Shown piece after piece: positions 1 to 56,283 of a stretch of DNA of 56,283 bases. The notes under the pieces were generated by a model. That model was given only the letters and a program-made list of their open reading frames with translations. It was not told the origin of the DNA and made no database searches. A program made the translations under genes and the position numbers. The DNA is from a virus, in the IMG/VR virus record IMGVR_UViG_3300036985_002190, positions 1 through 56,283 of that record; one strand, given 5' to 3'. Positions within the stretch are counted from its first letter, which is position 1, and each line of letters opens with the position of its first letter.

Positions 1-60
1 CATTGATGAATCAAATGGTTGTTCTTTCTTATCAAGCCAAGATTTAGTTAATTTTGACAT
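1..60 (-). CDS. Small gene, 3' part cut by window edge
   Basis: An open frame read leftward starts with ATG at 60 and runs off the left edge without a stop. Only the first 20 residues (MSKLTKSWLDKKEQPFDSSM) are visible, which are polar and not diagnostic. Its start overlaps the end of the gene at 48-329 by 13 bases, the same close packing seen between all genes of this leftward group, which is the main reason to accept it. Function unknown. Confidence 0.45.
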   Translation of the reverse strand, partial: MSKLTKSWLDKKEQPFDSSM

Positions 61-329
61 AATTGTTGATATTTAGTTTCGATCTGTTTGTGAAATTTAG
101 ACCATCGTGGTATGCAGTGATGTTTTGAATGCCATTTGCACATTAGAGTTTGGCTTCTTTTTGATAAATATGGAAGTTTATTATTCTTTTCAAACATCAT
201 TTTATCATCTTGAAACAACTCGTAATTATCTAAGTTGAACGACTTTGATGAATATGTTCCAAAAACTGAGTATGATGCTAATTCATTCAAGAATATTAAG
301 GCTAATATTAATAGTATTATTAATAACAT
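48..329 (-). CDS. Small membrane-anchored protein, unknown function
   Basis: A 93-residue protein whose first 18 or so residues are almost purely Leu/Ile/Ala/Phe and form a membrane anchor or uncleaved signal sequence. The remainder is polar and basic with scattered His, Cys and Trp (CKWHSKHHC at about residues 64-72). It would sit in the inner membrane with the C-terminal part on one side; a metal-binding role for the Cys/His cluster is only a guess. The start lies one base after the stop of the 331-483 gene and its end overlaps the next gene, so it is part of a translationally coupled leftward operon. Confidence 0.6.
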   Translation of the reverse strand: MLLIILLILALIFLNELASYSVFGTYSSKSFNLDNYELFQDDKMMFEKNNKLPYLSKRSQTLMCKWHSKHHCIPRWSKFHKQIETKYQQLCQN

Positions 330-330
330 G

Positions 331-483
331 CTATATATGTTTAAGTTGTTGTAATATTACTAATTGCGTAATCCAATCATAGCGATCTCTAATGCGATAA
401 TATGTTGCAGTAGAGAGGTGTTGACGGGAAATTGTAGAAACATTGACGGTTGAGATTGTTAGGGAGAAGTTAATTAAACACAT
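331..483 (-). CDS. 50-residue basic protein, possible HTH
   Basis: A short gene of 50 residues starting with ATG at 483. The central part (VSTISRQHLSTATYYRIRDR, about residues 15-34) has the spacing and residue types of a small helix-turn-helix or winged-helix recognition segment, with several Arg. It overlaps the end of the 474-656 gene by 10 bases and ends one base before the start of the 48-329 gene, which supports it as a real coding unit despite its size. A DNA-binding role is inference from composition only. Confidence 0.5.
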   Translation of the reverse strand: MCLINFSLTISTVNVSTISRQHLSTATYYRIRDRYDWITQLVILQQLKHI

Positions 484-656
484 ACATTAAACCCTTCTAT
501 TAATAGCTTATTATAAAGCATATCAATCCGTTCTTTATATGAGAATAGTAATGATAATGCGCTAAACTCAATGCCTGTAGCTAATTCAAAGCAATTCTTG
601 GCATTAATCTTTTGATGTATAGATAATGTTTTATACCAATCCATATTAATATTCAT
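474..656 (-). CDS. Small hypothetical protein (60 aa)
   Basis: A 60-residue protein, hydrophobic to mixed in composition, with no family I recognise. Its ATG (656-654) overlaps the TGA stop (655-653) of the upstream gene in an ATGA arrangement, a classic sign of translational coupling. Its own tail overlaps the following 50-residue gene by 10 bases. The overlaps suggest co-expression with its neighbours; no promoter is visible directly upstream. Confidence 0.6.
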   Translation of the reverse strand: MNINMDWYKTLSIHQKINAKNCFELATGIEFSALSLLFSYKERIDMLYNKLLIEGFNVCV

Positions 657-868
657 TTAATGCAGAACTCTAATTGTAAATCCTTATTATTAAATGATAC
701 CCAAGCAAAACTCGGAGATGATATCTCAAATCTACCAGTAATCTCTTGAGTCAACTCGTTAAGTCGATGCCACTTGGTTGTGGTAGTATTCCACTCATCA
801 GCATCAGCCTTATCTTTAAATCTAAAGTGAGTCGGAAGCTGTGTTATAATTTGTATCGGTTTAGCCAT
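653..868 (-). CDS. Small hypothetical protein (71 aa)
   Basis: The frame is open from an ATG at 940 (95 residues), but an internal ATG at 868 is preferred because it follows a typical AT-rich leader and gives a compact product starting MAKPIQII. The 24 extra residues of the longer form are low-complexity Ile/His/Lys and look like translated leader. The 71-residue product has an ADADEWN segment and a C-terminal strand-rich half. No family recognised. It ends in an ATGA overlap with the next gene of the leftward operon. Confidence 0.55.
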   Translation of the reverse strand: MAKPIQIITQLPTHFRFKDKADADEWNTTTTKWHRLNELTQEITGRFEISSPSFAWVSFNNKDLQLEFCIK

Positions 869-970
869 AGATTTATGTTTATTAATTGTGATAATTTTAA
901 TATGAGGGATTAATATGGGTAAGTGGATAGTCCTATTCATTCATTAATTAAATCACTCACTCCCACACTC

Positions 971-1189
971 TTAATCATTGCTAAGTGTTACTGAACCTTC
1001 GAAGTCTTTGAATGAGTCAGCGCACCAGTCTTCACGATACACTCCAATTGAATATGCGCCATCCTTTAGTCTATTAAGAACAGTGCCAGATCTTTTGGTT
1101 TCAAATAATACAATATGTCCAGTCGACTCCATTATTTTTGGATAAGACCTACATCTGTTATTGTCGTTTTTATTTACTACTGATTTCAT
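971..1189 (-). CDS. Small hypothetical protein (72 aa)
   Basis: A 72-residue protein with a strand-rich middle (HIVLFETKRSGTVLNR) and a C-terminal segment SIGVYREDWCADSFKDFEGS, which resembles a small beta-sheet fold but is not a family I can name. It is the first gene of the packed leftward set 1-1189 and lies just downstream of the structured-RNA region at 1231-1551, so it may share a transcript with those elements. Confidence 0.6.
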   Translation of the reverse strand: MKSVVNKNDNNRCRSYPKIMESTGHIVLFETKRSGTVLNRLKDGAYSIGVYREDWCADSFKDFEGSVTLSND

Positions 1190-1230
1190 GTGTAATTATT
1201 TAAAAGGTTAATATTCTCGCGCGCGCGTAC

Positions 1231-1298
1231 ATTATTATATAGTAGCACTGGCCGATCTTTAGTTTAAGCCTAATGGCACCAATGTTACTATAAATTAT
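1231..1298. ncRNA. RNA-like fold A bounded by AT-rich inverted repeat
   Basis: Arms ATTATATAGTA (1234-1244) and TACTATAAATTAT (1286-1298) pair across about 40 bases. The enclosed part holds further small complementary segments (CTT and AAG around TAGTTT, and CACTGGCC facing GGCACC). It lies between the genes 971-1189 and 1558-1698, where nothing is coded. Either strand could be the RNA; minus is more likely from the neighbouring genes. A (CG)5 run lies just before it at 1219-1228. Confidence 0.35.
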
Positions 1299-1340
1299 CC
1301 TTAGACGAACTTGATGTATGCGAATTTATGAAGCATACAA

Positions 1341-1400
1341 CTAGGGAGTCTTATAAGAGTATCATTAATTGTCATTGCAATACAGGACTATATTCCCTAG
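1341..1400. ncRNA. RNA-like fold, CTAGGGA stem
   Basis: A 7-base perfect stem CTAGGGA (1341-1347) / TCCCTAG (1394-1400), extendable by G-T and T-A, encloses about 46 bases that contain the self-complementary TCTTATAAGA and an ATTG/CAAT hairpin. It lies directly next to fold B and belongs to the same non-coding stretch 1190-1557. Confidence 0.35.
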
Positions 1401-1409
1401 ATATAGATA

Positions 1410-1551
1410 TAATATAATAATGTGATTTCGAGTAGTTTCGCTTCCGCCGAGTCTTGGTAAGATTCAGAGCTCTCTCTACAACGATTTAATTCGGTAATGC
1501 CGACTCTTACTCTTCCACAATTGCAATTGTAGTGCTCACATTATTATATTA
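1410..1551. ncRNA. RNA-like fold B, 16-bp perfect terminal stem
   Basis: A perfect 16-base inverted repeat (1410-1425 and 1536-1551; core AATAATGTGA / TCACATTATT) encloses 110 bases. Inside are several further complementary pairs: TCGG/CCGA around TAATG (1491-1503 area), the palindromes AGAGCTCT and CAATTGCAATTG, and GTAAGA facing TCTTAC. A repeat of this length and perfection inside 142 bases is unlikely by chance. No reading frame of note is present. The shape recalls a stable RNA with a long processing stem, but it matches no class I know. Confidence 0.5.
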
Positions 1552-1557
1552 ATGTTG

Positions 1558-1698
1558 TTAATTCAACGCTCGATTCTTCCGATGACCTGGCAATCCAGCT
1601 TTAGCATATGGCGTAACTTTAGCTACCTTAGTGCTACTGAATGACTCTGACTGTACACCAGCCATAATACGCTTGATTTTACGTGATTGTGATTGCAT
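1558..1698 (-). CDS. Basic 46-residue protein, unknown function
   Basis: A 46-residue gene read leftward from ATG 1698 to TAA 1558. The product starts MQSQSRKIKRIMAG and ends GLPGHRKNRALN, is rich in Lys/Arg and Ser, and could bind nucleic acid, but no family is recognised. It is isolated between the structured non-coding stretches 1190-1557 and 1699-2092. Codon use looks like that of neighbouring genes. Accepted because the frame is clean and the protein looks ordinary in composition; its small size keeps the confidence moderate. Confidence 0.5.
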   Translation of the reverse strand: MQSQSRKIKRIMAGVQSESFSSTKVAKVTPYAKAGLPGHRKNRALN

Positions 1699-1747
1699 GA
1701 TATAAATCTTTAGTTGTTAATAAATAATGTCTGTAAGGGCTTGGTAT

Positions 1748-1819
1748 TATAATAATACAGGCTGAATTTGCCTCAAACAGCAACTGCATTTAACTCATGC
1801 GAGCACCTGTAATATTATA
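1748..1819. ncRNA. RNA-like fold C, three inner hairpins
   Basis: Arms TATAATAATACAGG (1748-1761) and CCTGTAATATTATA (1806-1819) pair with a single mismatch in 14. Inside are three short hairpins in a row: TTTG/CAAA (1767-1777), CAG/CTG (1778-1786) and GCAT/ATGC (1786-1800), a multi-arm layout. It lacks the conserved tRNA D- and T-loop bases, so it is not called a tRNA. Confidence 0.45.
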
Positions 1820-1849
1820 TCTATATACAGCACCTTGGTATATATAGAT
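1819..1849. repeat. 9-bp hairpin between folds C and D
   Basis: ATCTATATA (1819-1827) pairs with TATATAGAT (1841-1849) around a 13-base loop. It abuts the 3' arm of fold C, and alternative pairing with that arm is possible. Confidence 0.4.
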
Positions 1850-1870
1850 TGTATTGTTGCATTACAACAC

Positions 1871-1969
1871 ATAATAATTGCGCTCAATCTACACCATTTG
1901 TGTATGATACTCTCAACTGAGTATAGTAAGATTGTTCTGACACTTGGCTAATTAAGGCGCAATTATTAT
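1871..1969. ncRNA. RNA-like fold D, 13-bp perfect stem, cloverleaf-like
   Basis: A perfect 13-base inverted repeat ATAATAATTGCGC (1871-1883) / GCGCAATTATTAT (1957-1969) encloses 73 bases. A second stem CAATCT (1885-1890) / AGATTG (1929-1934) lies inside and itself encloses two hairpins, ACAC/GTGT (1891-1903) and ATACTC/GAGTAT (1907-1924). This nested, branched arrangement is what a compact structured RNA looks like. The tRNA T-loop motif is absent on both strands. It sits in the non-coding stretch 1699-2092. Confidence 0.5.
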
Positions 1970-2037
1970 AAGTATTTTATATTACGACATAAGACAGGCT
2001 AAGTCAGGCTTGCGCCTTCCAAAGCCTCTCTAAGTCT

Positions 2038-2085
2038 ATAGAGCCCTCAAGGTGATCAGCATTACCTGTTATTCAAGGGCTCTAT
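2038..2085 (-). terminator. Stem-loop after the 2093-2356 gene
   Basis: A perfect 10-base stem ATAGAGCCCT (2038-2047) / AGGGCTCTAT (2076-2085) with an inner AGGT/ACCT stem (2050-2053 / 2064-2067). Read leftward it begins 8 bases after the stop of the 2093-2356 gene, the place for a terminator or 3' stabilising hairpin, but no U-tract follows on that strand. It could instead be one more member of the fold array 1231-1969. Confidence 0.45.
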
Positions 2086-2092
2086 TTAATTC

Positions 2093-2356
2093 TTAGCAAG
2101 GGATTGCCCTTACATATTTAACGTCAATGTTTTCGCCATTACGGCTGAATGAATACTCAACATCTTCAAAGCGAAGGTTGCGATCCATTTCGGTGCCAAC
2201 GATGGCTGCGTCAGGTGTTGTTTCAGACTGTATAACGAACTCTCTGCCTTGGCATATACCAAAGATAGCGTCCATTACGATCTCTTGACAACGGATGTTA
2301 GAACCGCCTGTGCGAGTCTTAGAAGCTGCTACTTGTAATACTTTAAACTTGGTCAT
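2093..2356 (-). CDS. Hypothetical protein (87 aa)
   Basis: An 87-residue protein beginning MTKFKVLQVAASKTRTGGSN and ending in a strand-rich segment (VEYSFSRNGENIDVKYVRAIPC). No catalytic motif is visible. It is the first leftward gene next to the switch region; base composition is richer in G+C than the surrounding non-coding sequence, consistent with coding. Function unknown. Confidence 0.65.
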   Translation of the reverse strand: MTKFKVLQVAASKTRTGGSNIRCQEIVMDAIFGICQGREFVIQSETTPDAAIVGTEMDRNLRFEDVEYSFSRNGENIDVKYVRAIPC

Positions 2357-2395
2357 GATTGTATGTTTTAGATTGTTAGAGTTGTATTGATGACG

Positions 2396-2454
2396 TGATG
2401 ATATTTCTAGGTTATTACATCCATGGATTTAGAAGACCTAAAGCAATATCATCA
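2396..2454. ncRNA. RNA-like fold in switch region
   Basis: A perfect 10-base stem TGATGATATT (2396-2405) / AATATCATCA (2445-2454) encloses an inner TAGGT/ACCTA stem (2408-2412 / 2436-2440) and the palindrome ATCCATGGAT (2419-2428). It lies 40 bases upstream of the leftward gene 2093-2356 and could be its 5' leader structure or a separate RNA. Confidence 0.4.
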
Positions 2455-2479
2455 ACGCCAAGAGTTAGTAAAGGTGAAA

Positions 2480-2562
2480 GATCGCCTTGATTGCCGATGA
2501 AAAGAGAGATTAACAACGAATGCCGGGGCTGATGACCCAAGTTGAGATGAAGTCGGGCGATC
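2480..2562. ncRNA. RNA-like fold, GATCGCC stem
   Basis: A perfect 7-base stem GATCGCC (2480-2486) / GGCGATC (2556-2562) with an inner GGG/CCC hairpin around 2526-2538. It lies in the non-coding switch region 2357-3122, next to the fold at 2396-2454. It could also be part of a replication origin; nothing here decides between these. Confidence 0.35.
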
Positions 2563-2690
2563 AGTGCCTATTATCCTATGATCTCATTGATATTCAATAT
2601 TTTGAAAATTATTTTTTATTCTAAAATTTTTTCAACTAAATTTTTAGTCGTGTGACTATGTTTATAGTCAATTAGCCATACTAAGATAGA

Positions 2691-2722
2691 TTTGGTAGTG
2701 TCAAAATAAAGTTGTATATTTG
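2691..2722 (+). promoter_or_regulatory. Bacteroidota-type promoter for rightward genes
   Basis: TTTG (2691-2694) followed after 20 bases by TATATTTG (2715-2722) matches the Bacteroidota -33/-7 consensus (TTTG and TAnnTTTG). Expected start of transcription is about 2729. A 7-base stem TGACTAT/ATAGTCA (2653-2670) lies just upstream and could be an operator or insulator. This is the first rightward promoter after the strand switch. Confidence 0.7.
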
Positions 2723-2728
2723 TGATTG

Positions 2729-3110
2729 CTGATTGCTCTACTGAACGCCTTGCAAGCATATACAAAAGTTCAGTAATTCGCTCCGAAAGTTAAATCATAT
2801 AGGAGCTAGACGTCGGGTTGTTAACCATAAATAATGGGGAGTTGTCCCCGGCAGGGCAAAGATGAGTTGATTGGGGATTATTTAGAATTGATCAGGTGTT
2901 TGGGGCCATGAGTGATTGGTAAGGATTAACTCAAACCTAGTCTGATTTGTCAGATAGCAGGGATTAAATGATCGTTCTTGATTAGAATCTAAATTTCTCG
3001 GATTAATCAAACAGACTTAACCGACTGCTTGTGAGCGACATAGTTGGTAAAGTTAAAACGAAGGAGGGGTCGCATATGAGATTGTTGTGTTTAATTGAAT
3101 CGTTAATTTA
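2729..3110 (+). ncRNA. Structured leader or large non-coding RNA
   Basis: About 380 bases without a convincing reading frame lie between the promoter at 2691-2722 and the nuclease gene at 3123. Clear hairpins follow each other: TACTGAAC/GTTCAGTA (2739-2746 / 2768-2775), GCTCC/GGAGC (2780-2784 / 2802-2806), GGTT/AACC (2816-2826), GGGGA/TCCCC with a 4-base loop (2836-2849), TCTGA/TCAGA (2941-2954), and GCGAC/GTCGC (3034-3072 area). The purine-rich G content is unlike the AT-rich intergenic sequence elsewhere. It is either a stable phage RNA or a long 5' leader controlling the nuclease gene. No known class is recognised. Confidence 0.5.
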
Positions 3111-3111
3111 A
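3076..3111 (+). CDS. Possible 11-codon leader peptide with Shine-Dalgarno
   Basis: ATG at 3076 is preceded by AAGGAGG (3061-3067), which is unusual in this window where ribosome sites are AT-rich. It opens an 11-residue frame (MRLLCLIESLI) ending at 3111, 11 bases before the nuclease start. It may be a leader peptide, or the purine stretch may simply pair within the RNA fold upstream. Confidence 0.2.
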   Translation: MRLLCLIESLI

Positions 3112-3122
3112 ATTATATATTT

Positions 3123-3686
3123 ATGGGTTATCAAAATTACAGTAGAGGTAGAGAAAAGAAAGCTAGAGTATCAAAGTCCATCACTAGGGATTCGATGTTA
3201 TTGTTTAGGCAGGAAGGCATCAAAAAATTACTGGGTATGGTTACGTCAACAGCAGTAAAAGATTTTATATTGCAGAACGTAAGTAGCAAGAAGGATGACA
3301 TTATTAATCGTTTTAGGGTTAATGCTCCGGGATTAGTCCAAAGTGCAGAGGCAAATCGTAATGGGAATATTATTAATGCTACTCCACAGGAAATGAAGAT
3401 GAAACTTATTCTGAAAGAATTAGGAGTTGTATACGAGTTTCAGAAAGTTTATTACACTGGTATGACGTATTACATTGTAGACTTCTTTTTGACAGATTAC
3501 AACGTAGTAGTTGAGCTGGATGGATCACAGCATTATGATGGATTTGCCAAGGAATATGATGCATTAAGAACCGAAAATCTATTATACTTGCACAAGATTA
3601 ATAGAGTTATTAGATTTGATAATAAAGAGTTAGTTATTGATACAGATATTAAATCGAAGTTAACTAAAGAACTTAATATTAAATAA
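3123..3686 (+). CDS. DUF559/Vsr-like PD-(D/E)XK endonuclease
   Basis: A 187-residue protein. Its C-terminal half has the full signature of the DUF559/Vsr-like nuclease fold: TPQEMKMKLILKELG (helix with the first Glu, about residue 90), then VDFFLTDYNVVVELDGSQH (catalytic Asp in VDF and the ExDGxxH core, about 119-137), then a D-x-x-R-T-x-x-L helix and a final RVIRFDNKEL strand. This family nicks or cuts DNA and in phages occurs in mobile, homing-type nucleases as well as repair enzymes. The first 85 residues are basic and may bind DNA. It is the first gene after the structured leader, downstream of the promoter at 2691-2722. Confidence 0.75.
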   Translation: MGYQNYSRGREKKARVSKSITRDSMLLFRQEGIKKLLGMVTSTAVKDFILQNVSSKKDDIINRFRVNAPGLVQSAEANRNGNIINATPQEMKMKLILKELGVVYEFQKVYYTGMTYYIVDFFLTDYNVVVELDGSQHYDGFAKEYDALRTENLLYLHKINRVIRFDNKELVIDTDIKSKLTKELNIK

Positions 3687-3687
3687 C

Positions 3688-3900
3688 ATGAACACTCCAG
3701 AACACTTTATGCTTCCTGGGTTTGTGGCTTTGAATCAAGCTCGACAGAATTTTGAACAAGCTTTACCTTTATATATAGCCCGTAATGATAACAACAAGGC
3801 CGACTCTTATAATGCCGATAACATTAAGCGTGCATTAAAGTTACTAGCCGAGGCCTACGATGAAATTTCTGCAATCTGGGAAAATGATATTAATGCATAG
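3688..3900 (+). CDS. Hypothetical protein (70 aa)
   Basis: A 70-residue, mostly helical protein (FVALNQARQNFEQALPLYIARN; IKRALKLLAEAYDEISAIWEN). It follows the nuclease stop after one base and overlaps the next small gene by 8 bases, so it is in the same operon. No family recognised. Confidence 0.6.
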   Translation: MNTPEHFMLPGFVALNQARQNFEQALPLYIARNDNNKADSYNADNIKRALKLLAEAYDEISAIWENDINA

Positions 3901-3982
3901 AACTGAAGAGCAATATTATGACGACATATATTTAGATTCAACAGTAATCTGGGAGTGTCGCGACTGGCAAATTAATCATTAA
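3893..3982 (+). CDS. Tiny hypothetical protein (29 aa)
   Basis: A 29-residue acidic and aromatic frame (starts MHRTEEQYYDDIYLD) overlapping the end of the previous gene by 8 bases and ending 4 bases before the next ATG. The tight packing is the only support. Confidence 0.35.
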   Translation: MHRTEEQYYDDIYLDSTVIWECRDWQINH

Positions 3983-3986
3983 AATA

Positions 3987-4166
3987 ATGTTTAGACGAAA
4001 ATTACGCATTGGAGATAAAGTTTTAATTAAGCGCAATGGATGCATCAGTGTTGTTGATGATATTTTATATAATCCATACACACCGTGGAAATCCATATCC
4101 AGCTACAAAGTTGGATCTAAATCAGATTACTCCTTCTATGGTAGAAATGATTTAAAGAAGCTCTAG
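3987..4166 (+). CDS. Small SH3-like hypothetical protein (59 aa)
   Basis: A 59-residue protein starting MFRRKLRIGDKVLIKRNG and ending SDYSFYGRNDLKKL. The IGDKVLIKRNG...VVDDILYN pattern resembles small SH3-like barrels often found in phage accessory proteins. Its TAG stop overlaps by one base the GTG start of the following frame. Confidence 0.55.
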   Translation: MFRRKLRIGDKVLIKRNGCISVVDDILYNPYTPWKSISSYKVGSKSDYSFYGRNDLKKL

Positions 4167-4300
4167 TGAAATACATTTATTATAAGCTTGTTAAGATACA
4201 ATACAAGCTGAATAAGCTAGCAGAATTCTTTAGACTATATAAAGAGTGGTGTATTTTCTTCGATGACTATTGCGACAAAAGATGGCAAAATATTAAATAA
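4166..4300 (+). CDS. Small hypothetical protein (44 aa), GTG start
   Basis: A 44-residue frame (starts KYIYYKLVKIQYKLNKLAEFF after a GTG initiator) overlapping the previous stop by one base. It is basic and aromatic, probably a single helix. Supported by the overlap and by the clean junction with the promoter at 4337. Confidence 0.4.
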   Translation: MKYIYYKLVKIQYKLNKLAEFFRLYKEWCIFFDDYCDKRWQNIK

Positions 4301-4336
4301 TTATAATATTTACTTTTATATTCAGATTATTGTTTG

Positions 4337-4344
4337 TACCTTTG
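4337..4344 (+). promoter_or_regulatory. Promoter -7 element TACCTTTG
   Basis: TACCTTTG matches the Bacteroidota -7 consensus TAnnTTTG and lies 27 bases before the ATG of the 4371-4550 gene. A -33 box is only T-rich (around 4313-4316), so strength is uncertain. Confidence 0.55.
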
Positions 4345-4370
4345 TTGCAGAAACTAATAAATATTGATAT

Positions 4371-4550
4371 ATGGAGACTAATGCAAAGGTTAAGTTTGAG
4401 AATGATCAGGATTTCACAGATGGTGTTATTTCAATGGGTAATATGCTAGAGACATGGCAGAAAACTGAAGATGAAGGTTATAAGCGAGAATTTACGCTAA
4501 CACCAAACAGAGAGAGTTTATCTCTAGACATTTTATTGAAAGTTACTTAA
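4371..4550 (+). CDS. Hypothetical protein (59 aa)
   Basis: A 59-residue acidic protein (starts METNAKVKFENDQDF, ends SLSLDILLKVT) placed between its own promoter (-7 at 4337-4344) and a strong terminator (4609-4642), thus a single-gene transcript. The TxxRxxLSLDILLKV end suggests a beta-sheet edge. No family recognised. Confidence 0.55.
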   Translation: METNAKVKFENDQDFTDGVISMGNMLETWQKTEDEGYKREFTLTPNRESLSLDILLKVT

Positions 4551-4608
4551 TAGACCTCCCACCTATCTAGATAGTAGACTGTGATTCGGAAACTTACGAT
4601 AGCAGTTT

Positions 4609-4642
4609 GATCCCTGGCAGTTATTCTGTTGGGGATTTTTAT
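4609..4642 (+). terminator. Intrinsic terminator
   Basis: ATCCC (4610-4614) pairs with GGGAT (4632-4636), followed by TTTTTATT. It closes the unit 4371-4550. The perfect palindrome CTATCTAGATAG (4563-4574) lies between the gene and the terminator and may be a protein-binding site. Confidence 0.65.
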
Positions 4643-4660
4643 TGAAAATAATTGGCTAAA

Positions 4661-4694
4661 TTGTTGGTAGATTAAATTATAGTCCGTACATTTG
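4661..4694 (+). promoter_or_regulatory. Promoter for operon 4721-6499
   Basis: TTGTTG (4661-4666) precedes TACATTTG (4687-4694) by 20 bases, a good Bacteroidota -33/-7 pair. Expected start is near 4701, 20 bases before the first gene of an eight-gene overlapping operon. Confidence 0.65.
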
Positions 4695-4720
4695 CATCAG
4701 AAAATTAAATTATTAATTAT

Positions 4721-4936
4721 ATGCCGAAGTATAGATGCACAAACCAAACTTGCTCACAGTATAATGAGATTGAAAATATTAATGGAACTAGGATTACCAT
4801 AGTCAATGGAACAGCTTTAGACAGAAACGCCTATTGCAAAGTTTGTGGAGATAAAAGGGAGGTTGTTCGAGAGGAAGGAATGACTACTAATATTGCTGGA
4901 ACTAATGATCAACGATTAAGGATGGAGAGACAATAA
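4721..4936 (+). CDS. Small zinc-ribbon protein
   Basis: A 71-residue protein with four Cys in two pairs (C6 and C11 in CTNQTC; the CKVC knuckle near residues 39-42), the pattern of a zinc ribbon. Such small phage proteins often bind nucleic acid or partner proteins. Its stop overlaps the next start by one base (TAATG). Role unknown. Confidence 0.6.
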   Translation: MPKYRCTNQTCSQYNEIENINGTRITIVNGTALDRNAYCKVCGDKREVVREEGMTTNIAGTNDQRLRMERQ

Positions 4937-5136
4937 TGAATATAAATACTAAATTTGATTTTGGCGATGTTGTTTATTTAAAGACAGATCCAGACCAACT
5001 GGAAAGAATTGTAACTGGATTTAGCATCAAGCCAAATAGTATGTGCTACAATCTAAATCATTCAACAACAGAGAGTTGGCATTGGGATTTTGAGATAACT
5101 AAGGATAGAGATATATTAAAAACAACAACAAATTAA
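4936..5136 (+). CDS. Conserved-type small protein (66 aa), SH3-like
   Basis: A 66-residue protein with the pattern FGDVVYLKTDPDQLERIVTG followed by a strand with CYNL and a C-terminal WHWDFEI. This layout (a 'GDxVYLKTD' start and a Trp-rich end) is frequent in small accessory proteins of Bacteroidota phages and suggests a small beta-barrel. Function unknown. Confidence 0.6.
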   Translation: MNINTKFDFGDVVYLKTDPDQLERIVTGFSIKPNSMCYNLNHSTTESWHWDFEITKDRDILKTTTN

Positions 5137-5139
5137 AAT

Positions 5140-5352
5140 ATGGCAACTAAAGAAGAATATAACAATATACCAGTAGAATTTTGTAGTAAGGCAACATGCT
5201 GTTCTTTAAATATTAAAGAGGATGAAGATGGCAGTGTTTATTGCTATGACTGTGGTGGAATGAAAGTGAGTAAGGCTCCAATTGCTGAATGGGAAGAATA
5301 CTGGATGATGGCACATGGTGAAAAATTACTTAATATAAAGCGCAATGTTTGA
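5140..5352 (+). CDS. Small zinc-ribbon protein
   Basis: A 70-residue protein with a Cys cluster (FCSKATCC near residues 14-21) and a CYDCGG knuckle near residues 35-40, typical of a zinc ribbon. It overlaps the next gene by 8 bases. A regulatory or DNA-binding role is possible but not shown. Confidence 0.6.
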   Translation: MATKEEYNNIPVEFCSKATCCSLNIKEDEDGSVYCYDCGGMKVSKAPIAEWEEYWMMAHGEKLLNIKRNV

Positions 5353-5515
5353 TAAGAAAATAATAGAATTACAGCCTAATATATGGATAACTAAAGAAGA
5401 CTGGGATAACTGTAAGAAGTTTGAGATAGAGCAAGAAAAGAAACTTATTGAGTTTATGTATAAGAACCATAAGAAATATATGGAGGATAAAGATGCAGCC
5501 ACAGAAACTAATTAA
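5345..5515 (+). CDS. Small helical hypothetical protein (56 aa)
   Basis: A 56-residue protein starting MFDKKIIELQPNIWITKEDW, then a Lys/Glu-rich helix. It overlaps the previous gene by 8 bases and the next by 23 bases. It continues the overlapping operon, which supports coding. Confidence 0.5.
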   Translation: MFDKKIIELQPNIWITKEDWDNCKKFEIEQEKKLIEFMYKNHKKYMEDKDAATETN

Positions 5516-5894
5516 TACAAATAGAGCAGTAATTTCTTGCACAAAAGAAACTCTGTGTGAGCAATGGCTGAGATTTACCAGAGAATTACATGGCCTATCA
5601 GATGGCGAGATTGTATTGGCTGGCAAGTTCCTCGATAAGCGTATTGAGCTAAAAGAGAAGATTACAGACGATGAATTACTTGATGAATACTTACAGTCCA
5701 CTAAGGTTAGACAGGGCGTTAAAGAGGCTGCAAATGTTAAGAATTCGGCTGTATTTCAGAACATGTTAAGCAGTTTGCGTAAGAAGAAATTCTTTCTTGC
5801 TGGGGATAGGATTAATAAAGCATTTATACCAAACTTAGATGATCCTAGTAAAAAGTATTTTAAGGTTGAAATAATATTTAAGATAGATGGATAA
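5493..5894 (+). CDS. Conserved-type phage protein (133 aa), unknown
   Basis: Start chosen at ATG 5493 (MQPQKLINTNRAVIS), since the longer frame from 5448 adds 15 residues that are out-of-frame reading of the previous gene. The protein is helical and basic toward its end, with a KVRQGVKEAANVKNSAVFQNM segment and an FIPNL...YFKVEIIFKI strand pair. The KNSAxFxNxLSxLRKKKxF pattern recurs in Bacteroidota phage proteins encoded near virion genes; the role is not known to me. Confidence 0.6.
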   Translation: MQPQKLINTNRAVISCTKETLCEQWLRFTRELHGLSDGEIVLAGKFLDKRIELKEKITDDELLDEYLQSTKVRQGVKEAANVKNSAVFQNMLSSLRKKKFFLAGDRINKAFIPNLDDPSKKYFKVEIIFKIDG

Positions 5895-6153
5895 AGTTTT
5901 AACTGGAATAGTTGCGGAGATAGCACTGAAATATAATACCAATATTCAGGAGGTAGAGAAAGTGTTAAATATGCCGTATAAGATGATGAGAGAAAATATT
6001 CAGGCATTAGAGTTAAGAGGACATTTATATGAGGAGATTAAAGATCAGAAACTTAACTTTAATATGCCGATACTGTTTAAGTTACATTTAAATAAATATA
6101 AACTAGATAAATTTAATTCAAAGAAAGATGACAAAGAAATTGCAGAAGATTGA
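5887..6153 (+). CDS. Conserved small crAss-like phage protein (88 aa)
   Basis: An 88-residue protein: an N-terminal helical part (EIALKYNTNIQEVEKVLNMPYKMM) followed by a strand NFNMPILFKLHLN. This matches the shape of a widespread small family in Bacteroidota phages with the pattern 'E..VxxxVxxxFkfvxexi...vrlPxlGkFyv', usually next to the 6128-type gene. Function is unknown. It overlaps both neighbours (8 and 26 bases). Confidence 0.6.
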   Translation: MDKVLTGIVAEIALKYNTNIQEVEKVLNMPYKMMRENIQALELRGHLYEEIKDQKLNFNMPILFKLHLNKYKLDKFNSKKDDKEIAED

Positions 6154-6499
6154 TGCCGTGCCCATGTTTAATTATTTATTCTTAACATGCAATAAAAAGA
6201 GTAATGTAAGCAAAAGTGGAATTATAACAAATGCTAGCGATATTATTGACATGAAGCAAGATATTTTAAAGCGTGGAGATTCAGTTAGAACACTAAAAGA
6301 GGGTTACACTGTAGAGATTGATCCAAGGCCATATTTTGTAAAAGATTGGAAAGATCAAATGAATCCTAGTCTTAATGAAGAGATCCATAAAAAACATGTT
6401 GTTAGTATTGCTTGGCCCATTGAAGAAATAGATGGACAGCAAATTATGGTAGTTCCAGATAATCATATTAGGATGTATTGGAAGAACGGATTAGAATAA
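6128..6499 (+). CDS. Conserved phage protein with GroES-like pattern (123 aa)
   Basis: A 123-residue protein, strand-rich, with the segment MKQDILKRGDSVRTLKEGYTVEIDP, which resembles the GroES/co-chaperonin 'vl.vG..v..ikvGD.V.i' barrel and is known from Bacteroidota phages. The N-terminus carries NYLFLTCNK, as in such barrels. The role in the phage is not established. Last gene of the 4721-6499 operon, followed by the terminator at 6549. Confidence 0.5.
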   Translation: MTKKLQKIDAVPMFNYLFLTCNKKSNVSKSGIITNASDIIDMKQDILKRGDSVRTLKEGYTVEIDPRPYFVKDWKDQMNPSLNEEIHKKHVVSIAWPIEEIDGQQIMVVPDNHIRMYWKNGLE

Positions 6500-6548
6500 C
6501 CACTCTTTATATAGTATATTTAGACCGACGCTTCGGTGTTTCAATTTA

Positions 6549-6577
6549 GGCTCCTTAATTGGGGCCTTTGTTGTTTT
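6549..6577 (+). terminator. Intrinsic terminator overlapping next promoter
   Basis: GGCTCC (6549-6554) pairs with GGGGCC (6561-6566) around TTAATT, followed by TTTGTTGTTTT. A smaller hairpin ACCG...CGGT lies just upstream at about 6524-6537. The T-tract contains the TTTG that serves as the -33 box of the following promoter. Confidence 0.65.
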
Positions 6578-6597
6578 GATAATTATACCTATCTTTG
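6567..6597 (+). promoter_or_regulatory. Promoter for the packaging/fibre unit
   Basis: TTTG (6567-6570), 19 bases, TATCTTTG (6590-6597): an excellent Bacteroidota promoter. Expected start near 6604, giving an 18-base leader before ATG 6622. No other strong terminator is visible until 25935, so this promoter may feed terminase, portal and fibre genes. Confidence 0.7.
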
Positions 6598-6621
6598 TCT
6601 ACACAATTTAAGAATAATGAG

Positions 6622-6915
6622 ATGATTACCGATTTAGATATTTTAGGGTTGGGATTCAGTAGAGTTCCAGAATGGGATACAGAAGTTACCTTGGCGTATA
6701 AATATGAAAAAAATAGATACGATAAGCCAAGAAATACTATAAATCTATACAGATTAGATAGATTGGTTGACACTGATTACATGGAGCTGAAGTCAACTCT
6801 ACAGAGAGAGACGGACTTTGTATTCCCTACATATAGTTTTAATGGGGAGTTAGAGACTATTGATGATCTGTTTGAACTTTTCGAGTCTTTTAGAGAACAC
6901 AACCGACATATTTAA
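6622..6915 (+). CDS. Hypothetical protein (97 aa)
   Basis: The frame opens with a TTG at 6595, but that TTG is part of the -7 promoter box, so ATG 6622 (MITDLDILGLGF) is the start. The 97-residue product has a strand-rich first half (FSRVPEWDTEVTLAYKY) and a helical end (TIDDLFELFESFREH). The 'ITdiGFsR' type of opening is common in phage proteins of Bacteroidota. Function unknown. Confidence 0.6.
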   Translation: MITDLDILGLGFSRVPEWDTEVTLAYKYEKNRYDKPRNTINLYRLDRLVDTDYMELKSTLQRETDFVFPTYSFNGELETIDDLFELFESFREHNRHI

Positions 6916-6938
6916 TATTATATACAGGGGATAGAGAG

Positions 6939-7496
6939 ATGAATTTATTTAGCTTTTCAAAATCATCATATGATGTTGTAATTGCAGAAGAAGTACTTTT
7001 GCTTAAGCCTTTTGCAGATATATATAAACGCAATAAAGATAAGGACTTTGCAATAAAAGAGTTGGGCTTCGTCTGGATGTATTCAGATATTACGAGTCCG
7101 TATCAATCAATACTTGTTGATGCTGATAGGTGTGAGGAAATTAAGCGAGATATGGAGCTTCCAGCTAAATGGAAGATTGATCCAATTATACAGGAGGCCG
7201 TAAGATTTTATATAGAAAGATCTAAAACAGCAGTTCATCATTTATATACAGCGAGTATGACAGCTGCGGCTGCTGTGAACGATATTTTAAGCGACGCTAA
7301 GGCATTAATAGAAGCAAGTGATGACAGGATATCAGCTGTACAGAAAGTCATTGGAGCGCTCGAAAAGGTGCCTAAAGTGATGGCTTCTCTTAGGGATATC
7401 GAGAAAGAACTTATCCGTCAGATCGAAGATAAGGAGGGTAAGAAGATTGGTAGCAAATCATTTGCGGTATATGAAGAGGGATTAACAATTGACTAA
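6939..7496 (+). CDS. Conserved protein upstream of terminase (185 aa)
   Basis: A 185-residue protein with an N-terminal alpha/beta part (KPFADIYKRNKDKDFAIKEL, then FVWMYSDITSPYQSI) and a long Ala-rich helical C-terminal half that likely forms a coiled coil. Proteins of this shape sit directly before the large terminase in crAss-like phages. By position it could be a packaging or head-assembly factor, possibly the missing small terminase, but no sequence motif proves it. Its stop overlaps by one base the start of the inserted endonuclease gene. Confidence 0.55.
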   Translation: MNLFSFSKSSYDVVIAEEVLLLKPFADIYKRNKDKDFAIKELGFVWMYSDITSPYQSILVDADRCEEIKRDMELPAKWKIDPIIQEAVRFYIERSKTAVHHLYTASMTAAAAVNDILSDAKALIEASDDRISAVQKVIGALEKVPKVMASLRDIEKELIRQIEDKEGKKIGSKSFAVYEEGLTID

Positions 7497-8164
7497 TGGC
7501 AGTAGTATATAGACACTTAAGAGAAGACAATCTAGAACCATTTTATATTGGTATAGGAGCAGAAGAAGCTAGGGCATATTCTTTTGGCAAATCAGTAAGA
7601 AGTGTTTTCTGGACTAGATATTATAAAAAGCATGGATGCATTGTTGAAATAGTTGCCAGAGGTTTATCCTGGGAAGACGCATGTGTTATGGAGAAGTTAT
7701 TGATAACACTATATGGAAGAATAGATAATGGAACTGGAACTCTTGTTAATATGACAGATGGTGGAGATGGTGCAATTGGATATAGACATTCAAAAGAAAC
7801 CAAAGAGCGAATTAGCAAGTCAAAAATTGGCAACAAATCCAAATTGGGATATAAAGCAACTCCAGAAGAAATTGCCAAAAGAATTGAGCGGAACTATAAA
7901 CATTCAGAGGAATCAAAGAGAAAAATAAGCGATACTCATATTGGAGTTACATTTTCTGAAGATCACCGTAAGAATATAGGCATTTCTAAAATGGGCAATA
8001 AATATTGTGTTGGAAGAGTTCTCTCTGATGAATCGAAAGAAAAAATGAGGGCCGCTAAAATAGGTAAAAAATTATCTCCAGAACATAGGGCGAAATTAAG
8101 TGAGGCTAGAAAAAGAAACGAACAGTTAAAGAAATGTGTGAATCAGTCGGAGATTATATTTTAA
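7496..8164 (+). CDS. GIY-YIG homing endonuclease with NUMOD3 repeats
   Basis: A 222-residue protein. Residues 1-90 form a GIY-YIG nuclease: VYRHLREDNLEPFYIGIG gives the two Tyr motif in variant form, an Arg-rich helix follows, and the metal-binding Glu is in MEKLLITLYGR. Residues about 97-215 hold five NUMOD3-like DNA-binding repeats of the type HSxExxxxISxxxxG. It is wedged between the conserved 6939 gene and terminase and overlaps terminase by 31 bases, so its last ten codons are terminase 5' sequence in another frame. This is the mark of a free-standing homing gene inserted in the packaging cluster. Confidence 0.85.
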   Translation: MAVVYRHLREDNLEPFYIGIGAEEARAYSFGKSVRSVFWTRYYKKHGCIVEIVARGLSWEDACVMEKLLITLYGRIDNGTGTLVNMTDGGDGAIGYRHSKETKERISKSKIGNKSKLGYKATPEEIAKRIERNYKHSEESKRKISDTHIGVTFSEDHRKNIGISKMGNKYCVGRVLSDESKEKMRAAKIGKKLSPEHRAKLSEARKRNEQLKKCVNQSEIIF

Positions 8165-10413
8165 CAAACAAATATCAAACAAAGATAAATGAGTCTCTAA
8201 AGAATTCTTTAAGTAAGGAGGTTTTTTCAGACTTGCTCGAATTTGTGGATTCCGTTGCGTTTATACGATGGCTAATTTCTCCGGAAGAAATACGTGGGTT
8301 TGCTAAAGATAGAGAACGCGATGAGTCGGGTAAAATTAAGGTTGATATAACCAAGCCACACATTCTTGAGAATATGGATTTCTTCAGGGAGAGAGCTTTG
8401 TATCACGAGAAGCATGGGAGATATACTCATTTACGGCCAAATCCTAATCCTAAATCAGAATACACAGCTTTTTGGAAGGAAGAGTTGCGTAGGTGGAGGG
8501 ATGGATTAGTCAGACCCAGTGATGGAGAGTGGATTCCTGGTGGATATTACTTCTATTTAAACTATAGCCCAATCTGGCTTGTTAAAGAGGTCGTCTCTGT
8601 TAAAGGTAAAAAATCTAAGGGGCTAAGAACTAGGGCATTCCCTAAAATATGGCATGGGGATTATTTATTTTTCCATTATTTAGATCAAGCTAGAGAGAGT
8701 GGAGCACATGCTAAAATATTAAAATGTCGTGGAGTTGGGTTTAGCTTCAAGTTGGCATCATTGTCTCCACGAAACATGTATATAGAACCTGGACTTCCAA
8801 ATTTTCACTTGGCGTCAGATAAGACATTTCTAGATGGAGATAAGGGCGTTTTCGGTAAAGTTCTTGATGTATTAGACTGGATAGCTGACAGTACTCCATT
8901 ACCTAAAATGAGGCTAATAAACTCTATTAGGTCAAGAGAAATACAGCTTGGGTTCCAGGATGACTACGGAATTAAAAAAGGTCTTAAATCGTCTGTATAT
9001 GGAATATCATTAAAAGATAACCCAGATAAAGCTCGTGGTATTAGGGGCCCATTAATTCACTATGAGGAAGATGGATTATTCCCAAATCTTGAACATGCAT
9101 GGAATGTTAATAGAGATGCCGTTGAACAAGGTGAGGTTACCCATGGACAAATGGTTTGCGGTGGCACAGGAGGAACAGAAGGAGCTGATTTTGAGGGATC
9201 TGAAAAACTATTTAGAAATCCATTAGCATATAATATACATGGGATACCTAATGTATTTGATAAAAACTCTAATGGAGAGACTGTATGCGGATTCTTCTGG
9301 GGCGCATACATGAATAGAGAGAAGTGCTATGATTTTGCTAGTGGAGAATCAGATGTTGTGAAAGCTTTAATAGAAGTATTAACTGATAGATATATAATTA
9401 AGTACAACTCTGCTGATCCACAGGTAATAACACAGCGAATGGCTGAGAAATGTGTAACTCCGTCTGAAGCCGTAATGAGAACTACTGGTACAATATTTCC
9501 AGTATCAGATCTTAAAGACTATAGAGACTCTATTAAAATTCAAGGGACTAGATTTTTTGATACACACTACGTTGGAAATTTAGTATTGAATCAACACAAT
9601 ATAGAGTGGAAGCCTGATGCAGATTTATATCCAATAAGAAAGTTTCCACTTGGCACAGATAGGCCGGAAGGGGCTTTAGAGATATATGAAATGCCTAAAT
9701 ATGGTGTTGATGGAAAGATAGATCCACATCGCTATATATCCGGAATCGACCCTGTTGATGATGATGAAGCTAAAACTACATCGCTAACATCAATATTTAT
9801 ATTTGATTTGTATACAGATCGTATAGTGGCCGAATATACCGGTAGGACAAAGTTCGCCAATGATTTCTATGAAATGTGCCGTAGGTTGCTTATGTTTTAT
9901 AATGCTAAGGCTAACTATGAAAATAACAAGAAGGGTATATTTAATTACTTTGACCAGAAGCGCTGCCTAAATCTATTGTGTGAAACTCCACAAATCCTTA
10001 GGGATATGGAGTATGTTAAGGGTTCTGGCTTTGGAAATAAAAGTCTCGGCACAAATGCTACCCTACCAATTAATACTTGGGGCAGAAGACTTCAAAGAGA
10101 TTATTTAATGAGCAAAGCATTCATGCAGGATATTGACGCTGATGGAAATCAAGTTGGAGAAAAACTTAATATGCACACAGTCAGATCAATGGGTTATATT
10201 GACGAGCTGATTGCTTGGAACTCCGATATAAATGCAGATAGAATTTCAGCAATGGGAATGTTAATGATATACCGAGAGGATAGGTTAAAATATATTCAGC
10301 AACGTGACAATAAAACAAACGATGACGATTACGATGAATATATAGATAAGAATTTTCAGAATGCATACCAAGGGCAAAACAGCTATGGAGTATCTGTATC
10401 GTCAGATTGGTAA
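8134..10413 (+). CDS. terL: Terminase large subunit (TerL)
   Basis: A 759-residue packaging motor. ATPase part: a noncanonical P-loop region CRGVGFSFK (residues 198-206, no GK[ST]), Walker B-like LIHYEED (about 307-313) and the coupling motif GGTGGT (343-348). Nuclease part: an RNase H-like core beginning GIDPVDDDE with Asp539 as first metal ligand, and a C-terminal acidic helix near residue 690. The N-terminal FVDSVAFIRWLISPE pattern and the length fit crAss-like terminases. It pumps genomic DNA into the prohead through the portal encoded next. ATG 8134 lies inside the end of the endonuclease gene; no upstream in-frame start exists. Confidence 0.92.
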   Translation: MCESVGDYILTNKYQTKINESLKNSLSKEVFSDLLEFVDSVAFIRWLISPEEIRGFAKDRERDESGKIKVDITKPHILENMDFFRERALYHEKHGRYTHLRPNPNPKSEYTAFWKEELRRWRDGLVRPSDGEWIPGGYYFYLNYSPIWLVKEVVSVKGKKSKGLRTRAFPKIWHGDYLFFHYLDQARESGAHAKILKCRGVGFSFKLASLSPRNMYIEPGLPNFHLASDKTFLDGDKGVFGKVLDVLDWIADSTPLPKMRLINSIRSREIQLGFQDDYGIKKGLKSSVYGISLKDNPDKARGIRGPLIHYEEDGLFPNLEHAWNVNRDAVEQGEVTHGQMVCGGTGGTEGADFEGSEKLFRNPLAYNIHGIPNVFDKNSNGETVCGFFWGAYMNREKCYDFASGESDVVKALIEVLTDRYIIKYNSADPQVITQRMAEKCVTPSEAVMRTTGTIFPVSDLKDYRDSIKIQGTRFFDTHYVGNLVLNQHNIEWKPDADLYPIRKFPLGTDRPEGALEIYEMPKYGVDGKIDPHRYISGIDPVDDDEAKTTSLTSIFIFDLYTDRIVAEYTGRTKFANDFYEMCRRLLMFYNAKANYENNKKGIFNYFDQKRCLNLLCETPQILRDMEYVKGSGFGNKSLGTNATLPINTWGRRLQRDYLMSKAFMQDIDADGNQVGEKLNMHTVRSMGYIDELIAWNSDINADRISAMGMLMIYREDRLKYIQQRDNKTNDDDYDEYIDKNFQNAYQGQNSYGVSVSSDW

Positions 10414-10437
10414 ATAGAAGAGCCAATCATATTTAAC

Positions 10438-10445
10438 TAAATTTG
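10438..10445 (+). promoter_or_regulatory. Possible -7 element before portal
   Basis: TAAATTTG fits TAnnTTTG and lies 23 bases before the portal ATG, but no -33 box is found at the right spacing (nearest TTG is 28 bases upstream). Confidence 0.3.
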
Positions 10446-10468
10446 TAAACTTATATAAGTAATAATAT

Positions 10469-12847
10469 ATGTCAACACAATCATCTGGATTTCCCAGACA
10501 AAAATTACCATCTTCAAAGAAAAATCTAGAGTGGAGAAAGTCTCATTTAGATTGGGCGGACAAGAATAGTTATCTTTTTAATAATAATGTACGCAGATCA
10601 TTGCGTGGCAAGAAGATTAATTATGACCTGTTTAACGGCATATTGCATGAAGAAGACATGAAGAAGACTCTTAACCCGATGAATAAACGGGTTGGTCTAA
10701 TACCGAGTCAAATACAGCACTTCCCAATTATTAACAATCCATTAAACGTATTAATAGGTGAGGAATCTCGTAGAAAACATGATTACATTGTCAAGGTGTG
10801 TAATGATGATGCTATATCTGCAATTGAAATTGATAAGGTTAAGGACGCTCAAGAGAGGATACTTCAGATTATCACAACTGAATATCCAGACGAGAAAGAG
10901 GCCGAGAAAGAAATAGAAAGGCTACAGCAATATTTTAACTATAATTGGCAGGATCTTCGCGAGAAGAGAGCTAATTGGTTGTTAAAACATTATATCAAGG
11001 AGTTAGACTTTAACTTCAAAATGAACCAAGGATTTAAAGATGTCCTTATCGCAGCTGAAGAAATATACCAATTCGATATATGTAGCGGCGAGCCTACCAT
11101 GGAGTGTCTTAATCCAAGAAAAGTATATACGCTTAGAAGTGGTTATTCATCAAAAATAGAAGATGCTGACATTATTATTCTTGACGATTATTGGTCGCCA
11201 GCAAGAATTATTGATAATTATTATGAAGACCTTAAAGATAAAGATGTTGAATATATTGAATCTATATCAAACCAAAATCTCGTCCAGACTGATGAGATGG
11301 GTAATATGGATGAACGGAGTGCTTTCTTATATTCTCCCCTTATAACAGAAGATAATCTAGAAAACAATACAGTCGACTCATTCGTGTGGATGGGTAATAA
11401 CTTTGCGGGACTTCCAAATTCATCATATGTAGATAATATGGGTAACGTCAGAGTACTGCGTGTATATTGGAAATCTAAGCGTAAAATCAAATCAATTAAA
11501 TCATATGATCCACAGACTGGCGAAGAGATGTATTCATTTAAAGATGAGACTTACAAGGTTGATCAGTTTGCTGGAGAAGAGTCGGAAGACCTCTGGGTTA
11601 ATGAAATCTGGGAAGGCATAAAGATTGGCAAAGAAGTGTATATTAATATGCGCCCCAAAAAAGTGCAATACATGCGTCTTAATAACCCAGCACAATGTCA
11701 CGCTGGAATTATAGGTCAAATATATAATACAAATCAGGCAAAAGCCGTATCTCTATTGGATAGGATGAAGCCTTATCAATATCTGTTTGATGCAGTTAAA
11801 GATAGGTTGAATAAGACTATCGCAAAGAACTATGGCAAAATTTTAGAACTCGATAAAGCTAGAATGCCAGCTGGTTGGGATTATCAGAAGTGGTTGTATT
11901 TTATTGAACAGGATAATATTTCGGTAGTTGATAGTTTTAAGGAGGGAACCAAAGGCGCTGCCACTGGTAAGATGGCTGGCAATTTTAATACTTCCGGAAG
12001 ACCATTAGACTTAGAGGTTGGTAATTCAATTCAATTATATATTAACCTACTTGAGTATCTCAAGGGTGAGATGTTTGAGATTTCTGGTGTGTCTAAGCAG
12101 CGTCAGGGTCAGGTTGACAATAGAGAAACTGTAGGTGGAGTAGAACGTGCCATTTCAAGTAGTTCTCATAGCACTGAAGAGCTTTTTATGATACATGACA
12201 ATGTACGCAAGCGTGCGTTAATTGCGTTGCTAGAAACGGCTAAAATTGCCCTAAAAGGACGCAATAAGAAATTGCAATATATTACCGACGATAAAATCAT
12301 GACAATGCTTGATGTCGATGGAGATGAATTTGCTGAAATGGATTATGATATCATGGTTGATAATGATATGGGCGACATGGAGCTTAAGCAAAAATTAGAA
12401 CAGTTGGCTCATGCTGGTTTACAAAACCAAATGCTATCATTTTCTACAGTGATGAAAATATTCACAGACTCATCATTAACTTCTGTAATGCGCAGAATTG
12501 AGCAAGATGAGAATTCCATGAAACAAAGCAAAGCCCAAGAAGGCGAAGCTCAAAATCAAGCAATGCAAGCTCAGGTTCAATCTAATGAAAAGATGAAACA
12601 ACTTGAAATGCAGTTACAAGATTTAATCAGTCAGCGTGAGAATGAAACCAAACTTCAGATTGCACTTATTGGCAAAGAGGGCGATTACACCGAAGAAGAC
12701 GCCTCAGATATGGAGAAGATTAAACTACAGCGAGATAAGCTTGAGCAGGATTATAAGCTGAAAATGAAGGACTTAGAGGAAAAATCGAGGCATAATATTG
12801 CCCAAGAATCAATAACTAGAAATAAACCGCAAACATCTAAAAAATAA
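10469..12847 (+). CDS. Portal protein
   Basis: A 792-residue protein in the position (directly after TerL) and of the size of crAss-like portals. It begins with a basic N-terminus and the FPIINNPLNVLIGEESRR segment, continues with the wing/stem part containing LFDAVKDRLNKTIAKNYGKIL, the 'EMFEISGVSKQRQGQV' motif typical of portals of this group (about residue 535-550), and ends in a long Gln/Glu/Lys-rich coiled coil (about 680-780). Twelve copies are expected to form the channel at one capsid vertex, binding TerL during packaging and the tail later. Confidence 0.9.
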   Translation: MSTQSSGFPRQKLPSSKKNLEWRKSHLDWADKNSYLFNNNVRRSLRGKKINYDLFNGILHEEDMKKTLNPMNKRVGLIPSQIQHFPIINNPLNVLIGEESRRKHDYIVKVCNDDAISAIEIDKVKDAQERILQIITTEYPDEKEAEKEIERLQQYFNYNWQDLREKRANWLLKHYIKELDFNFKMNQGFKDVLIAAEEIYQFDICSGEPTMECLNPRKVYTLRSGYSSKIEDADIIILDDYWSPARIIDNYYEDLKDKDVEYIESISNQNLVQTDEMGNMDERSAFLYSPLITEDNLENNTVDSFVWMGNNFAGLPNSSYVDNMGNVRVLRVYWKSKRKIKSIKSYDPQTGEEMYSFKDETYKVDQFAGEESEDLWVNEIWEGIKIGKEVYINMRPKKVQYMRLNNPAQCHAGIIGQIYNTNQAKAVSLLDRMKPYQYLFDAVKDRLNKTIAKNYGKILELDKARMPAGWDYQKWLYFIEQDNISVVDSFKEGTKGAATGKMAGNFNTSGRPLDLEVGNSIQLYINLLEYLKGEMFEISGVSKQRQGQVDNRETVGGVERAISSSSHSTEELFMIHDNVRKRALIALLETAKIALKGRNKKLQYITDDKIMTMLDVDGDEFAEMDYDIMVDNDMGDMELKQKLEQLAHAGLQNQMLSFSTVMKIFTDSSLTSVMRRIEQDENSMKQSKAQEGEAQNQAMQAQVQSNEKMKQLEMQLQDLISQRENETKLQIALIGKEGDYTEEDASDMEKIKLQRDKLEQDYKLKMKDLEEKSRHNIAQESITRNKPQTSKK

Positions 12848-12852
12848 ATACT

Positions 12853-13821
12853 ATGGCAAGTAACGAATCAAATTGGTTAAAACGCATCTGGGAGCAAACT
12901 AATGGAGCTTCTGGATCATCTTCTATATTTACTAATAATACTCAGACCACACAGGTTGTAGATGCAACTGGCAATGCAGTATTGACAAATGGAGATCAAC
13001 AGACAAAAATAGTAGATGGACTTGGTAATATTTTGTTGCCTTCTGGGACTCCAGCTAAATTAGCCTATGAATTGACTAGGCCAGCCAATATCACTGGATA
13101 TACAATTGGTGATGCAATTAATTCAAGCATACTGCAAAAGCAAAAGGAAACAATCAGTTTTACAGGAACTGGCGGCACAGCAAATGTAACCTTGGCTGGT
13201 GGGTTAACCAAGTTGGCTACATTTAGAGACGATCTAGTAACAACAGCTATTGACTTTGAATCAGCACATGGAGCAGCTTATGCAGCAGTAGGAATTACGC
13301 TAACTAGAAATATGGGAGATATTATCCTTGAAGCTACTGTAGCTGGAGTTCCCTTTACTGCACCAGTTGTGGTTAATGTAACTACCAATTTAGGTGGAAC
13401 AGTTGCTCATACTACCGCAAATGGTACTCCAACAGCAATAACTTTAACAAATGCTTCAATTGCCAATAATGGTGGTGGATTTGCATTCTTATTGAAAGTT
13501 GAATCTAATATCACTACTTTAGCTGGAGCAACGCTAAGATATTGGTTTTATAATACAGTTCCTACGTCATTAGTAGGCGATAATATCCCTTTCGTTAACT
13601 CATACGTTAATGCAAGTAAGAGATGCTTTTATGTTGATGTTACTTTTGATGCTTTATTAGCAGGGTCAGATACTGTTATTGGATCAGTAGAGTTAAGTAA
13701 GGAATATGTAACTGCATTGGCTGATACGAGTATGTATGCACTGATTCAAACCTTATCAGCATTCACCCCAACATCAGGCGGTAAAATCTATTCTGCATTA
13801 TCAGTATTAAAACTAGCATAA
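12853..13821 (+). CDS. Strand-rich virion or fibre protein (322 aa)
   Basis: A 322-residue protein, rich in Thr, Ala, Gly and Val with long alternating patterns, as in decoration proteins and fibres. The N-terminus carries short repeats of the type Q-VVDATGNAVLTNGDQQTKIVDGLGN-, often seen at the head-binding end of Bacteroidota phage fibres. It lies between portal and a large fibre gene. In crAss001-like phages the gene after portal encodes a head-fibre protein, which is a reasonable guess here, but no direct homology is visible to me. Confidence 0.5.
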   Translation: MASNESNWLKRIWEQTNGASGSSSIFTNNTQTTQVVDATGNAVLTNGDQQTKIVDGLGNILLPSGTPAKLAYELTRPANITGYTIGDAINSSILQKQKETISFTGTGGTANVTLAGGLTKLATFRDDLVTTAIDFESAHGAAYAAVGITLTRNMGDIILEATVAGVPFTAPVVVNVTTNLGGTVAHTTANGTPTAITLTNASIANNGGGFAFLLKVESNITTLAGATLRYWFYNTVPTSLVGDNIPFVNSYVNASKRCFYVDVTFDALLAGSDTVIGSVELSKEYVTALADTSMYALIQTLSAFTPTSGGKIYSALSVLKLA

Positions 13822-13822
13822 T

Positions 13823-16273
13823 ATGAGTTTCGTACCAATAGTAGTAAATATTATAAATCAGAAGTATAGGCAGATACGTGCTTATATTGCTAGAGTTGCA
13901 AGAGATGGTGGACTGATTCGAAATCAATCCATCTCTCAGCAATACTACCAACTTATCAAGCAGAACAACCTACCAACCCCTGTTTTCTCTTGGTTTGGTG
14001 AAGCAGGTACTAAAGAACGTGTTAGTGGTATATACAGCTTTGCTACTAAGATATTTAGTACGCATACACCTGTGGCTAGATATGGGCCTGAATTGGTTGT
14101 TAATGGTGGGTTTGATACTGATAGTGGATGGACTAAAAACACTTGGAGTATTGGAAGTGGGGTTGCTAGTATTAATACGGTTGGAATAGATACAATTTAC
14201 CAACCAATTTTAACTATTGGCAAAACCTACAAACTAACATATACCTTAGTATCATGCACTTCAGGTGGAGTTCGTGGTAGAATTGGTACGTTAGCCGATG
14301 GTACTTTGGGGCAAAATACGCCGGGAGTATATTCATTTACAAGAATAGCAGACTCTAGTATACTAGGCGTTATAACGGGTTCGAGTGGATTTAATGGTTC
14401 AATCGACAACATCTCAGTAGTAGAAGTCCTAAACTCTCTTGATGGTTCACCTACAGATGCAGTTCAAACAACATCTACCTCTCAACCTCCTATAGGTGGC
14501 TACATAGCACCTAATGAAAAGATACATATAAAGAATCCTAATGGTGATAGTAGGTATATGACTCATCCTACTATTAGTTTTAGTGCTGGGGATGCTTGGA
14601 GTGTGACGACTGTGTTGAATTGGAATGGGAATAGTGATACATATTCATCAGTTTTTGGAAGTACCATTACGACTACAAAAATATTAATAAGAAGTGTAAA
14701 CAATAATAGAATAAGAATATTTGGGAATACAACAGATGTAAGTGGTACATCTGATTATTTAGGTAGATTTATTGGAAAGAGAATTGTAATATCTTTAGTT
14801 TACAAAGCACCAAATGTAGGTTTCTATATTAACGACTTATTTATACAATCTCTTACGATAAATGATGCTTTTACTTTTAATGCAATTTTAAGAGGTGATA
14901 ATAGTGAAAGTTATCCATATAACGGTTCTCTTTTCGCCCATATCATCACCCCTGCCGCACTAACACCTACACAAGTAGCAATACAAGCAAACTTTCTTAG
15001 TCAACAATATCCTGAGATACCTTCTGTTACAATAGGTAGTCAACCTTGGGCTACAAGTAATTGTGAAATGGTTTCTACACCGATAGGTAGTTTGATTGCT
15101 GAAGTGCAAAGTAATGCTAATGTTGAGAAGATAACTAATCATACATTCACAGATGCAATAGGATGGGCAGTTACAGGTGAAACAATAATAAGTGGAGGAA
15201 CTGCAAGAGTTTTATCATCAACAGGGGTGTTAAGTAATTTGCAAGGTATTTCAGGAGTTACATTAAAACTTGGGCAGTGGTATAAGATTATTTATGACGT
15301 AATTTCAACTAATGGAGTGAATTTAACAAATAATATTGGTGATTTTAGCTATAACACTTCGACTACGGGAACAGGTAGAACACAATACTTTAAATGTGTA
15401 GAAACAACGCTAAATTTTAAACGAGTTGGTATTACTGATGTAACATTAGATAATATATACTTAGAAGAAATAGGCTGGTCATCCTCTCAAGAACTTTACG
15501 ATGCCATCTACGCTCAAACTGCTGGTACAGTAGAAGAAAAAACTTACGCTGCTGTTAAGGCTGCTGCAATGTGGTGTTATTACAATAATGACTTGGCTCT
15601 AGGCAGTGTTTATGGTAAATTAATTAACTGGTACTCGGTTTACCTTTTGCATAAAGACCTTGTTTATTATGCAATGACAGGTAGTAATGTAGTAGCATCA
15701 GCTTATAATGCTAGTAAAGTTTACATTGTTCGTATCAATGCAAGAACATCTGGAGCAGGTACTGTAAGTATCAATGCAACAGGACGTGGTTATTCTAATG
15801 TAATTACACTGTCAGGAACAGATAAGCTTTATGAGATATATGTAAATGGTGCAGATGGTGTAATACCTACTTTGACTTATACAGGAACAGGTTCTATGAC
15901 TGTTACAGAGTTTTCAATGTATGAAGATTTATGGAAATGGAGAGTACCTGCTGAAACTGATTTTAATAATCTTTCTACTAATTTAGGTGGTACTAGTGTT
16001 GCAGGTGGTAAGATGAAGAAAGATGGATTGTTGTACTGGAATACCCCCAATACAGGTGCTGATAATAGTAGTGGGTTTAGTATGCTTCCTTCTGGTTCGA
16101 GATTAGATGATGGAACTTTTGCTGGAATAAACAGTATTGGTAACTGTAACTCTATTTCTGCGACAGATGCATCTAATGCCTATATTATGGGTTTATTTAA
16201 TACTGATACAACTATTGCAATTGTAACAACTTCTAAAAAAAGAGGTAGGGGATTAAGACTAATAAAATCATAA
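13823..16273 (+). CDS. Receptor-binding fibre with LamG-like and FISUMP-like domains
   Basis: An 816-residue multi-domain fibre. After a short N-terminal attachment segment come a carbohydrate-binding-like jelly roll (from about residue 90, NGGFDTDSGW), a LamG/concanavalin-like domain (about 230-400, with WSVTTVLNWNG and a YNGSLFAHIIT end), a second CBM-like jelly roll (about 434-550), and a C-terminal FISUMP-like (Fib_succ_major) domain from about 587: YGKLINWYSV, then WRVPAETDFNNLSTNLGG, then LPSGSRLDDGTFAGI, ending RGLRLIKS. A stretch of about 100 residues is inserted between the first two FISUMP motifs. FISUMP has a C-type-lectin-like fold, fitting a binding tip. Codon use seems more GGT/AGT-rich than in neighbours, hinting at acquisition. 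Confidence 0.7.
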   Translation: MSFVPIVVNIINQKYRQIRAYIARVARDGGLIRNQSISQQYYQLIKQNNLPTPVFSWFGEAGTKERVSGIYSFATKIFSTHTPVARYGPELVVNGGFDTDSGWTKNTWSIGSGVASINTVGIDTIYQPILTIGKTYKLTYTLVSCTSGGVRGRIGTLADGTLGQNTPGVYSFTRIADSSILGVITGSSGFNGSIDNISVVEVLNSLDGSPTDAVQTTSTSQPPIGGYIAPNEKIHIKNPNGDSRYMTHPTISFSAGDAWSVTTVLNWNGNSDTYSSVFGSTITTTKILIRSVNNNRIRIFGNTTDVSGTSDYLGRFIGKRIVISLVYKAPNVGFYINDLFIQSLTINDAFTFNAILRGDNSESYPYNGSLFAHIITPAALTPTQVAIQANFLSQQYPEIPSVTIGSQPWATSNCEMVSTPIGSLIAEVQSNANVEKITNHTFTDAIGWAVTGETIISGGTARVLSSTGVLSNLQGISGVTLKLGQWYKIIYDVISTNGVNLTNNIGDFSYNTSTTGTGRTQYFKCVETTLNFKRVGITDVTLDNIYLEEIGWSSSQELYDAIYAQTAGTVEEKTYAAVKAAAMWCYYNNDLALGSVYGKLINWYSVYLLHKDLVYYAMTGSNVVASAYNASKVYIVRINARTSGAGTVSINATGRGYSNVITLSGTDKLYEIYVNGADGVIPTLTYTGTGSMTVTEFSMYEDLWKWRVPAETDFNNLSTNLGGTSVAGGKMKKDGLLYWNTPNTGADNSSGFSMLPSGSRLDDGTFAGINSIGNCNSISATDASNAYIMGLFNTDTTIAIVTTSKKRGRGLRLIKS

Positions 16274-16276
16274 ACT

Positions 16277-16765
16277 ATGGAAGAAATTATAGAAGGTTTA
16301 GAACCTACAATTAGAACAATGTATGCTTTATTAAGCTTCTCAGAATACTTTAAGCTTAATATGCAGATAAGTGAAGGACTAGGATATAACCTTAACGATG
16401 CAACGGCTCGTTATGATTCTGTTATACCAAAACTTGCTAAAGTGAATATTGCTTACACAGATGAAGTTGAAACTTATGATACTCTTGCAGTACTACAATT
16501 AACAGTAGAAGTACAGGAACGATTCCCAGCGCTGTTAGAAGGACTTGAATTGGTTGATACCTATATACCTGCTGAACCTGAGACGGAACTTATGGCAGAT
16601 GGGCTCACAACTGAAGTAATCGACTGGCAACTGAATCACACTGCTGAAGTAGGCGCAGGAACTCTTGAGGTTATTTATCTTTTGGAACAGCCTTATTCTG
16701 TTGAAGCTGAGAAGGCAGTTGAAATATTGGTTAACAGTGATGTAACAATTATAACAAGTGAATAA
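16277..16765 (+). CDS. Hypothetical protein downstream of fibre (162 aa)
   Basis: A 162-residue acidic, mainly helical protein (starts MEEIIEGLEPTIRTMYALLSF). It begins 3 bases after the fibre stop, so it may be a fibre chaperone or tip partner, as is common for small genes behind receptor-binding proteins. No motif confirms this. Confidence 0.5.
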   Translation: MEEIIEGLEPTIRTMYALLSFSEYFKLNMQISEGLGYNLNDATARYDSVIPKLAKVNIAYTDEVETYDTLAVLQLTVEVQERFPALLEGLELVDTYIPAEPETELMADGLTTEVIDWQLNHTAEVGAGTLEVIYLLEQPYSVEAEKAVEILVNSDVTIITSE

Positions 16766-16766
16766 G

Positions 16767-17003
16767 ATGGCAAAGAAAGTTAAAGACCCTAAAGAAGAAC
16801 CTAAGTTCAGGAAGCTTGAAAAAGGTGGAAAAACTAAAGCTGGGGAATACTATCAGATTGGAGATAAACATATCGTAAAGGCAGACAAAGTGCTTAAAAT
16901 TGAAAGTAAATTGGAAGTTATTGAACATGATGGAGTGGATAGTTTGCCTGTAGAGATGAAGATTAAGCACGAGAAGAATAATTTGAAGATTAAAAATAAA
17001 TAA
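16767..17003 (+). CDS. Small basic hypothetical protein (78 aa)
   Basis: Start set at ATG 16767 (MAKKVKDPKEEPKFRK), one base after the previous stop; an upstream GTG at 16758 would overlap that gene. A 78-residue Lys-rich protein with a strand segment (YYQIGDKHIVKADKVLKI). Function unknown. Confidence 0.5.
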   Translation: MAKKVKDPKEEPKFRKLEKGGKTKAGEYYQIGDKHIVKADKVLKIESKLEVIEHDGVDSLPVEMKIKHEKNNLKIKNK

Positions 17004-17017
17004 ATTCACTTTATATA

Positions 17018-17437
17018 ATGAGCGAAGATTCAATTAAAACAGCAGAAGAGCAACTGCATGCTCTGATAAACGAGAGCAATCTTGTTTTGACAAAGATGAA
17101 GACAGATAGTAATCTTATTTTTACTAAACTTAGAAGGATTATCAATGTCTTAATAACAGTAGGCCTTGGTATATTTATAACATTCTTATTCTCGTTTGTA
17201 GACGTTAGATCTAGAATGTCCACGCTGGAGTCAGAAAAAGCAACAAAAGTCGAACTCACTGAATCGCTTGATAAATACTCATTAAAGACTGATGTTATCT
17301 TTTTACAGAATAATGTTTACGAGATAAACAAGGCGTTCTATGCTCCAGGAAAAGATTACAACGAAACCAAAATGGAGTCTAGATATTCTAATGCATTGAA
17401 ACAATTTAACGGAGATGTATCGAGAGGTACTAAATAA
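17018..17437 (+). CDS. Single-pass membrane protein with coiled coils
   Basis: A 139-residue protein: N-terminal helix (residues 1-38), one transmembrane segment INVLITVGLGIFITFLFSFV (about 42-61), then a Ser/Glu/Lys-rich helical part. The topology suggests an inner-membrane protein with a periplasmic coiled coil, as in some lysis accessory or tail-associated proteins. No family recognised; it lies among fibre genes, not in the lysis unit. Confidence 0.5.
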   Translation: MSEDSIKTAEEQLHALINESNLVLTKMKTDSNLIFTKLRRIINVLITVGLGIFITFLFSFVDVRSRMSTLESEKATKVELTESLDKYSLKTDVIFLQNNVYEINKAFYAPGKDYNETKMESRYSNALKQFNGDVSRGTK

Positions 17438-17449
17438 TCTAATATAACC

Positions 17450-17977
17450 ATGGCAAATATTATCATATACGCTACTTCAAATGTTTCTCAAGATAGCTTA
17501 ATTTGCACTGATCAAACTGATTGGACTTCACTTGGAGTTCCTAGGAGCACGTTAACAAGCTTAGTATTGAATTTATATGAGACATCACTAGTCACTCCAG
17601 AATATCAATATACGCTATCTGGAACCGAATTATCTGCATTTATAGCAGATGGAATTGTTGAAATCCCATTCTTAAGTTCAGCTGGAACAATATATATAGA
17701 GGATGCATGGTGGAATGCTGTCTTAACTGGAAATTCTGGAGCGTATGTAAGCAACTACAGTGGATTTGGAATCTACGCTAGTATAACATATGCTGTATTT
17801 AATCAGGTTAATGGACTACATGTTCCTGAAGAGATTAAATTCGATGCCGAAAAATATGCTACATCAGTATTTTTTCTTGAAGGCCTAGTCAACCTAGATA
17901 CAACTAACGTAAATTCAAGAGGCGTTAAGTTTCAAAAAAGATTAATATCTTTGCAAAAAATGCTGTTAAACATTTAA
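17450..17977 (+). CDS. Tail/fibre-associated structural protein (175 aa)
   Basis: A 175-residue protein with an N-terminal strand-rich half and a central EDAWWNAVLTGNSGAYVSNYSGFGIYASI segment, characteristic of a small family in Bacteroidota phage tail regions, and a helical C-terminus (VSFFLEGL...KRLISLQKML type). The position before several fibre genes suggests an attachment or baseplate-type role. Not proven. Confidence 0.5.
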   Translation: MANIIIYATSNVSQDSLICTDQTDWTSLGVPRSTLTSLVLNLYETSLVTPEYQYTLSGTELSAFIADGIVEIPFLSSAGTIYIEDAWWNAVLTGNSGAYVSNYSGFGIYASITYAVFNQVNGLHVPEEIKFDAEKYATSVFFLEGLVNLDTTNVNSRGVKFQKRLISLQKMLLNI

Positions 17978-17978
17978 C

Positions 17979-18599
17979 ATGGTGACACAAGAGCAATTAA
18001 ATACAGAGATTGATTTAGCTAAGCGAATATATCTATATTACTTCGATAAATATGCCACTCTATTAACTATAGGAAGCGATAAGTATTTATCTTGGTATAA
18101 AGATCTATGTATATTATATTTCCTATCTAAGGGCTTGAAGTCAATTAGAATAGAAGATGGCTTAATGTATATTGGAGATACTGAGATAGACGAGGATATG
18201 TACGGCAAATTCTGTTCAGATATTAGAGAATATGTAACATCTGATATTTCTGATATTGTTTATGCAGAACTAGATATTTATGGCAATATAAAAGATATAT
18301 ATAGCCCATCCACACCGCCAACCATAGTCACCTACCAAGGATTTAATAAAGAGCCAGCTGTTGCTATATTAAATATTGTCATGGACAATACAACCGCAAT
18401 AACAGTACCTTTCGATATAGCCGATATTGATACAAATAGTATAATCATAACTACAAGTATGGATGGAGATCCAATACCAATGGTTGCGCCAGAAGAGGAG
18501 GGTGTACATTTTATTGGGACGGTTATGTATTGGCATACTTATTATGAATTGAAGGCTGGGGATATTGTTAGAATAGTTTACTTATCAAACGTATCTTAA
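17979..18599 (+). CDS. Hypothetical structural protein (206 aa)
   Basis: A 206-residue protein, helical at the N-terminus (residues 1-60) and strand-rich at the C-terminus, ending with a small Ig-like or barrel domain (VPFDIADIDTNSIIITTSMDGDPIP, then YYELKAGDIVRIVYL). It sits with one-base spacing between two structural-type genes. Probably an adaptor in the fibre assembly; function inferred only from context. Confidence 0.45.
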   Translation: MVTQEQLNTEIDLAKRIYLYYFDKYATLLTIGSDKYLSWYKDLCILYFLSKGLKSIRIEDGLMYIGDTEIDEDMYGKFCSDIREYVTSDISDIVYAELDIYGNIKDIYSPSTPPTIVTYQGFNKEPAVAILNIVMDNTTAITVPFDIADIDTNSIIITTSMDGDPIPMVAPEEEGVHFIGTVMYWHTYYELKAGDIVRIVYLSNVS

Positions 18600-18600
18600 T

Positions 18601-19737
18601 ATGGAATTTAGGACTATACGACAAACATCACATATAGACGGATCCAATCGTAACCCAGGTGTTGGTGAGCACGATAAGGCAATGGTTTGGGATAACAATA
18701 CCCAGAAGGTAAAATATGTCTTAATAAATGGATTAAGCGCTAACGCTAAGACTGTTGACGGATATGTTGTAAAAGGAGATGATTCAGCTGCTGCAAATTA
18801 TATATGGAAGCTTGATGGGACTAAAAACCCTGCATGGAGATTAGAGGAGTATTTAGCATCAATTGCTAAGGTTGGAAACTCTGCTGTATTTACAATGAAT
18901 AGCGGTGGGACTAAAACATTAGCTCTTGGAGCTCTTGCATGGGAGGATACTGTGCCTAGCTCCGTATTGAGTGTTTTTGGGCGATCTGGGGCAGTTTTAG
19001 CTGTAAGTGGTGATTACACTGCTGCACAAGTAACGAATGCCCTAGATAAGCTAAATGATACCTTAGATGACATTATAGAGGGTGATACAAATAAACACTT
19101 CACTGCAACATATAAATCTGAGGTTGATGCAAATACATTAGCTAGACACACGCATTCAAATAAAGCTCAGTTAGATCTAATAACAAATGCTGGAGATGGA
19201 GTTATTCCAACTTCTGCTCAAATATATGAGTGGGATAATTATACTACTGGAGATGCTCAAAATGTAATGGACACCGTTGATTCATTTATTCAGGACAATA
19301 CTGGAATAACATGGGCATACGATGACACATTAAACACATTAACTCCAACCATAGATTTAGGAGATTTCACGGCAGACGATCTACCGGAGGGTGTTACAAA
19401 CAAATATTATAAGCAATCTGTATATACATTTACGCTTCCTGCTGCATCAACAGTTGCTGGAAGGTGTTCTGGCACAATAGTTAGAGGTGATGGAACAGCT
19501 ACATGGACGATTGCTGTAGACACTAATCCAATAGACCTATTGATAACGCATGGAACCAATAGGGATGTTGTAAATGTATCTATATTTGCAATTACAACAG
19601 AGGGCAATAGACTTCTTCTTAATAATGCTGCATACTCTGGAGTTATATCACCAATAGCAGATCCACAAAATACAATTAGAATAGAAAGTTTAGCAACAAT
19701 AGAATTACCAATTATAGTTAATATAACGCTTTCTTAA
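18601..19737 (+). CDS. Tail fibre protein (378 aa)
   Basis: A 378-residue protein with the motif VFGRSGAVLAVSGDYTAAQVTNAL (about 120-145), which is a standard element of phage tail fibres, followed by a helix with D-T-N-K-H-F-T-A and a C-terminal Gly/Thr-rich strand region. The N-terminus (RTIRQTSHIDGSNRNPGVGEHDKAMVWD) looks like an attachment domain. It ends one base into the start of the next gene. Confidence 0.65.
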   Translation: MEFRTIRQTSHIDGSNRNPGVGEHDKAMVWDNNTQKVKYVLINGLSANAKTVDGYVVKGDDSAAANYIWKLDGTKNPAWRLEEYLASIAKVGNSAVFTMNSGGTKTLALGALAWEDTVPSSVLSVFGRSGAVLAVSGDYTAAQVTNALDKLNDTLDDIIEGDTNKHFTATYKSEVDANTLARHTHSNKAQLDLITNAGDGVIPTSAQIYEWDNYTTGDAQNVMDTVDSFIQDNTGITWAYDDTLNTLTPTIDLGDFTADDLPEGVTNKYYKQSVYTFTLPAASTVAGRCSGTIVRGDGTATWTIAVDTNPIDLLITHGTNRDVVNVSIFAITTEGNRLLLNNAAYSGVISPIADPQNTIRIESLATIELPIIVNITLS

Positions 19738-20417
19738 TGGATTCAACTAGATATTTAAATTCTGTTGCATGGAGAACGTATTCAAAAAATGTAATACTAC
19801 TCTCACTAGAAACGCTATCTAATCCAGCTACGTATAGAATAACTATATCTCCGATTGATATAAATGAGCCAGGAGCTGCTGGTTTTGATGTAGAAATTGG
19901 ATATTTTTATAAAGACTATATTGGTCATACATATTCAATAATTGCAAAATCATCTACAACTATAGATATATCTGATGATTTCAGATGTGGTCAAGGGCCG
20001 CAGTCTGGATTGCAAGGTATTGTTTATAGATCTGTTTGGAGAGGTAGATCCCCATATTTAGCCCCAGTATATTATAGGCACTTAGATAAGGTTGCTATTG
20101 ATTATAGTAGACAAATTGAACAAGATATATTGTGGAGTAATGATCCAAACACTAGAAGAATAGATTTTCTAAATATATCACAACCTTCAATATCAGATTA
20201 TCAGGATGATAAAACAGATGGCGATGGAGTGTGGTACAATCTGCAACACGATTATGGCGATAATCCAAAGCTAGAGGTTTGGCAAGAAACAGCTTCTGGC
20301 GTTTATTCGAGACTGCCTGTTGATCTACAAATAACTAGAGCTGGCGGACTGATACAATCAGTATTGTTTAGCGGCACTGGAGAGGATATATCTGGATATA
20401 TTTTAATATCAAAATAA
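19737..20417 (+). CDS. Fibre-associated protein (226 aa)
   Basis: A 226-residue protein, no signal peptide, with strand-rich ends and a middle DxSDDFRCGQGPQSGLQGIVYRS segment. Start overlaps the previous stop by one base (TAATG). The C-terminus (WYNLQHDYGDNPKLEVWQ...ILISK) resembles a small beta-sandwich. Likely part of the fibre complex; the exact role is unknown. Confidence 0.5.
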   Translation: MDSTRYLNSVAWRTYSKNVILLSLETLSNPATYRITISPIDINEPGAAGFDVEIGYFYKDYIGHTYSIIAKSSTTIDISDDFRCGQGPQSGLQGIVYRSVWRGRSPYLAPVYYRHLDKVAIDYSRQIEQDILWSNDPNTRRIDFLNISQPSISDYQDDKTDGDGVWYNLQHDYGDNPKLEVWQETASGVYSRLPVDLQITRAGGLIQSVLFSGTGEDISGYILISK

Positions 20418-20418
20418 T

Positions 20419-23013
20419 ATGAAAAAGATACTTTTTATAATTATTACCATCTCGTTGACATTAACGACATGGTTAAATGCTCAAGATGTTACTCCGCTGC
20501 CATCATTAACTATAAAGAAATTAATTTCTCCAAATAATCCAGTGTATTATTATAATACAGCTGATAGTGCGTTTTGGGTATTTAAAGGAGAGACTGGGTG
20601 GCTTAGATTAGCTGCAAATTATCAGTTACAAAAATACTACGTACCATATGATAACGCATGGAAGAATGTACACTTAGGAGATAATACAATAAAATCAATC
20701 TCATTTATTTTAGATACTACATACGTTCATACAGGATTAGAAGAGAAAGGTACGTTAGCTTGGGATTCTGCTACCCAATCAATGGAGACTCATATAGCAG
20801 ATGATCTACATCTAAATAATGGAGAGGAGCTGTGGGTTCCATTGTGCTATAATAATAGTGGTTCCACCATCTTAAATGGGCAGCCTGTTTATATTGACGA
20901 TGCTTATGGTAATAGTCCTACGATTATGTTGGCATCAAATATTACTTATGATGAATCCAGATTAATAGGAGTAGCAACTCAAGATATACCAACTAGCTCT
21001 TATGGGAGGGTAACTAGATTTGGATACGTAAATGATATTAATTTATCTTCATGCAGTCCCGGAAACAACGTCTATTTAGGAGACAAAGTATTAACTCACA
21101 CACGACCCACTGGAGGACTGTTTCCTGTAGTTATTGGTAAGGCTATAACTTGCAGCACAAATGGTAGATTGCTTGTTTACCCTCAATCAGTGGAATATAC
21201 ATCAGAAGTTAATAGAGCTGATGGGTGGGTTTCATATTTGCAGGGAGATCAAACAAATCTATCTTTTTCTAATGCGTCAAGAATCTTAACAATAACCCCA
21301 ACAGCTTCTACTTTTTATTTTTATCAATCTGGAGTTAAATATATAAAAACTGGAGCTCAGTCATTCCAGATAACTGATGTTGAAGGAATACATTTGATTT
21401 ACTATGATTTGGGAGTATTATACGAATCTGTAAATCCCTCGAGTGATCAGACATTAAATATTATAAGAAATTCAGTTATGATATCTGTAGTTTATTGGGA
21501 CTTTACAAATAAAGCTTCTATCTATGTTTCTAATGAAAGGCACACATTTCATTGGCCTTCATGGGTTCATGCTTATGCTCATATTTCATTTGGCACACAA
21601 TATCAATCAGGACTTGGAATTACTAACATAACATTGGGGACTGGAAGCTCAAATGCAGACGCTCGGTTCGGTGTTGATTCTGGAAGCATATCAGATGAAG
21701 ACATTATAACTACTACAAGTGCAGTTCCAAGTACCGCCGGAATACCAATCTATTATAGATTAGGGGCAGGATTGGGTACTTGGCGTAGAGTTGTAAGAGC
21801 TGGTTATGTTTTTTTAAATGACCCTACAACTACATTGGCAATGTACAACCTATATTCTGGTGGAACATGGTCAATTGCATCCATGACAAACAATTATTAT
21901 AGGTTAGTCCATGTATTTGCTACGAATGATATTAGTGTGGCAAATGGCGTTATAGCAATGTCTGGGGTGGCTCAATACTCCTCCGCAGCAGCAGCAGAAC
22001 TTGCAGCAGCAGCAGAAATAGCAAATATTTATAACAGTAATTTACCTTTCGCTGAAGTAAAACATATTGGTAGTTTGATCCTGCATTCTAAAACAGGTTT
22101 AGGAAACTCTGTTAATGCAAGATACGTAGCGATACCTTCACAGCCAACTGGAAGTAATTATTACATGGACTTTAGAAAATCTACGCCACTCGGTACTGGT
22201 GGAGGAGGCTCTGGAGCAACAAGTTTTCTTGGCTTAAGTGATACGCCTACTTCATACGCAGGACAAACAAATAAAATAGTTGGGGTCAGCAGTGGAGAGA
22301 CAGGGGTCGAATTTAAGGCTGCAACAGCCACCTCTGCTGGAACAATAAATATTCCTACAGGTCAACAATATCAAATAAATGGAGGTTCTATTATTGTTGA
22401 TGCGATTAATGATGGCGTGACAACAACTGCATCAAGCCAGAATGCTATTTATGATGCATTAGCGCTAAAAGCACCTATCAGCGGCTCTGGTAATTATATT
22501 CAGAATCAGAATGCAAGTGCTCAGAGCGCCACTATGTGGATTACCGGAGTTATAAAAACTGATACATTGGTAGGTACAGGAACACGAATAGTAACTACTG
22601 ATAGTGATGGAATACTTGGAGCTGCCGACAATGGTATTGGTGCACTTATAAATGATGGCAGTGGGAATATATCATATTGGAATTACAATACTCAATCCCT
22701 ATCTGGAACGACTCCAACTTGGAATGTTGTAAATGGATTAAACGCAATTATCACACTATCTGGGAATACTGCAATAACATTAACTAATTTGGCAGTTGGT
22801 ATGACAGGGAAGATTTCTATTACAAATCCAGCAACAGCTTACAAAATAAAATTTGTAGGCGTTACTGCCGAAATAAAAGGGGTTAATCTAGCAATTGATT
22901 CGAATGGAATAACCTTTTCTGGTAGCTCGAAATATGATACCATGACTTGGACTTGGAATGGAACAATACTTGAAGTTCATGTAAACAAAGAATATACAGT
23001 AATTACTTGGTAA
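20419..23013 (+). CDS. Large fibre-type protein with signal peptide (864 aa)
   Basis: An 864-residue protein. It starts with a clear Sec signal peptide (MKKILFIIITISLTLTTWLNAQ, cleavage after NA or AQ), followed by a strand-rich body. The C-terminal third has typical fibre elements: FLGLSDTPTSYAGQTNKIV (about 605-623), DGVTTTASSQNAIYDAL, and a final beta-sandwich. An export signal on a fibre-type protein is unexpected, because virion parts are assembled in the cytoplasm. Options are an adhesin secreted to the infected cell surface, a fibre displayed after lysis, or a captured host surface protein. It is followed after one base by a second signal-peptide protein. Confidence 0.65.
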   Translation: MKKILFIIITISLTLTTWLNAQDVTPLPSLTIKKLISPNNPVYYYNTADSAFWVFKGETGWLRLAANYQLQKYYVPYDNAWKNVHLGDNTIKSISFILDTTYVHTGLEEKGTLAWDSATQSMETHIADDLHLNNGEELWVPLCYNNSGSTILNGQPVYIDDAYGNSPTIMLASNITYDESRLIGVATQDIPTSSYGRVTRFGYVNDINLSSCSPGNNVYLGDKVLTHTRPTGGLFPVVIGKAITCSTNGRLLVYPQSVEYTSEVNRADGWVSYLQGDQTNLSFSNASRILTITPTASTFYFYQSGVKYIKTGAQSFQITDVEGIHLIYYDLGVLYESVNPSSDQTLNIIRNSVMISVVYWDFTNKASIYVSNERHTFHWPSWVHAYAHISFGTQYQSGLGITNITLGTGSSNADARFGVDSGSISDEDIITTTSAVPSTAGIPIYYRLGAGLGTWRRVVRAGYVFLNDPTTTLAMYNLYSGGTWSIASMTNNYYRLVHVFATNDISVANGVIAMSGVAQYSSAAAAELAAAAEIANIYNSNLPFAEVKHIGSLILHSKTGLGNSVNARYVAIPSQPTGSNYYMDFRKSTPLGTGGGGSGATSFLGLSDTPTSYAGQTNKIVGVSSGETGVEFKAATATSAGTINIPTGQQYQINGGSIIVDAINDGVTTTASSQNAIYDALALKAPISGSGNYIQNQNASAQSATMWITGVIKTDTLVGTGTRIVTTDSDGILGAADNGIGALINDGSGNISYWNYNTQSLSGTTPTWNVVNGLNAIITLSGNTAITLTNLAVGMTGKISITNPATAYKIKFVGVTAEIKGVNLAIDSNGITFSGSSKYDTMTWTWNGTILEVHVNKEYTVITW

Positions 23014-23014
23014 T

Positions 23015-25201
23015 ATGAAAAAGGTTATAACAATAATACTATTAATATTAATTTCAATCTCAAGTAAGGCACAATTAGATTGGTTCATGAGCTATCCTAT
23101 GGCTGAGACTGAAGTTAGAATAAACTCATACAATTCAGACTATGCTTACTGTTATTATGATTTTAACTGTGAAGTAATAACTGGTGAAGGTGTTAGTGAA
23201 AGAGGAATTTGTTCAGCAGAATCTCCTAATCCAACCATTGCATTAAATAAAATTGCATCTGGCAGCGGTAGTGGAACTTATACTGTACATCCTTATTTGC
23301 TAGAGCAGAAAACTATATACTATGTAAGAGCTTACGCAATAGTGCCATCAGGTGTAGTATATAGTGACCAAGTTGTTTTAACAACAAATACTGGCATAGG
23401 TATCTCTAGTGTTATTACATCATTGACATCAACAACAGCTTCTATTGATTTTTCAATTATAGATAATGATAATTTAATATCAAGAAAAGAATTGATATAT
23501 AGTGTTGTAGGAAATCCTTCGGGGGCAGTAATCCTTGAAATTAATAATGACAATACTAGTGGAACGTTTAATCTGACAGGACTTACAGCGTCAACAGACT
23601 ACCAATATTTTGTGTATGTATATATGTATAATGATTGTGGTGAGGCTTCTACTGACTATGTATATTTCACAACTCCATCTGCAAGTACTATTCCAACTGT
23701 ATCTACAAAAGATGTACTGTACGCATCTTCAACAAGTGCAACCACCGGTGGAATAGTTTCTTCGGATGGTGGAGCAAGCATTACTGCTAGAGGTGTATGT
23801 TGGAATACAGGAGGAAGTCCAACTACTGCAAATAGCAAAACAATAAATGGTAGTGGAACTGGAAGTTTCAACAGTACCATGTCTGGATTATCTTATGGAA
23901 CTAGTTATTATGTAAGAGCCTATGCAACCAATTCTAATGGGACTGCTTATGGAGATGAGAAATTTTATGTTGGAGCACAATTGCCAACTGTATCAATATA
24001 TGCAACTAGCGAAGTTACAGCGACATCGGCAAAGGCTTCATGTGTTATAGACGATAGGGGAGGTGCTGCGCTTAGTGATAAAGGTATTGTTTGGAGTACG
24101 TCAACAGCACCCACACTTGCAAATAGTCATTATTCAAATGGTAGTGGTGGTTTATCTTATGAGGGGTATGAAAGTATTTTATCCGGATTAAGTCCAAATA
24201 CCACATATTATATTAGACCATACGCTACAAATATCGCTGGAACGTACTATGGAAATGAAGTTACAATATATACAGCAGAAAATGATCCACCAACTTTATC
24301 AACAGTTCCAGCTAGCGCCATATCCACTTGGGCTGCTGTATCGGGTGGTTTTATTTCAGATTCAGGATCAACAGCTATAACCGCAGTAGGAGTATGCTAT
24401 GCAACATCTCAGAACCCAACAACAGCCAACTCCACAGTCCCTCATGATATTTTGCAAACAGGAGGATTCAGCTCTGTGATAACAGGACTTTCACAAAATA
24501 CAACTTATTATGTACGTGCTTATGCTACAAACAGTGGTGGAACTAGCTATGGGAATCAAATTAGTTTTACAACTGCTAGTTCGTGTGTATTACCAACTGT
24601 AACCACAAATTATATTTCAAATGTCACAGAATCAAGTGCAACAAGTGGTGGATCAATAACATCTGATGGTGGCTGCTCTATTACAGACAAAGGAGTATGT
24701 TGGAGCACATCTCCAAATCCAACAATTTCAAACTCACATACAAATGACGGCAGTGGAACTGGAAGTTTTTCAAGTTCAATAACTGGATTAAGCTGTGGTA
24801 GCACTTACTATGTCAGGGCATATGCAATAAATAGTGTTGGAGTTGCTTATGGAAGTAATGTTAGCTTTTCAACTGGTAGCCAGCAAAATATAGATAATTA
24901 TTTATATTATTTGGTAACAGTAACGGTTGCTGGAGGACAGGTTTATTCTGGATACACTTTAACCGACGCTCAGAATATGTGCTTTTATTTAAGTGACGAA
25001 TCATATTTAACGGCATCTTCTTCGGCATATATGACAATAGGGATTCCATCTGAGGGGAAATATGTATATGCAATAAGCAATTACTGTCCATATCTTATAA
25101 CTAGATATATTGTATGGAGACCAGATTATCCCGCACGAACAAATACTAAAATAATACATATAGTTAATGGTCTAATTGAATCTATAACACCATGTCCATA
25201 A
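23015..25201 (+). CDS. Secreted adhesin-like protein with six Fn3-type repeats
   Basis: A 728-residue protein with a signal peptide (MKKVITIILLILISISSKAQ) and about six tandem Fn3/Ig-like repeats. The last four are the clearest, starting near residues 227, 323, 426 and 526, each with a 'GVCW-ST-PT-ANS' strand and a 'YYVRAYATNSxGTxYG' strand. Such repeats are typical of Bacteroidota cell-surface proteins. A separate C-terminal domain (about 625-728) contains four Cys/aromatic-rich strands. In the phage it could be a fibre-like adhesin binding the cell surface or mucus glycans. It is last in the long fibre operon. Confidence 0.65.
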   Translation: MKKVITIILLILISISSKAQLDWFMSYPMAETEVRINSYNSDYAYCYYDFNCEVITGEGVSERGICSAESPNPTIALNKIASGSGSGTYTVHPYLLEQKTIYYVRAYAIVPSGVVYSDQVVLTTNTGIGISSVITSLTSTTASIDFSIIDNDNLISRKELIYSVVGNPSGAVILEINNDNTSGTFNLTGLTASTDYQYFVYVYMYNDCGEASTDYVYFTTPSASTIPTVSTKDVLYASSTSATTGGIVSSDGGASITARGVCWNTGGSPTTANSKTINGSGTGSFNSTMSGLSYGTSYYVRAYATNSNGTAYGDEKFYVGAQLPTVSIYATSEVTATSAKASCVIDDRGGAALSDKGIVWSTSTAPTLANSHYSNGSGGLSYEGYESILSGLSPNTTYYIRPYATNIAGTYYGNEVTIYTAENDPPTLSTVPASAISTWAAVSGGFISDSGSTAITAVGVCYATSQNPTTANSTVPHDILQTGGFSSVITGLSQNTTYYVRAYATNSGGTSYGNQISFTTASSCVLPTVTTNYISNVTESSATSGGSITSDGGCSITDKGVCWSTSPNPTISNSHTNDGSGTGSFSSSITGLSCGSTYYVRAYAINSVGVAYGSNVSFSTGSQQNIDNYLYYLVTVTVAGGQVYSGYTLTDAQNMCFYLSDESYLTASSSAYMTIGIPSEGKYVYAISNYCPYLITRYIVWRPDYPARTNTKIIHIVNGLIESITPCP

Positions 25202-25216
25202 TATGAAACTATCTGA

Positions 25217-25247
25217 TTTGACAATTAAAATAAATATCGTACCTTTG
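25217..25247 (+). promoter_or_regulatory. Promoter for the lysis unit
   Basis: TTTG (25217-25220), 19 bases, TACCTTTG (25240-25247): a near-ideal Bacteroidota promoter. Expected start near 25254, giving a 68-base leader before ATG 25322. Confidence 0.7.
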
Positions 25248-25321
25248 TTGAAATTATTGCTAATAAAAAAGCAACGAGCAAGGTTACATGAATATTATTA
25301 TTCACTTATAAATAAATTAAA

Positions 25322-25762
25322 ATGAGTAACGCTGGTTATTTGACTGAGAAAAGAGAGGAAACTATTGCTAAGTTTTTAGATGCTTCTATTGACTTTGGCA
25401 GTTTGCTAAAAGATCAAAAGAAAATTCTAGGGATATTTAATTTAGGTAATTTCTTAGAGCGCAATGATCGCAAGATTTTTAAGACTATGCTTGCAATTCT
25501 TGACGATAAAGTTATTGGAGCAAATCCAAATCAAGAAATTAAAGATTCAATTGATAAAGCATTATCATTCTTAGAAAATGGAGATGTTGTTGGATTCGAC
25601 AATTATGTTGCAGGAGTCTTAGAGAATGTAATTGAAACTCCATTTGGAGTTATTGAGCGACAGATATTTTTATCTGTATTAATGATGTTTAATGGTCTTA
25701 TTGCAAAGGCTCTAGTTAAAATAGAAGCCAAAATTAATGAGGCTGATTTAGAAGTAAATTAA
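25322..25762 (+). CDS. Hypothetical protein before holin-like gene (146 aa)
   Basis: A 146-residue helical protein (starts MSNAGYLTEKREETIAKFLD) with a hydrophobic C-terminal helix IFLSVLMMFNGLIAKALVKI that could insert in or lie on the membrane. It is the first gene of the lysis unit, with its own promoter, and precedes a small membrane protein and a lysozyme, so a holin or anti-holin role is possible. Not proven by sequence. Confidence 0.5.
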   Translation: MSNAGYLTEKREETIAKFLDASIDFGSLLKDQKKILGIFNLGNFLERNDRKIFKTMLAILDDKVIGANPNQEIKDSIDKALSFLENGDVVGFDNYVAGVLENVIETPFGVIERQIFLSVLMMFNGLIAKALVKIEAKINEADLEVN

Positions 25763-25777
25763 TTTAAAACTAAAGTT

Positions 25778-25924
25778 ATGCAATTTATTCAGGAAAATTG
25801 GATTGCTATCTTAGCTGTCCTTGGAAGTATTTCAGAGGGATTGTCTTTAATCCCAGCTGTTAAGGCTAACGGTATTTTTCAGTTATTGGAGGGATTATTG
25901 AAATCTCTTACTGGAAAGAAATAA
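25778..25924 (+). CDS. Small holin-like membrane protein (48 aa)
   Basis: A 48-residue protein: MQFIQENWIAILAVLG opens a hydrophobic segment to about residue 28, followed by an amphipathic helix and a basic tail (SLTGKK). Small proteins of this form ('ENW..I..vlG.iSE.la.iP..KaN.ifQ') are frequent near lysis genes of Bacteroidota phages and probably form membrane pores. The lysozyme gene follows after a terminator. Confidence 0.55.
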   Translation: MQFIQENWIAILAVLGSISEGLSLIPAVKANGIFQLLEGLLKSLTGKK

Positions 25925-25934
25925 TTTAAATTAT

Positions 25935-25960
25935 ATGGGAGATTAATTTCTCCCATTTTA
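25935..25960 (+). terminator. Intrinsic terminator before lysozyme
   Basis: A perfect 8-base stem ATGGGAGA (25935-25942) / TCTCCCAT (25949-25956) with loop TTAATT, followed by TTTTA. It ends the short unit 25322-25924; partial read-through would reduce lysozyme expression relative to the two upstream genes, since no new promoter is seen before 25974. Confidence 0.65.
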
Positions 25961-25973
25961 ACTTCCTTCAATT

Positions 25974-26468
25974 ATGAATAGAAATAAACTAATTGATCAG
26001 CTAATAATTGATGAGGGATTAAAATTATTCCCATATAAATGCAGTGCTGGATATTTAACAATTGGTGTTGGTCGAAATCTGATTACAAATTGGTTTTCAA
26101 ACGAAGAGCTAGACGAACTTAAAATTTACGATGATCTTCCAACTTTTATTATATCGAAATTAAAGCAAACTGGAATAACTAAAGATCAGGCTATATATTT
26201 ATTAAATAATGATATAGACTCCGTTATGTCTCAATTGAAATCGAGTCTATCATGGTTCGAGTCCGCTCCAGATGAAGTTCAAGATGTATTAATTAATATG
26301 TGTTTCAATCTTGGCATTGGAACATTATTAACATTCAAGAATACATTAAGATTAATCAAGGATGGTAAATATAATGAAGCCTCTATTGAAATGCTTAAAA
26401 GTAAGTGGCATAAAGATGTTGGCAAGAGAGCAGAAAGGTTAAGTGAAAAATTAAAATCAATAAATTAA
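25974..26468 (+). CDS. GH24 lysozyme (endolysin)
   Basis: A 164-residue T4/lambda-type muramidase. IIDEGLKLFPY holds the catalytic Glu (about residue 14); KCSAGYLTIGVGR follows with the TIGxG motif. The position of the T4 catalytic Asp is Cys (KCSAG), as in the lambdoid branch of GH24. LINMCFNLGIGTLLTFKNTL and the final KWHKDVGKRAERLSEKL helix fit the family's lower lobe. No signal peptide, so it needs a holin to reach the peptidoglycan; the 25778 product is the candidate. Confidence 0.85.
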   Translation: MNRNKLIDQLIIDEGLKLFPYKCSAGYLTIGVGRNLITNWFSNEELDELKIYDDLPTFIISKLKQTGITKDQAIYLLNNDIDSVMSQLKSSLSWFESAPDEVQDVLINMCFNLGIGTLLTFKNTLRLIKDGKYNEASIEMLKSKWHKDVGKRAERLSEKLKSIN

Positions 26469-26490
26469 TAAATAATATGAAAGTTGTAAT

Positions 26491-27252
26491 ATGATCGGAA
26501 TATACAAAATTACATCTCCAAAAGGAAGAGTATATATTGGTCAAAGCGTTAATATTAAGAAAAGATTTAGTAGTTATTTTAATTTAAGATGCATAAGACA
26601 ACCAAGATTATATAATTCATTTTTAAAATACGGTGTATTAAATCATAATTTTTCAATAATATGTGAATGTGGTAGAGATCAATTGAATCTACTTGAAAGA
26701 CACTATCAAGATAAATATAACGTAATGTCTAGGAATGGATTAAATTGTATGCTTACAGATTCTGGCGAAAAACAAAGAGTTCTGTCTGAAAAAACAAAAG
26801 AAAAATTAAGGGGGTTGAGGAAGGGTGTTAGATTATCTGATGAAACCAAGAGAAAAATTGGTCTCTCAGGTAAAGGTAGAAAAAACACAGATGAATCAAA
26901 AAAGAAAATGAGTGAAGCTGTTATTGGTAGAAGACACACTCCAGAGGCTATTGCGAGAATGAGAGTTGCAAAAGTCAAACAATGGGAAGAGTGGAGGTTG
27001 AGACGGGATGTTAAGCTTAAAAATAATTTAAAATTAAAATTTATGAGTGAAATTAAAGAAGAGAAAAAAGTAGAGACTGTAGAGAAAGTAGAGTTGTGCG
27101 CGATTGAGCGTAATGTAGTAATCAATAGACTTCAAAAGCTATACGAAGCGAATAAAGATGTCTTCGAAGAGTATGATATGCTGCTTAAAGTATTGAATAC
27201 TCAGGTAAATATTGTTGACGAGAGTGATTCTAAAACTGAGGAATCTAACTAA
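26491..27252 (+). CDS. GIY-YIG homing endonuclease fused to downstream gene
   Basis: A 253-residue reading frame. Residues 1-90: GIY-YIG nuclease, MIGIYKITSPKGRVYIGQS with an R-x-x-x-Y helix and the metal-binding Glu in LLERHYQDKY. Residues 95-160: NUMOD3 repeats (LSEKTKEKLRGLRKG, LSDETKRKIGLSGKG, NTDESKKKMSEAVIG, HTPEAIARMRVAK). The last 70 residues (from MSEIKEEKK, codon at 27043) are unlike nuclease sequence, acidic and helical, and begin with an ATG preceded by a typical AT-rich ribosome site. The nuclease thus reads in frame into the next gene, probably because it was inserted just upstream. Confidence 0.8.
   Translation: MIGIYKITSPKGRVYIGQSVNIKKRFSSYFNLRCIRQPRLYNSFLKYGVLNHNFSIICECGRDQLNLLERHYQDKYNVMSRNGLNCMLTDSGEKQRVLSEKTKEKLRGLRKGVRLSDETKRKIGLSGKGRKNTDESKKKMSEAVIGRRHTPEAIARMRVAKVKQWEEWRLRRDVKLKNNLKLKFMSEIKEEKKVETVEKVELCAIERNVVINRLQKLYEANKDVFEEYDMLLKVLNTQVNIVDESDSKTEESN
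27043..27252 (+). CDS. Probable original small gene (69 aa) inside the fusion
   Basis: An internal ATG at 27043 follows AAAATTAAAATTT, the kind of AT-rich leader seen before most genes here. From this start the product is 69 residues, acidic, with a helical middle (IERNVVINRLQKLYEANKDVF). It lies directly before the scaffold gene and is the likely ancestral gene present before the endonuclease insertion. Both the fused and the short form may be made. Confidence 0.45.
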   Translation: MSEIKEEKKVETVEKVELCAIERNVVINRLQKLYEANKDVFEEYDMLLKVLNTQVNIVDESDSKTEESN

Positions 27253-27263
27253 TTTACAAAATA

Positions 27264-27315
27264 GCCATGTACTCCCCTTGGACTCACCTCCAAAATGTAT
27301 GTGGCATATTTTTTT
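27264..27315 (+). terminator. Strong intrinsic terminator before capsid unit
   Basis: A 9-base stem GCCATGTAC (27264-27272) / GTATGTGGC (27297-27305) with two G-U pairs, an inner TTGG/CCAA stem, then ATATTTTTTT. It separates the lysis unit from the capsid unit. Its T-tract falls at the -33 position of the next promoter. Confidence 0.7.
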
Positions 27316-27338
27316 ATAATGATAATGTATTAATTTTG
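27308..27338 (+). promoter_or_regulatory. Promoter for scaffold/capsid unit
   Basis: TAATTTTG (27331-27338) fits the -7 consensus TAnnTTTG; the -33 position is occupied by the terminator's T-tract (27309-27315). Expected start near 27345, leaving a leader of only a few bases before ATG 27349; an internal ATG at 27358 would give a longer one. Confidence 0.55.
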
Positions 27339-27348
27339 TAGAGGAATT

Positions 27349-28503
27349 ATGAAGGGAATGGAGATTTTTAACAATGATGATTTTTCAGAAGACTTCATGG
27401 AGTTTGATGATAATCTTCTCGATGGTGACATTAAACCTTTAGATGAAGGTAGAACTCCACCAAGTAAGACTAAGGCTGTTAAAACGCCTAAAAACGACCA
27501 ATTAGAGGATGTAGATGATGTGGACTCTGAAGATGTAGATGATAAAGAGGATGATGACGAACTAGAGGTATTACTCCCCTCTGGAAAGGGCCAAGATGCC
27601 ACCGATGATATAAGTCAAAATTCTTCTACTCTCAGTCCTAAGTTTTTCTCTTCCTTAGTGCAAGCTCTGAAAGAGGGGGGTATTTTAGAAGATATTAAAG
27701 ATGACGATATTAAATCACAGGATGATTTCTTCAAGGTATTAGAAGATGGCATCAAACAACGAGAGTTTTCTGATTTGAATGATACACAGAAAGCATATTT
27801 AGAGGCTCTCAGGGATGGTATTCCACATGAAGAGATCGCTGCTCATCAGCAAAATATTGAGGCTTATAATTCAATTACAGAAGATGCTATTGAGGAAGAG
27901 TCTGATGATGGAGCTGATCTACGCAGGACAATTATTACAAACAACTATTTATCTAAAGGATTTTCAGAAGCGAAAGCTAAAAAACTAATAGATAAAATCT
28001 TTGAATCTGGCGAGGATGTTGATGAGGCTAAGGATGCTCTTAATGAATTAAAAACAATTGAGAGTAAAACATTTGAGCAACAGAAAACCCAAAGAGCAGC
28101 ACAAAAACAAGCTCAACAGAAGGCCGAGAAGGAGTCGATTGATAAACTAAATAAGATTGTCAAGGATACCAAGGAGATTATTCCCGGCTTATCAATACCA
28201 CAAGCTTTAAAGAATGATGTAATAAAGGGGTTAACACAACCAGTAGCATATACTGAAGATAATCGACCACTAGATATAATTTCAAAATTCTTATATGACA
28301 ACCCGATTGACGGCAGATTTAAACTTGCTTATATTCTAAAGGCCACAAAGGATCTTACAAATATGGGAGTCCTCGAGAATAAAAAAGCTAAAAAAGATGC
28401 TTGGAAAAATCTAGCAGAATCCATCAAATTTAAAGAAGATGGTGGTGGTAGAACTGAAGAGGATGGAATGCAATTTGATTTTGATAAATTCAATTTCGAC
28501 TAA
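27349..28503 (+). CDS. Acidic scaffolding-type protein (384 aa)
   Basis: A 384-residue protein directly upstream of the capsid gene. The first 80 residues are very rich in Asp/Glu (several DDVDDxD runs), the middle is helical, a Gln/Lys-rich coiled coil lies at about 240-270, and the end is basic then acidic (MQFDFDKFNFD). Composition, coiled coil and position fit an internal scaffold that guides capsid assembly and then leaves. No protease is seen nearby. ATG 27358 (MEIFNNDDF) is an alternative start given the very short leader. Confidence 0.7.
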   Translation: MKGMEIFNNDDFSEDFMEFDDNLLDGDIKPLDEGRTPPSKTKAVKTPKNDQLEDVDDVDSEDVDDKEDDDELEVLLPSGKGQDATDDISQNSSTLSPKFFSSLVQALKEGGILEDIKDDDIKSQDDFFKVLEDGIKQREFSDLNDTQKAYLEALRDGIPHEEIAAHQQNIEAYNSITEDAIEEESDDGADLRRTIITNNYLSKGFSEAKAKKLIDKIFESGEDVDEAKDALNELKTIESKTFEQQKTQRAAQKQAQQKAEKESIDKLNKIVKDTKEIIPGLSIPQALKNDVIKGLTQPVAYTEDNRPLDIISKFLYDNPIDGRFKLAYILKATKDLTNMGVLENKKAKKDAWKNLAESIKFKEDGGGRTEEDGMQFDFDKFNFD

Positions 28504-28526
28504 TTAAAATAAATTTTTATTAATAT

Positions 28527-28883
28527 ATGAAACTACAAAAATTTCAGATGTACGACGCGAAATACTTCAAGGGTTTGATCTCTGCGGAGAATCACCTTGG
28601 ATCAATCTTTCAGCGTCAACCACAGAAGATTGGTGGTAATATGGTACAGTTGTTAGCTTACAACCGTGGTAAATCTCTTGAAGATACATTGGCTCAATTC
28701 CCAACTTTAGTGTTGGATTCTGACGATGAATTTACATGGGAACTCATTGGAGCTTCTTCTCGTAACATTCAGCTTGTTGAAGCACGTATCGGTGCATCTA
28801 CTGTAACTAGCTCTACATTTAATGTAGGTGCTGGTGGATCTAGCTTTAAACTCGTATTTGGCGAGGATTGGTTTGCTAACGGT
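28527..28883 (+). CDS. Major capsid protein, exon 1 (residues 1-119)
   Basis: The first 119 codons of the major capsid protein, starting MKLQKFQMYDAKYFKGLI. Residues include LVFGEDWFANG at the exon end. Read without splicing, the frame continues for six codons of intron and stops at 28902-28904. The splice site after GGT (28881-28883) is set by the P1 pairing CGGT (28880-28883) with GCCG (28896-28899), which places a U-G pair at the cut, and by reading-frame continuity with exon 2. The predicted junction WFANG/DVIVGEKNEVYPLRI looks natural for a capsid protein. Codon use (CGT, GGT, GCT) is that of a highly expressed gene. Confidence 0.85.
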
Positions 28884-28986
28884 AAAATGAACATTGCCGC
28901 CTAATAGGGTAACCTGTTAGTGAAAAGCTAGAAGAAATTCTGGTGAAGAAATTGGGCAAAAACGGTGAAATCTTCTAAATAATTCA

Positions 28987-28994
28987 TATCTTTG
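28987..28994 (+). promoter_or_regulatory. Intron-internal -7 element TATCTTTG
   Basis: TATCTTTG fits the Bacteroidota -7 consensus and lies 27 bases before the endonuclease ATG 29022; no -33 box is found at the right spacing. It would allow endonuclease transcription independent of the capsid unit. Confidence 0.45.
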
Positions 28995-29021
28995 CATGGT
29001 GTAATTAAATACAGAAAGACC

Positions 29022-29696
29022 ATGGTTGAAGAATGGAGAGAAATAGAAGATTATAAAGGTTATTACGAAGTAAGTAATTTAGGTAAAGTTAGATCGTTAG
29101 ATCGAAAGGTATTTAATCCTAAGAGTGGAATGACAATGAGGCATGGATGTTTGTTCCAGCCAAATACAAATCACAAAGGATATAAATACGTTGGTTTCAG
29201 TAAGGATGGAATTAGAAGTGGATTGCTATTTGTTCATAAATTAGTAGCAAGAGCATTTATTCCCAACCCAGAAAATAAACCACAAGTTAATCATAAGGAT
29301 GGTGATAAATTGAATAATGCAGTTTGGAATCTAGAATGGAATACAGATGCAGAAAATCAAAAACATGCTAAAGATAACTTCTTAAAATCTAGAAATGAAA
29401 ATCATAAAGATTCTGTTCTAACAAATGAACATGTTTTATTTCTACCTAGATTGTTTGAAATTGGAATGAATCAAGGAATGATCGCAAAGATCTACGGAGT
29501 TGATCGACACGTTATAATGAATATATTAAAAGGCGTATCTTATCGACAAATAGTTCCAGAAATAAAAGTAATAACAACTGGTCATGTTTTGGATGTAATT
29601 AAAATGCCAACCGAAACATATTATCGACTTTGTAATCTTTTAAAAGACAATACCGTGCTAAACACTTTGATTACGAAAGGCAAAGTGTCAGTGTAA
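29022..29696 (+). CDS. Intron-encoded HNH homing endonuclease (NUMOD4)
   Basis: A 224-residue protein from ATG 29022 (a TTG at 28992 lies in the promoter box). NUMOD4 domain: EEWREIEDYKGYYEVSNLGKVRS (about 3-26). HNH core: VHKLVARAFIPNP, then QVNHKDGDKLNN and NLEWNTDAENQKHA (about 75-120), with the His-Asn-His ligands. C-terminal helix-turn-helix: FEIGMNQGMIAKIYGVDRHVIMNIL (about 145-170). It should cut intron-less capsid genes near the insertion site and so spread the intron. Separate from splicing function, which is in the RNA. Confidence 0.88.
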   Translation: MVEEWREIEDYKGYYEVSNLGKVRSLDRKVFNPKSGMTMRHGCLFQPNTNHKGYKYVGFSKDGIRSGLLFVHKLVARAFIPNPENKPQVNHKDGDKLNNAVWNLEWNTDAENQKHAKDNFLKSRNENHKDSVLTNEHVLFLPRLFEIGMNQGMIAKIYGVDRHVIMNILKGVSYRQIVPEIKVITTGHVLDVIKMPTETYYRLCNLLKDNTVLNTLITKGKVSV

Positions 29697-29828
29697 CGCA
29701 TAGCAGATGAATAAATATAATTCTGCCACGAGTGCCCGACATCCTTATGGGATGAAAATATATGCTGAACTTATACAATTGTAAAGTATAAGAACTAGAG
29801 GATAAAAAGCCTCTAGGGTAACAAATTG

Positions 29829-31007
29829 GATGTCATTGTTGGTGAAAAAAACGAAGTCTACCCACTGCGTATTTTAGGTGAAGCCTCATTTGAGGGAACC
29901 AATGCTGTCTATACAGTTGAGCTGATGGGAGTTAACCCTAATGGAATGCCTGGTGAAGAACTTGTTTCTGGCAAACGCTTCTCGAAAGAATTCTCTCCAG
30001 TAGAATCTGAAGGGTCTCGTAAAGTTGGTGACTTGCATTTTGCTAGTCCGTTGGCTATGCGTAACGAATTCTCTAAATTGCGTATTCAGCATAAAGTCTA
30101 TGGCTCAATGCTTAAACGTAAATTGGTTACTCCAATTCCAGTATCACCAAAAGAAGGTGGCGCTCCTAAGTTATTCCCAATGTGGATGCACTATGTGGAT
30201 TATCAATTGGAAGCTGAATTCTCTGCTGATAAAAACCGTCTATTGATGTTTGCTCGTAGCAACCGTGACGAATGGGGAAATTATAAGAATGTTGGTCAGT
30301 CTGGTAATGTAATTAAACAGGGTGCTGGTATTCGTGAACAAATGGAAGTTAGCTATACTCACTTCTACTCTACATTCAAACTGAAAGTTATCGAAGATGC
30401 ATTGTATCAATTGTCAGAATCAAAACTGGCTATGGACAATCGTGTATTCGTAATGAAAACTGGTGAACGTGGTGCTGCTCAATTCCATAAAGCATGTCAA
30501 GAAATTGCATCTGGATGGCATTCATTTGGTTATCTTGGTGGTAATGCAGCTAATCCTGCTATCATCCAGAAAACAACTAGTGAGCTTCATAGCAACTCTT
30601 TGAGTTTTGGATATCAATTTACCGAATATAAAGCCCCTAACGGTGTCGTTATTAAGGTTGAAGTTGATCCAATGTATGACGATAAAGTTCGTAACAAACA
30701 ATACAAAGATGGTGATCCTTCTAAGGGTGTAGCTGAATCTTATCGTTACGATATTTTCTTCGTAGGTAATCTTGATGGTGGACTAGGTGCTCCAAATATT
30801 CAGATCGTTAAGATTCGTGGATATGAAGGTGATTTCCGTGGATATCAATCAGGCCCATTTGCAAATCCATTCACTGGAGCAGAAAATATCCAGTACGCTT
30901 CTACTGATGAAGATGCTGCTACTGTTCATAAAATGGCAACCTTGGGTGCTATTGTTAGAGATCCATCTCGTACAATTACTATCCTGCCATACGATTTGGC
31001 ATCTTAA
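29829..31007 (+). CDS. Major capsid protein, exon 2 (residues 120-511)
   Basis: The remaining 392 codons of the capsid protein, beginning DVIVGEKNEVYPLRILGEASF once spliced; joined length 511 residues, matching crAss-like HK97-fold capsid proteins (about 490-510). An isolated frame also opens at TTG 29826, but that is intron sequence. The chain carries a long E-loop-like region and a C-terminal IVRDPSRTITILPYDLAS. Codon use is strongly biased to CGT/GGT/GCT/AAA, as expected for the most abundant virion protein. Confidence 0.88.
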   Translation, partial: DVIVGEKNEVYPLRILGEASFEGTNAVYTVELMGVNPNGMPGEELVSGKRFSKEFSPVESEGSRKVGDLHFASPLAMRNEFSKLRIQHKVYGSMLKRKLVTPIPVSPKEGGAPKLFPMWMHYVDYQLEAEFSADKNRLLMFARSNRDEWGNYKNVGQSGNVIKQGAGIREQMEVSYTHFYSTFKLKVIEDALYQLSESKLAMDNRVFVMKTGERGAAQFHKACQEIASGWHSFGYLGGNAANPAIIQKTTSELHSNSLSFGYQFTEYKAPNGVVIKVEVDPMYDDKVRNKQYKDGDPSKGVAESYRYDIFFVGNLDGGLGAPNIQIVKIRGYEGDFRGYQSGPFANPFTGAENIQYASTDEDAATVHKMATLGAIVRDPSRTITILPYDLAS

Positions 31008-31026
31008 TAAAAGATTATTAACTTTG
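30995..31026 (+). promoter_or_regulatory. Promoter overlapping capsid terminator
   Basis: TTTG (30995-30998), 20 bases, TAACTTTG (31019-31026): a full Bacteroidota promoter that starts inside the last capsid codons. Expected start near 31033, inside the 5' arm of the terminator stem (31029-31036). Confidence 0.6.
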
Positions 31027-31028
31027 CT

Positions 31029-31060
31029 GCGGGGGATTAAGTTCCTCCGCACTTAGTTTT
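31029..31060 (+). terminator. Terminator of capsid unit
   Basis: GCGGGGGA (31029-31036) pairs with TCCTCCGC (31043-31050), 8 pairs with one G-U, followed after six bases by TTTTT. Capsid transcripts would contain the complete stem; transcripts begun at about 31033 would lack half of its 5' arm and escape. Confidence 0.6.
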
Positions 31061-31079
31061 TAAATCTTAAAAATATTTT

Positions 31080-31925
31080 ATGGAAGAGAAGAGTTTTTTA
31101 CAGAACAAGAAAGTTTTAGTAAAGTTTGTTGGACGAAAGGGAGGATTTAATAATCAACCAGGCCATGTTTTAGAGGGCGGTAAAATGCAGGGTACATACA
31201 CACGATTTGGCCCACCTATGAATTCATCTGGTAGTATTAAAGAATTTTTAGATAAAGATGAGGTTGAGTTTTTCTCGCAGCGCTTAGGAGAGAGCGTTGC
31301 ATCATCTAATAAAGAATACTGGGATAATTTTGGTATTTCTTTGACAAAGGAGGACATGATCCTAGATCTATCAGATCCATTGCAGATGTTACAATTTAAA
31401 GCATTGCATCACTATACGGCAAAGATTTGCACAAACCCAAATGATTTAACTAAGAGGGGTACTTATCAATGGTGTTTATATAACACAGATGATGAAACCC
31501 TAACCAAAAAATCACAGCTTGATTCACAGCAGAAAGCTTACATCAATTTTGGAAGTATTCAGCAGAACCGTGATAAACTGTGCTATGTATATAGAAATAT
31601 CGAAGGTAGGGTTATTAGTGCCGATTCAGGCTTAGTTGAAATTCAGGGCAAGTTCCTTGAGATTCTAAGCAAGAAATATGTGCGATTTAATCTACTCTTA
31701 GAGGATCAGTTATTTGAAGAAAAAGTTTTACTTAACACCGCATATGAGCTTGGTATTATTGCAGAGAAGTCTGGGGAATATACTGATATCAAGTCAGGCA
31801 AGAAACTATGCGATGAAGGTAGAGCAACCGAACAGGTAGCTGCTGAATATATTGCTAAACCAAAAAATCAAACGCTTAGACTGGAAATCGAAGCTAGAAT
31901 TAAAGTTGCTAAAGATAAAGCATGA
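31080..31925 (+). CDS. Conserved head-region protein (281 aa)
   Basis: A 281-residue protein next to the capsid gene. It begins MEEKSFLQNKKVLVKFVGRKGG, contains ILDLSDPLQMLQFKALHH and an internal cluster with CTN and YQWCLYN, and ends in an Ala/Lys helix. This position and pattern are shared by a conserved gene behind the capsid gene in crAss-like phages; I do not know its exact role (head completion or capsid accessory). It ends in an ATGA overlap with the next gene. Confidence 0.55.
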   Translation: MEEKSFLQNKKVLVKFVGRKGGFNNQPGHVLEGGKMQGTYTRFGPPMNSSGSIKEFLDKDEVEFFSQRLGESVASSNKEYWDNFGISLTKEDMILDLSDPLQMLQFKALHHYTAKICTNPNDLTKRGTYQWCLYNTDDETLTKKSQLDSQQKAYINFGSIQQNRDKLCYVYRNIEGRVISADSGLVEIQGKFLEILSKKYVRFNLLLEDQLFEEKVLLNTAYELGIIAEKSGEYTDIKSGKKLCDEGRATEQVAAEYIAKPKNQTLRLEIEARIKVAKDKA

Positions 31926-32653
31926 CAACAGTAGATTTTAATATTGAGTTTGACTTACTATATAATAATGCTCTAAGCAATAGCGCGCCAGAGATTAATC
32001 TTTATGAGAAGAGTTTGTTTTTAACTCAAGCTCAAGAAGAGATAATCAAGGAAGCTTATGACAATAAAAATAAGAAAGATTTCTTTGAGTCGTCAGAGGC
32101 CATTCGTAGGCGTTTAGAGGAGCTTTGTATTACAAAGGTTAGTTCATACAACTCAGGATTAAACGCTACTCTATCGGCCTTAAAACTATCAACAAACTCA
32201 AAATTCTTCGTAATAGAGAGTGATGTTTGGTATGTAACATATGAAAGATGCGCAACAGCAACTAAACAACTATATATAGTACCAACTGCACTGGATCAAT
32301 ATAGTATGCTTGAAGACAACCCATTCAAAAAACCTAACAAAGATAGGGCATGGAGATTCAACTTAGCAAATACTATTACTTCTGATAAAGTTGTAGAAGT
32401 GGTTTCAGATCAAACGCTGGTATCGTATCTATATAGGTATTTAAAAGAACCACTTCCAATTATATTAGATGATTTAGACACTGTATTTCCGGGTCAAAGT
32501 TTGACAATTAATGGATTAAATACTAAAACGGAGTGCGCTCTTAATAGTGAGGTTCACAGGATTATTCTTAAGAGAGCAGTAGAATTGGCTACTGTAGCAT
32601 ACAAGGATAATACATTACAAAATAATATTCAATTAAATAATAGAAACAATTAA
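31922..32653 (+). CDS. Conserved head-tail/ring-type protein (243 aa)
   Basis: A 243-residue protein starting MTTVDFNIEFDLLYNN, with LTQAQEEIIKEAYDN near residue 38 and a C-terminal LNSEVHRIILKRAVELATVAYKD helix. The 'ltqaQeeiv' and 'lhreIldrAveLA' motifs are typical of a conserved structural family of Bacteroidota tailed phages encoded after the capsid gene, likely a connector or ring protein. ATGA coupling to the upstream gene. Confidence 0.6.
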   Translation: MTTVDFNIEFDLLYNNALSNSAPEINLYEKSLFLTQAQEEIIKEAYDNKNKKDFFESSEAIRRRLEELCITKVSSYNSGLNATLSALKLSTNSKFFVIESDVWYVTYERCATATKQLYIVPTALDQYSMLEDNPFKKPNKDRAWRFNLANTITSDKVVEVVSDQTLVSYLYRYLKEPLPIILDDLDTVFPGQSLTINGLNTKTECALNSEVHRIILKRAVELATVAYKDNTLQNNIQLNNRNN

Positions 32654-32664
32654 ACTGTTACATT

Positions 32665-33960
32665 ATGTCAACATTTAGTTTTCCCGTACGGGACTTAATT
32701 ATCACTAGTGCTGTAGCAAGCGAAACGACTGCTGCCACTTTTATTGCTTCTGCCTCTGCTGGTGAGGTTGCTATCTTAAATAAAGATGGTCAAACTGCTG
32801 CTGCTTATGGATCTGATGCATATATTTTATCCAAGGATCTTAATGGTCGCGTTAAATCATCTGATACGCTTATTGCTGGCTCTATCAAGAAAGTAACCAA
32901 AGTAGATCCAGTAACTATCGTTCCCGCATATGCTAGCATTCCAATTACAGCCGCTTCTGTGACTGCAACTGCTGCCAAGGATGTTTGGGAAGGTCTTATT
33001 CGTATCCAAGAGTTTGGATCACGTTCTGCTTATGATGAATATCCTGCTCCATTCAATTATGTTGCCGTAACTGGTGACTCTGTTGACACTGTAACAGAAG
33101 GATTGATTAAATCATTGAGCTTTGAGTTTGGTCGAGTTGAAGGTAAACATGAAATGTATGTTAACTTCAAAACTGGATACAAATTTGTATTTACTACAGA
33201 AGCTGCTGTTATCGCAGGTAAGGCCGGTTTAACTAACGGCGACATTATCTGGGTTATGGAAAACAACAAACCTTGGACTGTTGCTGATAAAACTGCAAAT
33301 ACATTTGCAACTATCTGTACTACCGAAAAAACCGATTGGTCTACTGAGCTTGGTAATGGTACTGCTGAATACCTGAATGCTAACCCTTGGTTTCATTTCA
33401 TTAAATTAGATGGATCTGACGTTACTTTGTATATTATTGCAAAGAATCAGACTACTACCGACATGAAAATTGAAGGTTATGACATTAACTTCAGGGTTGG
33501 CTTGCGCATTCTTGATGGAACTTCTTTCGAAGAAGATGCTATCATCACTGTAACAAATACCGGTAAAGTTGGAAGTCCTGGCGAAGGTAAAAACATTCGC
33601 AGACTCGAAACCTTCACCAAGGGTCATACTGGAGATTTCTATCGTGGTATGGGTTATCCTAATAACTTTGATGCTACTTACGACGCTGTGGCAACTACTA
33701 ACTACTACTTGGTTAATGTAGAATTCCAGAAATCAATGCAGGATGTAAATTCGCTTTCAGGAGATCCTTCTCAGAAAGTATTACAAGTTGCATGTTCAAC
33801 TTCTGCTGCTGCTACTGCTGTTTATAATGCAATCTACGCATTGATTAACCCAACACTTGATTCTCTTAGCGACGTTGTTGCAACTGGCGGATCTAATGGT
33901 GATCAGTTAACTTACGTTTCTGCAACTAACTCATGGGCTCCTAGCGCTTCTGGTGTATAA
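32665..33960 (+). CDS. Abundant structural protein (431 aa)
   Basis: A 431-residue strand-rich protein (starts MSTFSFPVRDLIITSAVASET). Codon use is strongly biased toward GCT/GGT/ACT, like the capsid gene and unlike its neighbours, so it is probably made in large amounts: an auxiliary capsid or tail-tube protein. The last 40 residues (PTLDSLSDVVATGGSNGDQL, ending SASGV) match the short C-terminal element found on Bacteroidota phage fibres and decoration proteins. Last gene before a strong terminator. Confidence 0.6.
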   Translation: MSTFSFPVRDLIITSAVASETTAATFIASASAGEVAILNKDGQTAAAYGSDAYILSKDLNGRVKSSDTLIAGSIKKVTKVDPVTIVPAYASIPITAASVTATAAKDVWEGLIRIQEFGSRSAYDEYPAPFNYVAVTGDSVDTVTEGLIKSLSFEFGRVEGKHEMYVNFKTGYKFVFTTEAAVIAGKAGLTNGDIIWVMENNKPWTVADKTANTFATICTTEKTDWSTELGNGTAEYLNANPWFHFIKLDGSDVTLYIIAKNQTTTDMKIEGYDINFRVGLRILDGTSFEEDAIITVTNTGKVGSPGEGKNIRRLETFTKGHTGDFYRGMGYPNNFDATYDAVATTNYYLVNVEFQKSMQDVNSLSGDPSQKVLQVACSTSAAATAVYNAIYALINPTLDSLSDVVATGGSNGDQLTYVSATNSWAPSASGV

Positions 33961-33995
33961 TCTGAGCATTACTCTCTCATATAATTAATTATTTA

Positions 33996-34026
33996 GGGCT
34001 ATCTTTAATCGGGTAGCCCTTTTTTA
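33996..34026 (+). terminator. Strong intrinsic terminator
   Basis: GGGCTATC (33996-34003) pairs with GGTAGCCC (34012-34019), followed by TTTTTT. It closes the unit 31080-33960. The T-tract falls at the -33 position of the next promoter. Confidence 0.75.
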
Positions 34027-34042
34027 TTCCAATATAATTACA

Positions 34043-34050
34043 TATCTTTG
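34043..34050 (+). promoter_or_regulatory. Promoter -7 element TATCTTTG
   Basis: TATCTTTG fits the consensus; the -33 position (about 34020-34025) is the T-run of the terminator. Expected start near 34057, about 29 bases before ATG 34086. Confidence 0.6.
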
Positions 34051-34085
34051 TTGGATTATATTTATTCACTAATAATAAGGTGCTT

Positions 34086-35042
34086 ATGGATTGTAATGCA
34101 GAGATTGATAGAGTAGTAGGTGAGTTTTTAAATAGAAGGTATTTGCTTGATATGGGGAGAAATAAGCTTGCTAGATACTTAAAAACAGAGGTTGAAAACA
34201 TATTGATAGCTAAAAAGATTGTAAAGAAAACAATCAACTATGGTTATATTAATCCAGTAAACGAGCCTAGGCTTCCTAAAATCTTAATTATAGATATTGA
34301 GACAGCTCCATTACGTGCGTATATTTGGTCTAGGTGGAAACAAAATATTTATTTAGATCAAACATTATCAGAATGGTTCATGTTAACTTGGAGTGCTAAG
34401 TGGTTATTTTCTCCAGATGTAATGTCTGACAGACTTAATGCTGAAGAAGTTTTTTGTGAAAATGATGGTCGTATTGTGACCAGTCTATGGCATTTACTTA
34501 ATGAAGCCGATATTTTAGTTGCCCATAATGGCGATGCATTTGATGTACCGAAGATTAACAGTAGACTCATCCTCAATGGATTACCACCAGCAACTCCATA
34601 TCAAACTATTGATACTAAAAAAATATCTGCAAAACAATTCGGATTTAGTTCAAATAAGCTAGATGCCCTCGCCGGTTATTTTGGTTTTAAGGTAAAGTTA
34701 GATACCGACTTTAAATTGTGGTCTGAGTGCATGAAGGGTAATGAACAGTCACTTGCTTATATGGAAGAATACAACCGACATGATGTCGAATTATTAGAAG
34801 AAGTCTACTTAAAGTTAAGACCATGGATGAATGCACATCCAAATGTTGCTTTGTATGTTGAGTCAGATAAGCCACTATGTACTCACTGTGGAAGTGATCA
34901 TCTAACATATGTAGCAAACTATTATACCCAGACTGGTAAATTTGAAACTTACAGATGTGAGTGTGGTGCATTAAATAGAATGCGGAAATCAGTTGTGTCT
35001 AAAGATGTTTCTAAATCATTAATGATAAGTACTGCCAGATAA
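34086..35042 (+). CDS. DEDD-type 3'-5' exonuclease with zinc ribbon
   Basis: Start set at ATG 34086 (a GTG at 34080 is possible). A 318-residue RNase H-fold exonuclease: ExoI KILIIDIETAP (about 78-88, Asp and Glu), ExoII ILVAHNGDAFDVPKINSRL (about 153-171, Asp), ExoIII EEYNRHDVELLEEVY (about 230-244, Tyr...Asp). The C-terminus carries a zinc ribbon (CTHCGSDH and CECG, about 274-298). Likely trims DNA ends in replication or repair; it has no polymerase domain. Odd placement among virion genes, but with its own promoter. Its stop overlaps the next start by one base. Confidence 0.8.
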   Translation: MDCNAEIDRVVGEFLNRRYLLDMGRNKLARYLKTEVENILIAKKIVKKTINYGYINPVNEPRLPKILIIDIETAPLRAYIWSRWKQNIYLDQTLSEWFMLTWSAKWLFSPDVMSDRLNAEEVFCENDGRIVTSLWHLLNEADILVAHNGDAFDVPKINSRLILNGLPPATPYQTIDTKKISAKQFGFSSNKLDALAGYFGFKVKLDTDFKLWSECMKGNEQSLAYMEEYNRHDVELLEEVYLKLRPWMNAHPNVALYVESDKPLCTHCGSDHLTYVANYYTQTGKFETYRCECGALNRMRKSVVSKDVSKSLMISTAR

Positions 35043-35995
35043 TGAGGGTTACCGATACTGAGAGTTTTATAAATAAAGCAAAATGCATACACGGAGATAA
35101 ATATGATTATTCGTCATCCGTGTATGTTGATGCTAGAACAAAAATAAAAATAAAGTGTCCTATACATGGTGAATTTCTACAATCTCCATGTGATCACAAT
35201 AAGGGGAATGGATGTATTGATTGTGGGTTTGAATCTACAAAAAATAGTAGATTAATATCTATTGAGGATGCAAGAAAAAGGCTGTCATTGATTCAACCAA
35301 ATATAAAAATACTTAATAGAATTATTGGCCGTTCCAACAAAGTATTAGTTGAAGATGATATTGGAATAAAATATATTGTTGGTCTATGTAAGTTATTTGA
35401 AGGTAAAATTCCAGCAGTTAGATCTGCATTAGATCCACAAAATGCATTTATATTAAAATCGTCAAATGTTCACTCTGGTATTTATTCGTATGAAAAATTA
35501 ATATATGTTGACTCTAATTCAAGTGTCATTATTACATGTCACAAACATGGAGATTTTAAACAAGTAGCAAAGAAGCATTTATTTGGACAGGGATGTCCAG
35601 CATGTGCCAGAGACAGGATAACCACTGCAAGTAAAAACAATCCAACAGGATGGACTATTTCTGATTGGATAAAAGCTGGAGAATCAAGCAAGTCATTTAT
35701 TGGATATCGAGTTTATATTTTAGAGTGCTTCAATAAAACTGAAAGATTTGTAAAAATTGGAAGAACATTTAACCCAATACAATTAAGATATAAATGCGAA
35801 TCAAGAATGCCATATGAGTATAATATAATAGCGGAAATTGAAGGAAGTGCTCATCATATGTTTAAGCTTGAGTCTAAATTAAAAAGAATGTGTAAGAACT
35901 TTAAATATTCAGTTGGCATACCATTTGGTGGTCAATATGAATGCTTTACCCCCGATTGTTTAGAACTACTAAAAGACTACATTAATAAAGAATAA
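35042..35995 (+). CDS. T5orf172/GIY-YIG-like homing-type protein with DUF723 repeats
   Basis: A 317-residue protein. Residues about 15-62 and 140-193 hold two zinc-binding DUF723-type repeats (HGDKYDYSSSVYVDARTKIKI, then CPIHGEF and a GCIDCG knuckle; later CHKHGDF and GCPACAR). Residues 220-300 are a T5orf172/GIY-YIG-like domain: YRVYILECFNKTERFVKIGRT, a RYKCESR helix and a LESKLKRMCK helix. This combination is known from phage homing-type nucleases. It overlaps the exonuclease gene by one base and probably inserted behind it. Confidence 0.7.
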   Translation: MRVTDTESFINKAKCIHGDKYDYSSSVYVDARTKIKIKCPIHGEFLQSPCDHNKGNGCIDCGFESTKNSRLISIEDARKRLSLIQPNIKILNRIIGRSNKVLVEDDIGIKYIVGLCKLFEGKIPAVRSALDPQNAFILKSSNVHSGIYSYEKLIYVDSNSSVIITCHKHGDFKQVAKKHLFGQGCPACARDRITTASKNNPTGWTISDWIKAGESSKSFIGYRVYILECFNKTERFVKIGRTFNPIQLRYKCESRMPYEYNIIAEIEGSAHHMFKLESKLKRMCKNFKYSVGIPFGGQYECFTPDCLELLKDYINKE

Positions 35996-36000
35996 CAATT

Positions 36001-36678
36001 ATGGCCACATTAAAAGAGATCCGATATTCGATAAAAGAAGCACTCTTTATTTACAATGAAGACAGCAATATCTCAAACGAATACATTGATTATAAAATAC
36101 ATACAACTAGAGCTATGTTGTTGGCTCAGCGATTCAGCTCAAGAAGCTTTGTAATACCAAATGTTATTAGACAGCACTTCTATCACGACTTGTCTCTCGC
36201 TGAGGATAATGAGTTTGTCGATGGCATAGGTACGGTCTTAGCCACAACCACAGCAATTCAAACACCACTAGAGCCTTTTAATCTGAAAAACAATATTAGG
36301 ATTACCTCTGGGAGTTACTCTGATATAAGCTTTGCATTTATAGATACTAACAGATTCTCATATGTAGGCCATAACAAGTGGCTCCAGAATATCGTTTATT
36401 GTGCTATTGGTACAGACTGGAAAATCTATTTTACATCAAGTAATCCAAAGGCGAAGATGCTTGAGCAAGTTAAAGTTAGTATGGTTTGCGCAAATCCAGA
36501 GACTGCTTATCCATATACTATTGGTTATAATCCATCTCAGGATTTTGACGAAACCGAATACCCACTCAACTCAGAATTAATTGTTGAGTTAACTGATATT
36601 ATAATTAAACAACTAACCGTCAACCTCATGGCAAAAGAGGATAAGGTTAACGATGCAACCGACAATGGAGATAGATAA
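36001..36678 (+). CDS. Ring/adaptor-type structural protein (225 aa)
   Basis: A 225-residue protein starting MATLKEIRYSIKEALFIYNEDSNISNEYIDYKI, a pattern seen in conserved head-tail adaptor genes of crAss-like phages, with a strand-rich middle and a helical C-terminus (ELIVELTDIIIKQLTVNLMAKEDKVND). By order (between capsid and muzzle genes) it corresponds to a ring protein. The end overlaps the next gene by 26 bases. Confidence 0.6.
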   Translation: MATLKEIRYSIKEALFIYNEDSNISNEYIDYKIHTTRAMLLAQRFSSRSFVIPNVIRQHFYHDLSLAEDNEFVDGIGTVLATTTAIQTPLEPFNLKNNIRITSGSYSDISFAFIDTNRFSYVGHNKWLQNIVYCAIGTDWKIYFTSSNPKAKMLEQVKVSMVCANPETAYPYTIGYNPSQDFDETEYPLNSELIVELTDIIIKQLTVNLMAKEDKVNDATDNGDR

Positions 36679-37195
36679 TAGAATACATAGGGTTCATTGT
36701 CAGTATGGCGCCAATGAATATTTCGCCTACTATAAAAAGCATGGAGGAGAATTAGATCGTCATCAATTTGGCTGCGTCCTTAAAGACTTAAACCTTGCAA
36801 TAGCAGAACAGATACTTTCTGGATATGCCTTTAAGATGCCCTCTAGAATGGGCGCATTGGCCATTACGAAGCGCAAGGAGGTCGTAACTATTAAGGATGG
36901 TAAGGTTGTTACCAATAAAAGAATTGACTTCCCTGCAACGCTTAAAATGTGGGAGGAATACCCTGAAACCAAAGAGGCGAAGCAGGTTGTTAGATTTCTA
37001 AACAAACACACACAGGGTTATATATATAGTATTGCTTACAACAGAGCCTATGCTACATTTAGAAATAAATCTGTATATTGCGTACAGGTTAATAGATATA
37101 TTAAGCGCAAGTTAGCCAAGAATTTATTTGCTGGATTCGAGATTGACGCTTTAGTGGAAAAACCAAGATTTAATAATAATACATATACAAATTAA
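36653..37195 (+). CDS. Conserved tail-completion-type protein (180 aa)
   Basis: A 180-residue basic protein with the pattern FKMPSRMGALAITKRK, then IDFPATLKMWEEYPE, then NKHTQGYIYSIAYNRAYATFRNKSVYCVQVNRYIKRKL. These three blocks (a 'lG.i.I.K' strand, an 'idw..T..lW' block and a 'nK..Y.f...R..kr.L' strand) recur in a conserved structural family of Bacteroidota tailed phages. Start at 36653 overlaps the previous gene; ATG 36665 is an alternative. Confidence 0.6.
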   Translation: MQPTMEIDNRIHRVHCQYGANEYFAYYKKHGGELDRHQFGCVLKDLNLAIAEQILSGYAFKMPSRMGALAITKRKEVVTIKDGKVVTNKRIDFPATLKMWEEYPETKEAKQVVRFLNKHTQGYIYSIAYNRAYATFRNKSVYCVQVNRYIKRKLAKNLFAGFEIDALVEKPRFNNNTYTN

Positions 37196-37196
37196 T

Positions 37197-37769
37197 ATGG
37201 CAATAGAAATTTATCAATCGAACGCTGGCTATCTATGTGTAGGTGATAGAGAAGTCCCATTATATAATACACAGTGGGTTCATTCAACTAATACTGGATT
37301 TGATTATATCACAATAATCAATGGAGATGATGTTGTAATTAAAAATACGCCACTTAGGCATATTGTTGATGGTAATGGTGGTGGGTATGCGAACTTAGCA
37401 GCATGGACTGCTTGGTGGAATACCCTTCTAACTAATAACAATAGACCATACTTTGTCTACACTGTATTCTTAAATCAGACTGGGACTAGCGCGCCAATAC
37501 CAACAATATTAGAGGATAGTATTGGTCTACCGACTTGGGCTAGAACTGGTGTTGGTACATACACGTTAACAAAAACTGGATTCTTTACGGTTGGTAAATC
37601 TGTACCTAAAAAGGCAGAGCAATACTACGACAAAGATTTAAATAGATTTGTGTTAACCCCAACCTCAGCAAATTTATATACACTGGAAACATTTGCAGCA
37701 ATAGATGATCAAACGCTTGCCGATGGAGTACTTGTTGATCAATATATAAATATAGAGGTATATCAATGA
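37197..37769 (+). CDS. Tail-region structural protein (190 aa)
   Basis: A 190-residue protein (starts MAIEIYQSNAGYLCVGDREVPLY) with a Trp/Asn-rich middle (GYANLAAWTAWWNTLLTNNN) and a strand-rich C-terminus. It resembles fibre-adaptor proteins and precedes two signal-peptide proteins. Stop and next start overlap as ATGA. Confidence 0.5.
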   Translation: MAIEIYQSNAGYLCVGDREVPLYNTQWVHSTNTGFDYITIINGDDVVIKNTPLRHIVDGNGGGYANLAAWTAWWNTLLTNNNRPYFVYTVFLNQTGTSAPIPTILEDSIGLPTWARTGVGTYTLTKTGFFTVGKSVPKKAEQYYDKDLNRFVLTPTSANLYTLETFAAIDDQTLADGVLVDQYINIEVYQ

Positions 37770-37915
37770 TGTGTGCATTTTCAAAAACATTTAGTCCAAC
37801 ATGTTGCCAACAGTCAATAAAGATTACGCTCAATATCAATCGCTTAATCGAGGAAGATGCAACCCAATATATAACCGAAGAGGATACTACTCAGATGATA
37901 ATTTCAGAAGACTAA
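37766..37915 (+). CDS. Small hypothetical protein (49 aa)
   Basis: A 49-residue frame (MMCAFSKTFSPTCCQQSIKI..., ending MIISED) coupled to the previous gene by an ATGA overlap and ending 17 bases before the next ATG. It has a CC pair and an acidic end (EEDATQYITEEDTT). No family recognised. Confidence 0.5.
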   Translation: MMCAFSKTFSPTCCQQSIKITLNINRLIEEDATQYITEEDTTQMIISED

Positions 37916-37932
37916 CATTAAAGGAATATAAA

Positions 37933-38586
37933 ATGAAAAGACTAATATTTTTAATAGCTGTACTATTTTCAATTACAGCCGTTGCGCAAATTAAACCATC
38001 GCAAATGTCTGCTGCCACAGTCGCAGCAATGAAAACAAAACTTGGGGTAATGACTCAGACTGAAGCAGATTTGCGTTATCCATTAATTTCAGATGGTGAT
38101 CCAACACCGATTTATACTCAGGCTGAAGCTAACGCAATATTTTCTCGTCGTGTATTATCATCAAACGTTCAAACGCTACACACGGGAACTACAGCAGAAA
38201 CTACCATATACACTGGTACTATTCCTGAAAATTCAATTGGAGTAAATGGAAGTTTTAATTGTGTTATACTTTTAAAATTTACGAATAATGCCAATACCAA
38301 AACTGTTAGGATTAAATTTAATGATACGACCGTTTGGTGGTATCAAGGATCGTCAACTATGACTCTTGCGAAGTCTTATGATCTTAATAATAGAAATTCA
38401 TTAACCACACAGGTGTCTGGTAATAATGCAACTTCAAATTATGGAAGTTTTGGCGGTTCTAGTGCTGATGTAAGTACTTATACTTTTAATACATCAGCAG
38501 ATATAATAATAACAATTACCGTAGAACTTGCAACAGGTACTGATTCTTGTGGATTTGAGTTTTTTAGAATTATTGCTAATCCTTAA
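37933..38586 (+). CDS. Fibre-type protein with signal peptide (217 aa)
   Basis: Start at ATG 37933, which follows an AT-rich leader and begins a clear signal peptide (MKRLIFLIAVLFSITAVAQ). After cleavage, IKPSQMSAATVAAMKTKLGV and TEADLRYPLISDGDPTPIYTQ are typical fibre shaft-type elements, then a beta-sandwich C-terminal domain (about 100-217). As with the pair at 20419-25201, an export signal is combined with fibre sequence. Confidence 0.6.
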   Translation: MKRLIFLIAVLFSITAVAQIKPSQMSAATVAAMKTKLGVMTQTEADLRYPLISDGDPTPIYTQAEANAIFSRRVLSSNVQTLHTGTTAETTIYTGTIPENSIGVNGSFNCVILLKFTNNANTKTVRIKFNDTTVWWYQGSSTMTLAKSYDLNNRNSLTTQVSGNNATSNYGSFGGSSADVSTYTFNTSADIIITITVELATGTDSCGFEFFRIIANP

Positions 38587-38590
38587 TCGC

Positions 38591-40591
38591 ATGAGAAAAA
38601 TACTAATTATTTTAATATTGCTGCTAAGCATAGTAAGTCATGCAACAACCTATCAAATAGCAAATCAGACAGCTTTAGCAGCTTTTAATCAGAGTTCTTT
38701 AACAGCTGGCGATAATCTACTATTACAGAAAGGGCAAGTGTTTACAACCCCTATTATAATAAGTAATTCTGGAACTTCAGACAATCCTATAACCATAGGT
38801 GCATACGGAACAGGGGCGAATCCAATTATCACAGGTTTTACGACAATTACCGGATGGACAAATGAGGGTGGTGGTATTTATTCAAAAGTCATTATTTCCG
38901 ACGCTCAAACCAACGTGGTTACCGTTGATGGCGTAAATACTGCTATGGGCAGAGCTCCTAATGCTGGCACGTTTAATACTTATGAATCTTGTTCCGGTCA
39001 TGTGTCAATTACTGATAACGGTCTTGGAACTTCAACTAATTGGAATGGTGCTGAAGTTGTGATTCGTAAAAACAATTGGACATGGGATAGGGGGTTAATT
39101 ACAAATCATACAGGAGATGTATTAACCTATACTGATTTAACTCTATCCAGAACTGCAACAGCTAATTATGGATATTTTTTTCAGAACGATCTACGAACGC
39201 TGGATCAATTAGGGGAATGGTATCATAATACATCAAACGGTAAATTTTATATGTATTTTGGTGTAGTTGATCCAACAACTAAAACAGTCAAGGTAGCTAC
39301 TAAAGATTATGGAATCTATAATTACAACGCAACAAATTCTTATGATTATGTAACCTGTGACAATCTAAATATTGTAGGTTTTATTAAATCGGGTATCTAT
39401 TTAGCAACAGGCACAACATATAATATCGTTCAGAACTGTTCAATTAATTTTTGTGGCAGAAATGGAGTTGAAATTTTAGGTAACGCCAATCACAACACTA
39501 TAACTGCTAATTTAATTTCTAATACCACAAATGGGGCAATTTATTGTTCAGGTACATCGTCTTACCTAACTGCAACAAATAATACAATATCAAACACAGG
39601 GTTGGTTATAGGTAGTAATCTTGGAACTAGCGGACACTATACAGCAATCTCAACAAGTTCGACCAATGATCTAATACAGTACAACAGCATTACGAATACC
39701 GGATATGATGGTATGTACATCAATGGAAATAGTACTGAGGTTCGAAATAATCTATTTGATAATTCGTGCCTTGTATTAAATGATGGAGGAGCAATTTATG
39801 TCAGCGGTACTCATACTTCAGTTACTATTGACGGAAATATAGTTTTAAATTCTTCTGGCTATACGCTTGGAACGCCAAATTTAAAACAATATAGTCAGGG
39901 TGTATACTTAGATGAATATTCCAATGGTATTACAGTTACAAATAATACAGTTGCAAATTGTTCTTATGCGGGTATTTTTGTTCATAAAGGGCATGATGAT
40001 ATTATTACAGGAAATACTTGCTACAACAATTTAATTGGTACTACTTTTCAAAGTTGGTTAAATGAAGCTAATCTGGCGAATAATACATTTAATGGCAATA
40101 TATGTGTTGCAAAATCAGCCACGCAAAACCCTCTAGTTTTTGTTTCTGACTATAGCGGATATGCTACCAGCTTATCAACATTCACTATGTCGTCAAATTA
40201 TTATTCCCGTCCAATAGATGATAATGCTTCAATAAATACATATATATTAGGAACTTCTACAAATAGAACACTTGCGCAATGGCAATCTTTTTCAGGAAAA
40301 GATGCTAATTCCAATAAATCGCCACAGGCAATTTATTCAGAATCTGATTTACAGTTTGAGTACAATGCAATGGCAACGGCAATGCCAGTTACATTGAGTA
40401 GGGCAATGATTGATGTAAAAGGTCAGAAATATGCTACATCTACCATTTTATTGCAGCCTTATACATCAATTGTTTTAATGGTAGATGCAAATCCTTCAAT
40501 TATTGGTAATCCACTTGGGAAAAAAATAATTCTTAGAAACGGCACTAAATATTATATTAATCCTACAAATGGTAAAATGAGAGTTAGGTAG
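38591..40591 (+). CDS. Secreted parallel beta-helix protein (666 aa)
   Basis: Start at ATG 38591, opening a signal peptide (MRKILIILILLLSIVSHA). The body is a long right-handed parallel beta-helix of the pectate-lyase/NosD type, with many rungs of the form N-x-I-x-x-x-x-x-G-I-x-V (for example GNANHNTITANLISNTTNG and NNTVANCSYAGIFVHKGHDD, about 290-470). Such helices in phages are usually polysaccharide-degrading spikes; in secreted proteins they act on glycans. The catalytic residues cannot be assigned from sequence alone. The TAG stop lies in a small hairpin that precedes the next promoter. Confidence 0.65.
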   Translation: MRKILIILILLLSIVSHATTYQIANQTALAAFNQSSLTAGDNLLLQKGQVFTTPIIISNSGTSDNPITIGAYGTGANPIITGFTTITGWTNEGGGIYSKVIISDAQTNVVTVDGVNTAMGRAPNAGTFNTYESCSGHVSITDNGLGTSTNWNGAEVVIRKNNWTWDRGLITNHTGDVLTYTDLTLSRTATANYGYFFQNDLRTLDQLGEWYHNTSNGKFYMYFGVVDPTTKTVKVATKDYGIYNYNATNSYDYVTCDNLNIVGFIKSGIYLATGTTYNIVQNCSINFCGRNGVEILGNANHNTITANLISNTTNGAIYCSGTSSYLTATNNTISNTGLVIGSNLGTSGHYTAISTSSTNDLIQYNSITNTGYDGMYINGNSTEVRNNLFDNSCLVLNDGGAIYVSGTHTSVTIDGNIVLNSSGYTLGTPNLKQYSQGVYLDEYSNGITVTNNTVANCSYAGIFVHKGHDDIITGNTCYNNLIGTTFQSWLNEANLANNTFNGNICVAKSATQNPLVFVSDYSGYATSLSTFTMSSNYYSRPIDDNASINTYILGTSTNRTLAQWQSFSGKDANSNKSPQAIYSESDLQFEYNAMATAMPVTLSRAMIDVKGQKYATSTILLQPYTSIVLMVDANPSIIGNPLGKKIILRNGTKYYINPTNGKMRVR

Positions 40592-40603
40592 CATTTAATG
40601 CTA
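40589..40603 (+). terminator. Short hairpin at gene end, possible terminator
   Basis: TAGCAT (40589-40594) / ATGCTA (40598-40603) with loop TTA, directly followed by TTTG, which is also the -33 box of the next promoter. Weak as a terminator (no long T-tract). Confidence 0.4.
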
Positions 40604-40634
40604 TTTGAAACAATGTTTTAAATAACTACCTTTG
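40604..40634 (+). promoter_or_regulatory. Promoter for ring/muzzle unit
   Basis: TTTG (40604-40607), 19 bases, TACCTTTG (40627-40634): a near-ideal Bacteroidota promoter. Expected start near 40641, 12 bases before ATG 40653. Confidence 0.7.
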
Positions 40635-40652
40635 CAGTAAATAAAAATAAGA

Positions 40653-41384
40653 ATGGATACTAATTTAAATAATTACGTTTCAGTAAAAGAGATTATAGAT
40701 GGATTGATGCATTATCCGTCAATGAGAGATCTACAATATGACTCAGCCATTAAGTGGACGGTAGATATTATGGGTCTTATTGGTAGTTACGACTTATATA
40801 AAGATGAGCGCGATCTAGTTGAGATACATTCACATAGAGGTAAATTGCCAAGTGGGGTAGTTCGAGTAGATCAGGTTCGCAAAGTTAGTGGTAGTTACCC
40901 AAATATTAGGTATGATGCAATGCAATATGCTTCTGATGCATTTCAGGTAGCATACGATAAATATCCATCAACATATACTAAGGCTACGCAGGAGTATACC
41001 TATAAGCTTCAGGGTGATTATATTTATACATCATTTGGAGAAGCGCTGATAGAAGTTGTCTATAAAACATTATATACAGATGATGATGGGATCATAATGG
41101 TTCCAACAAATACATCACTATCAAAAGCTATTGAAGCATATATTAAGCAAGAACACTTCAGGGGATTATTTGAGATTGATAAAATATCTAAAGCTGTATT
41201 TGAAGAAGCTAAAATTGAATACTGCTGGTATGTTGCTCAGGCTCAGAACTCAATTATGAACGTAAGTCTTGATGAACGTCAATCTATTAGTAACGCCATT
41301 CATAGAATAATGCTTAACGACGACTTCCATTATAGAGGATTCCAAAACTTAAGCGATCAAGAACAATCTAGAAATATTAGATAA
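40653..41384 (+). CDS. Ring-type head-tail protein (243 aa)
   Basis: A 243-residue protein starting MDTNLNNYVSVKEIIDGLMHYPSMRDLQYDSAIKWTVDIMGLIG, followed by strand-rich blocks (LPSGVVRVDQVR; GDYIYTSFGEALIEVVYKTLYTDDDG) and a C-terminal helical part (LDERQSISNAIHRIML). This matches the conserved gene directly upstream of the muzzle gene in crAss-like phages, where it forms a ring of the head-tail connector. Its stop overlaps the muzzle start by one base. Confidence 0.65.
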   Translation: MDTNLNNYVSVKEIIDGLMHYPSMRDLQYDSAIKWTVDIMGLIGSYDLYKDERDLVEIHSHRGKLPSGVVRVDQVRKVSGSYPNIRYDAMQYASDAFQVAYDKYPSTYTKATQEYTYKLQGDYIYTSFGEALIEVVYKTLYTDDDGIIMVPTNTSLSKAIEAYIKQEHFRGLFEIDKISKAVFEEAKIEYCWYVAQAQNSIMNVSLDERQSISNAIHRIMLNDDFHYRGFQNLSDQEQSRNIR

Positions 41385-44300
41385 TGCTAAAGAAAGCACA
41401 ATTAACATATCGAGGGCTAAACCAAGATATTAGTAATTCAAAACGAGATCCCGGCTTCTACTATGATGCTGGGAACATTCGTATATTAGCGACAGATAGT
41501 AATACCACTGGATCAATATCTAACGATAAAGGTACTACGCTATTATTCGACATCGCTACTGGATATACTATTATTGGTCATGCCACTTTAAAGGATTATG
41601 TGGTTTTATTCTGCACTAATAATACCAATGATATTATATACAGGGTGAATCTTGACGACAACACTCCCGTAATATTATTTACTGGTGATTTGAATTTTAG
41701 TATAGATCATTATATTGAGACTGAGATCAATTATGAATCTGAAGATGTTCAGAAAGTCTATTGGGTTGATGGGGTGAATCAACTTAGACACATGAATATT
41801 ATATCAGATTCATTGCCATATACTCAAGATCAAGCAAAACTATTTGATGCAGTACCAGAGGTTTCATTTAGTGCTATTGAATTGGTATCGGAAGATTATG
41901 GTGGCACTCATACAGCTGGGATGGTTCAGTATGGTTATAATTTAGTTAATCAAGGTGGCAGTCAATCAGCATTGAGCCCACTAACTCAATTATATCCATT
42001 ATCTAAGCAAAATAAAGGCGGGCTAGTTAATGAGGTTGTTGGTAAGATTCTTAATCTTAAGATTACCGGCATTGACACAACCTATGATATAATCAAATTG
42101 TATAGCATTAAATATTCTGGATATAATCAAACTCCAGTTGTTAATTTGATTGCAGAAGAAAGTATTTCTGGAAGCGACTTTACATATTCAGATGATGGCC
42201 GCATAATTACCACTTTAACGGCTTCTGAGCTATTATTTCTCGGAAGTACACCAATCATACCAGAAGCATTAGTAAGTAAGTATAATCGCCTAATTTTGGG
42301 CAATATAAAGGAATCTTACTTTGATGTTGATACTTCTGTTTATGATACCAGAGCATATAGATTTCCAATCAATTCAATATCTACTAGGATTAAAAATAAA
42401 GATGATGTTGGCTATGCTACAATTGCATATAATACTGCATTAGCAGCAGAGCATGATTGTATCAACCCATTTGACGATTTATATCTCTATAAGAATAACT
42501 CAACCATATATGGAGCCACCGGGCCAAATATAACTATTGAAGTTAATCAGGTTGCTTTAGATAATCCTAGAAACGTACTTAAGTCTAATGAAATATACAG
42601 GCTTGGTATTGAGTTTTTTAATAAGTTTGGTCAGACTACCGCTCCAAAGTGGATTGCTGATTTGTATGTTCCGCAAGGTAATCTTGATGGAAATTATAAT
42701 ACACTTAAAGTTACACTAGCAAATACTAGCGCTTTAACTTCCGCTGGCGTTGTTGGTTGGAGAGTGCTTAGGGTTGAGCGCACAGAGCAAGACAAAACTA
42801 TTTTATGTCAAGGTATTGTTAATCCATCAATGTTTCAGGATTACAAGAATAAGCTTGGCATGTATGCTACTGTAGGTTATGGCACTACTGCTGCTGATGC
42901 TGGATGGACTAAGCTGCCGTCGCCATTTATGCGCAACTATACAGACCTTCAGGATACATATAGAGCATCTGGATTTACATCTGGTTATCCAACTATAAAT
43001 AAAATAACACACGGATATCCAATAGATTTACCAATGACTGGGCATGTATCTGAGCATCCATATCCAGAGATTATAAAGCAAGATAGTGTAAATAGCATTC
43101 ATAATTCATATGAAGAGACTAGATTATTCCAACTATATTCACCAGATATTACATTTAATGAACCAAACTTAAGCGAGAATCTTAAATATAAGTTTGTAGC
43201 TTCCGTTGAAAACGTTTTATTAAATTGCGGAGAATGGTGTAAGCAATATTTAACTGAGGATTCATATAAGTATGGAATTACTAGTGGTATAATTGCCAAC
43301 GAAGTTAGAGCATCTGGAGTTATTAGCTTGTTTGCTACAGCCAAGAGTTTAGGTGAATCTGCTATCCAAGGAAAGGCCGAGCCTAATCAGAATGGTTTAT
43401 TGGGTGGAGCTGGTGGTGATACTAAACGAATGAATAATTATCACTATTGGAGAAAATATACATTTAAGAACTTTGCTTCAGCTAATAGTTTTGATGTCTT
43501 AGGGACTCCAATGTTGTCTGGAGCTGGTGAATCATCTAAGGTATATACAGCCACGGTAGCAAATGTTGAATCTAAATATAAATTTAGTAATCATTTATAC
43601 ACAGTAGTTACAGATAAGAATCCTGCTGACGTTGAAAGGACTGATGATTTAATCCTATCTGTAAATAGCATTGGAGCAAAATGCCTTAATGTAGTTGAGT
43701 TTAATCAATCTAGATTAGAGTCATGTTTATATGTAGCTGGGATAACCGGATCTGCCACTGGATTGATTGAAGTGTCAAGAGCTTTAGACAACCAATATGG
43801 AGGCAACACATATGAATCACGCAGTAGAAATGTATACATGCGCATTGGCTCGTATTTACCAATATCTAGCACAGTGGCTCAAATCAATGAGGCTGGTGAC
43901 ACATTTGTAGGCACATATAGCTTTGAGAGAGTTATTCCGAATACAACTCAGGTTTTAGATAACAAGTATCTATCACTATGTGAGATTGTTGATTTTCCAG
44001 TAGAGACGTCTGTTGATCTTAAAAATAGATCTGACTGGTCTTCTGATGGATGGGATGCACACTTTCAGCCAACATATGATGAGTACCATAACTACAATAG
44101 AGTATATTCTCAACAACCAATATTTAACACAACAACAGCAACTCCATTTACATTTGTAGAGCGCAAAATCTTTGAAAACAGATTACTTGCGACTAAAGTT
44201 AAAGTATCTGGTGAGCTGGTTGATGGTTGGACTGATGTACAAATCAATGAAGAATTATATGTAGATGGTAATTATGGCGGTATAGTTAAGCTTATTAAAA

Positions 44301-45217
44301 ATAATGACTTAGTAGCTTGCTTTCAAGATAATGCTGTATGTGCTTTACTTATTCAGCCTAGGGTTCAAACTGTTGGTACAGATGGAACTTCTATTGAGTT
44401 GGGTAGAGGTACTATATTATATGACTTTAAATACATTACAACTACATCTGGAGGGACTAATAAACAGTGTATATTTAGATCGCCAAGTTCTATATATTAT
44501 TTAGATTCAATTAATAGATCATTAAATAGAATATCTAGCGATGGCATCCAGGGAATCTCAGATGTGCATGGATTGCATACATTAATGTATAATACTGTCA
44601 GCGAATCTAATGTTGGCTCAATGTCGATTGTTGGATGTTTTGATCAGGTAACTAATGATGCTTATTTTACAATGCCAAACTTAACTATTGCATTTAATGA
44701 GCAGACAAATAGTTTTGTGAGTAAATATAGCTTTATACCAAGTAGATATATCTCAACATATAAGGGATTATTATCCTGCCATATTAATTCTATATCTAGC
44801 GACATGGCTGTGTGGCAACATAATACAGGTAATTATGGTAACTATTATGGAGTAGAATATGATTCTTATATTACATTATTAGTTGCGCCAGAACCAGATA
44901 TTGATTGCGTATTAAATAATATTGAGTTTAAGTCTGAGGTGTATGATAACGGCGTAGATGTTCCGCTTGTTACAATGAGTAAAATTAGAGCATGGAATAA
45001 TTATCAAGATTCAAATACTCAGACCTTAACTGTAGGTCAAAATATTAAACGTAAATATAGAGATTGGAATCTATTTATCCCAAGAGTTTATGGAAAACCA
45101 TTGCAACGCATTAGAAATCCATGGAACTTCTTAAGATTAGATTTCGATAATACAAATAATTATAGATTAGTTTTACATGATACACTCGTCAGTTATGACG
45201 CTATATATCGAAAATAA
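41384..45217 (+). CDS. Muzzle-type tail/stabilisation protein (1277 aa)
   Basis: A 1277-residue protein starting MLKKAQLTYRGLNQDISNSKRDPGFYYDAGNIRIL, the opening of the large conserved 'stabilisation' or muzzle protein of crAss-like phages. The chain is strand-rich throughout, with WRVLRVERTEQDKTILCQG near residue 460 and a SIYYLDSINRSLNRISSDG type propeller-like segment near 1035. In the crAss001 virion the equivalent protein forms the tail muzzle around the DNA exit channel. It begins with a one-base overlap with the ring gene. Confidence 0.8.
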   Translation: MLKKAQLTYRGLNQDISNSKRDPGFYYDAGNIRILATDSNTTGSISNDKGTTLLFDIATGYTIIGHATLKDYVVLFCTNNTNDIIYRVNLDDNTPVILFTGDLNFSIDHYIETEINYESEDVQKVYWVDGVNQLRHMNIISDSLPYTQDQAKLFDAVPEVSFSAIELVSEDYGGTHTAGMVQYGYNLVNQGGSQSALSPLTQLYPLSKQNKGGLVNEVVGKILNLKITGIDTTYDIIKLYSIKYSGYNQTPVVNLIAEESISGSDFTYSDDGRIITTLTASELLFLGSTPIIPEALVSKYNRLILGNIKESYFDVDTSVYDTRAYRFPINSISTRIKNKDDVGYATIAYNTALAAEHDCINPFDDLYLYKNNSTIYGATGPNITIEVNQVALDNPRNVLKSNEIYRLGIEFFNKFGQTTAPKWIADLYVPQGNLDGNYNTLKVTLANTSALTSAGVVGWRVLRVERTEQDKTILCQGIVNPSMFQDYKNKLGMYATVGYGTTAADAGWTKLPSPFMRNYTDLQDTYRASGFTSGYPTINKITHGYPIDLPMTGHVSEHPYPEIIKQDSVNSIHNSYEETRLFQLYSPDITFNEPNLSENLKYKFVASVENVLLNCGEWCKQYLTEDSYKYGITSGIIANEVRASGVISLFATAKSLGESAIQGKAEPNQNGLLGGAGGDTKRMNNYHYWRKYTFKNFASANSFDVLGTPMLSGAGESSKVYTATVANVESKYKFSNHLYTVVTDKNPADVERTDDLILSVNSIGAKCLNVVEFNQSRLESCLYVAGITGSATGLIEVSRALDNQYGGNTYESRSRNVYMRIGSYLPISSTVAQINEAGDTFVGTYSFERVIPNTTQVLDNKYLSLCEIVDFPVETSVDLKNRSDWSSDGWDAHFQPTYDEYHNYNRVYSQQPIFNTTTATPFTFVERKIFENRLLATKVKVSGELVDGWTDVQINEELYVDGNYGGIVKLIKNNDLVACFQDNAVCALLIQPRVQTVGTDGTSIELGRGTILYDFKYITTTSGGTNKQCIFRSPSSIYYLDSINRSLNRISSDGIQGISDVHGLHTLMYNTVSESNVGSMSIVGCFDQVTNDAYFTMPNLTIAFNEQTNSFVSKYSFIPSRYISTYKGLLSCHINSISSDMAVWQHNTGNYGNYYGVEYDSYITLLVAPEPDIDCVLNNIEFKSEVYDNGVDVPLVTMSKIRAWNNYQDSNTQTLTVGQNIKRKYRDWNLFIPRVYGKPLQRIRNPWNFLRLDFDNTNNYRLVLHDTLVSYDAIYRK

Positions 45218-45223
45218 TAGAAT

Positions 45224-45886
45224 ATGAGTGTTAAAGGATATATTAAAAATTATAAAAAATGTATTAGATGCAACGAAATGTTGCCATGGAATCAAAAGCA
45301 TTACTCTAGATCAGATTTAAAAACAAATTTTAATAGCGACTGTAGGTGTAGAAAATGTAAAATAGATGCAGTAGAAGAAGACAATTGGAGTGATGGTAAA
45401 TTAAAATGTCATTTTTGTGGAACTTTTCAAGATATTGATCAATTCTGTATAGATCCGAGCAACAAGCAAAAGTATAGAGATTATAGGCATAGGAAGTGTC
45501 ATTCGTGTAAACGAATACATGATAAAACAAATAGAATATATAGATACGGTGGAGACAAGATAACTCACATAATTAGGAATAGATGGGATGCTGCAAATGC
45601 TAGATCTAGAAAGCACAATTTAGAATTCAACATTACAATGGATGACATCTATAATATGATTGTCAAGCAAGACTTTAAATGCAATCTAACTAAAATAGAT
45701 CTTACCTTTGAAATGGGATCTGGTAGAGTCCAAACAAATATGAGTTTAGATAAAATTAATCCAAATCTTGGATACACAAAAGATAACATACAAATAGTTT
45801 GCGCTGCTGTAAATATGATGAAATCTAATCTAAGCAATGACGAATTATATAATTTCTGTGAAAAGATATTAGAAAACAAAAGATAA
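45224..45886 (+). CDS. Zinc-finger HNH-type homing endonuclease (220 aa)
   Basis: A 220-residue protein. Residues about 10-95 contain three Cys-rich zinc-binding modules (CIRCNEMLPW; CRCRKC; CHFCGTFQDI; CHSCKR). The C-terminal part (about 120-215) is an HNH-like core: MIVKQDFKCNLTKIDL, then MSLDKINPNLGYTKDNIQIVCAAVNMMKSNLS, the 'slDrIdp..GYt..NvQ.vc...N.mK' block of phage homing endonucleases. It is inserted with minimal spacing between the muzzle and cargo genes, typical of a free-standing homing gene. Confidence 0.75.
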   Translation: MSVKGYIKNYKKCIRCNEMLPWNQKHYSRSDLKTNFNSDCRCRKCKIDAVEEDNWSDGKLKCHFCGTFQDIDQFCIDPSNKQKYRDYRHRKCHSCKRIHDKTNRIYRYGGDKITHIIRNRWDAANARSRKHNLEFNITMDDIYNMIVKQDFKCNLTKIDLTFEMGSGRVQTNMSLDKINPNLGYTKDNIQIVCAAVNMMKSNLSNDELYNFCEKILENKR

Positions 45887-47964
45887 TGGCAAAGAAAGAA
45901 ACTCAAAATTTATCAAGAGCATTTGGCTTCACTGAGGCAGATTATTCTACTGGTGGTAATTTATATTTCCTTGGTGGTATTAAACCTCCAACCACAATGC
46001 AAGGTAATGCTGGCAATGTAGCTGGTAGTATTGGCGGAATGATTCCAACTGACACTAGAGGTGGCGCTACTGCTTCTGGTGCATTAAAAGGCGCTGAAAT
46101 GGGCATGGCCCTAGGCCCTTGGGGTGCTGCTGCTGGAGCTGTAATTGGCGGTGCTGCTGGATATATTGGTCAAGACAACAAAATGAAACGTGCAGACTTT
46201 GCAGACAATGCTAATGATATGCGTCAACGTAATGAGATGCTTGGTATTAAAGCCAATGGTGGATCACTTAGATCATATGAAGTGTCAGATGCAAAGCCAT
46301 TTACTAGTTGGTATGATTCACAACCATTCTACACCGAAGCATTACAAAATAAATACAAAGATCTTCCAACCAAGGAGATTCTAGGCAACGCAACTAACGA
46401 TAAGTCATTTAGAAACAGTAAGTTAAATCAATATAATGATAGTTTAATATCTAAGTATGGCGACAAATACCTAACTGCAAATGAAGTTGATAGTGTTGCC
46501 AAGCTTAATAACATACCAAATATATTCGACTTAGATAAGCAAGTTAAATCATCTGATTACAATGGTGCAGGAGAAATGAATAATACTATGGGATCTAAAG
46601 AGGATACTTTAAATAAATATGGTTATAGAATGATGCTAAATAGGTCTTTTCCAAAAGGACAATCACCATATAAAGCTATGGGTGGTTTTATAACTGCATC
46701 TGGAGTTCCAGCTAATATGGTAACAGAATATGCAGATGGTGGTCTTTTAACTGAATTTGGAGCTGGTGGCAGTCACGAAAGTTCACCAACACAAGGAGTA
46801 CAGCAAGGAATTTCTAGTGATGGAACTCCTAATCGTGTTGAAGAGGGCGAAACTAAATACCAAGATTATATATTCTCGCACAGATTAAAGTTAGATGAGC
46901 GAGCAGTTAATGAACACAACTTACCAAAATCTATGATTAATAAAACATTTGCAGATGCATCAAAGAGGATTGCAAAGTTACATAAAGAACGTCCTAACGA
47001 TCCAATAACTAGAGACACAATGAAATCTAAGATGGATCACCTAATGATGGCTAACGATGAGATTCGTGAATACGAGCAATCTAGTATGATGGCTATGGGT
47101 GGACATTTATATGATGGATTATCTGAGAAAACCGGCAAGTTAAATATAGGTCAATTTAACACAACTTGGACTCCGCCAGAAGCAATAATAGATCAATACG
47201 AAGCACCTGGATTTGGCCCTGGGATGAAATATAATGATAAAATAACTGGCATTACAGATGGTGGCCCAGGACATGCCGGAGGAAGCGGTTGGGATAAGCA
47301 ATATCAAGCAAACACTGGCAGTAAAATCGGAAGCTTTCTGAAAGATCCTAAAAATCTTAGATATGCACCAATAGCTTTCGATGCTTTAGCTGCAACTGGA
47401 TTATTCGGTAAATCACCAAAGCCAGAACAATATAGTCCAACGTTAATTAAACAGCAAGGTAGCTTAACTGCGCCTCAAATCAACGAGGAAGCAATGAGAG
47501 CTAAAATAGATGCAGCTTATCAGAATCAAATTAGAGGATTAGCTGGAGCATCTGGAGGTTCAGGGGCGGCACTTAGAGGCGGTTTAACGGGACTTAGTGA
47601 TGATTATATGTCAGCAGTAGGGCAAGGATTTCTAGGGGCTGATACAGCCAATAAACAGGCTAAAATGCAAGCTGATCAATACAACCTAGGCACAGCTGGA
47701 AACATTGCTTCCCAGAATGCTCAGATGATGAATCAAGCAGGATTATATAATAACCAAATGATAAATCAGAATAACGCTCTGAACTATGACAATAGAATGT
47801 CATATTTAGGCAAAGGAGCTGAGGGTCTTGGAGATATTGGCTATGAAGCTAGAAATGCTGAGATTCTTCCAAGAATATTTGGATATACAGACCTAGCAAA
47901 ATATGCTCCAAATTCAAAAGCTTGCGGTGGACGACTGCGAATGATGAATCGTAAGAAAAAATAA
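45886..47964 (+). CDS. Virion cargo/ejection-type protein (692 aa)
   Basis: A 692-residue protein. It contains a Gly/Ala-rich membrane-active segment MGMALGPWGAAAGAVIGGAAGYIGQ (about 67-91), the block GTPNRVEEGETKYQDYIFSHRLKLD (about 310-334), which is characteristic of a conserved crAss-like virion protein, a helical TFADASKRIAKLHKERPNDP block after it, and an Ala/Gln/Asn-rich coiled C-terminus. Its position after the muzzle and the hydrophobic Gly-rich segment fit a protein packed in the capsid or tail and ejected with the DNA. The start overlaps the HNH gene by one base. Confidence 0.65.
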   Translation: MAKKETQNLSRAFGFTEADYSTGGNLYFLGGIKPPTTMQGNAGNVAGSIGGMIPTDTRGGATASGALKGAEMGMALGPWGAAAGAVIGGAAGYIGQDNKMKRADFADNANDMRQRNEMLGIKANGGSLRSYEVSDAKPFTSWYDSQPFYTEALQNKYKDLPTKEILGNATNDKSFRNSKLNQYNDSLISKYGDKYLTANEVDSVAKLNNIPNIFDLDKQVKSSDYNGAGEMNNTMGSKEDTLNKYGYRMMLNRSFPKGQSPYKAMGGFITASGVPANMVTEYADGGLLTEFGAGGSHESSPTQGVQQGISSDGTPNRVEEGETKYQDYIFSHRLKLDERAVNEHNLPKSMINKTFADASKRIAKLHKERPNDPITRDTMKSKMDHLMMANDEIREYEQSSMMAMGGHLYDGLSEKTGKLNIGQFNTTWTPPEAIIDQYEAPGFGPGMKYNDKITGITDGGPGHAGGSGWDKQYQANTGSKIGSFLKDPKNLRYAPIAFDALAATGLFGKSPKPEQYSPTLIKQQGSLTAPQINEEAMRAKIDAAYQNQIRGLAGASGGSGAALRGGLTGLSDDYMSAVGQGFLGADTANKQAKMQADQYNLGTAGNIASQNAQMMNQAGLYNNQMINQNNALNYDNRMSYLGKGAEGLGDIGYEARNAEILPRIFGYTDLAKYAPNSKACGGRLRMMNRKKK

Positions 47965-47965
47965 T

Positions 47966-47973
47966 TAACTTTG
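47966..47973 (+). promoter_or_regulatory. Promoter -7 element TAACTTTG
   Basis: TAACTTTG lies one base after the previous stop and 24 bases before ATG 47998. No -33 box at the right spacing, since that region is coding. Confidence 0.45.
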
Positions 47974-47997
47974 CATTTTAACATTAAATAATATAGA

Positions 47998-49671
47998 ATG
48001 CCATACATTCCTCAATTTAATAAGATTTCCCTCCAGGAGCAGGCTTATGCGCCTACTCTAATGCGTCAGCAGCATGACGAAGCTGTAGCTAAACAGATGG
48101 AGTTAGCTGATGCTTTAAAGTTTGATTATTTAAAGCAGGATGCTTCAATCTTAGAGCCAGTACTAAATAAATACAGTGAAGATATTCAGAAGGTTAGTAC
48201 AGATTTAGCCAAGCAGGGATTTACTCAGGACACTAAGAGTAAGCTTCTTGGATTGAGATCTCAATATACAACTGATGATAAAATTCGTCAGGTTAAGAAA
48301 AATTATTCTGATGCAATGTCGCAATGGGACGATATTAGAAAACGTATGATTCAAGCTGGAAGGCCTGGATCTGATATCGAGAACCAAAAACAATCATTCT
48401 TTTCTAACTATCAAGGTGCATTTAGTCCTGATGGTTTTAAAAATGAATTTACAGCTGGTATAACATCTGGATATTATGATATTGTTGAAGATGCAAAGAA
48501 GGCAATGACTGGCATCGGAACTACTGGACAGATAGTTGGATCTAGTGGATCTAGCATTAAACCGGCTACGTTAAAAGATGCTAATGGAAATGTAATTGCA
48601 TCTGGTTGGGAGACCACTGATAATAAGACTGGACAGAAAGTATTTAATAAAGATCAGAGACTAGCTGTTGAAGCATATTTAAATGCTGAATACAATGATC
48701 CATCAACAGATAGAGGTTTATATGCGCAATTGAATAAGATTACTCCAGAACATATTCAGAACGCAATTGCAAATGTATCTAAGTCAATGACTGAAGATCG
48801 TTATGCTCAATTGCCACAGCAGGATACTAATATCTCTGGGATGACTAGAGCAGAAGGTTCGTCATCATCAGTTCCACTTGGATACCTAAAACAATCTGGA
48901 TACGGATTGGTAGCATCTGACATTAACGACTTAGATAAGAAAGTATATGAAGATGTCGCAAATAAGTTAGCTAGAGATGAAGCTAAAGCTACAGGGCTAA
49001 CAGGTGTAAGTACTTTGGCGGATCTTAAGAAAGCTGCTGGTGAGGTTAAAGCAGAAAAGATGGCTGTTACTCAAATTGGTGGGCCTAGTGTAATTAACTT
49101 TCCAACAGCAAATGCAGTAAAAGCAAAAAATGCTATCAAACAAATAGAAGACAAGCTTAAAAACAAAGCTGAAGGAACAGCACTGCCAACATACGAAATA
49201 AATACGATCGTAATGGCTAGCGGCAAGAGCATAAATGAAGCCAATGATCTTCAAAAAGGATTTGATGATTACGTGTCTAAGCATATAAATAGATTCACCC
49301 CAGTTGGTGGAGATAAAGATGATCTTGGAGATTTAGTCAAGAACATTACGGTAACAGATTTCTCTCCAAACTTTAAATCTAATCAAGCTGGCATCGTTTT
49401 ATATTTACATGGCGAGGATAAAAATGGTAAGTCTAAAGATATTCCAGTAACGCTAGATGGAACTGACACAAAAACTGAAGAAACATTAGTTAGTTATTTA
49501 AATCAGATGAATCCTATAATTGGATTAGAATATCAATACGGCAAAGAAGATGAATCTGGTAAGGATGAGTTCTTAAGTGATTTAGAGAAAGCTATTCCAT
49601 ACATGACAAATCCACAGGCAATAATTTCAGCAACATCATTTGTAGAGAGTAAAAAATTATATAGAAAGTAA
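47998..49671 (+). CDS. Virion-associated protein (557 aa)
   Basis: A 557-residue, mostly helical, charged protein starting MPYIPQFNKISLQEQAYAPTLMRQQHDEAVAKQMELADALK. The opening 'iPqf..isl.eqay.P..m...hd' and the long helices are typical of the second cargo-type protein that follows the Gly-rich protein in crAss-like phages. It has no catalytic motif I can see. It ends two bases before the start of the giant gene. Confidence 0.6.
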   Translation: MPYIPQFNKISLQEQAYAPTLMRQQHDEAVAKQMELADALKFDYLKQDASILEPVLNKYSEDIQKVSTDLAKQGFTQDTKSKLLGLRSQYTTDDKIRQVKKNYSDAMSQWDDIRKRMIQAGRPGSDIENQKQSFFSNYQGAFSPDGFKNEFTAGITSGYYDIVEDAKKAMTGIGTTGQIVGSSGSSIKPATLKDANGNVIASGWETTDNKTGQKVFNKDQRLAVEAYLNAEYNDPSTDRGLYAQLNKITPEHIQNAIANVSKSMTEDRYAQLPQQDTNISGMTRAEGSSSSVPLGYLKQSGYGLVASDINDLDKKVYEDVANKLARDEAKATGLTGVSTLADLKKAAGEVKAEKMAVTQIGGPSVINFPTANAVKAKNAIKQIEDKLKNKAEGTALPTYEINTIVMASGKSINEANDLQKGFDDYVSKHINRFTPVGGDKDDLGDLVKNITVTDFSPNFKSNQAGIVLYLHGEDKNGKSKDIPVTLDGTDTKTEETLVSYLNQMNPIIGLEYQYGKEDESGKDEFLSDLEKAIPYMTNPQAIISATSFVESKKLYRK

Positions 49672-49672
49672 T

Positions 49673-52600
49673 ATGGGATTAAATCCAAATACCAAAGCGC
49701 TAATAGCAGATTACGATAGTAAATTTCAACCAGATCCAATGAGTCAGCCTATTAAAACTAGGTTTGACTTTTCTGCGTTTGATAAAGTATCACAATCTGA
49801 TGTTGTTCAAGCTCAGCCAATATTGACAAGTCAAAAATACGAAGACTTTAATGAGTACATTCCAAGAAAAATAGATCCTATATATGGAGATATTGAGGAG
49901 CAGCGCGCTCAAAATCAAGGAAACTTTGAATTAATTGGAAAGGCTTTAGGTCAAGCTGTAACTGAAACAACTCTAGGTACAATTGAGTCTGCTGGATATT
50001 TATTAGATGCTCCTGGAATTTATGATTCTATTGCTGGCAATGAAAAAGAGTTCGACAATTTCTTCTCTAAGATATTTAGAGACGCCAAGAATAATATTGA
50101 CGAAAAGTATTTTCCAATATATCAAACTCACGCAGCAGAAAATGGCGCTATCTTTGATCGTACATCATTTGCATCAAACATAAAAAGCTTAGCAACATCA
50201 TTAACATTAATGCTTCCAGCTCTTGGAGTAGCTAGGGGAATTAATATTGCTGGTAAATTAGCTGGTATGGGTGCTAAAACTATTGCGTTAACCGAAGCTG
50301 TTGGTGCTGGTCTTGCATCAAGACATGGTGAAAATACCATGGAGGGGCAACAATACTTGCAGCAATATACTGAAAAGAATAAGCAAGACCTAATGCCTAA
50401 GTATCAGCAAATGGCCGAAGCAGAACTTGCTTCACTTCCATTGGTTATGCCACCAAATGAATTTGGATTTTCACCATACACTCAGGAAGATAGAGCTAAG
50501 GCTGAATCAAATATTATTAATAAATATAAAACTCAATTAGAATCTGAAGCTTCTCAAATGGCCGTCAAGGGAGCCAATAGAGTATATGCTGCTGATGGCG
50601 CATTGGCTGTTGTTGACATTCTGCAATACATGCCATTATTTAAAGGGTTTGGTAATGTGCTCAGTGGAGTTAAATATGCTAAACCTGTTGAGACTACATT
50701 TCAGATGGTCTCAGAGGCTGGAGAGGAAGGATTCCAACAAGGTAATCAACTTGAAGCATACGAGTCTACCAAGGCTGGTATTGATATGTTTGGGCCTGGT
50801 TATTCAGAACGGCTTGGAGAATATCTTAAAGATAAAGATATGAAGACTAGCGCTTTCTGGGGAGCTATGGGTGGTGGTGTATTTGCTGCTGCTGGGCCAA
50901 TCGCAAAGAAAGCTATTGATTCATACACAGATATAGATCTAACTAGAAAGCGTGCTGCTCTTCGTAATGACGTAGATGCGTTTAATAAGATTGACGATGA
51001 TATTAAAACAGATTTAATATTTAAACATGCTAAGCGTGGTAGATTAGATAAGCTGTCTGCCGATATGGATGCTCTAGATCAATCTCTGGATGATCAGAAT
51101 TGGAACGAAATTGGTATTACTAAAGAGGAAGCTCAGGCTAAAATTAAATCATTTAAAGAAGACATAGCATTTGCTAATGAGCAGAAAGCTATTATAGAAT
51201 CAAATCCAAATTTTAAAGATCATAAAGATGCTGCATTAGACTTTCTAGAAACTAAACTTAAAGCTAGAAATAGTGGTAAGCAAATTAAAGATCTTAATAT
51301 ATCGTTAACACAATTATATAGAGAAGTCTTAGATAACGGAGAGTTAGATTCTGGACTTTTAGAAATCAAAAAATTACAAGATAATTTAAATGCGTTTAAA
51401 CAGGTTAAATCTAATTTAACTAGTATTCCATCATTTAAGAAAGATAAAGCTCTTAAAGAGTCTACAAATGGCAAACTAGACGTTAATATTGGCTTGCTAC
51501 AAGCTAAACTTAATGATGCCATATCTTTATATAAAGAAAGTAATCCAACTGTAGATATTAACACTGCACTCAAGACTGTTAATGATCCCAAGATTACACA
51601 AAAATATAATAGGCTTAAAGAGTTGCAGATTGTTTCTGATGATGTAATTAAGCCCACTTTAGCTGCATATGAAAAAGCTTCTGTTGTTAAGGAGAAGGAT
51701 GCTAAACTTAAGGAAGATCAAGCTACCGTCAACAGAGAAACAGTTGTAGATAACATAAATAACGCTACTGATGAGAACGATATTGATGCAACATTAGAAG
51801 CTGCTCCAGAAGAAAATACTGACGACGCTATTAATGCTGTAAATAAAAAAGCTGAAGACGAAGCTATTGATGCTCCAGATACTCCAGATCTTAGATATAA
51901 GAATAGACCAAATCTATTCACTAAAGAGATGGGTGATTTGGAAACTCACGTTATTGGAGAATATAATAATCAATTGTCTCAATCTAATCAAGATGAATTA
52001 TCTATGATAGTTTTATCTGAAAATGCAGATGAATTCAATAAGAATTATATGGGCTTATATAATAAAGCTCAAAGCAATCCAGAAGCTGAAAAATTATTCT
52101 CAACATTGCAAAAGTTCTATGAAAACATTGGCAAATCTAGAGCAGATTTAGCTGATGCAAAAAATATTAAAACTGATGGAGAACATCCAATAGATGAATT
52201 TGAAGATACTGTAATTTCAGATTTTCATCCAGATGGAAAAATTTCGTCTGATATTGGGTATGCTCCTAATGATGAGACAATAGCGCCATCTCAAGGAATT
52301 TCGCCCAATAAAACAGCAATAAGACAATTTACAATAACAAAAGGCAAAAACAATAAAACTGTAATCAAAAGAGTTGATGGTGTTGCTGAATTGGATAAAA
52401 TTGCTAAACAGATGCCTATTGATTGGGATTACGTTAACGATCCTAAGTCTATGGCTGCTGGATCAGAAATATACTTTATAGTTAATCTTGATGATACAAT
52501 TAGCACTAAGAAAACTGATTATCACAAGAAGTTGCAAGGCGATGATTTTATTCACGGGTCACAAATATTAATTGCTCAGAAAGATGCTGACGGTAGGCCA

Positions 52601-55600
52601 CACATTATATCTGCATTACCAATATATCAAGGGAGTAATGTCACCGAAAATGGCTTAAAATTAAAAGCACTTAGGGAACAAATTTGGCAAGGAGTTAAAT
52701 CTTCTGGTCAGAAACTTGGCGTATATAATTCAGGCATTACATCAAAGATTACTAAGAAGTATTCTGGAATGTTATTAATATCTAATACTAAGAATAATCC
52801 TCATGAAGTTTTAAAAGCTGGTGAAAAATTAGTTTTAGGTATTGCTAAGAACATTAATGGCAAAACAACCATTGATGCTGGTAAAAACGTTGACGCTGAA
52901 TATAGTGGAATCGAAGTAGACAACTCCAATGATGGTGGTATCTTTATTATGCTTAAAGGAGCCAATGGTAGAATTATACCAGCTAGATGCTTTACTGCTC
53001 AGTTACAGCGATTCCCAGAATTAATGGCTCAGGCCAAGAAATTACTTACTGAGACGAATAAAGATAATTGGGCTGTCAATAGAGAGCAACTTCGTAAAAT
53101 AGTATATATAGATTATAATTATATACCAAAGACTGATTCATTTGAATTACGCGATAAGTCTGGTAATGTAACTACATTTACTAAAGATGGATTGGATGCT
53201 ATTTTTAGAACTAAAATTGTTCAGGTAGCATCGTCTGAGATTAATCGTGGCAATTATAACGAGACCATATCTAAGCAAGGTAGATTAAAAACAGATATAA
53301 CTCCTGGCAATCCTATTGTTAATTCAAACTTTGAATTCTCATTAGATTATCAGACGCCAATACAAAAAGTTGAGGCTAATCAAATCTCAGTTAATGAAGC
53401 ATTATCATCTGATGAAGCTAGAGCTATTATTGGTGATGAATTTAGTGGACATCCAACAGTTGCACCACAGCCTAAATTAATTGAAAATAATAATCTTCCA
53501 ACTGAAAATGTTAATAAAGAAAATATAATTGATCAAAAAACCGATATTGAAAATAAAAGGCAAGAAGCTTTATCTAGACTATATCAACACGGATCAAATG
53601 CCCCAGGTAAGGCTTATGGTTGGGTTGTTATGTATAATAAATATAGCCCTGATTATCAAAGATTAAAGGATGATTATTGGGATGATGAAGTGTTGGCTTA
53701 TAATACAAATAAGCAACTTGCTATTGATAAAATTAATGCCAAATATGACGCAGATCTATCGTCACTCCCAATAATTAAGGAGTCACTAATAGAATTGCCA
53801 TCATTTGAGGATTTTGAGAATCCACTTGGAGATAATAATATTCCACCAACTAAATTTAAAGTTGCATCTAATAAAGAATTCTATCAGAAGTGGGATGAGC
53901 TAAAAGAAACTAAATGGTTTAAAGATAGATTTGATGAATCATTGATAGACACCAATAAATTCAGAGACGGATTAATTAACATATCTAAGAATGGTGGTAT
54001 TCAAGCTTATGGTATGTTTAAGAATGCAGTTGCCTACATTAGTGGTGCAGCACAGACAGGAACTACTTATCACGAAGCATTTCACGTAGTATTCAATTTA
54101 TATCTCAATGAATTACAAAGAGCTCAGATGCTCAAAGAAAATGCTAGCTTAGGTAAAACTGACATTGAGATTGAAGAAGCTATTGCTGAGAAATTCATGG
54201 ACTACGTTAGATCTGAAGAGTTAGATAAAGGTGGTCTTGGTAAACAAATAGTAGATTTCTTTAAACAGATTTACTATATGATTAAGTCTAAGATTACTAA
54301 TGATTTAACTTTAGATCAAGTATTCTTTCAGATTCAGCATAAGATGTATAGGAAGTCTCCATTCACTAGAGACGTAGATTCATTTAAAGTTGTTAGATAT
54401 AGTATAGCAAACATGACTCCATATGAATCTCAGCGTAGGGCTGTTGCCTTATCTGATGAGATGCGTAAGGCCTTAGATTCATATATTGAGCAGAATTCAG
54501 ATTTAAATAATACTCCTAGAAAGGATGTTATTGCAGGAATGCAACATACCAATGAGAAAGGTGTTAAATTCTCTGGATTGGATATGCTTGCTCTTAAGGC
54601 TAGGTCAGAACTCATTAAAATATATAATAGTGGAGTTTTAGATTCAACTCAGAAAGCTTCTATGGCTAAGATGATTAAAGAATTTATCTCCATGGATGCT
54701 AGTGGTCAAGTTGTGTTTGGTGAATTGGCTAGGAAATCATTACTACAATTTGCTAAAAATGAAGGGCTTAGTATTAGATTATCATCTAAAGAAATATTCA
54801 GCTCCGTAGATTCAGCTGATGCAGATCCGCAAGATGATTTATTTGAAGATGACAATCCAAGAGAAGGTTATCAAATTAAAGCAGAAAATGTATCTCATAA
54901 AGAGTCTTTGTCTAATGAGGTTCGTAAAGAGCTTAGTTATATTCCGCAAACCAAAGAAGATGGATCTCCAGAATTGGATGACCTAGGCTTTATTATATAC
55001 CAAGATTTTAACACTGTTTTTAGCGATTTGCAGCGCGATCTTGCCAATAGCGTAGATTCTGTTGAGATGATGGAAAGACTGTCTGAAACGGTCAATAACA
55101 AGCCTTATTTGACAGATATATACAACAAGTTAAACACTGATTTAAACTTAAGGACTAAATTCTTTGTTAACTTCCAATTATCGCATGTAGATTATGTTAC
55201 AGTTCGTCAAAGAAAACAATACATACCGCCAATAACCAAAGGTGCTAAAGGAACTTACAGTTATCAATATCATATATTCTCATCAAATAGAAATGGTGTT
55301 AAAAATATTTTAGTTGATGAGTGGAAAGATAATTCAGTTGATCCAGCATTCAACAAAACTGTTAATAAAGATGGTTCTATTAACATGAGTGAGGTCGCTA
55401 AAGTTAAAACTCAATGGGATAAACTTACTGCAATTCTTAAGACCAAGGATAATTACGGCACAAGTGAAACCAAGCTTATGGCTAATATTTTAAATCACAT
55501 AGGTATAACTATCTCAGTTAAAGACCTTAATGATTTAAATAAGAACTATACATCAGCTACCGGCAAAATAACTTACGGTAAGACTAAAGTTAATGCTCTT

Positions 55601-56283
55601 AAATTTGAGTTAGACAAGATTGTTAATAGGCTTTCTTTGGGTGAAAATCCATTTAGCTCAACATCATACGAGTCAGAAGCTATTGATAATGTAGCCAAAA
55701 CTATTGCTAAGTTTAGACATGAGTTAATGGAATCATCATTTAGAAATGGTGAGAATAAAACCATGTACGCTCATCAAACTCCAACATTCTTATCTAGATC
55801 AATTCAACAGTTTAAAGGTAAAAATTGGGAGGATAGAATTGCTTGGTATCAACAGGATGTGTTCTATCGTGATTCTGCTTGGTTGAATGAACTTAAAGAG
55901 ATGGAGTCTCGTAATGAATTTGGATTTATTGAGATAGACTCTATTAATTACGATAATAATAGTGATGGGATCAGATATACCAAGATGTCTCCTAAAGACT
56001 TTGAAAATACAGCCGTTAATATGTATTTCAATAATGGAGACAAAAACTACGTATATTATAAATTCCCAGTAGTATCTGATGCTCCAAAGATGCCATTCAT
56101 CAAGTTTAGAAGATTCTCAACTAATGACGTTGTAGATAGATTGTATGATGTTTATCGTCAAGAGTGGGCTAGGATTAATAACATTAAAGAGCGTGAAAAT
56201 TTACGTGCTGAATATATTAAAAATAATCAGCCTATTCCAGATGAACTTAAAGTAATTAAAAACTATGATCACGAGAAATCCAA
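49673..56283 (+). CDS. Giant polyvalent virion protein, zincin motif, 3' end outside window
   Basis: An open frame of at least 2203 codons with no stop before the window edge, starting MGLNPNTKALIADYDSKFQPDP. Two hydrophobic Ala/Gly segments lie near residues 171-200 and 393-414. A zinc-metallopeptidase signature TTYHEAFHVVFNLYLNE has HEAFH at residues 1467-1471, followed by EIEEAIAEKFMDYV with the expected third ligand Glu. Long helical linkers (500-900) separate small strand-rich modules. Giant multi-domain virion proteins of this kind follow the cargo gene in crAss-like phages and are ejected into the host; in some of them the next region encodes the virion RNA polymerase, whose DxDxD motif I do not see here. 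Confidence 0.8.
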   Translation, partial: MGLNPNTKALIADYDSKFQPDPMSQPIKTRFDFSAFDKVSQSDVVQAQPILTSQKYEDFNEYIPRKIDPIYGDIEEQRAQNQGNFELIGKALGQAVTETTLGTIESAGYLLDAPGIYDSIAGNEKEFDNFFSKIFRDAKNNIDEKYFPIYQTHAAENGAIFDRTSFASNIKSLATSLTLMLPALGVARGINIAGKLAGMGAKTIALTEAVGAGLASRHGENTMEGQQYLQQYTEKNKQDLMPKYQQMAEAELASLPLVMPPNEFGFSPYTQEDRAKAESNIINKYKTQLESEASQMAVKGANRVYAADGALAVVDILQYMPLFKGFGNVLSGVKYAKPVETTFQMVSEAGEEGFQQGNQLEAYESTKAGIDMFGPGYSERLGEYLKDKDMKTSAFWGAMGGGVFAAAGPIAKKAIDSYTDIDLTRKRAALRNDVDAFNKIDDDIKTDLIFKHAKRGRLDKLSADMDALDQSLDDQNWNEIGITKEEAQAKIKSFKEDIAFANEQKAIIESNPNFKDHKDAALDFLETKLKARNSGKQIKDLNISLTQLYREVLDNGELDSGLLEIKKLQDNLNAFKQVKSNLTSIPSFKKDKALKESTNGKLDVNIGLLQAKLNDAISLYKESNPTVDINTALKTVNDPKITQKYNRLKELQIVSDDVIKPTLAAYEKASVVKEKDAKLKEDQATVNRETVVDNINNATDENDIDATLEAAPEENTDDAINAVNKKAEDEAIDAPDTPDLRYKNRPNLFTKEMGDLETHVIGEYNNQLSQSNQDELSMIVLSENADEFNKNYMGLYNKAQSNPEAEKLFSTLQKFYENIGKSRADLADAKNIKTDGEHPIDEFEDTVISDFHPDGKISSDIGYAPNDETIAPSQGISPNKTAIRQFTITKGKNNKTVIKRVDGVAELDKIAKQMPIDWDYVNDPKSMAAGSEIYFIVNLDDTISTKKTDYHKKLQGDDFIHGSQILIAQKDADGRPHIISALPIYQGSNVTENGLKLKALREQIWQGVKSSGQKLGVYNSGITSKITKKYSGMLLISNTKNNPHEVLKAGEKLVLGIAKNINGKTTIDAGKNVDAEYSGIEVDNSNDGGIFIMLKGANGRIIPARCFTAQLQRFPELMAQAKKLLTETNKDNWAVNREQLRKIVYIDYNYIPKTDSFELRDKSGNVTTFTKDGLDAIFRTKIVQVASSEINRGNYNETISKQGRLKTDITPGNPIVNSNFEFSLDYQTPIQKVEANQISVNEALSSDEARAIIGDEFSGHPTVAPQPKLIENNNLPTENVNKENIIDQKTDIENKRQEALSRLYQHGSNAPGKAYGWVVMYNKYSPDYQRLKDDYWDDEVLAYNTNKQLAIDKINAKYDADLSSLPIIKESLIELPSFEDFENPLGDNNIPPTKFKVASNKEFYQKWDELKETKWFKDRFDESLIDTNKFRDGLINISKNGGIQAYGMFKNAVAYISGAAQTGTTYHEAFHVVFNLYLNELQRAQMLKENASLGKTDIEIEEAIAEKFMDYVRSEELDKGGLGKQIVDFFKQIYYMIKSKITNDLTLDQVFFQIQHKMYRKSPFTRDVDSFKVVRYSIANMTPYESQRRAVALSDEMRKALDSYIEQNSDLNNTPRKDVIAGMQHTNEKGVKFSGLDMLALKARSELIKIYNSGVLDSTQKASMAKMIKEFISMDASGQVVFGELARKSLLQFAKNEGLSIRLSSKEIFSSVDSADADPQDDLFEDDNPREGYQIKAENVSHKESLSNEVRKELSYIPQTKEDGSPELDDLGFIIYQDFNTVFSDLQRDLANSVDSVEMMERLSETVNNKPYLTDIYNKLNTDLNLRTKFFVNFQLSHVDYVTVRQRKQYIPPITKGAKGTYSYQYHIFSSNRNGVKNILVDEWKDNSVDPAFNKTVNKDGSINMSEVAKVKTQWDKLTAILKTKDNYGTSETKLMANILNHIGITISVKDLNDLNKNYTSATGKITYGKTKVNALKFELDKIVNRLSLGENPFSSTSYESEAIDNVAKTIAKFRHELMESSFRNGENKTMYAHQTPTFLSRSIQQFKGKNWEDRIAWYQQDVFYRDSAWLNELKEMESRNEFGFIEIDSINYDNNSDGIRYTKMSPKDFENTAVNMYFNNGDKNYVYYKFPVVSDAPKMPFIKFRRFSTNDVVDRLYDVYRQEWARINNIKERENLRAEYIKNNQPIPDELKVIKNYDHEKS

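Follow-up and report, generated by a model that had tools for sequence, protein, structure and literature searches.

Phage RNAs that act on host defences have so far mostly been found as single genes, such as Racrs and tRNAs. Racrs are small non-coding phage RNAs that act in trans against variable host defence (PMC10651486), and among phage tRNAs are some that provide rescue from retrons and other defences (PMC11555353). Two further systems are close to the locus described here. The GOLLD and ROOL RNAs are structured phage RNAs whose role is unknown, often located near tRNA islands (PMC12286853), and the CBASS-sensed cabRNAs are unrelated hairpin-rich RNAs that different phages make from the same genomic location (PMC10686824).

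The locus is an array of folds that resembles each of these systems in part. Like Racrs, its units would be small non-coding phage RNAs, for which we infer a trans action on defence, but Racrs are solitary CRISPR-repeat mimics whereas the array units are 70–180 nt long, closed by stems and arrayed (PMC10651486). Like phage tRNA arrays, it brings small structured RNAs together in a cluster that varies in content, but the units lack tRNA features (PMC11555353). GOLLD and ROOL are single large conserved families, and the array units match neither of them nor any Rfam family (PMC12286853). The cabRNAs originate from terminase coding sequence, whereas the folds of the array are intergenic and sit in slots between fixed blocks (PMC10686824). 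A coarse search of the literature found no report of a comparable locus.

The window, by which we mean the whole stretch of 56,283 nucleotides that was analysed, is on sequence grounds a 56-kb piece of a crAss-like phage genome, kept as a virus record. The product of 8134–10413 matches phrog_6681 (terminase large subunit) and is 43% identical to its counterparts in Bacteroides crAss-like phages over 97% of its length; a terminase search of GTDB genomes returned two distant contigs and no useful host name. In three relatives the match to the terminase gene is broken by about 0.9–1.1 kb (L002 1308–2206, L017 7545–8533 and L036 10975–12065), as by an intron, an intein or a homing gene. Small genes at 48–2356 of the window are oriented leftward, and genes run rightward from 3123 on. 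The folds lie in two gaps between the small leftward genes, gap 1 (1190–1562) and gap 2 (1698–2092), with the following features:

971–1189, minus strand: gene for a 72-aa protein (phrog_34898), downstream of the array; 44–60% identity in relatives
1231–1298, minus strand: unit A, in slot 4; stem 1233–1251/1279–1297, 79% over 19 bp
1283–1405, minus strand: fixed block between slots 3 and 4; 83–96% identity in L003 and L004, weak folding
1410–1551, minus strand: unit B, in slot 3; closing stem 1410–1425/1536–1551, 16 bp, perfect
1558–1698, minus strand: 46-aa open reading frame, MQSQSRKIKRIM...NRALN, separating gap 1 from gap 2
1748–1819, minus strand: unit C, in slot 2; stem 1748–1761/1806–1819, 93% over 14 bp
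1819–1849, minus strand: fixed hairpin within the block 1804–1850
1853–1870, minus strand: small hairpin inside variable slot 1, between unit D and the fixed hairpin
1871–1969, minus strand: unit D, in slot 1; stem 1871–1883/1957–1969, 13 bp, perfect; z −5.5
1980–2036, minus strand: variable hairpin, first part of slot 1; z −4.7
2038–2085, minus strand: fixed hairpin with a 13-bp stem, directly 3′ of the stop codon of the 87-aa gene; z −4.9
2093–2356, minus strand: gene for an 87-aa protein, upstream of the array; 80–94% identity in four relatives

The 87-aa protein matched no known family, and distant homologs of the 72-aa protein occur in phages of Vibrio and Flavobacterium (INPHARED). The 46-aa reading frame has no database relatives; it is kept intact in L001, frameshifted in L003 (9478–9613) and missing from L004. 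A CGCGCGCGCG tract at 1216–1231 marks the end of the array and is kept as AATGTACGCGCGCG in L001, L003 and L004.

An earlier note on this DNA, made from the sequence alone, had described four main units with stems of up to 16 perfect base pairs and two smaller units. Its coordinates and both perfect stems (B and D) are correct and the four main units stand, but its inventory overlooked the hairpins at 2038–2085 and 1980–2036, and the smaller unit at about 1300–1405 folds weakly (z −1.4). The folds clearly exceed chance. All perfect inverted repeats in the window of at least 12 bp with arms 20–200 apart fall in gaps 1 and 2, with three observed against 0.018 expected, a number reached in none of 500 dinucleotide shuffles. 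When the whole window was scanned on both strands in 110-nt tiles (1022 tiles), minus-strand 1981–2090 ranked first and minus-strand 1871–1980 third in folding excess. The whole of gap 2 has a folding energy of −117 kcal/mol (z −6.3) on the minus and −104 kcal/mol (z −3.8) on the plus strand. Gap 1 folds less strongly, with z −2.0 on the minus and −0.7 on the plus strand; the minus-strand z-scores of units A, B and C are −2.5, −3.7 and −2.7. The branched layout drawn in the note for unit D is obtained on the plus strand, but on the minus strand, which carries the flanking genes, the unit is an interrupted rod with one branch. Across phages, the mean z of 20 segments is −2.03 in the sense and −1.48 in the antisense direction, with sense values below −2 in only 10 of the 20, and L001 slots 2 and 3, L003 slot 1 and L004 slot 1 fold no better than shuffles. 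The flanking genes are all leftward, and this is the sense in which the folding is on average better.

Four relatives (L001–L004), all contigs of one metagenome (sample 3300020045), were found by searching with the 87-aa protein. Their arrays align with that of the window in islands, with near-identical fixed blocks alternating with four slots, and there are several features of this arrangement. First, the contents of the slots differ. No two of the five phages have the same content in slot 1, which in the window consists of unit D and hairpins; all four relatives have unrelated inserts at the position of unit D, and none of these phages has a match to the hairpin at 1980–2036. Slot 2 (unit C) is the same in L001 and L002, has a 69% relative in L004, and differs in each of L003 and the window; slot 3 (unit B) has three contents and is absent from L004; and slot 4 (unit A) has a different content in each of four phages. 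Second, for most phages BLAST gives no match between the slot interiors, though the fixed blocks reach 100% identity. The 64–65 nt block at 2036–2100 is 97–98% identical in all four relatives, and the block at 1804–1850 is 98–100% identical in L002 and L004 and falls, in L001 and L003, within alignments that are longer but less similar, with its central 25 nt (the hairpin core) identical in all five phages. Third, the closing stems in slots 2 and 4 are largely fixed flank, so that the holder is constant while the inside changes: the outer stem of unit C is fixed flank around an interior that differs in L003 and partly in L001, L002 and L004, and the stem of unit A comes from fixed flanks around a 23-nt core (1253–1275) that matches no relative. 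A coding reading of the slots was considered and rejected, because the short reading frames that cross them are in differing frames between phages and every base of the fixed hairpin is conserved.

Array homologs in IMG/VR, sought with fixed-block and insert patterns and with the flanking proteins, are confined to sample 3300020045, and INPHARED gave nothing for the array by DNA or protein; neither database gave homologous inserts outside this one metagenome. A covariance model of the L001 slot-1 insert, run over 504 kb, retrieved only its own copies. Rfam 15 had no match in the window at gathering thresholds, and at a relaxed threshold (window 1190–3122 and L003 7531–9990) there was nothing convincing for the units. 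The units are indeed unrelated to one another in sequence, as had been noted, and their stems differ; rather than the single RNA family that had been suggested, they form a set in which the slots are fixed and the units exchangeable. Constant flanks around folds that are mostly swapped suggest small phage RNAs that can be exchanged as a set.

Pairing is retained as the contents change. With arms cut only where flank conservation ends, and not chosen from folds, arms from the same phage pair better than arms swapped between phages (111 of 20,000 permutations with 40-nt arms, 88 of 20,000 with 50 nt and 634 of 20,000 with 30 nt); a variant in which arms were picked from folds gave 5 of 20,000 and is biased by that choice. 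In slot 3, the window and L003 have a common 15-bp stem around unrelated interiors, with exactly two differences, both compensatory (A-U to U-A and U-A to A-U). These stems were compared by anchoring on the shared 3′ flank, as a MAFFT alignment misplaces the gap and hides the compensatory changes. The slot-1 insert of L001 is present twice (9896–9970 and 10330–10404), the second copy lying upstream of the 87-aa gene, and of its 24 pairs three are changed on both sides, two are changed to G-U and none is broken, i.e. all five varying pairs are kept; the shuffle control (57 of 500) is weak, there being two sequences only. The compensatory-change evidence for the units is thus positive but small, coming from few sequences and one sample. 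A lack of conserved pairing in relatives was one of the two observations that, according to the earlier note, would refute its reading as structured non-coding phage RNAs, and the arm pairing, the slot-3 stem and the L001 paralog pairs all speak in favour of the RNA reading.

A further structured RNA lies close by on the opposite strand:

Window about 2733–2984, plus strand: conserved two-domain leader RNA, right after a rightward promoter-like element
L001 9193–9406, L002 7780–8009 and L004 8250–8476, minus strand: the leader RNA in relatives
L016 3768–3961 and L028 838–1059, plus strand, and also L046 and L047: the leader RNA in further phages

The promoter-like element (window about 2690–2722, plus strand) consists of a TATATTTG box with TTTGG upstream, and the box is common to six phages (the window, L001, L003, L004 and L016, and slightly altered in L002). 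Among five leader sequences, 18 pairs are changed on both sides and 90.8% of cells are paired, a score favoured by derivation of the structure from the same five-sequence alignment; none of 500 shuffles reaches it, and slid controls have 37–48% of cells paired. The covariance model also matches three phages outside the training set, scoring 122 bits in L028, 42 bits in the L019 record and 37 bits in L020; in the latter two the 3′ domain is missing or shortened. When these are added, 93.7% of cells pair. There is no convincing match in Rfam and none in INPHARED. The leader may represent a new family of RNAs in crAss-like phages, for which it is a well-supported candidate in its own right, perhaps with an antitermination or regulatory role.

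L001 carries a tRNA (15050–15129, plus strand) followed by a permuted tmRNA (15137–15419, plus strand; RF04321, 70 bits; ARAGORN tag GKTINLFREVAIAA). Relatives also have tRNAs, either close to the divergent promoter region or within the leftward region (L028 1576–1805, plus strand; L004 7689–7763 and L016 329–403, minus strand) that are absent from the window, and the leftward region of L001 has more stem-closed or tRNA-like stretches that look non-coding (12108–12212 and 13430–13860). Beyond the tRNA and permuted tmRNA, the L001 leftward module goes on to genes for an AAA_24 ATPase and for a protein with a DUF3799 nuclease match just below cutoff, and these two genes suggest an early DNA-metabolism module, with the timing presumed. 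RNA genes are thus a normal occurrence in this phage group, which has tRNAs and a permuted tmRNA as well as the covarying leader RNA.

The folds, the slot architecture, the matching arms and the compensatory changes are direct observations, and we regard it as likely that the gaps are structured, organised in slots and exchanged with pairing kept. More tentatively, we propose that they constitute a leftward-transcribed array of structured RNA cassettes that recombine and probably act in trans on host functions. Phages would exchange slot interiors, most simply through recombination in the conserved flanks, and a leftward transcript would carry the gaps as non-coding cassettes. These may be released as small stable RNAs, the closing stems being suited to an RNase III-like cut, and would then target, in trans, host factors that evolve fast, for example nucleases, tRNA-like partners or RNA-sensing defences; this would account for content being replaced with pairing retained. 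No leftward Bacteroidota promoter (TAnnTTTG) is recognisable beside the array, and no unit is tied to any defence system.

It is possible, though doubtful, that the folds are instead cis-acting intercistronic elements of a leftward operon, whose hairpins control how the mRNA of the small genes is cleaved by RNases, how stable it is or how it is translated, and whose contents drift since any stable fold suffices. The folds sit exactly between co-oriented small genes, half of the inserts have no special fold, and the hairpin directly behind the 87-aa gene is conserved in all five phages; lacking a U-tract, it is not a typical terminator, and that candidate role was rejected. However, the branched structure in the slots reaches 180 nt, which exceeds what a stabiliser needs, and L001 reuses its slot-1 insert, multi-branch fold included, upstream of another gene, which suggests that the RNA itself matters.

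We consider it unlikely that the repeats act at the level of DNA, as AT-rich palindromes that template switching or recombination generates and keeps exact, which would make the gaps hot spots for short insertions with no RNA function. Quasi-palindrome correction by template switching produces compensatory double changes, so the slot-3 differences could arise in this way too; the stems are AT-rich and exact, and gene content varies between relatives throughout the leftward region. Against this, the L001 paralog retains inner pairs as well as the outer palindrome, the transcribed strand folds better, and the 25-nt core of the fixed hairpin is identical in all phages.

Very improbable for the window units is derivation from degenerate tRNA genes of a phage tRNA array, the decoys suggested in the earlier note. 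Relatives do carry tRNAs and a permuted tmRNA, L001 has a tRNA-like match at 13745–13842 (22.8 bits, below the gathering threshold of 29), and L003 slot 2 folds cloverleaf-like with a T-arm-like hairpin, but ARAGORN calls no tRNAs in the window, RF00005 is unmatched even at E 5 in window 1190–3122 and L003 7531–9990, and the slot units vary in size and topology. Non-autonomous MITE-like mobile elements, which would account for terminal inverted repeats, variable presence and the duplicated L001 unit, are hardly credible given terminal repeats that are unlike from unit to unit, slots at fixed positions, no target-site duplications seen by eye, and two insert patterns that were found nowhere else when scanned in IMG/VR.

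The RNA cassette reading has a more far-reaching form, which is speculative and rather unlikely: an 'RNA cassette array' in which fixed stem-loop holders in an operon have unrelated structured RNAs swapped into them as an anti-defence arsenal. If true, such a quickly renewable, trans-acting RNA arsenal would be the RNA counterpart of variable anti-defence gene islands, and a locus built for the exchange of structured RNAs would be a new route of diversification in the widespread crAss-like group. The array is a concrete place to seek RNA-level conflict between crAss-like phages and their hosts.
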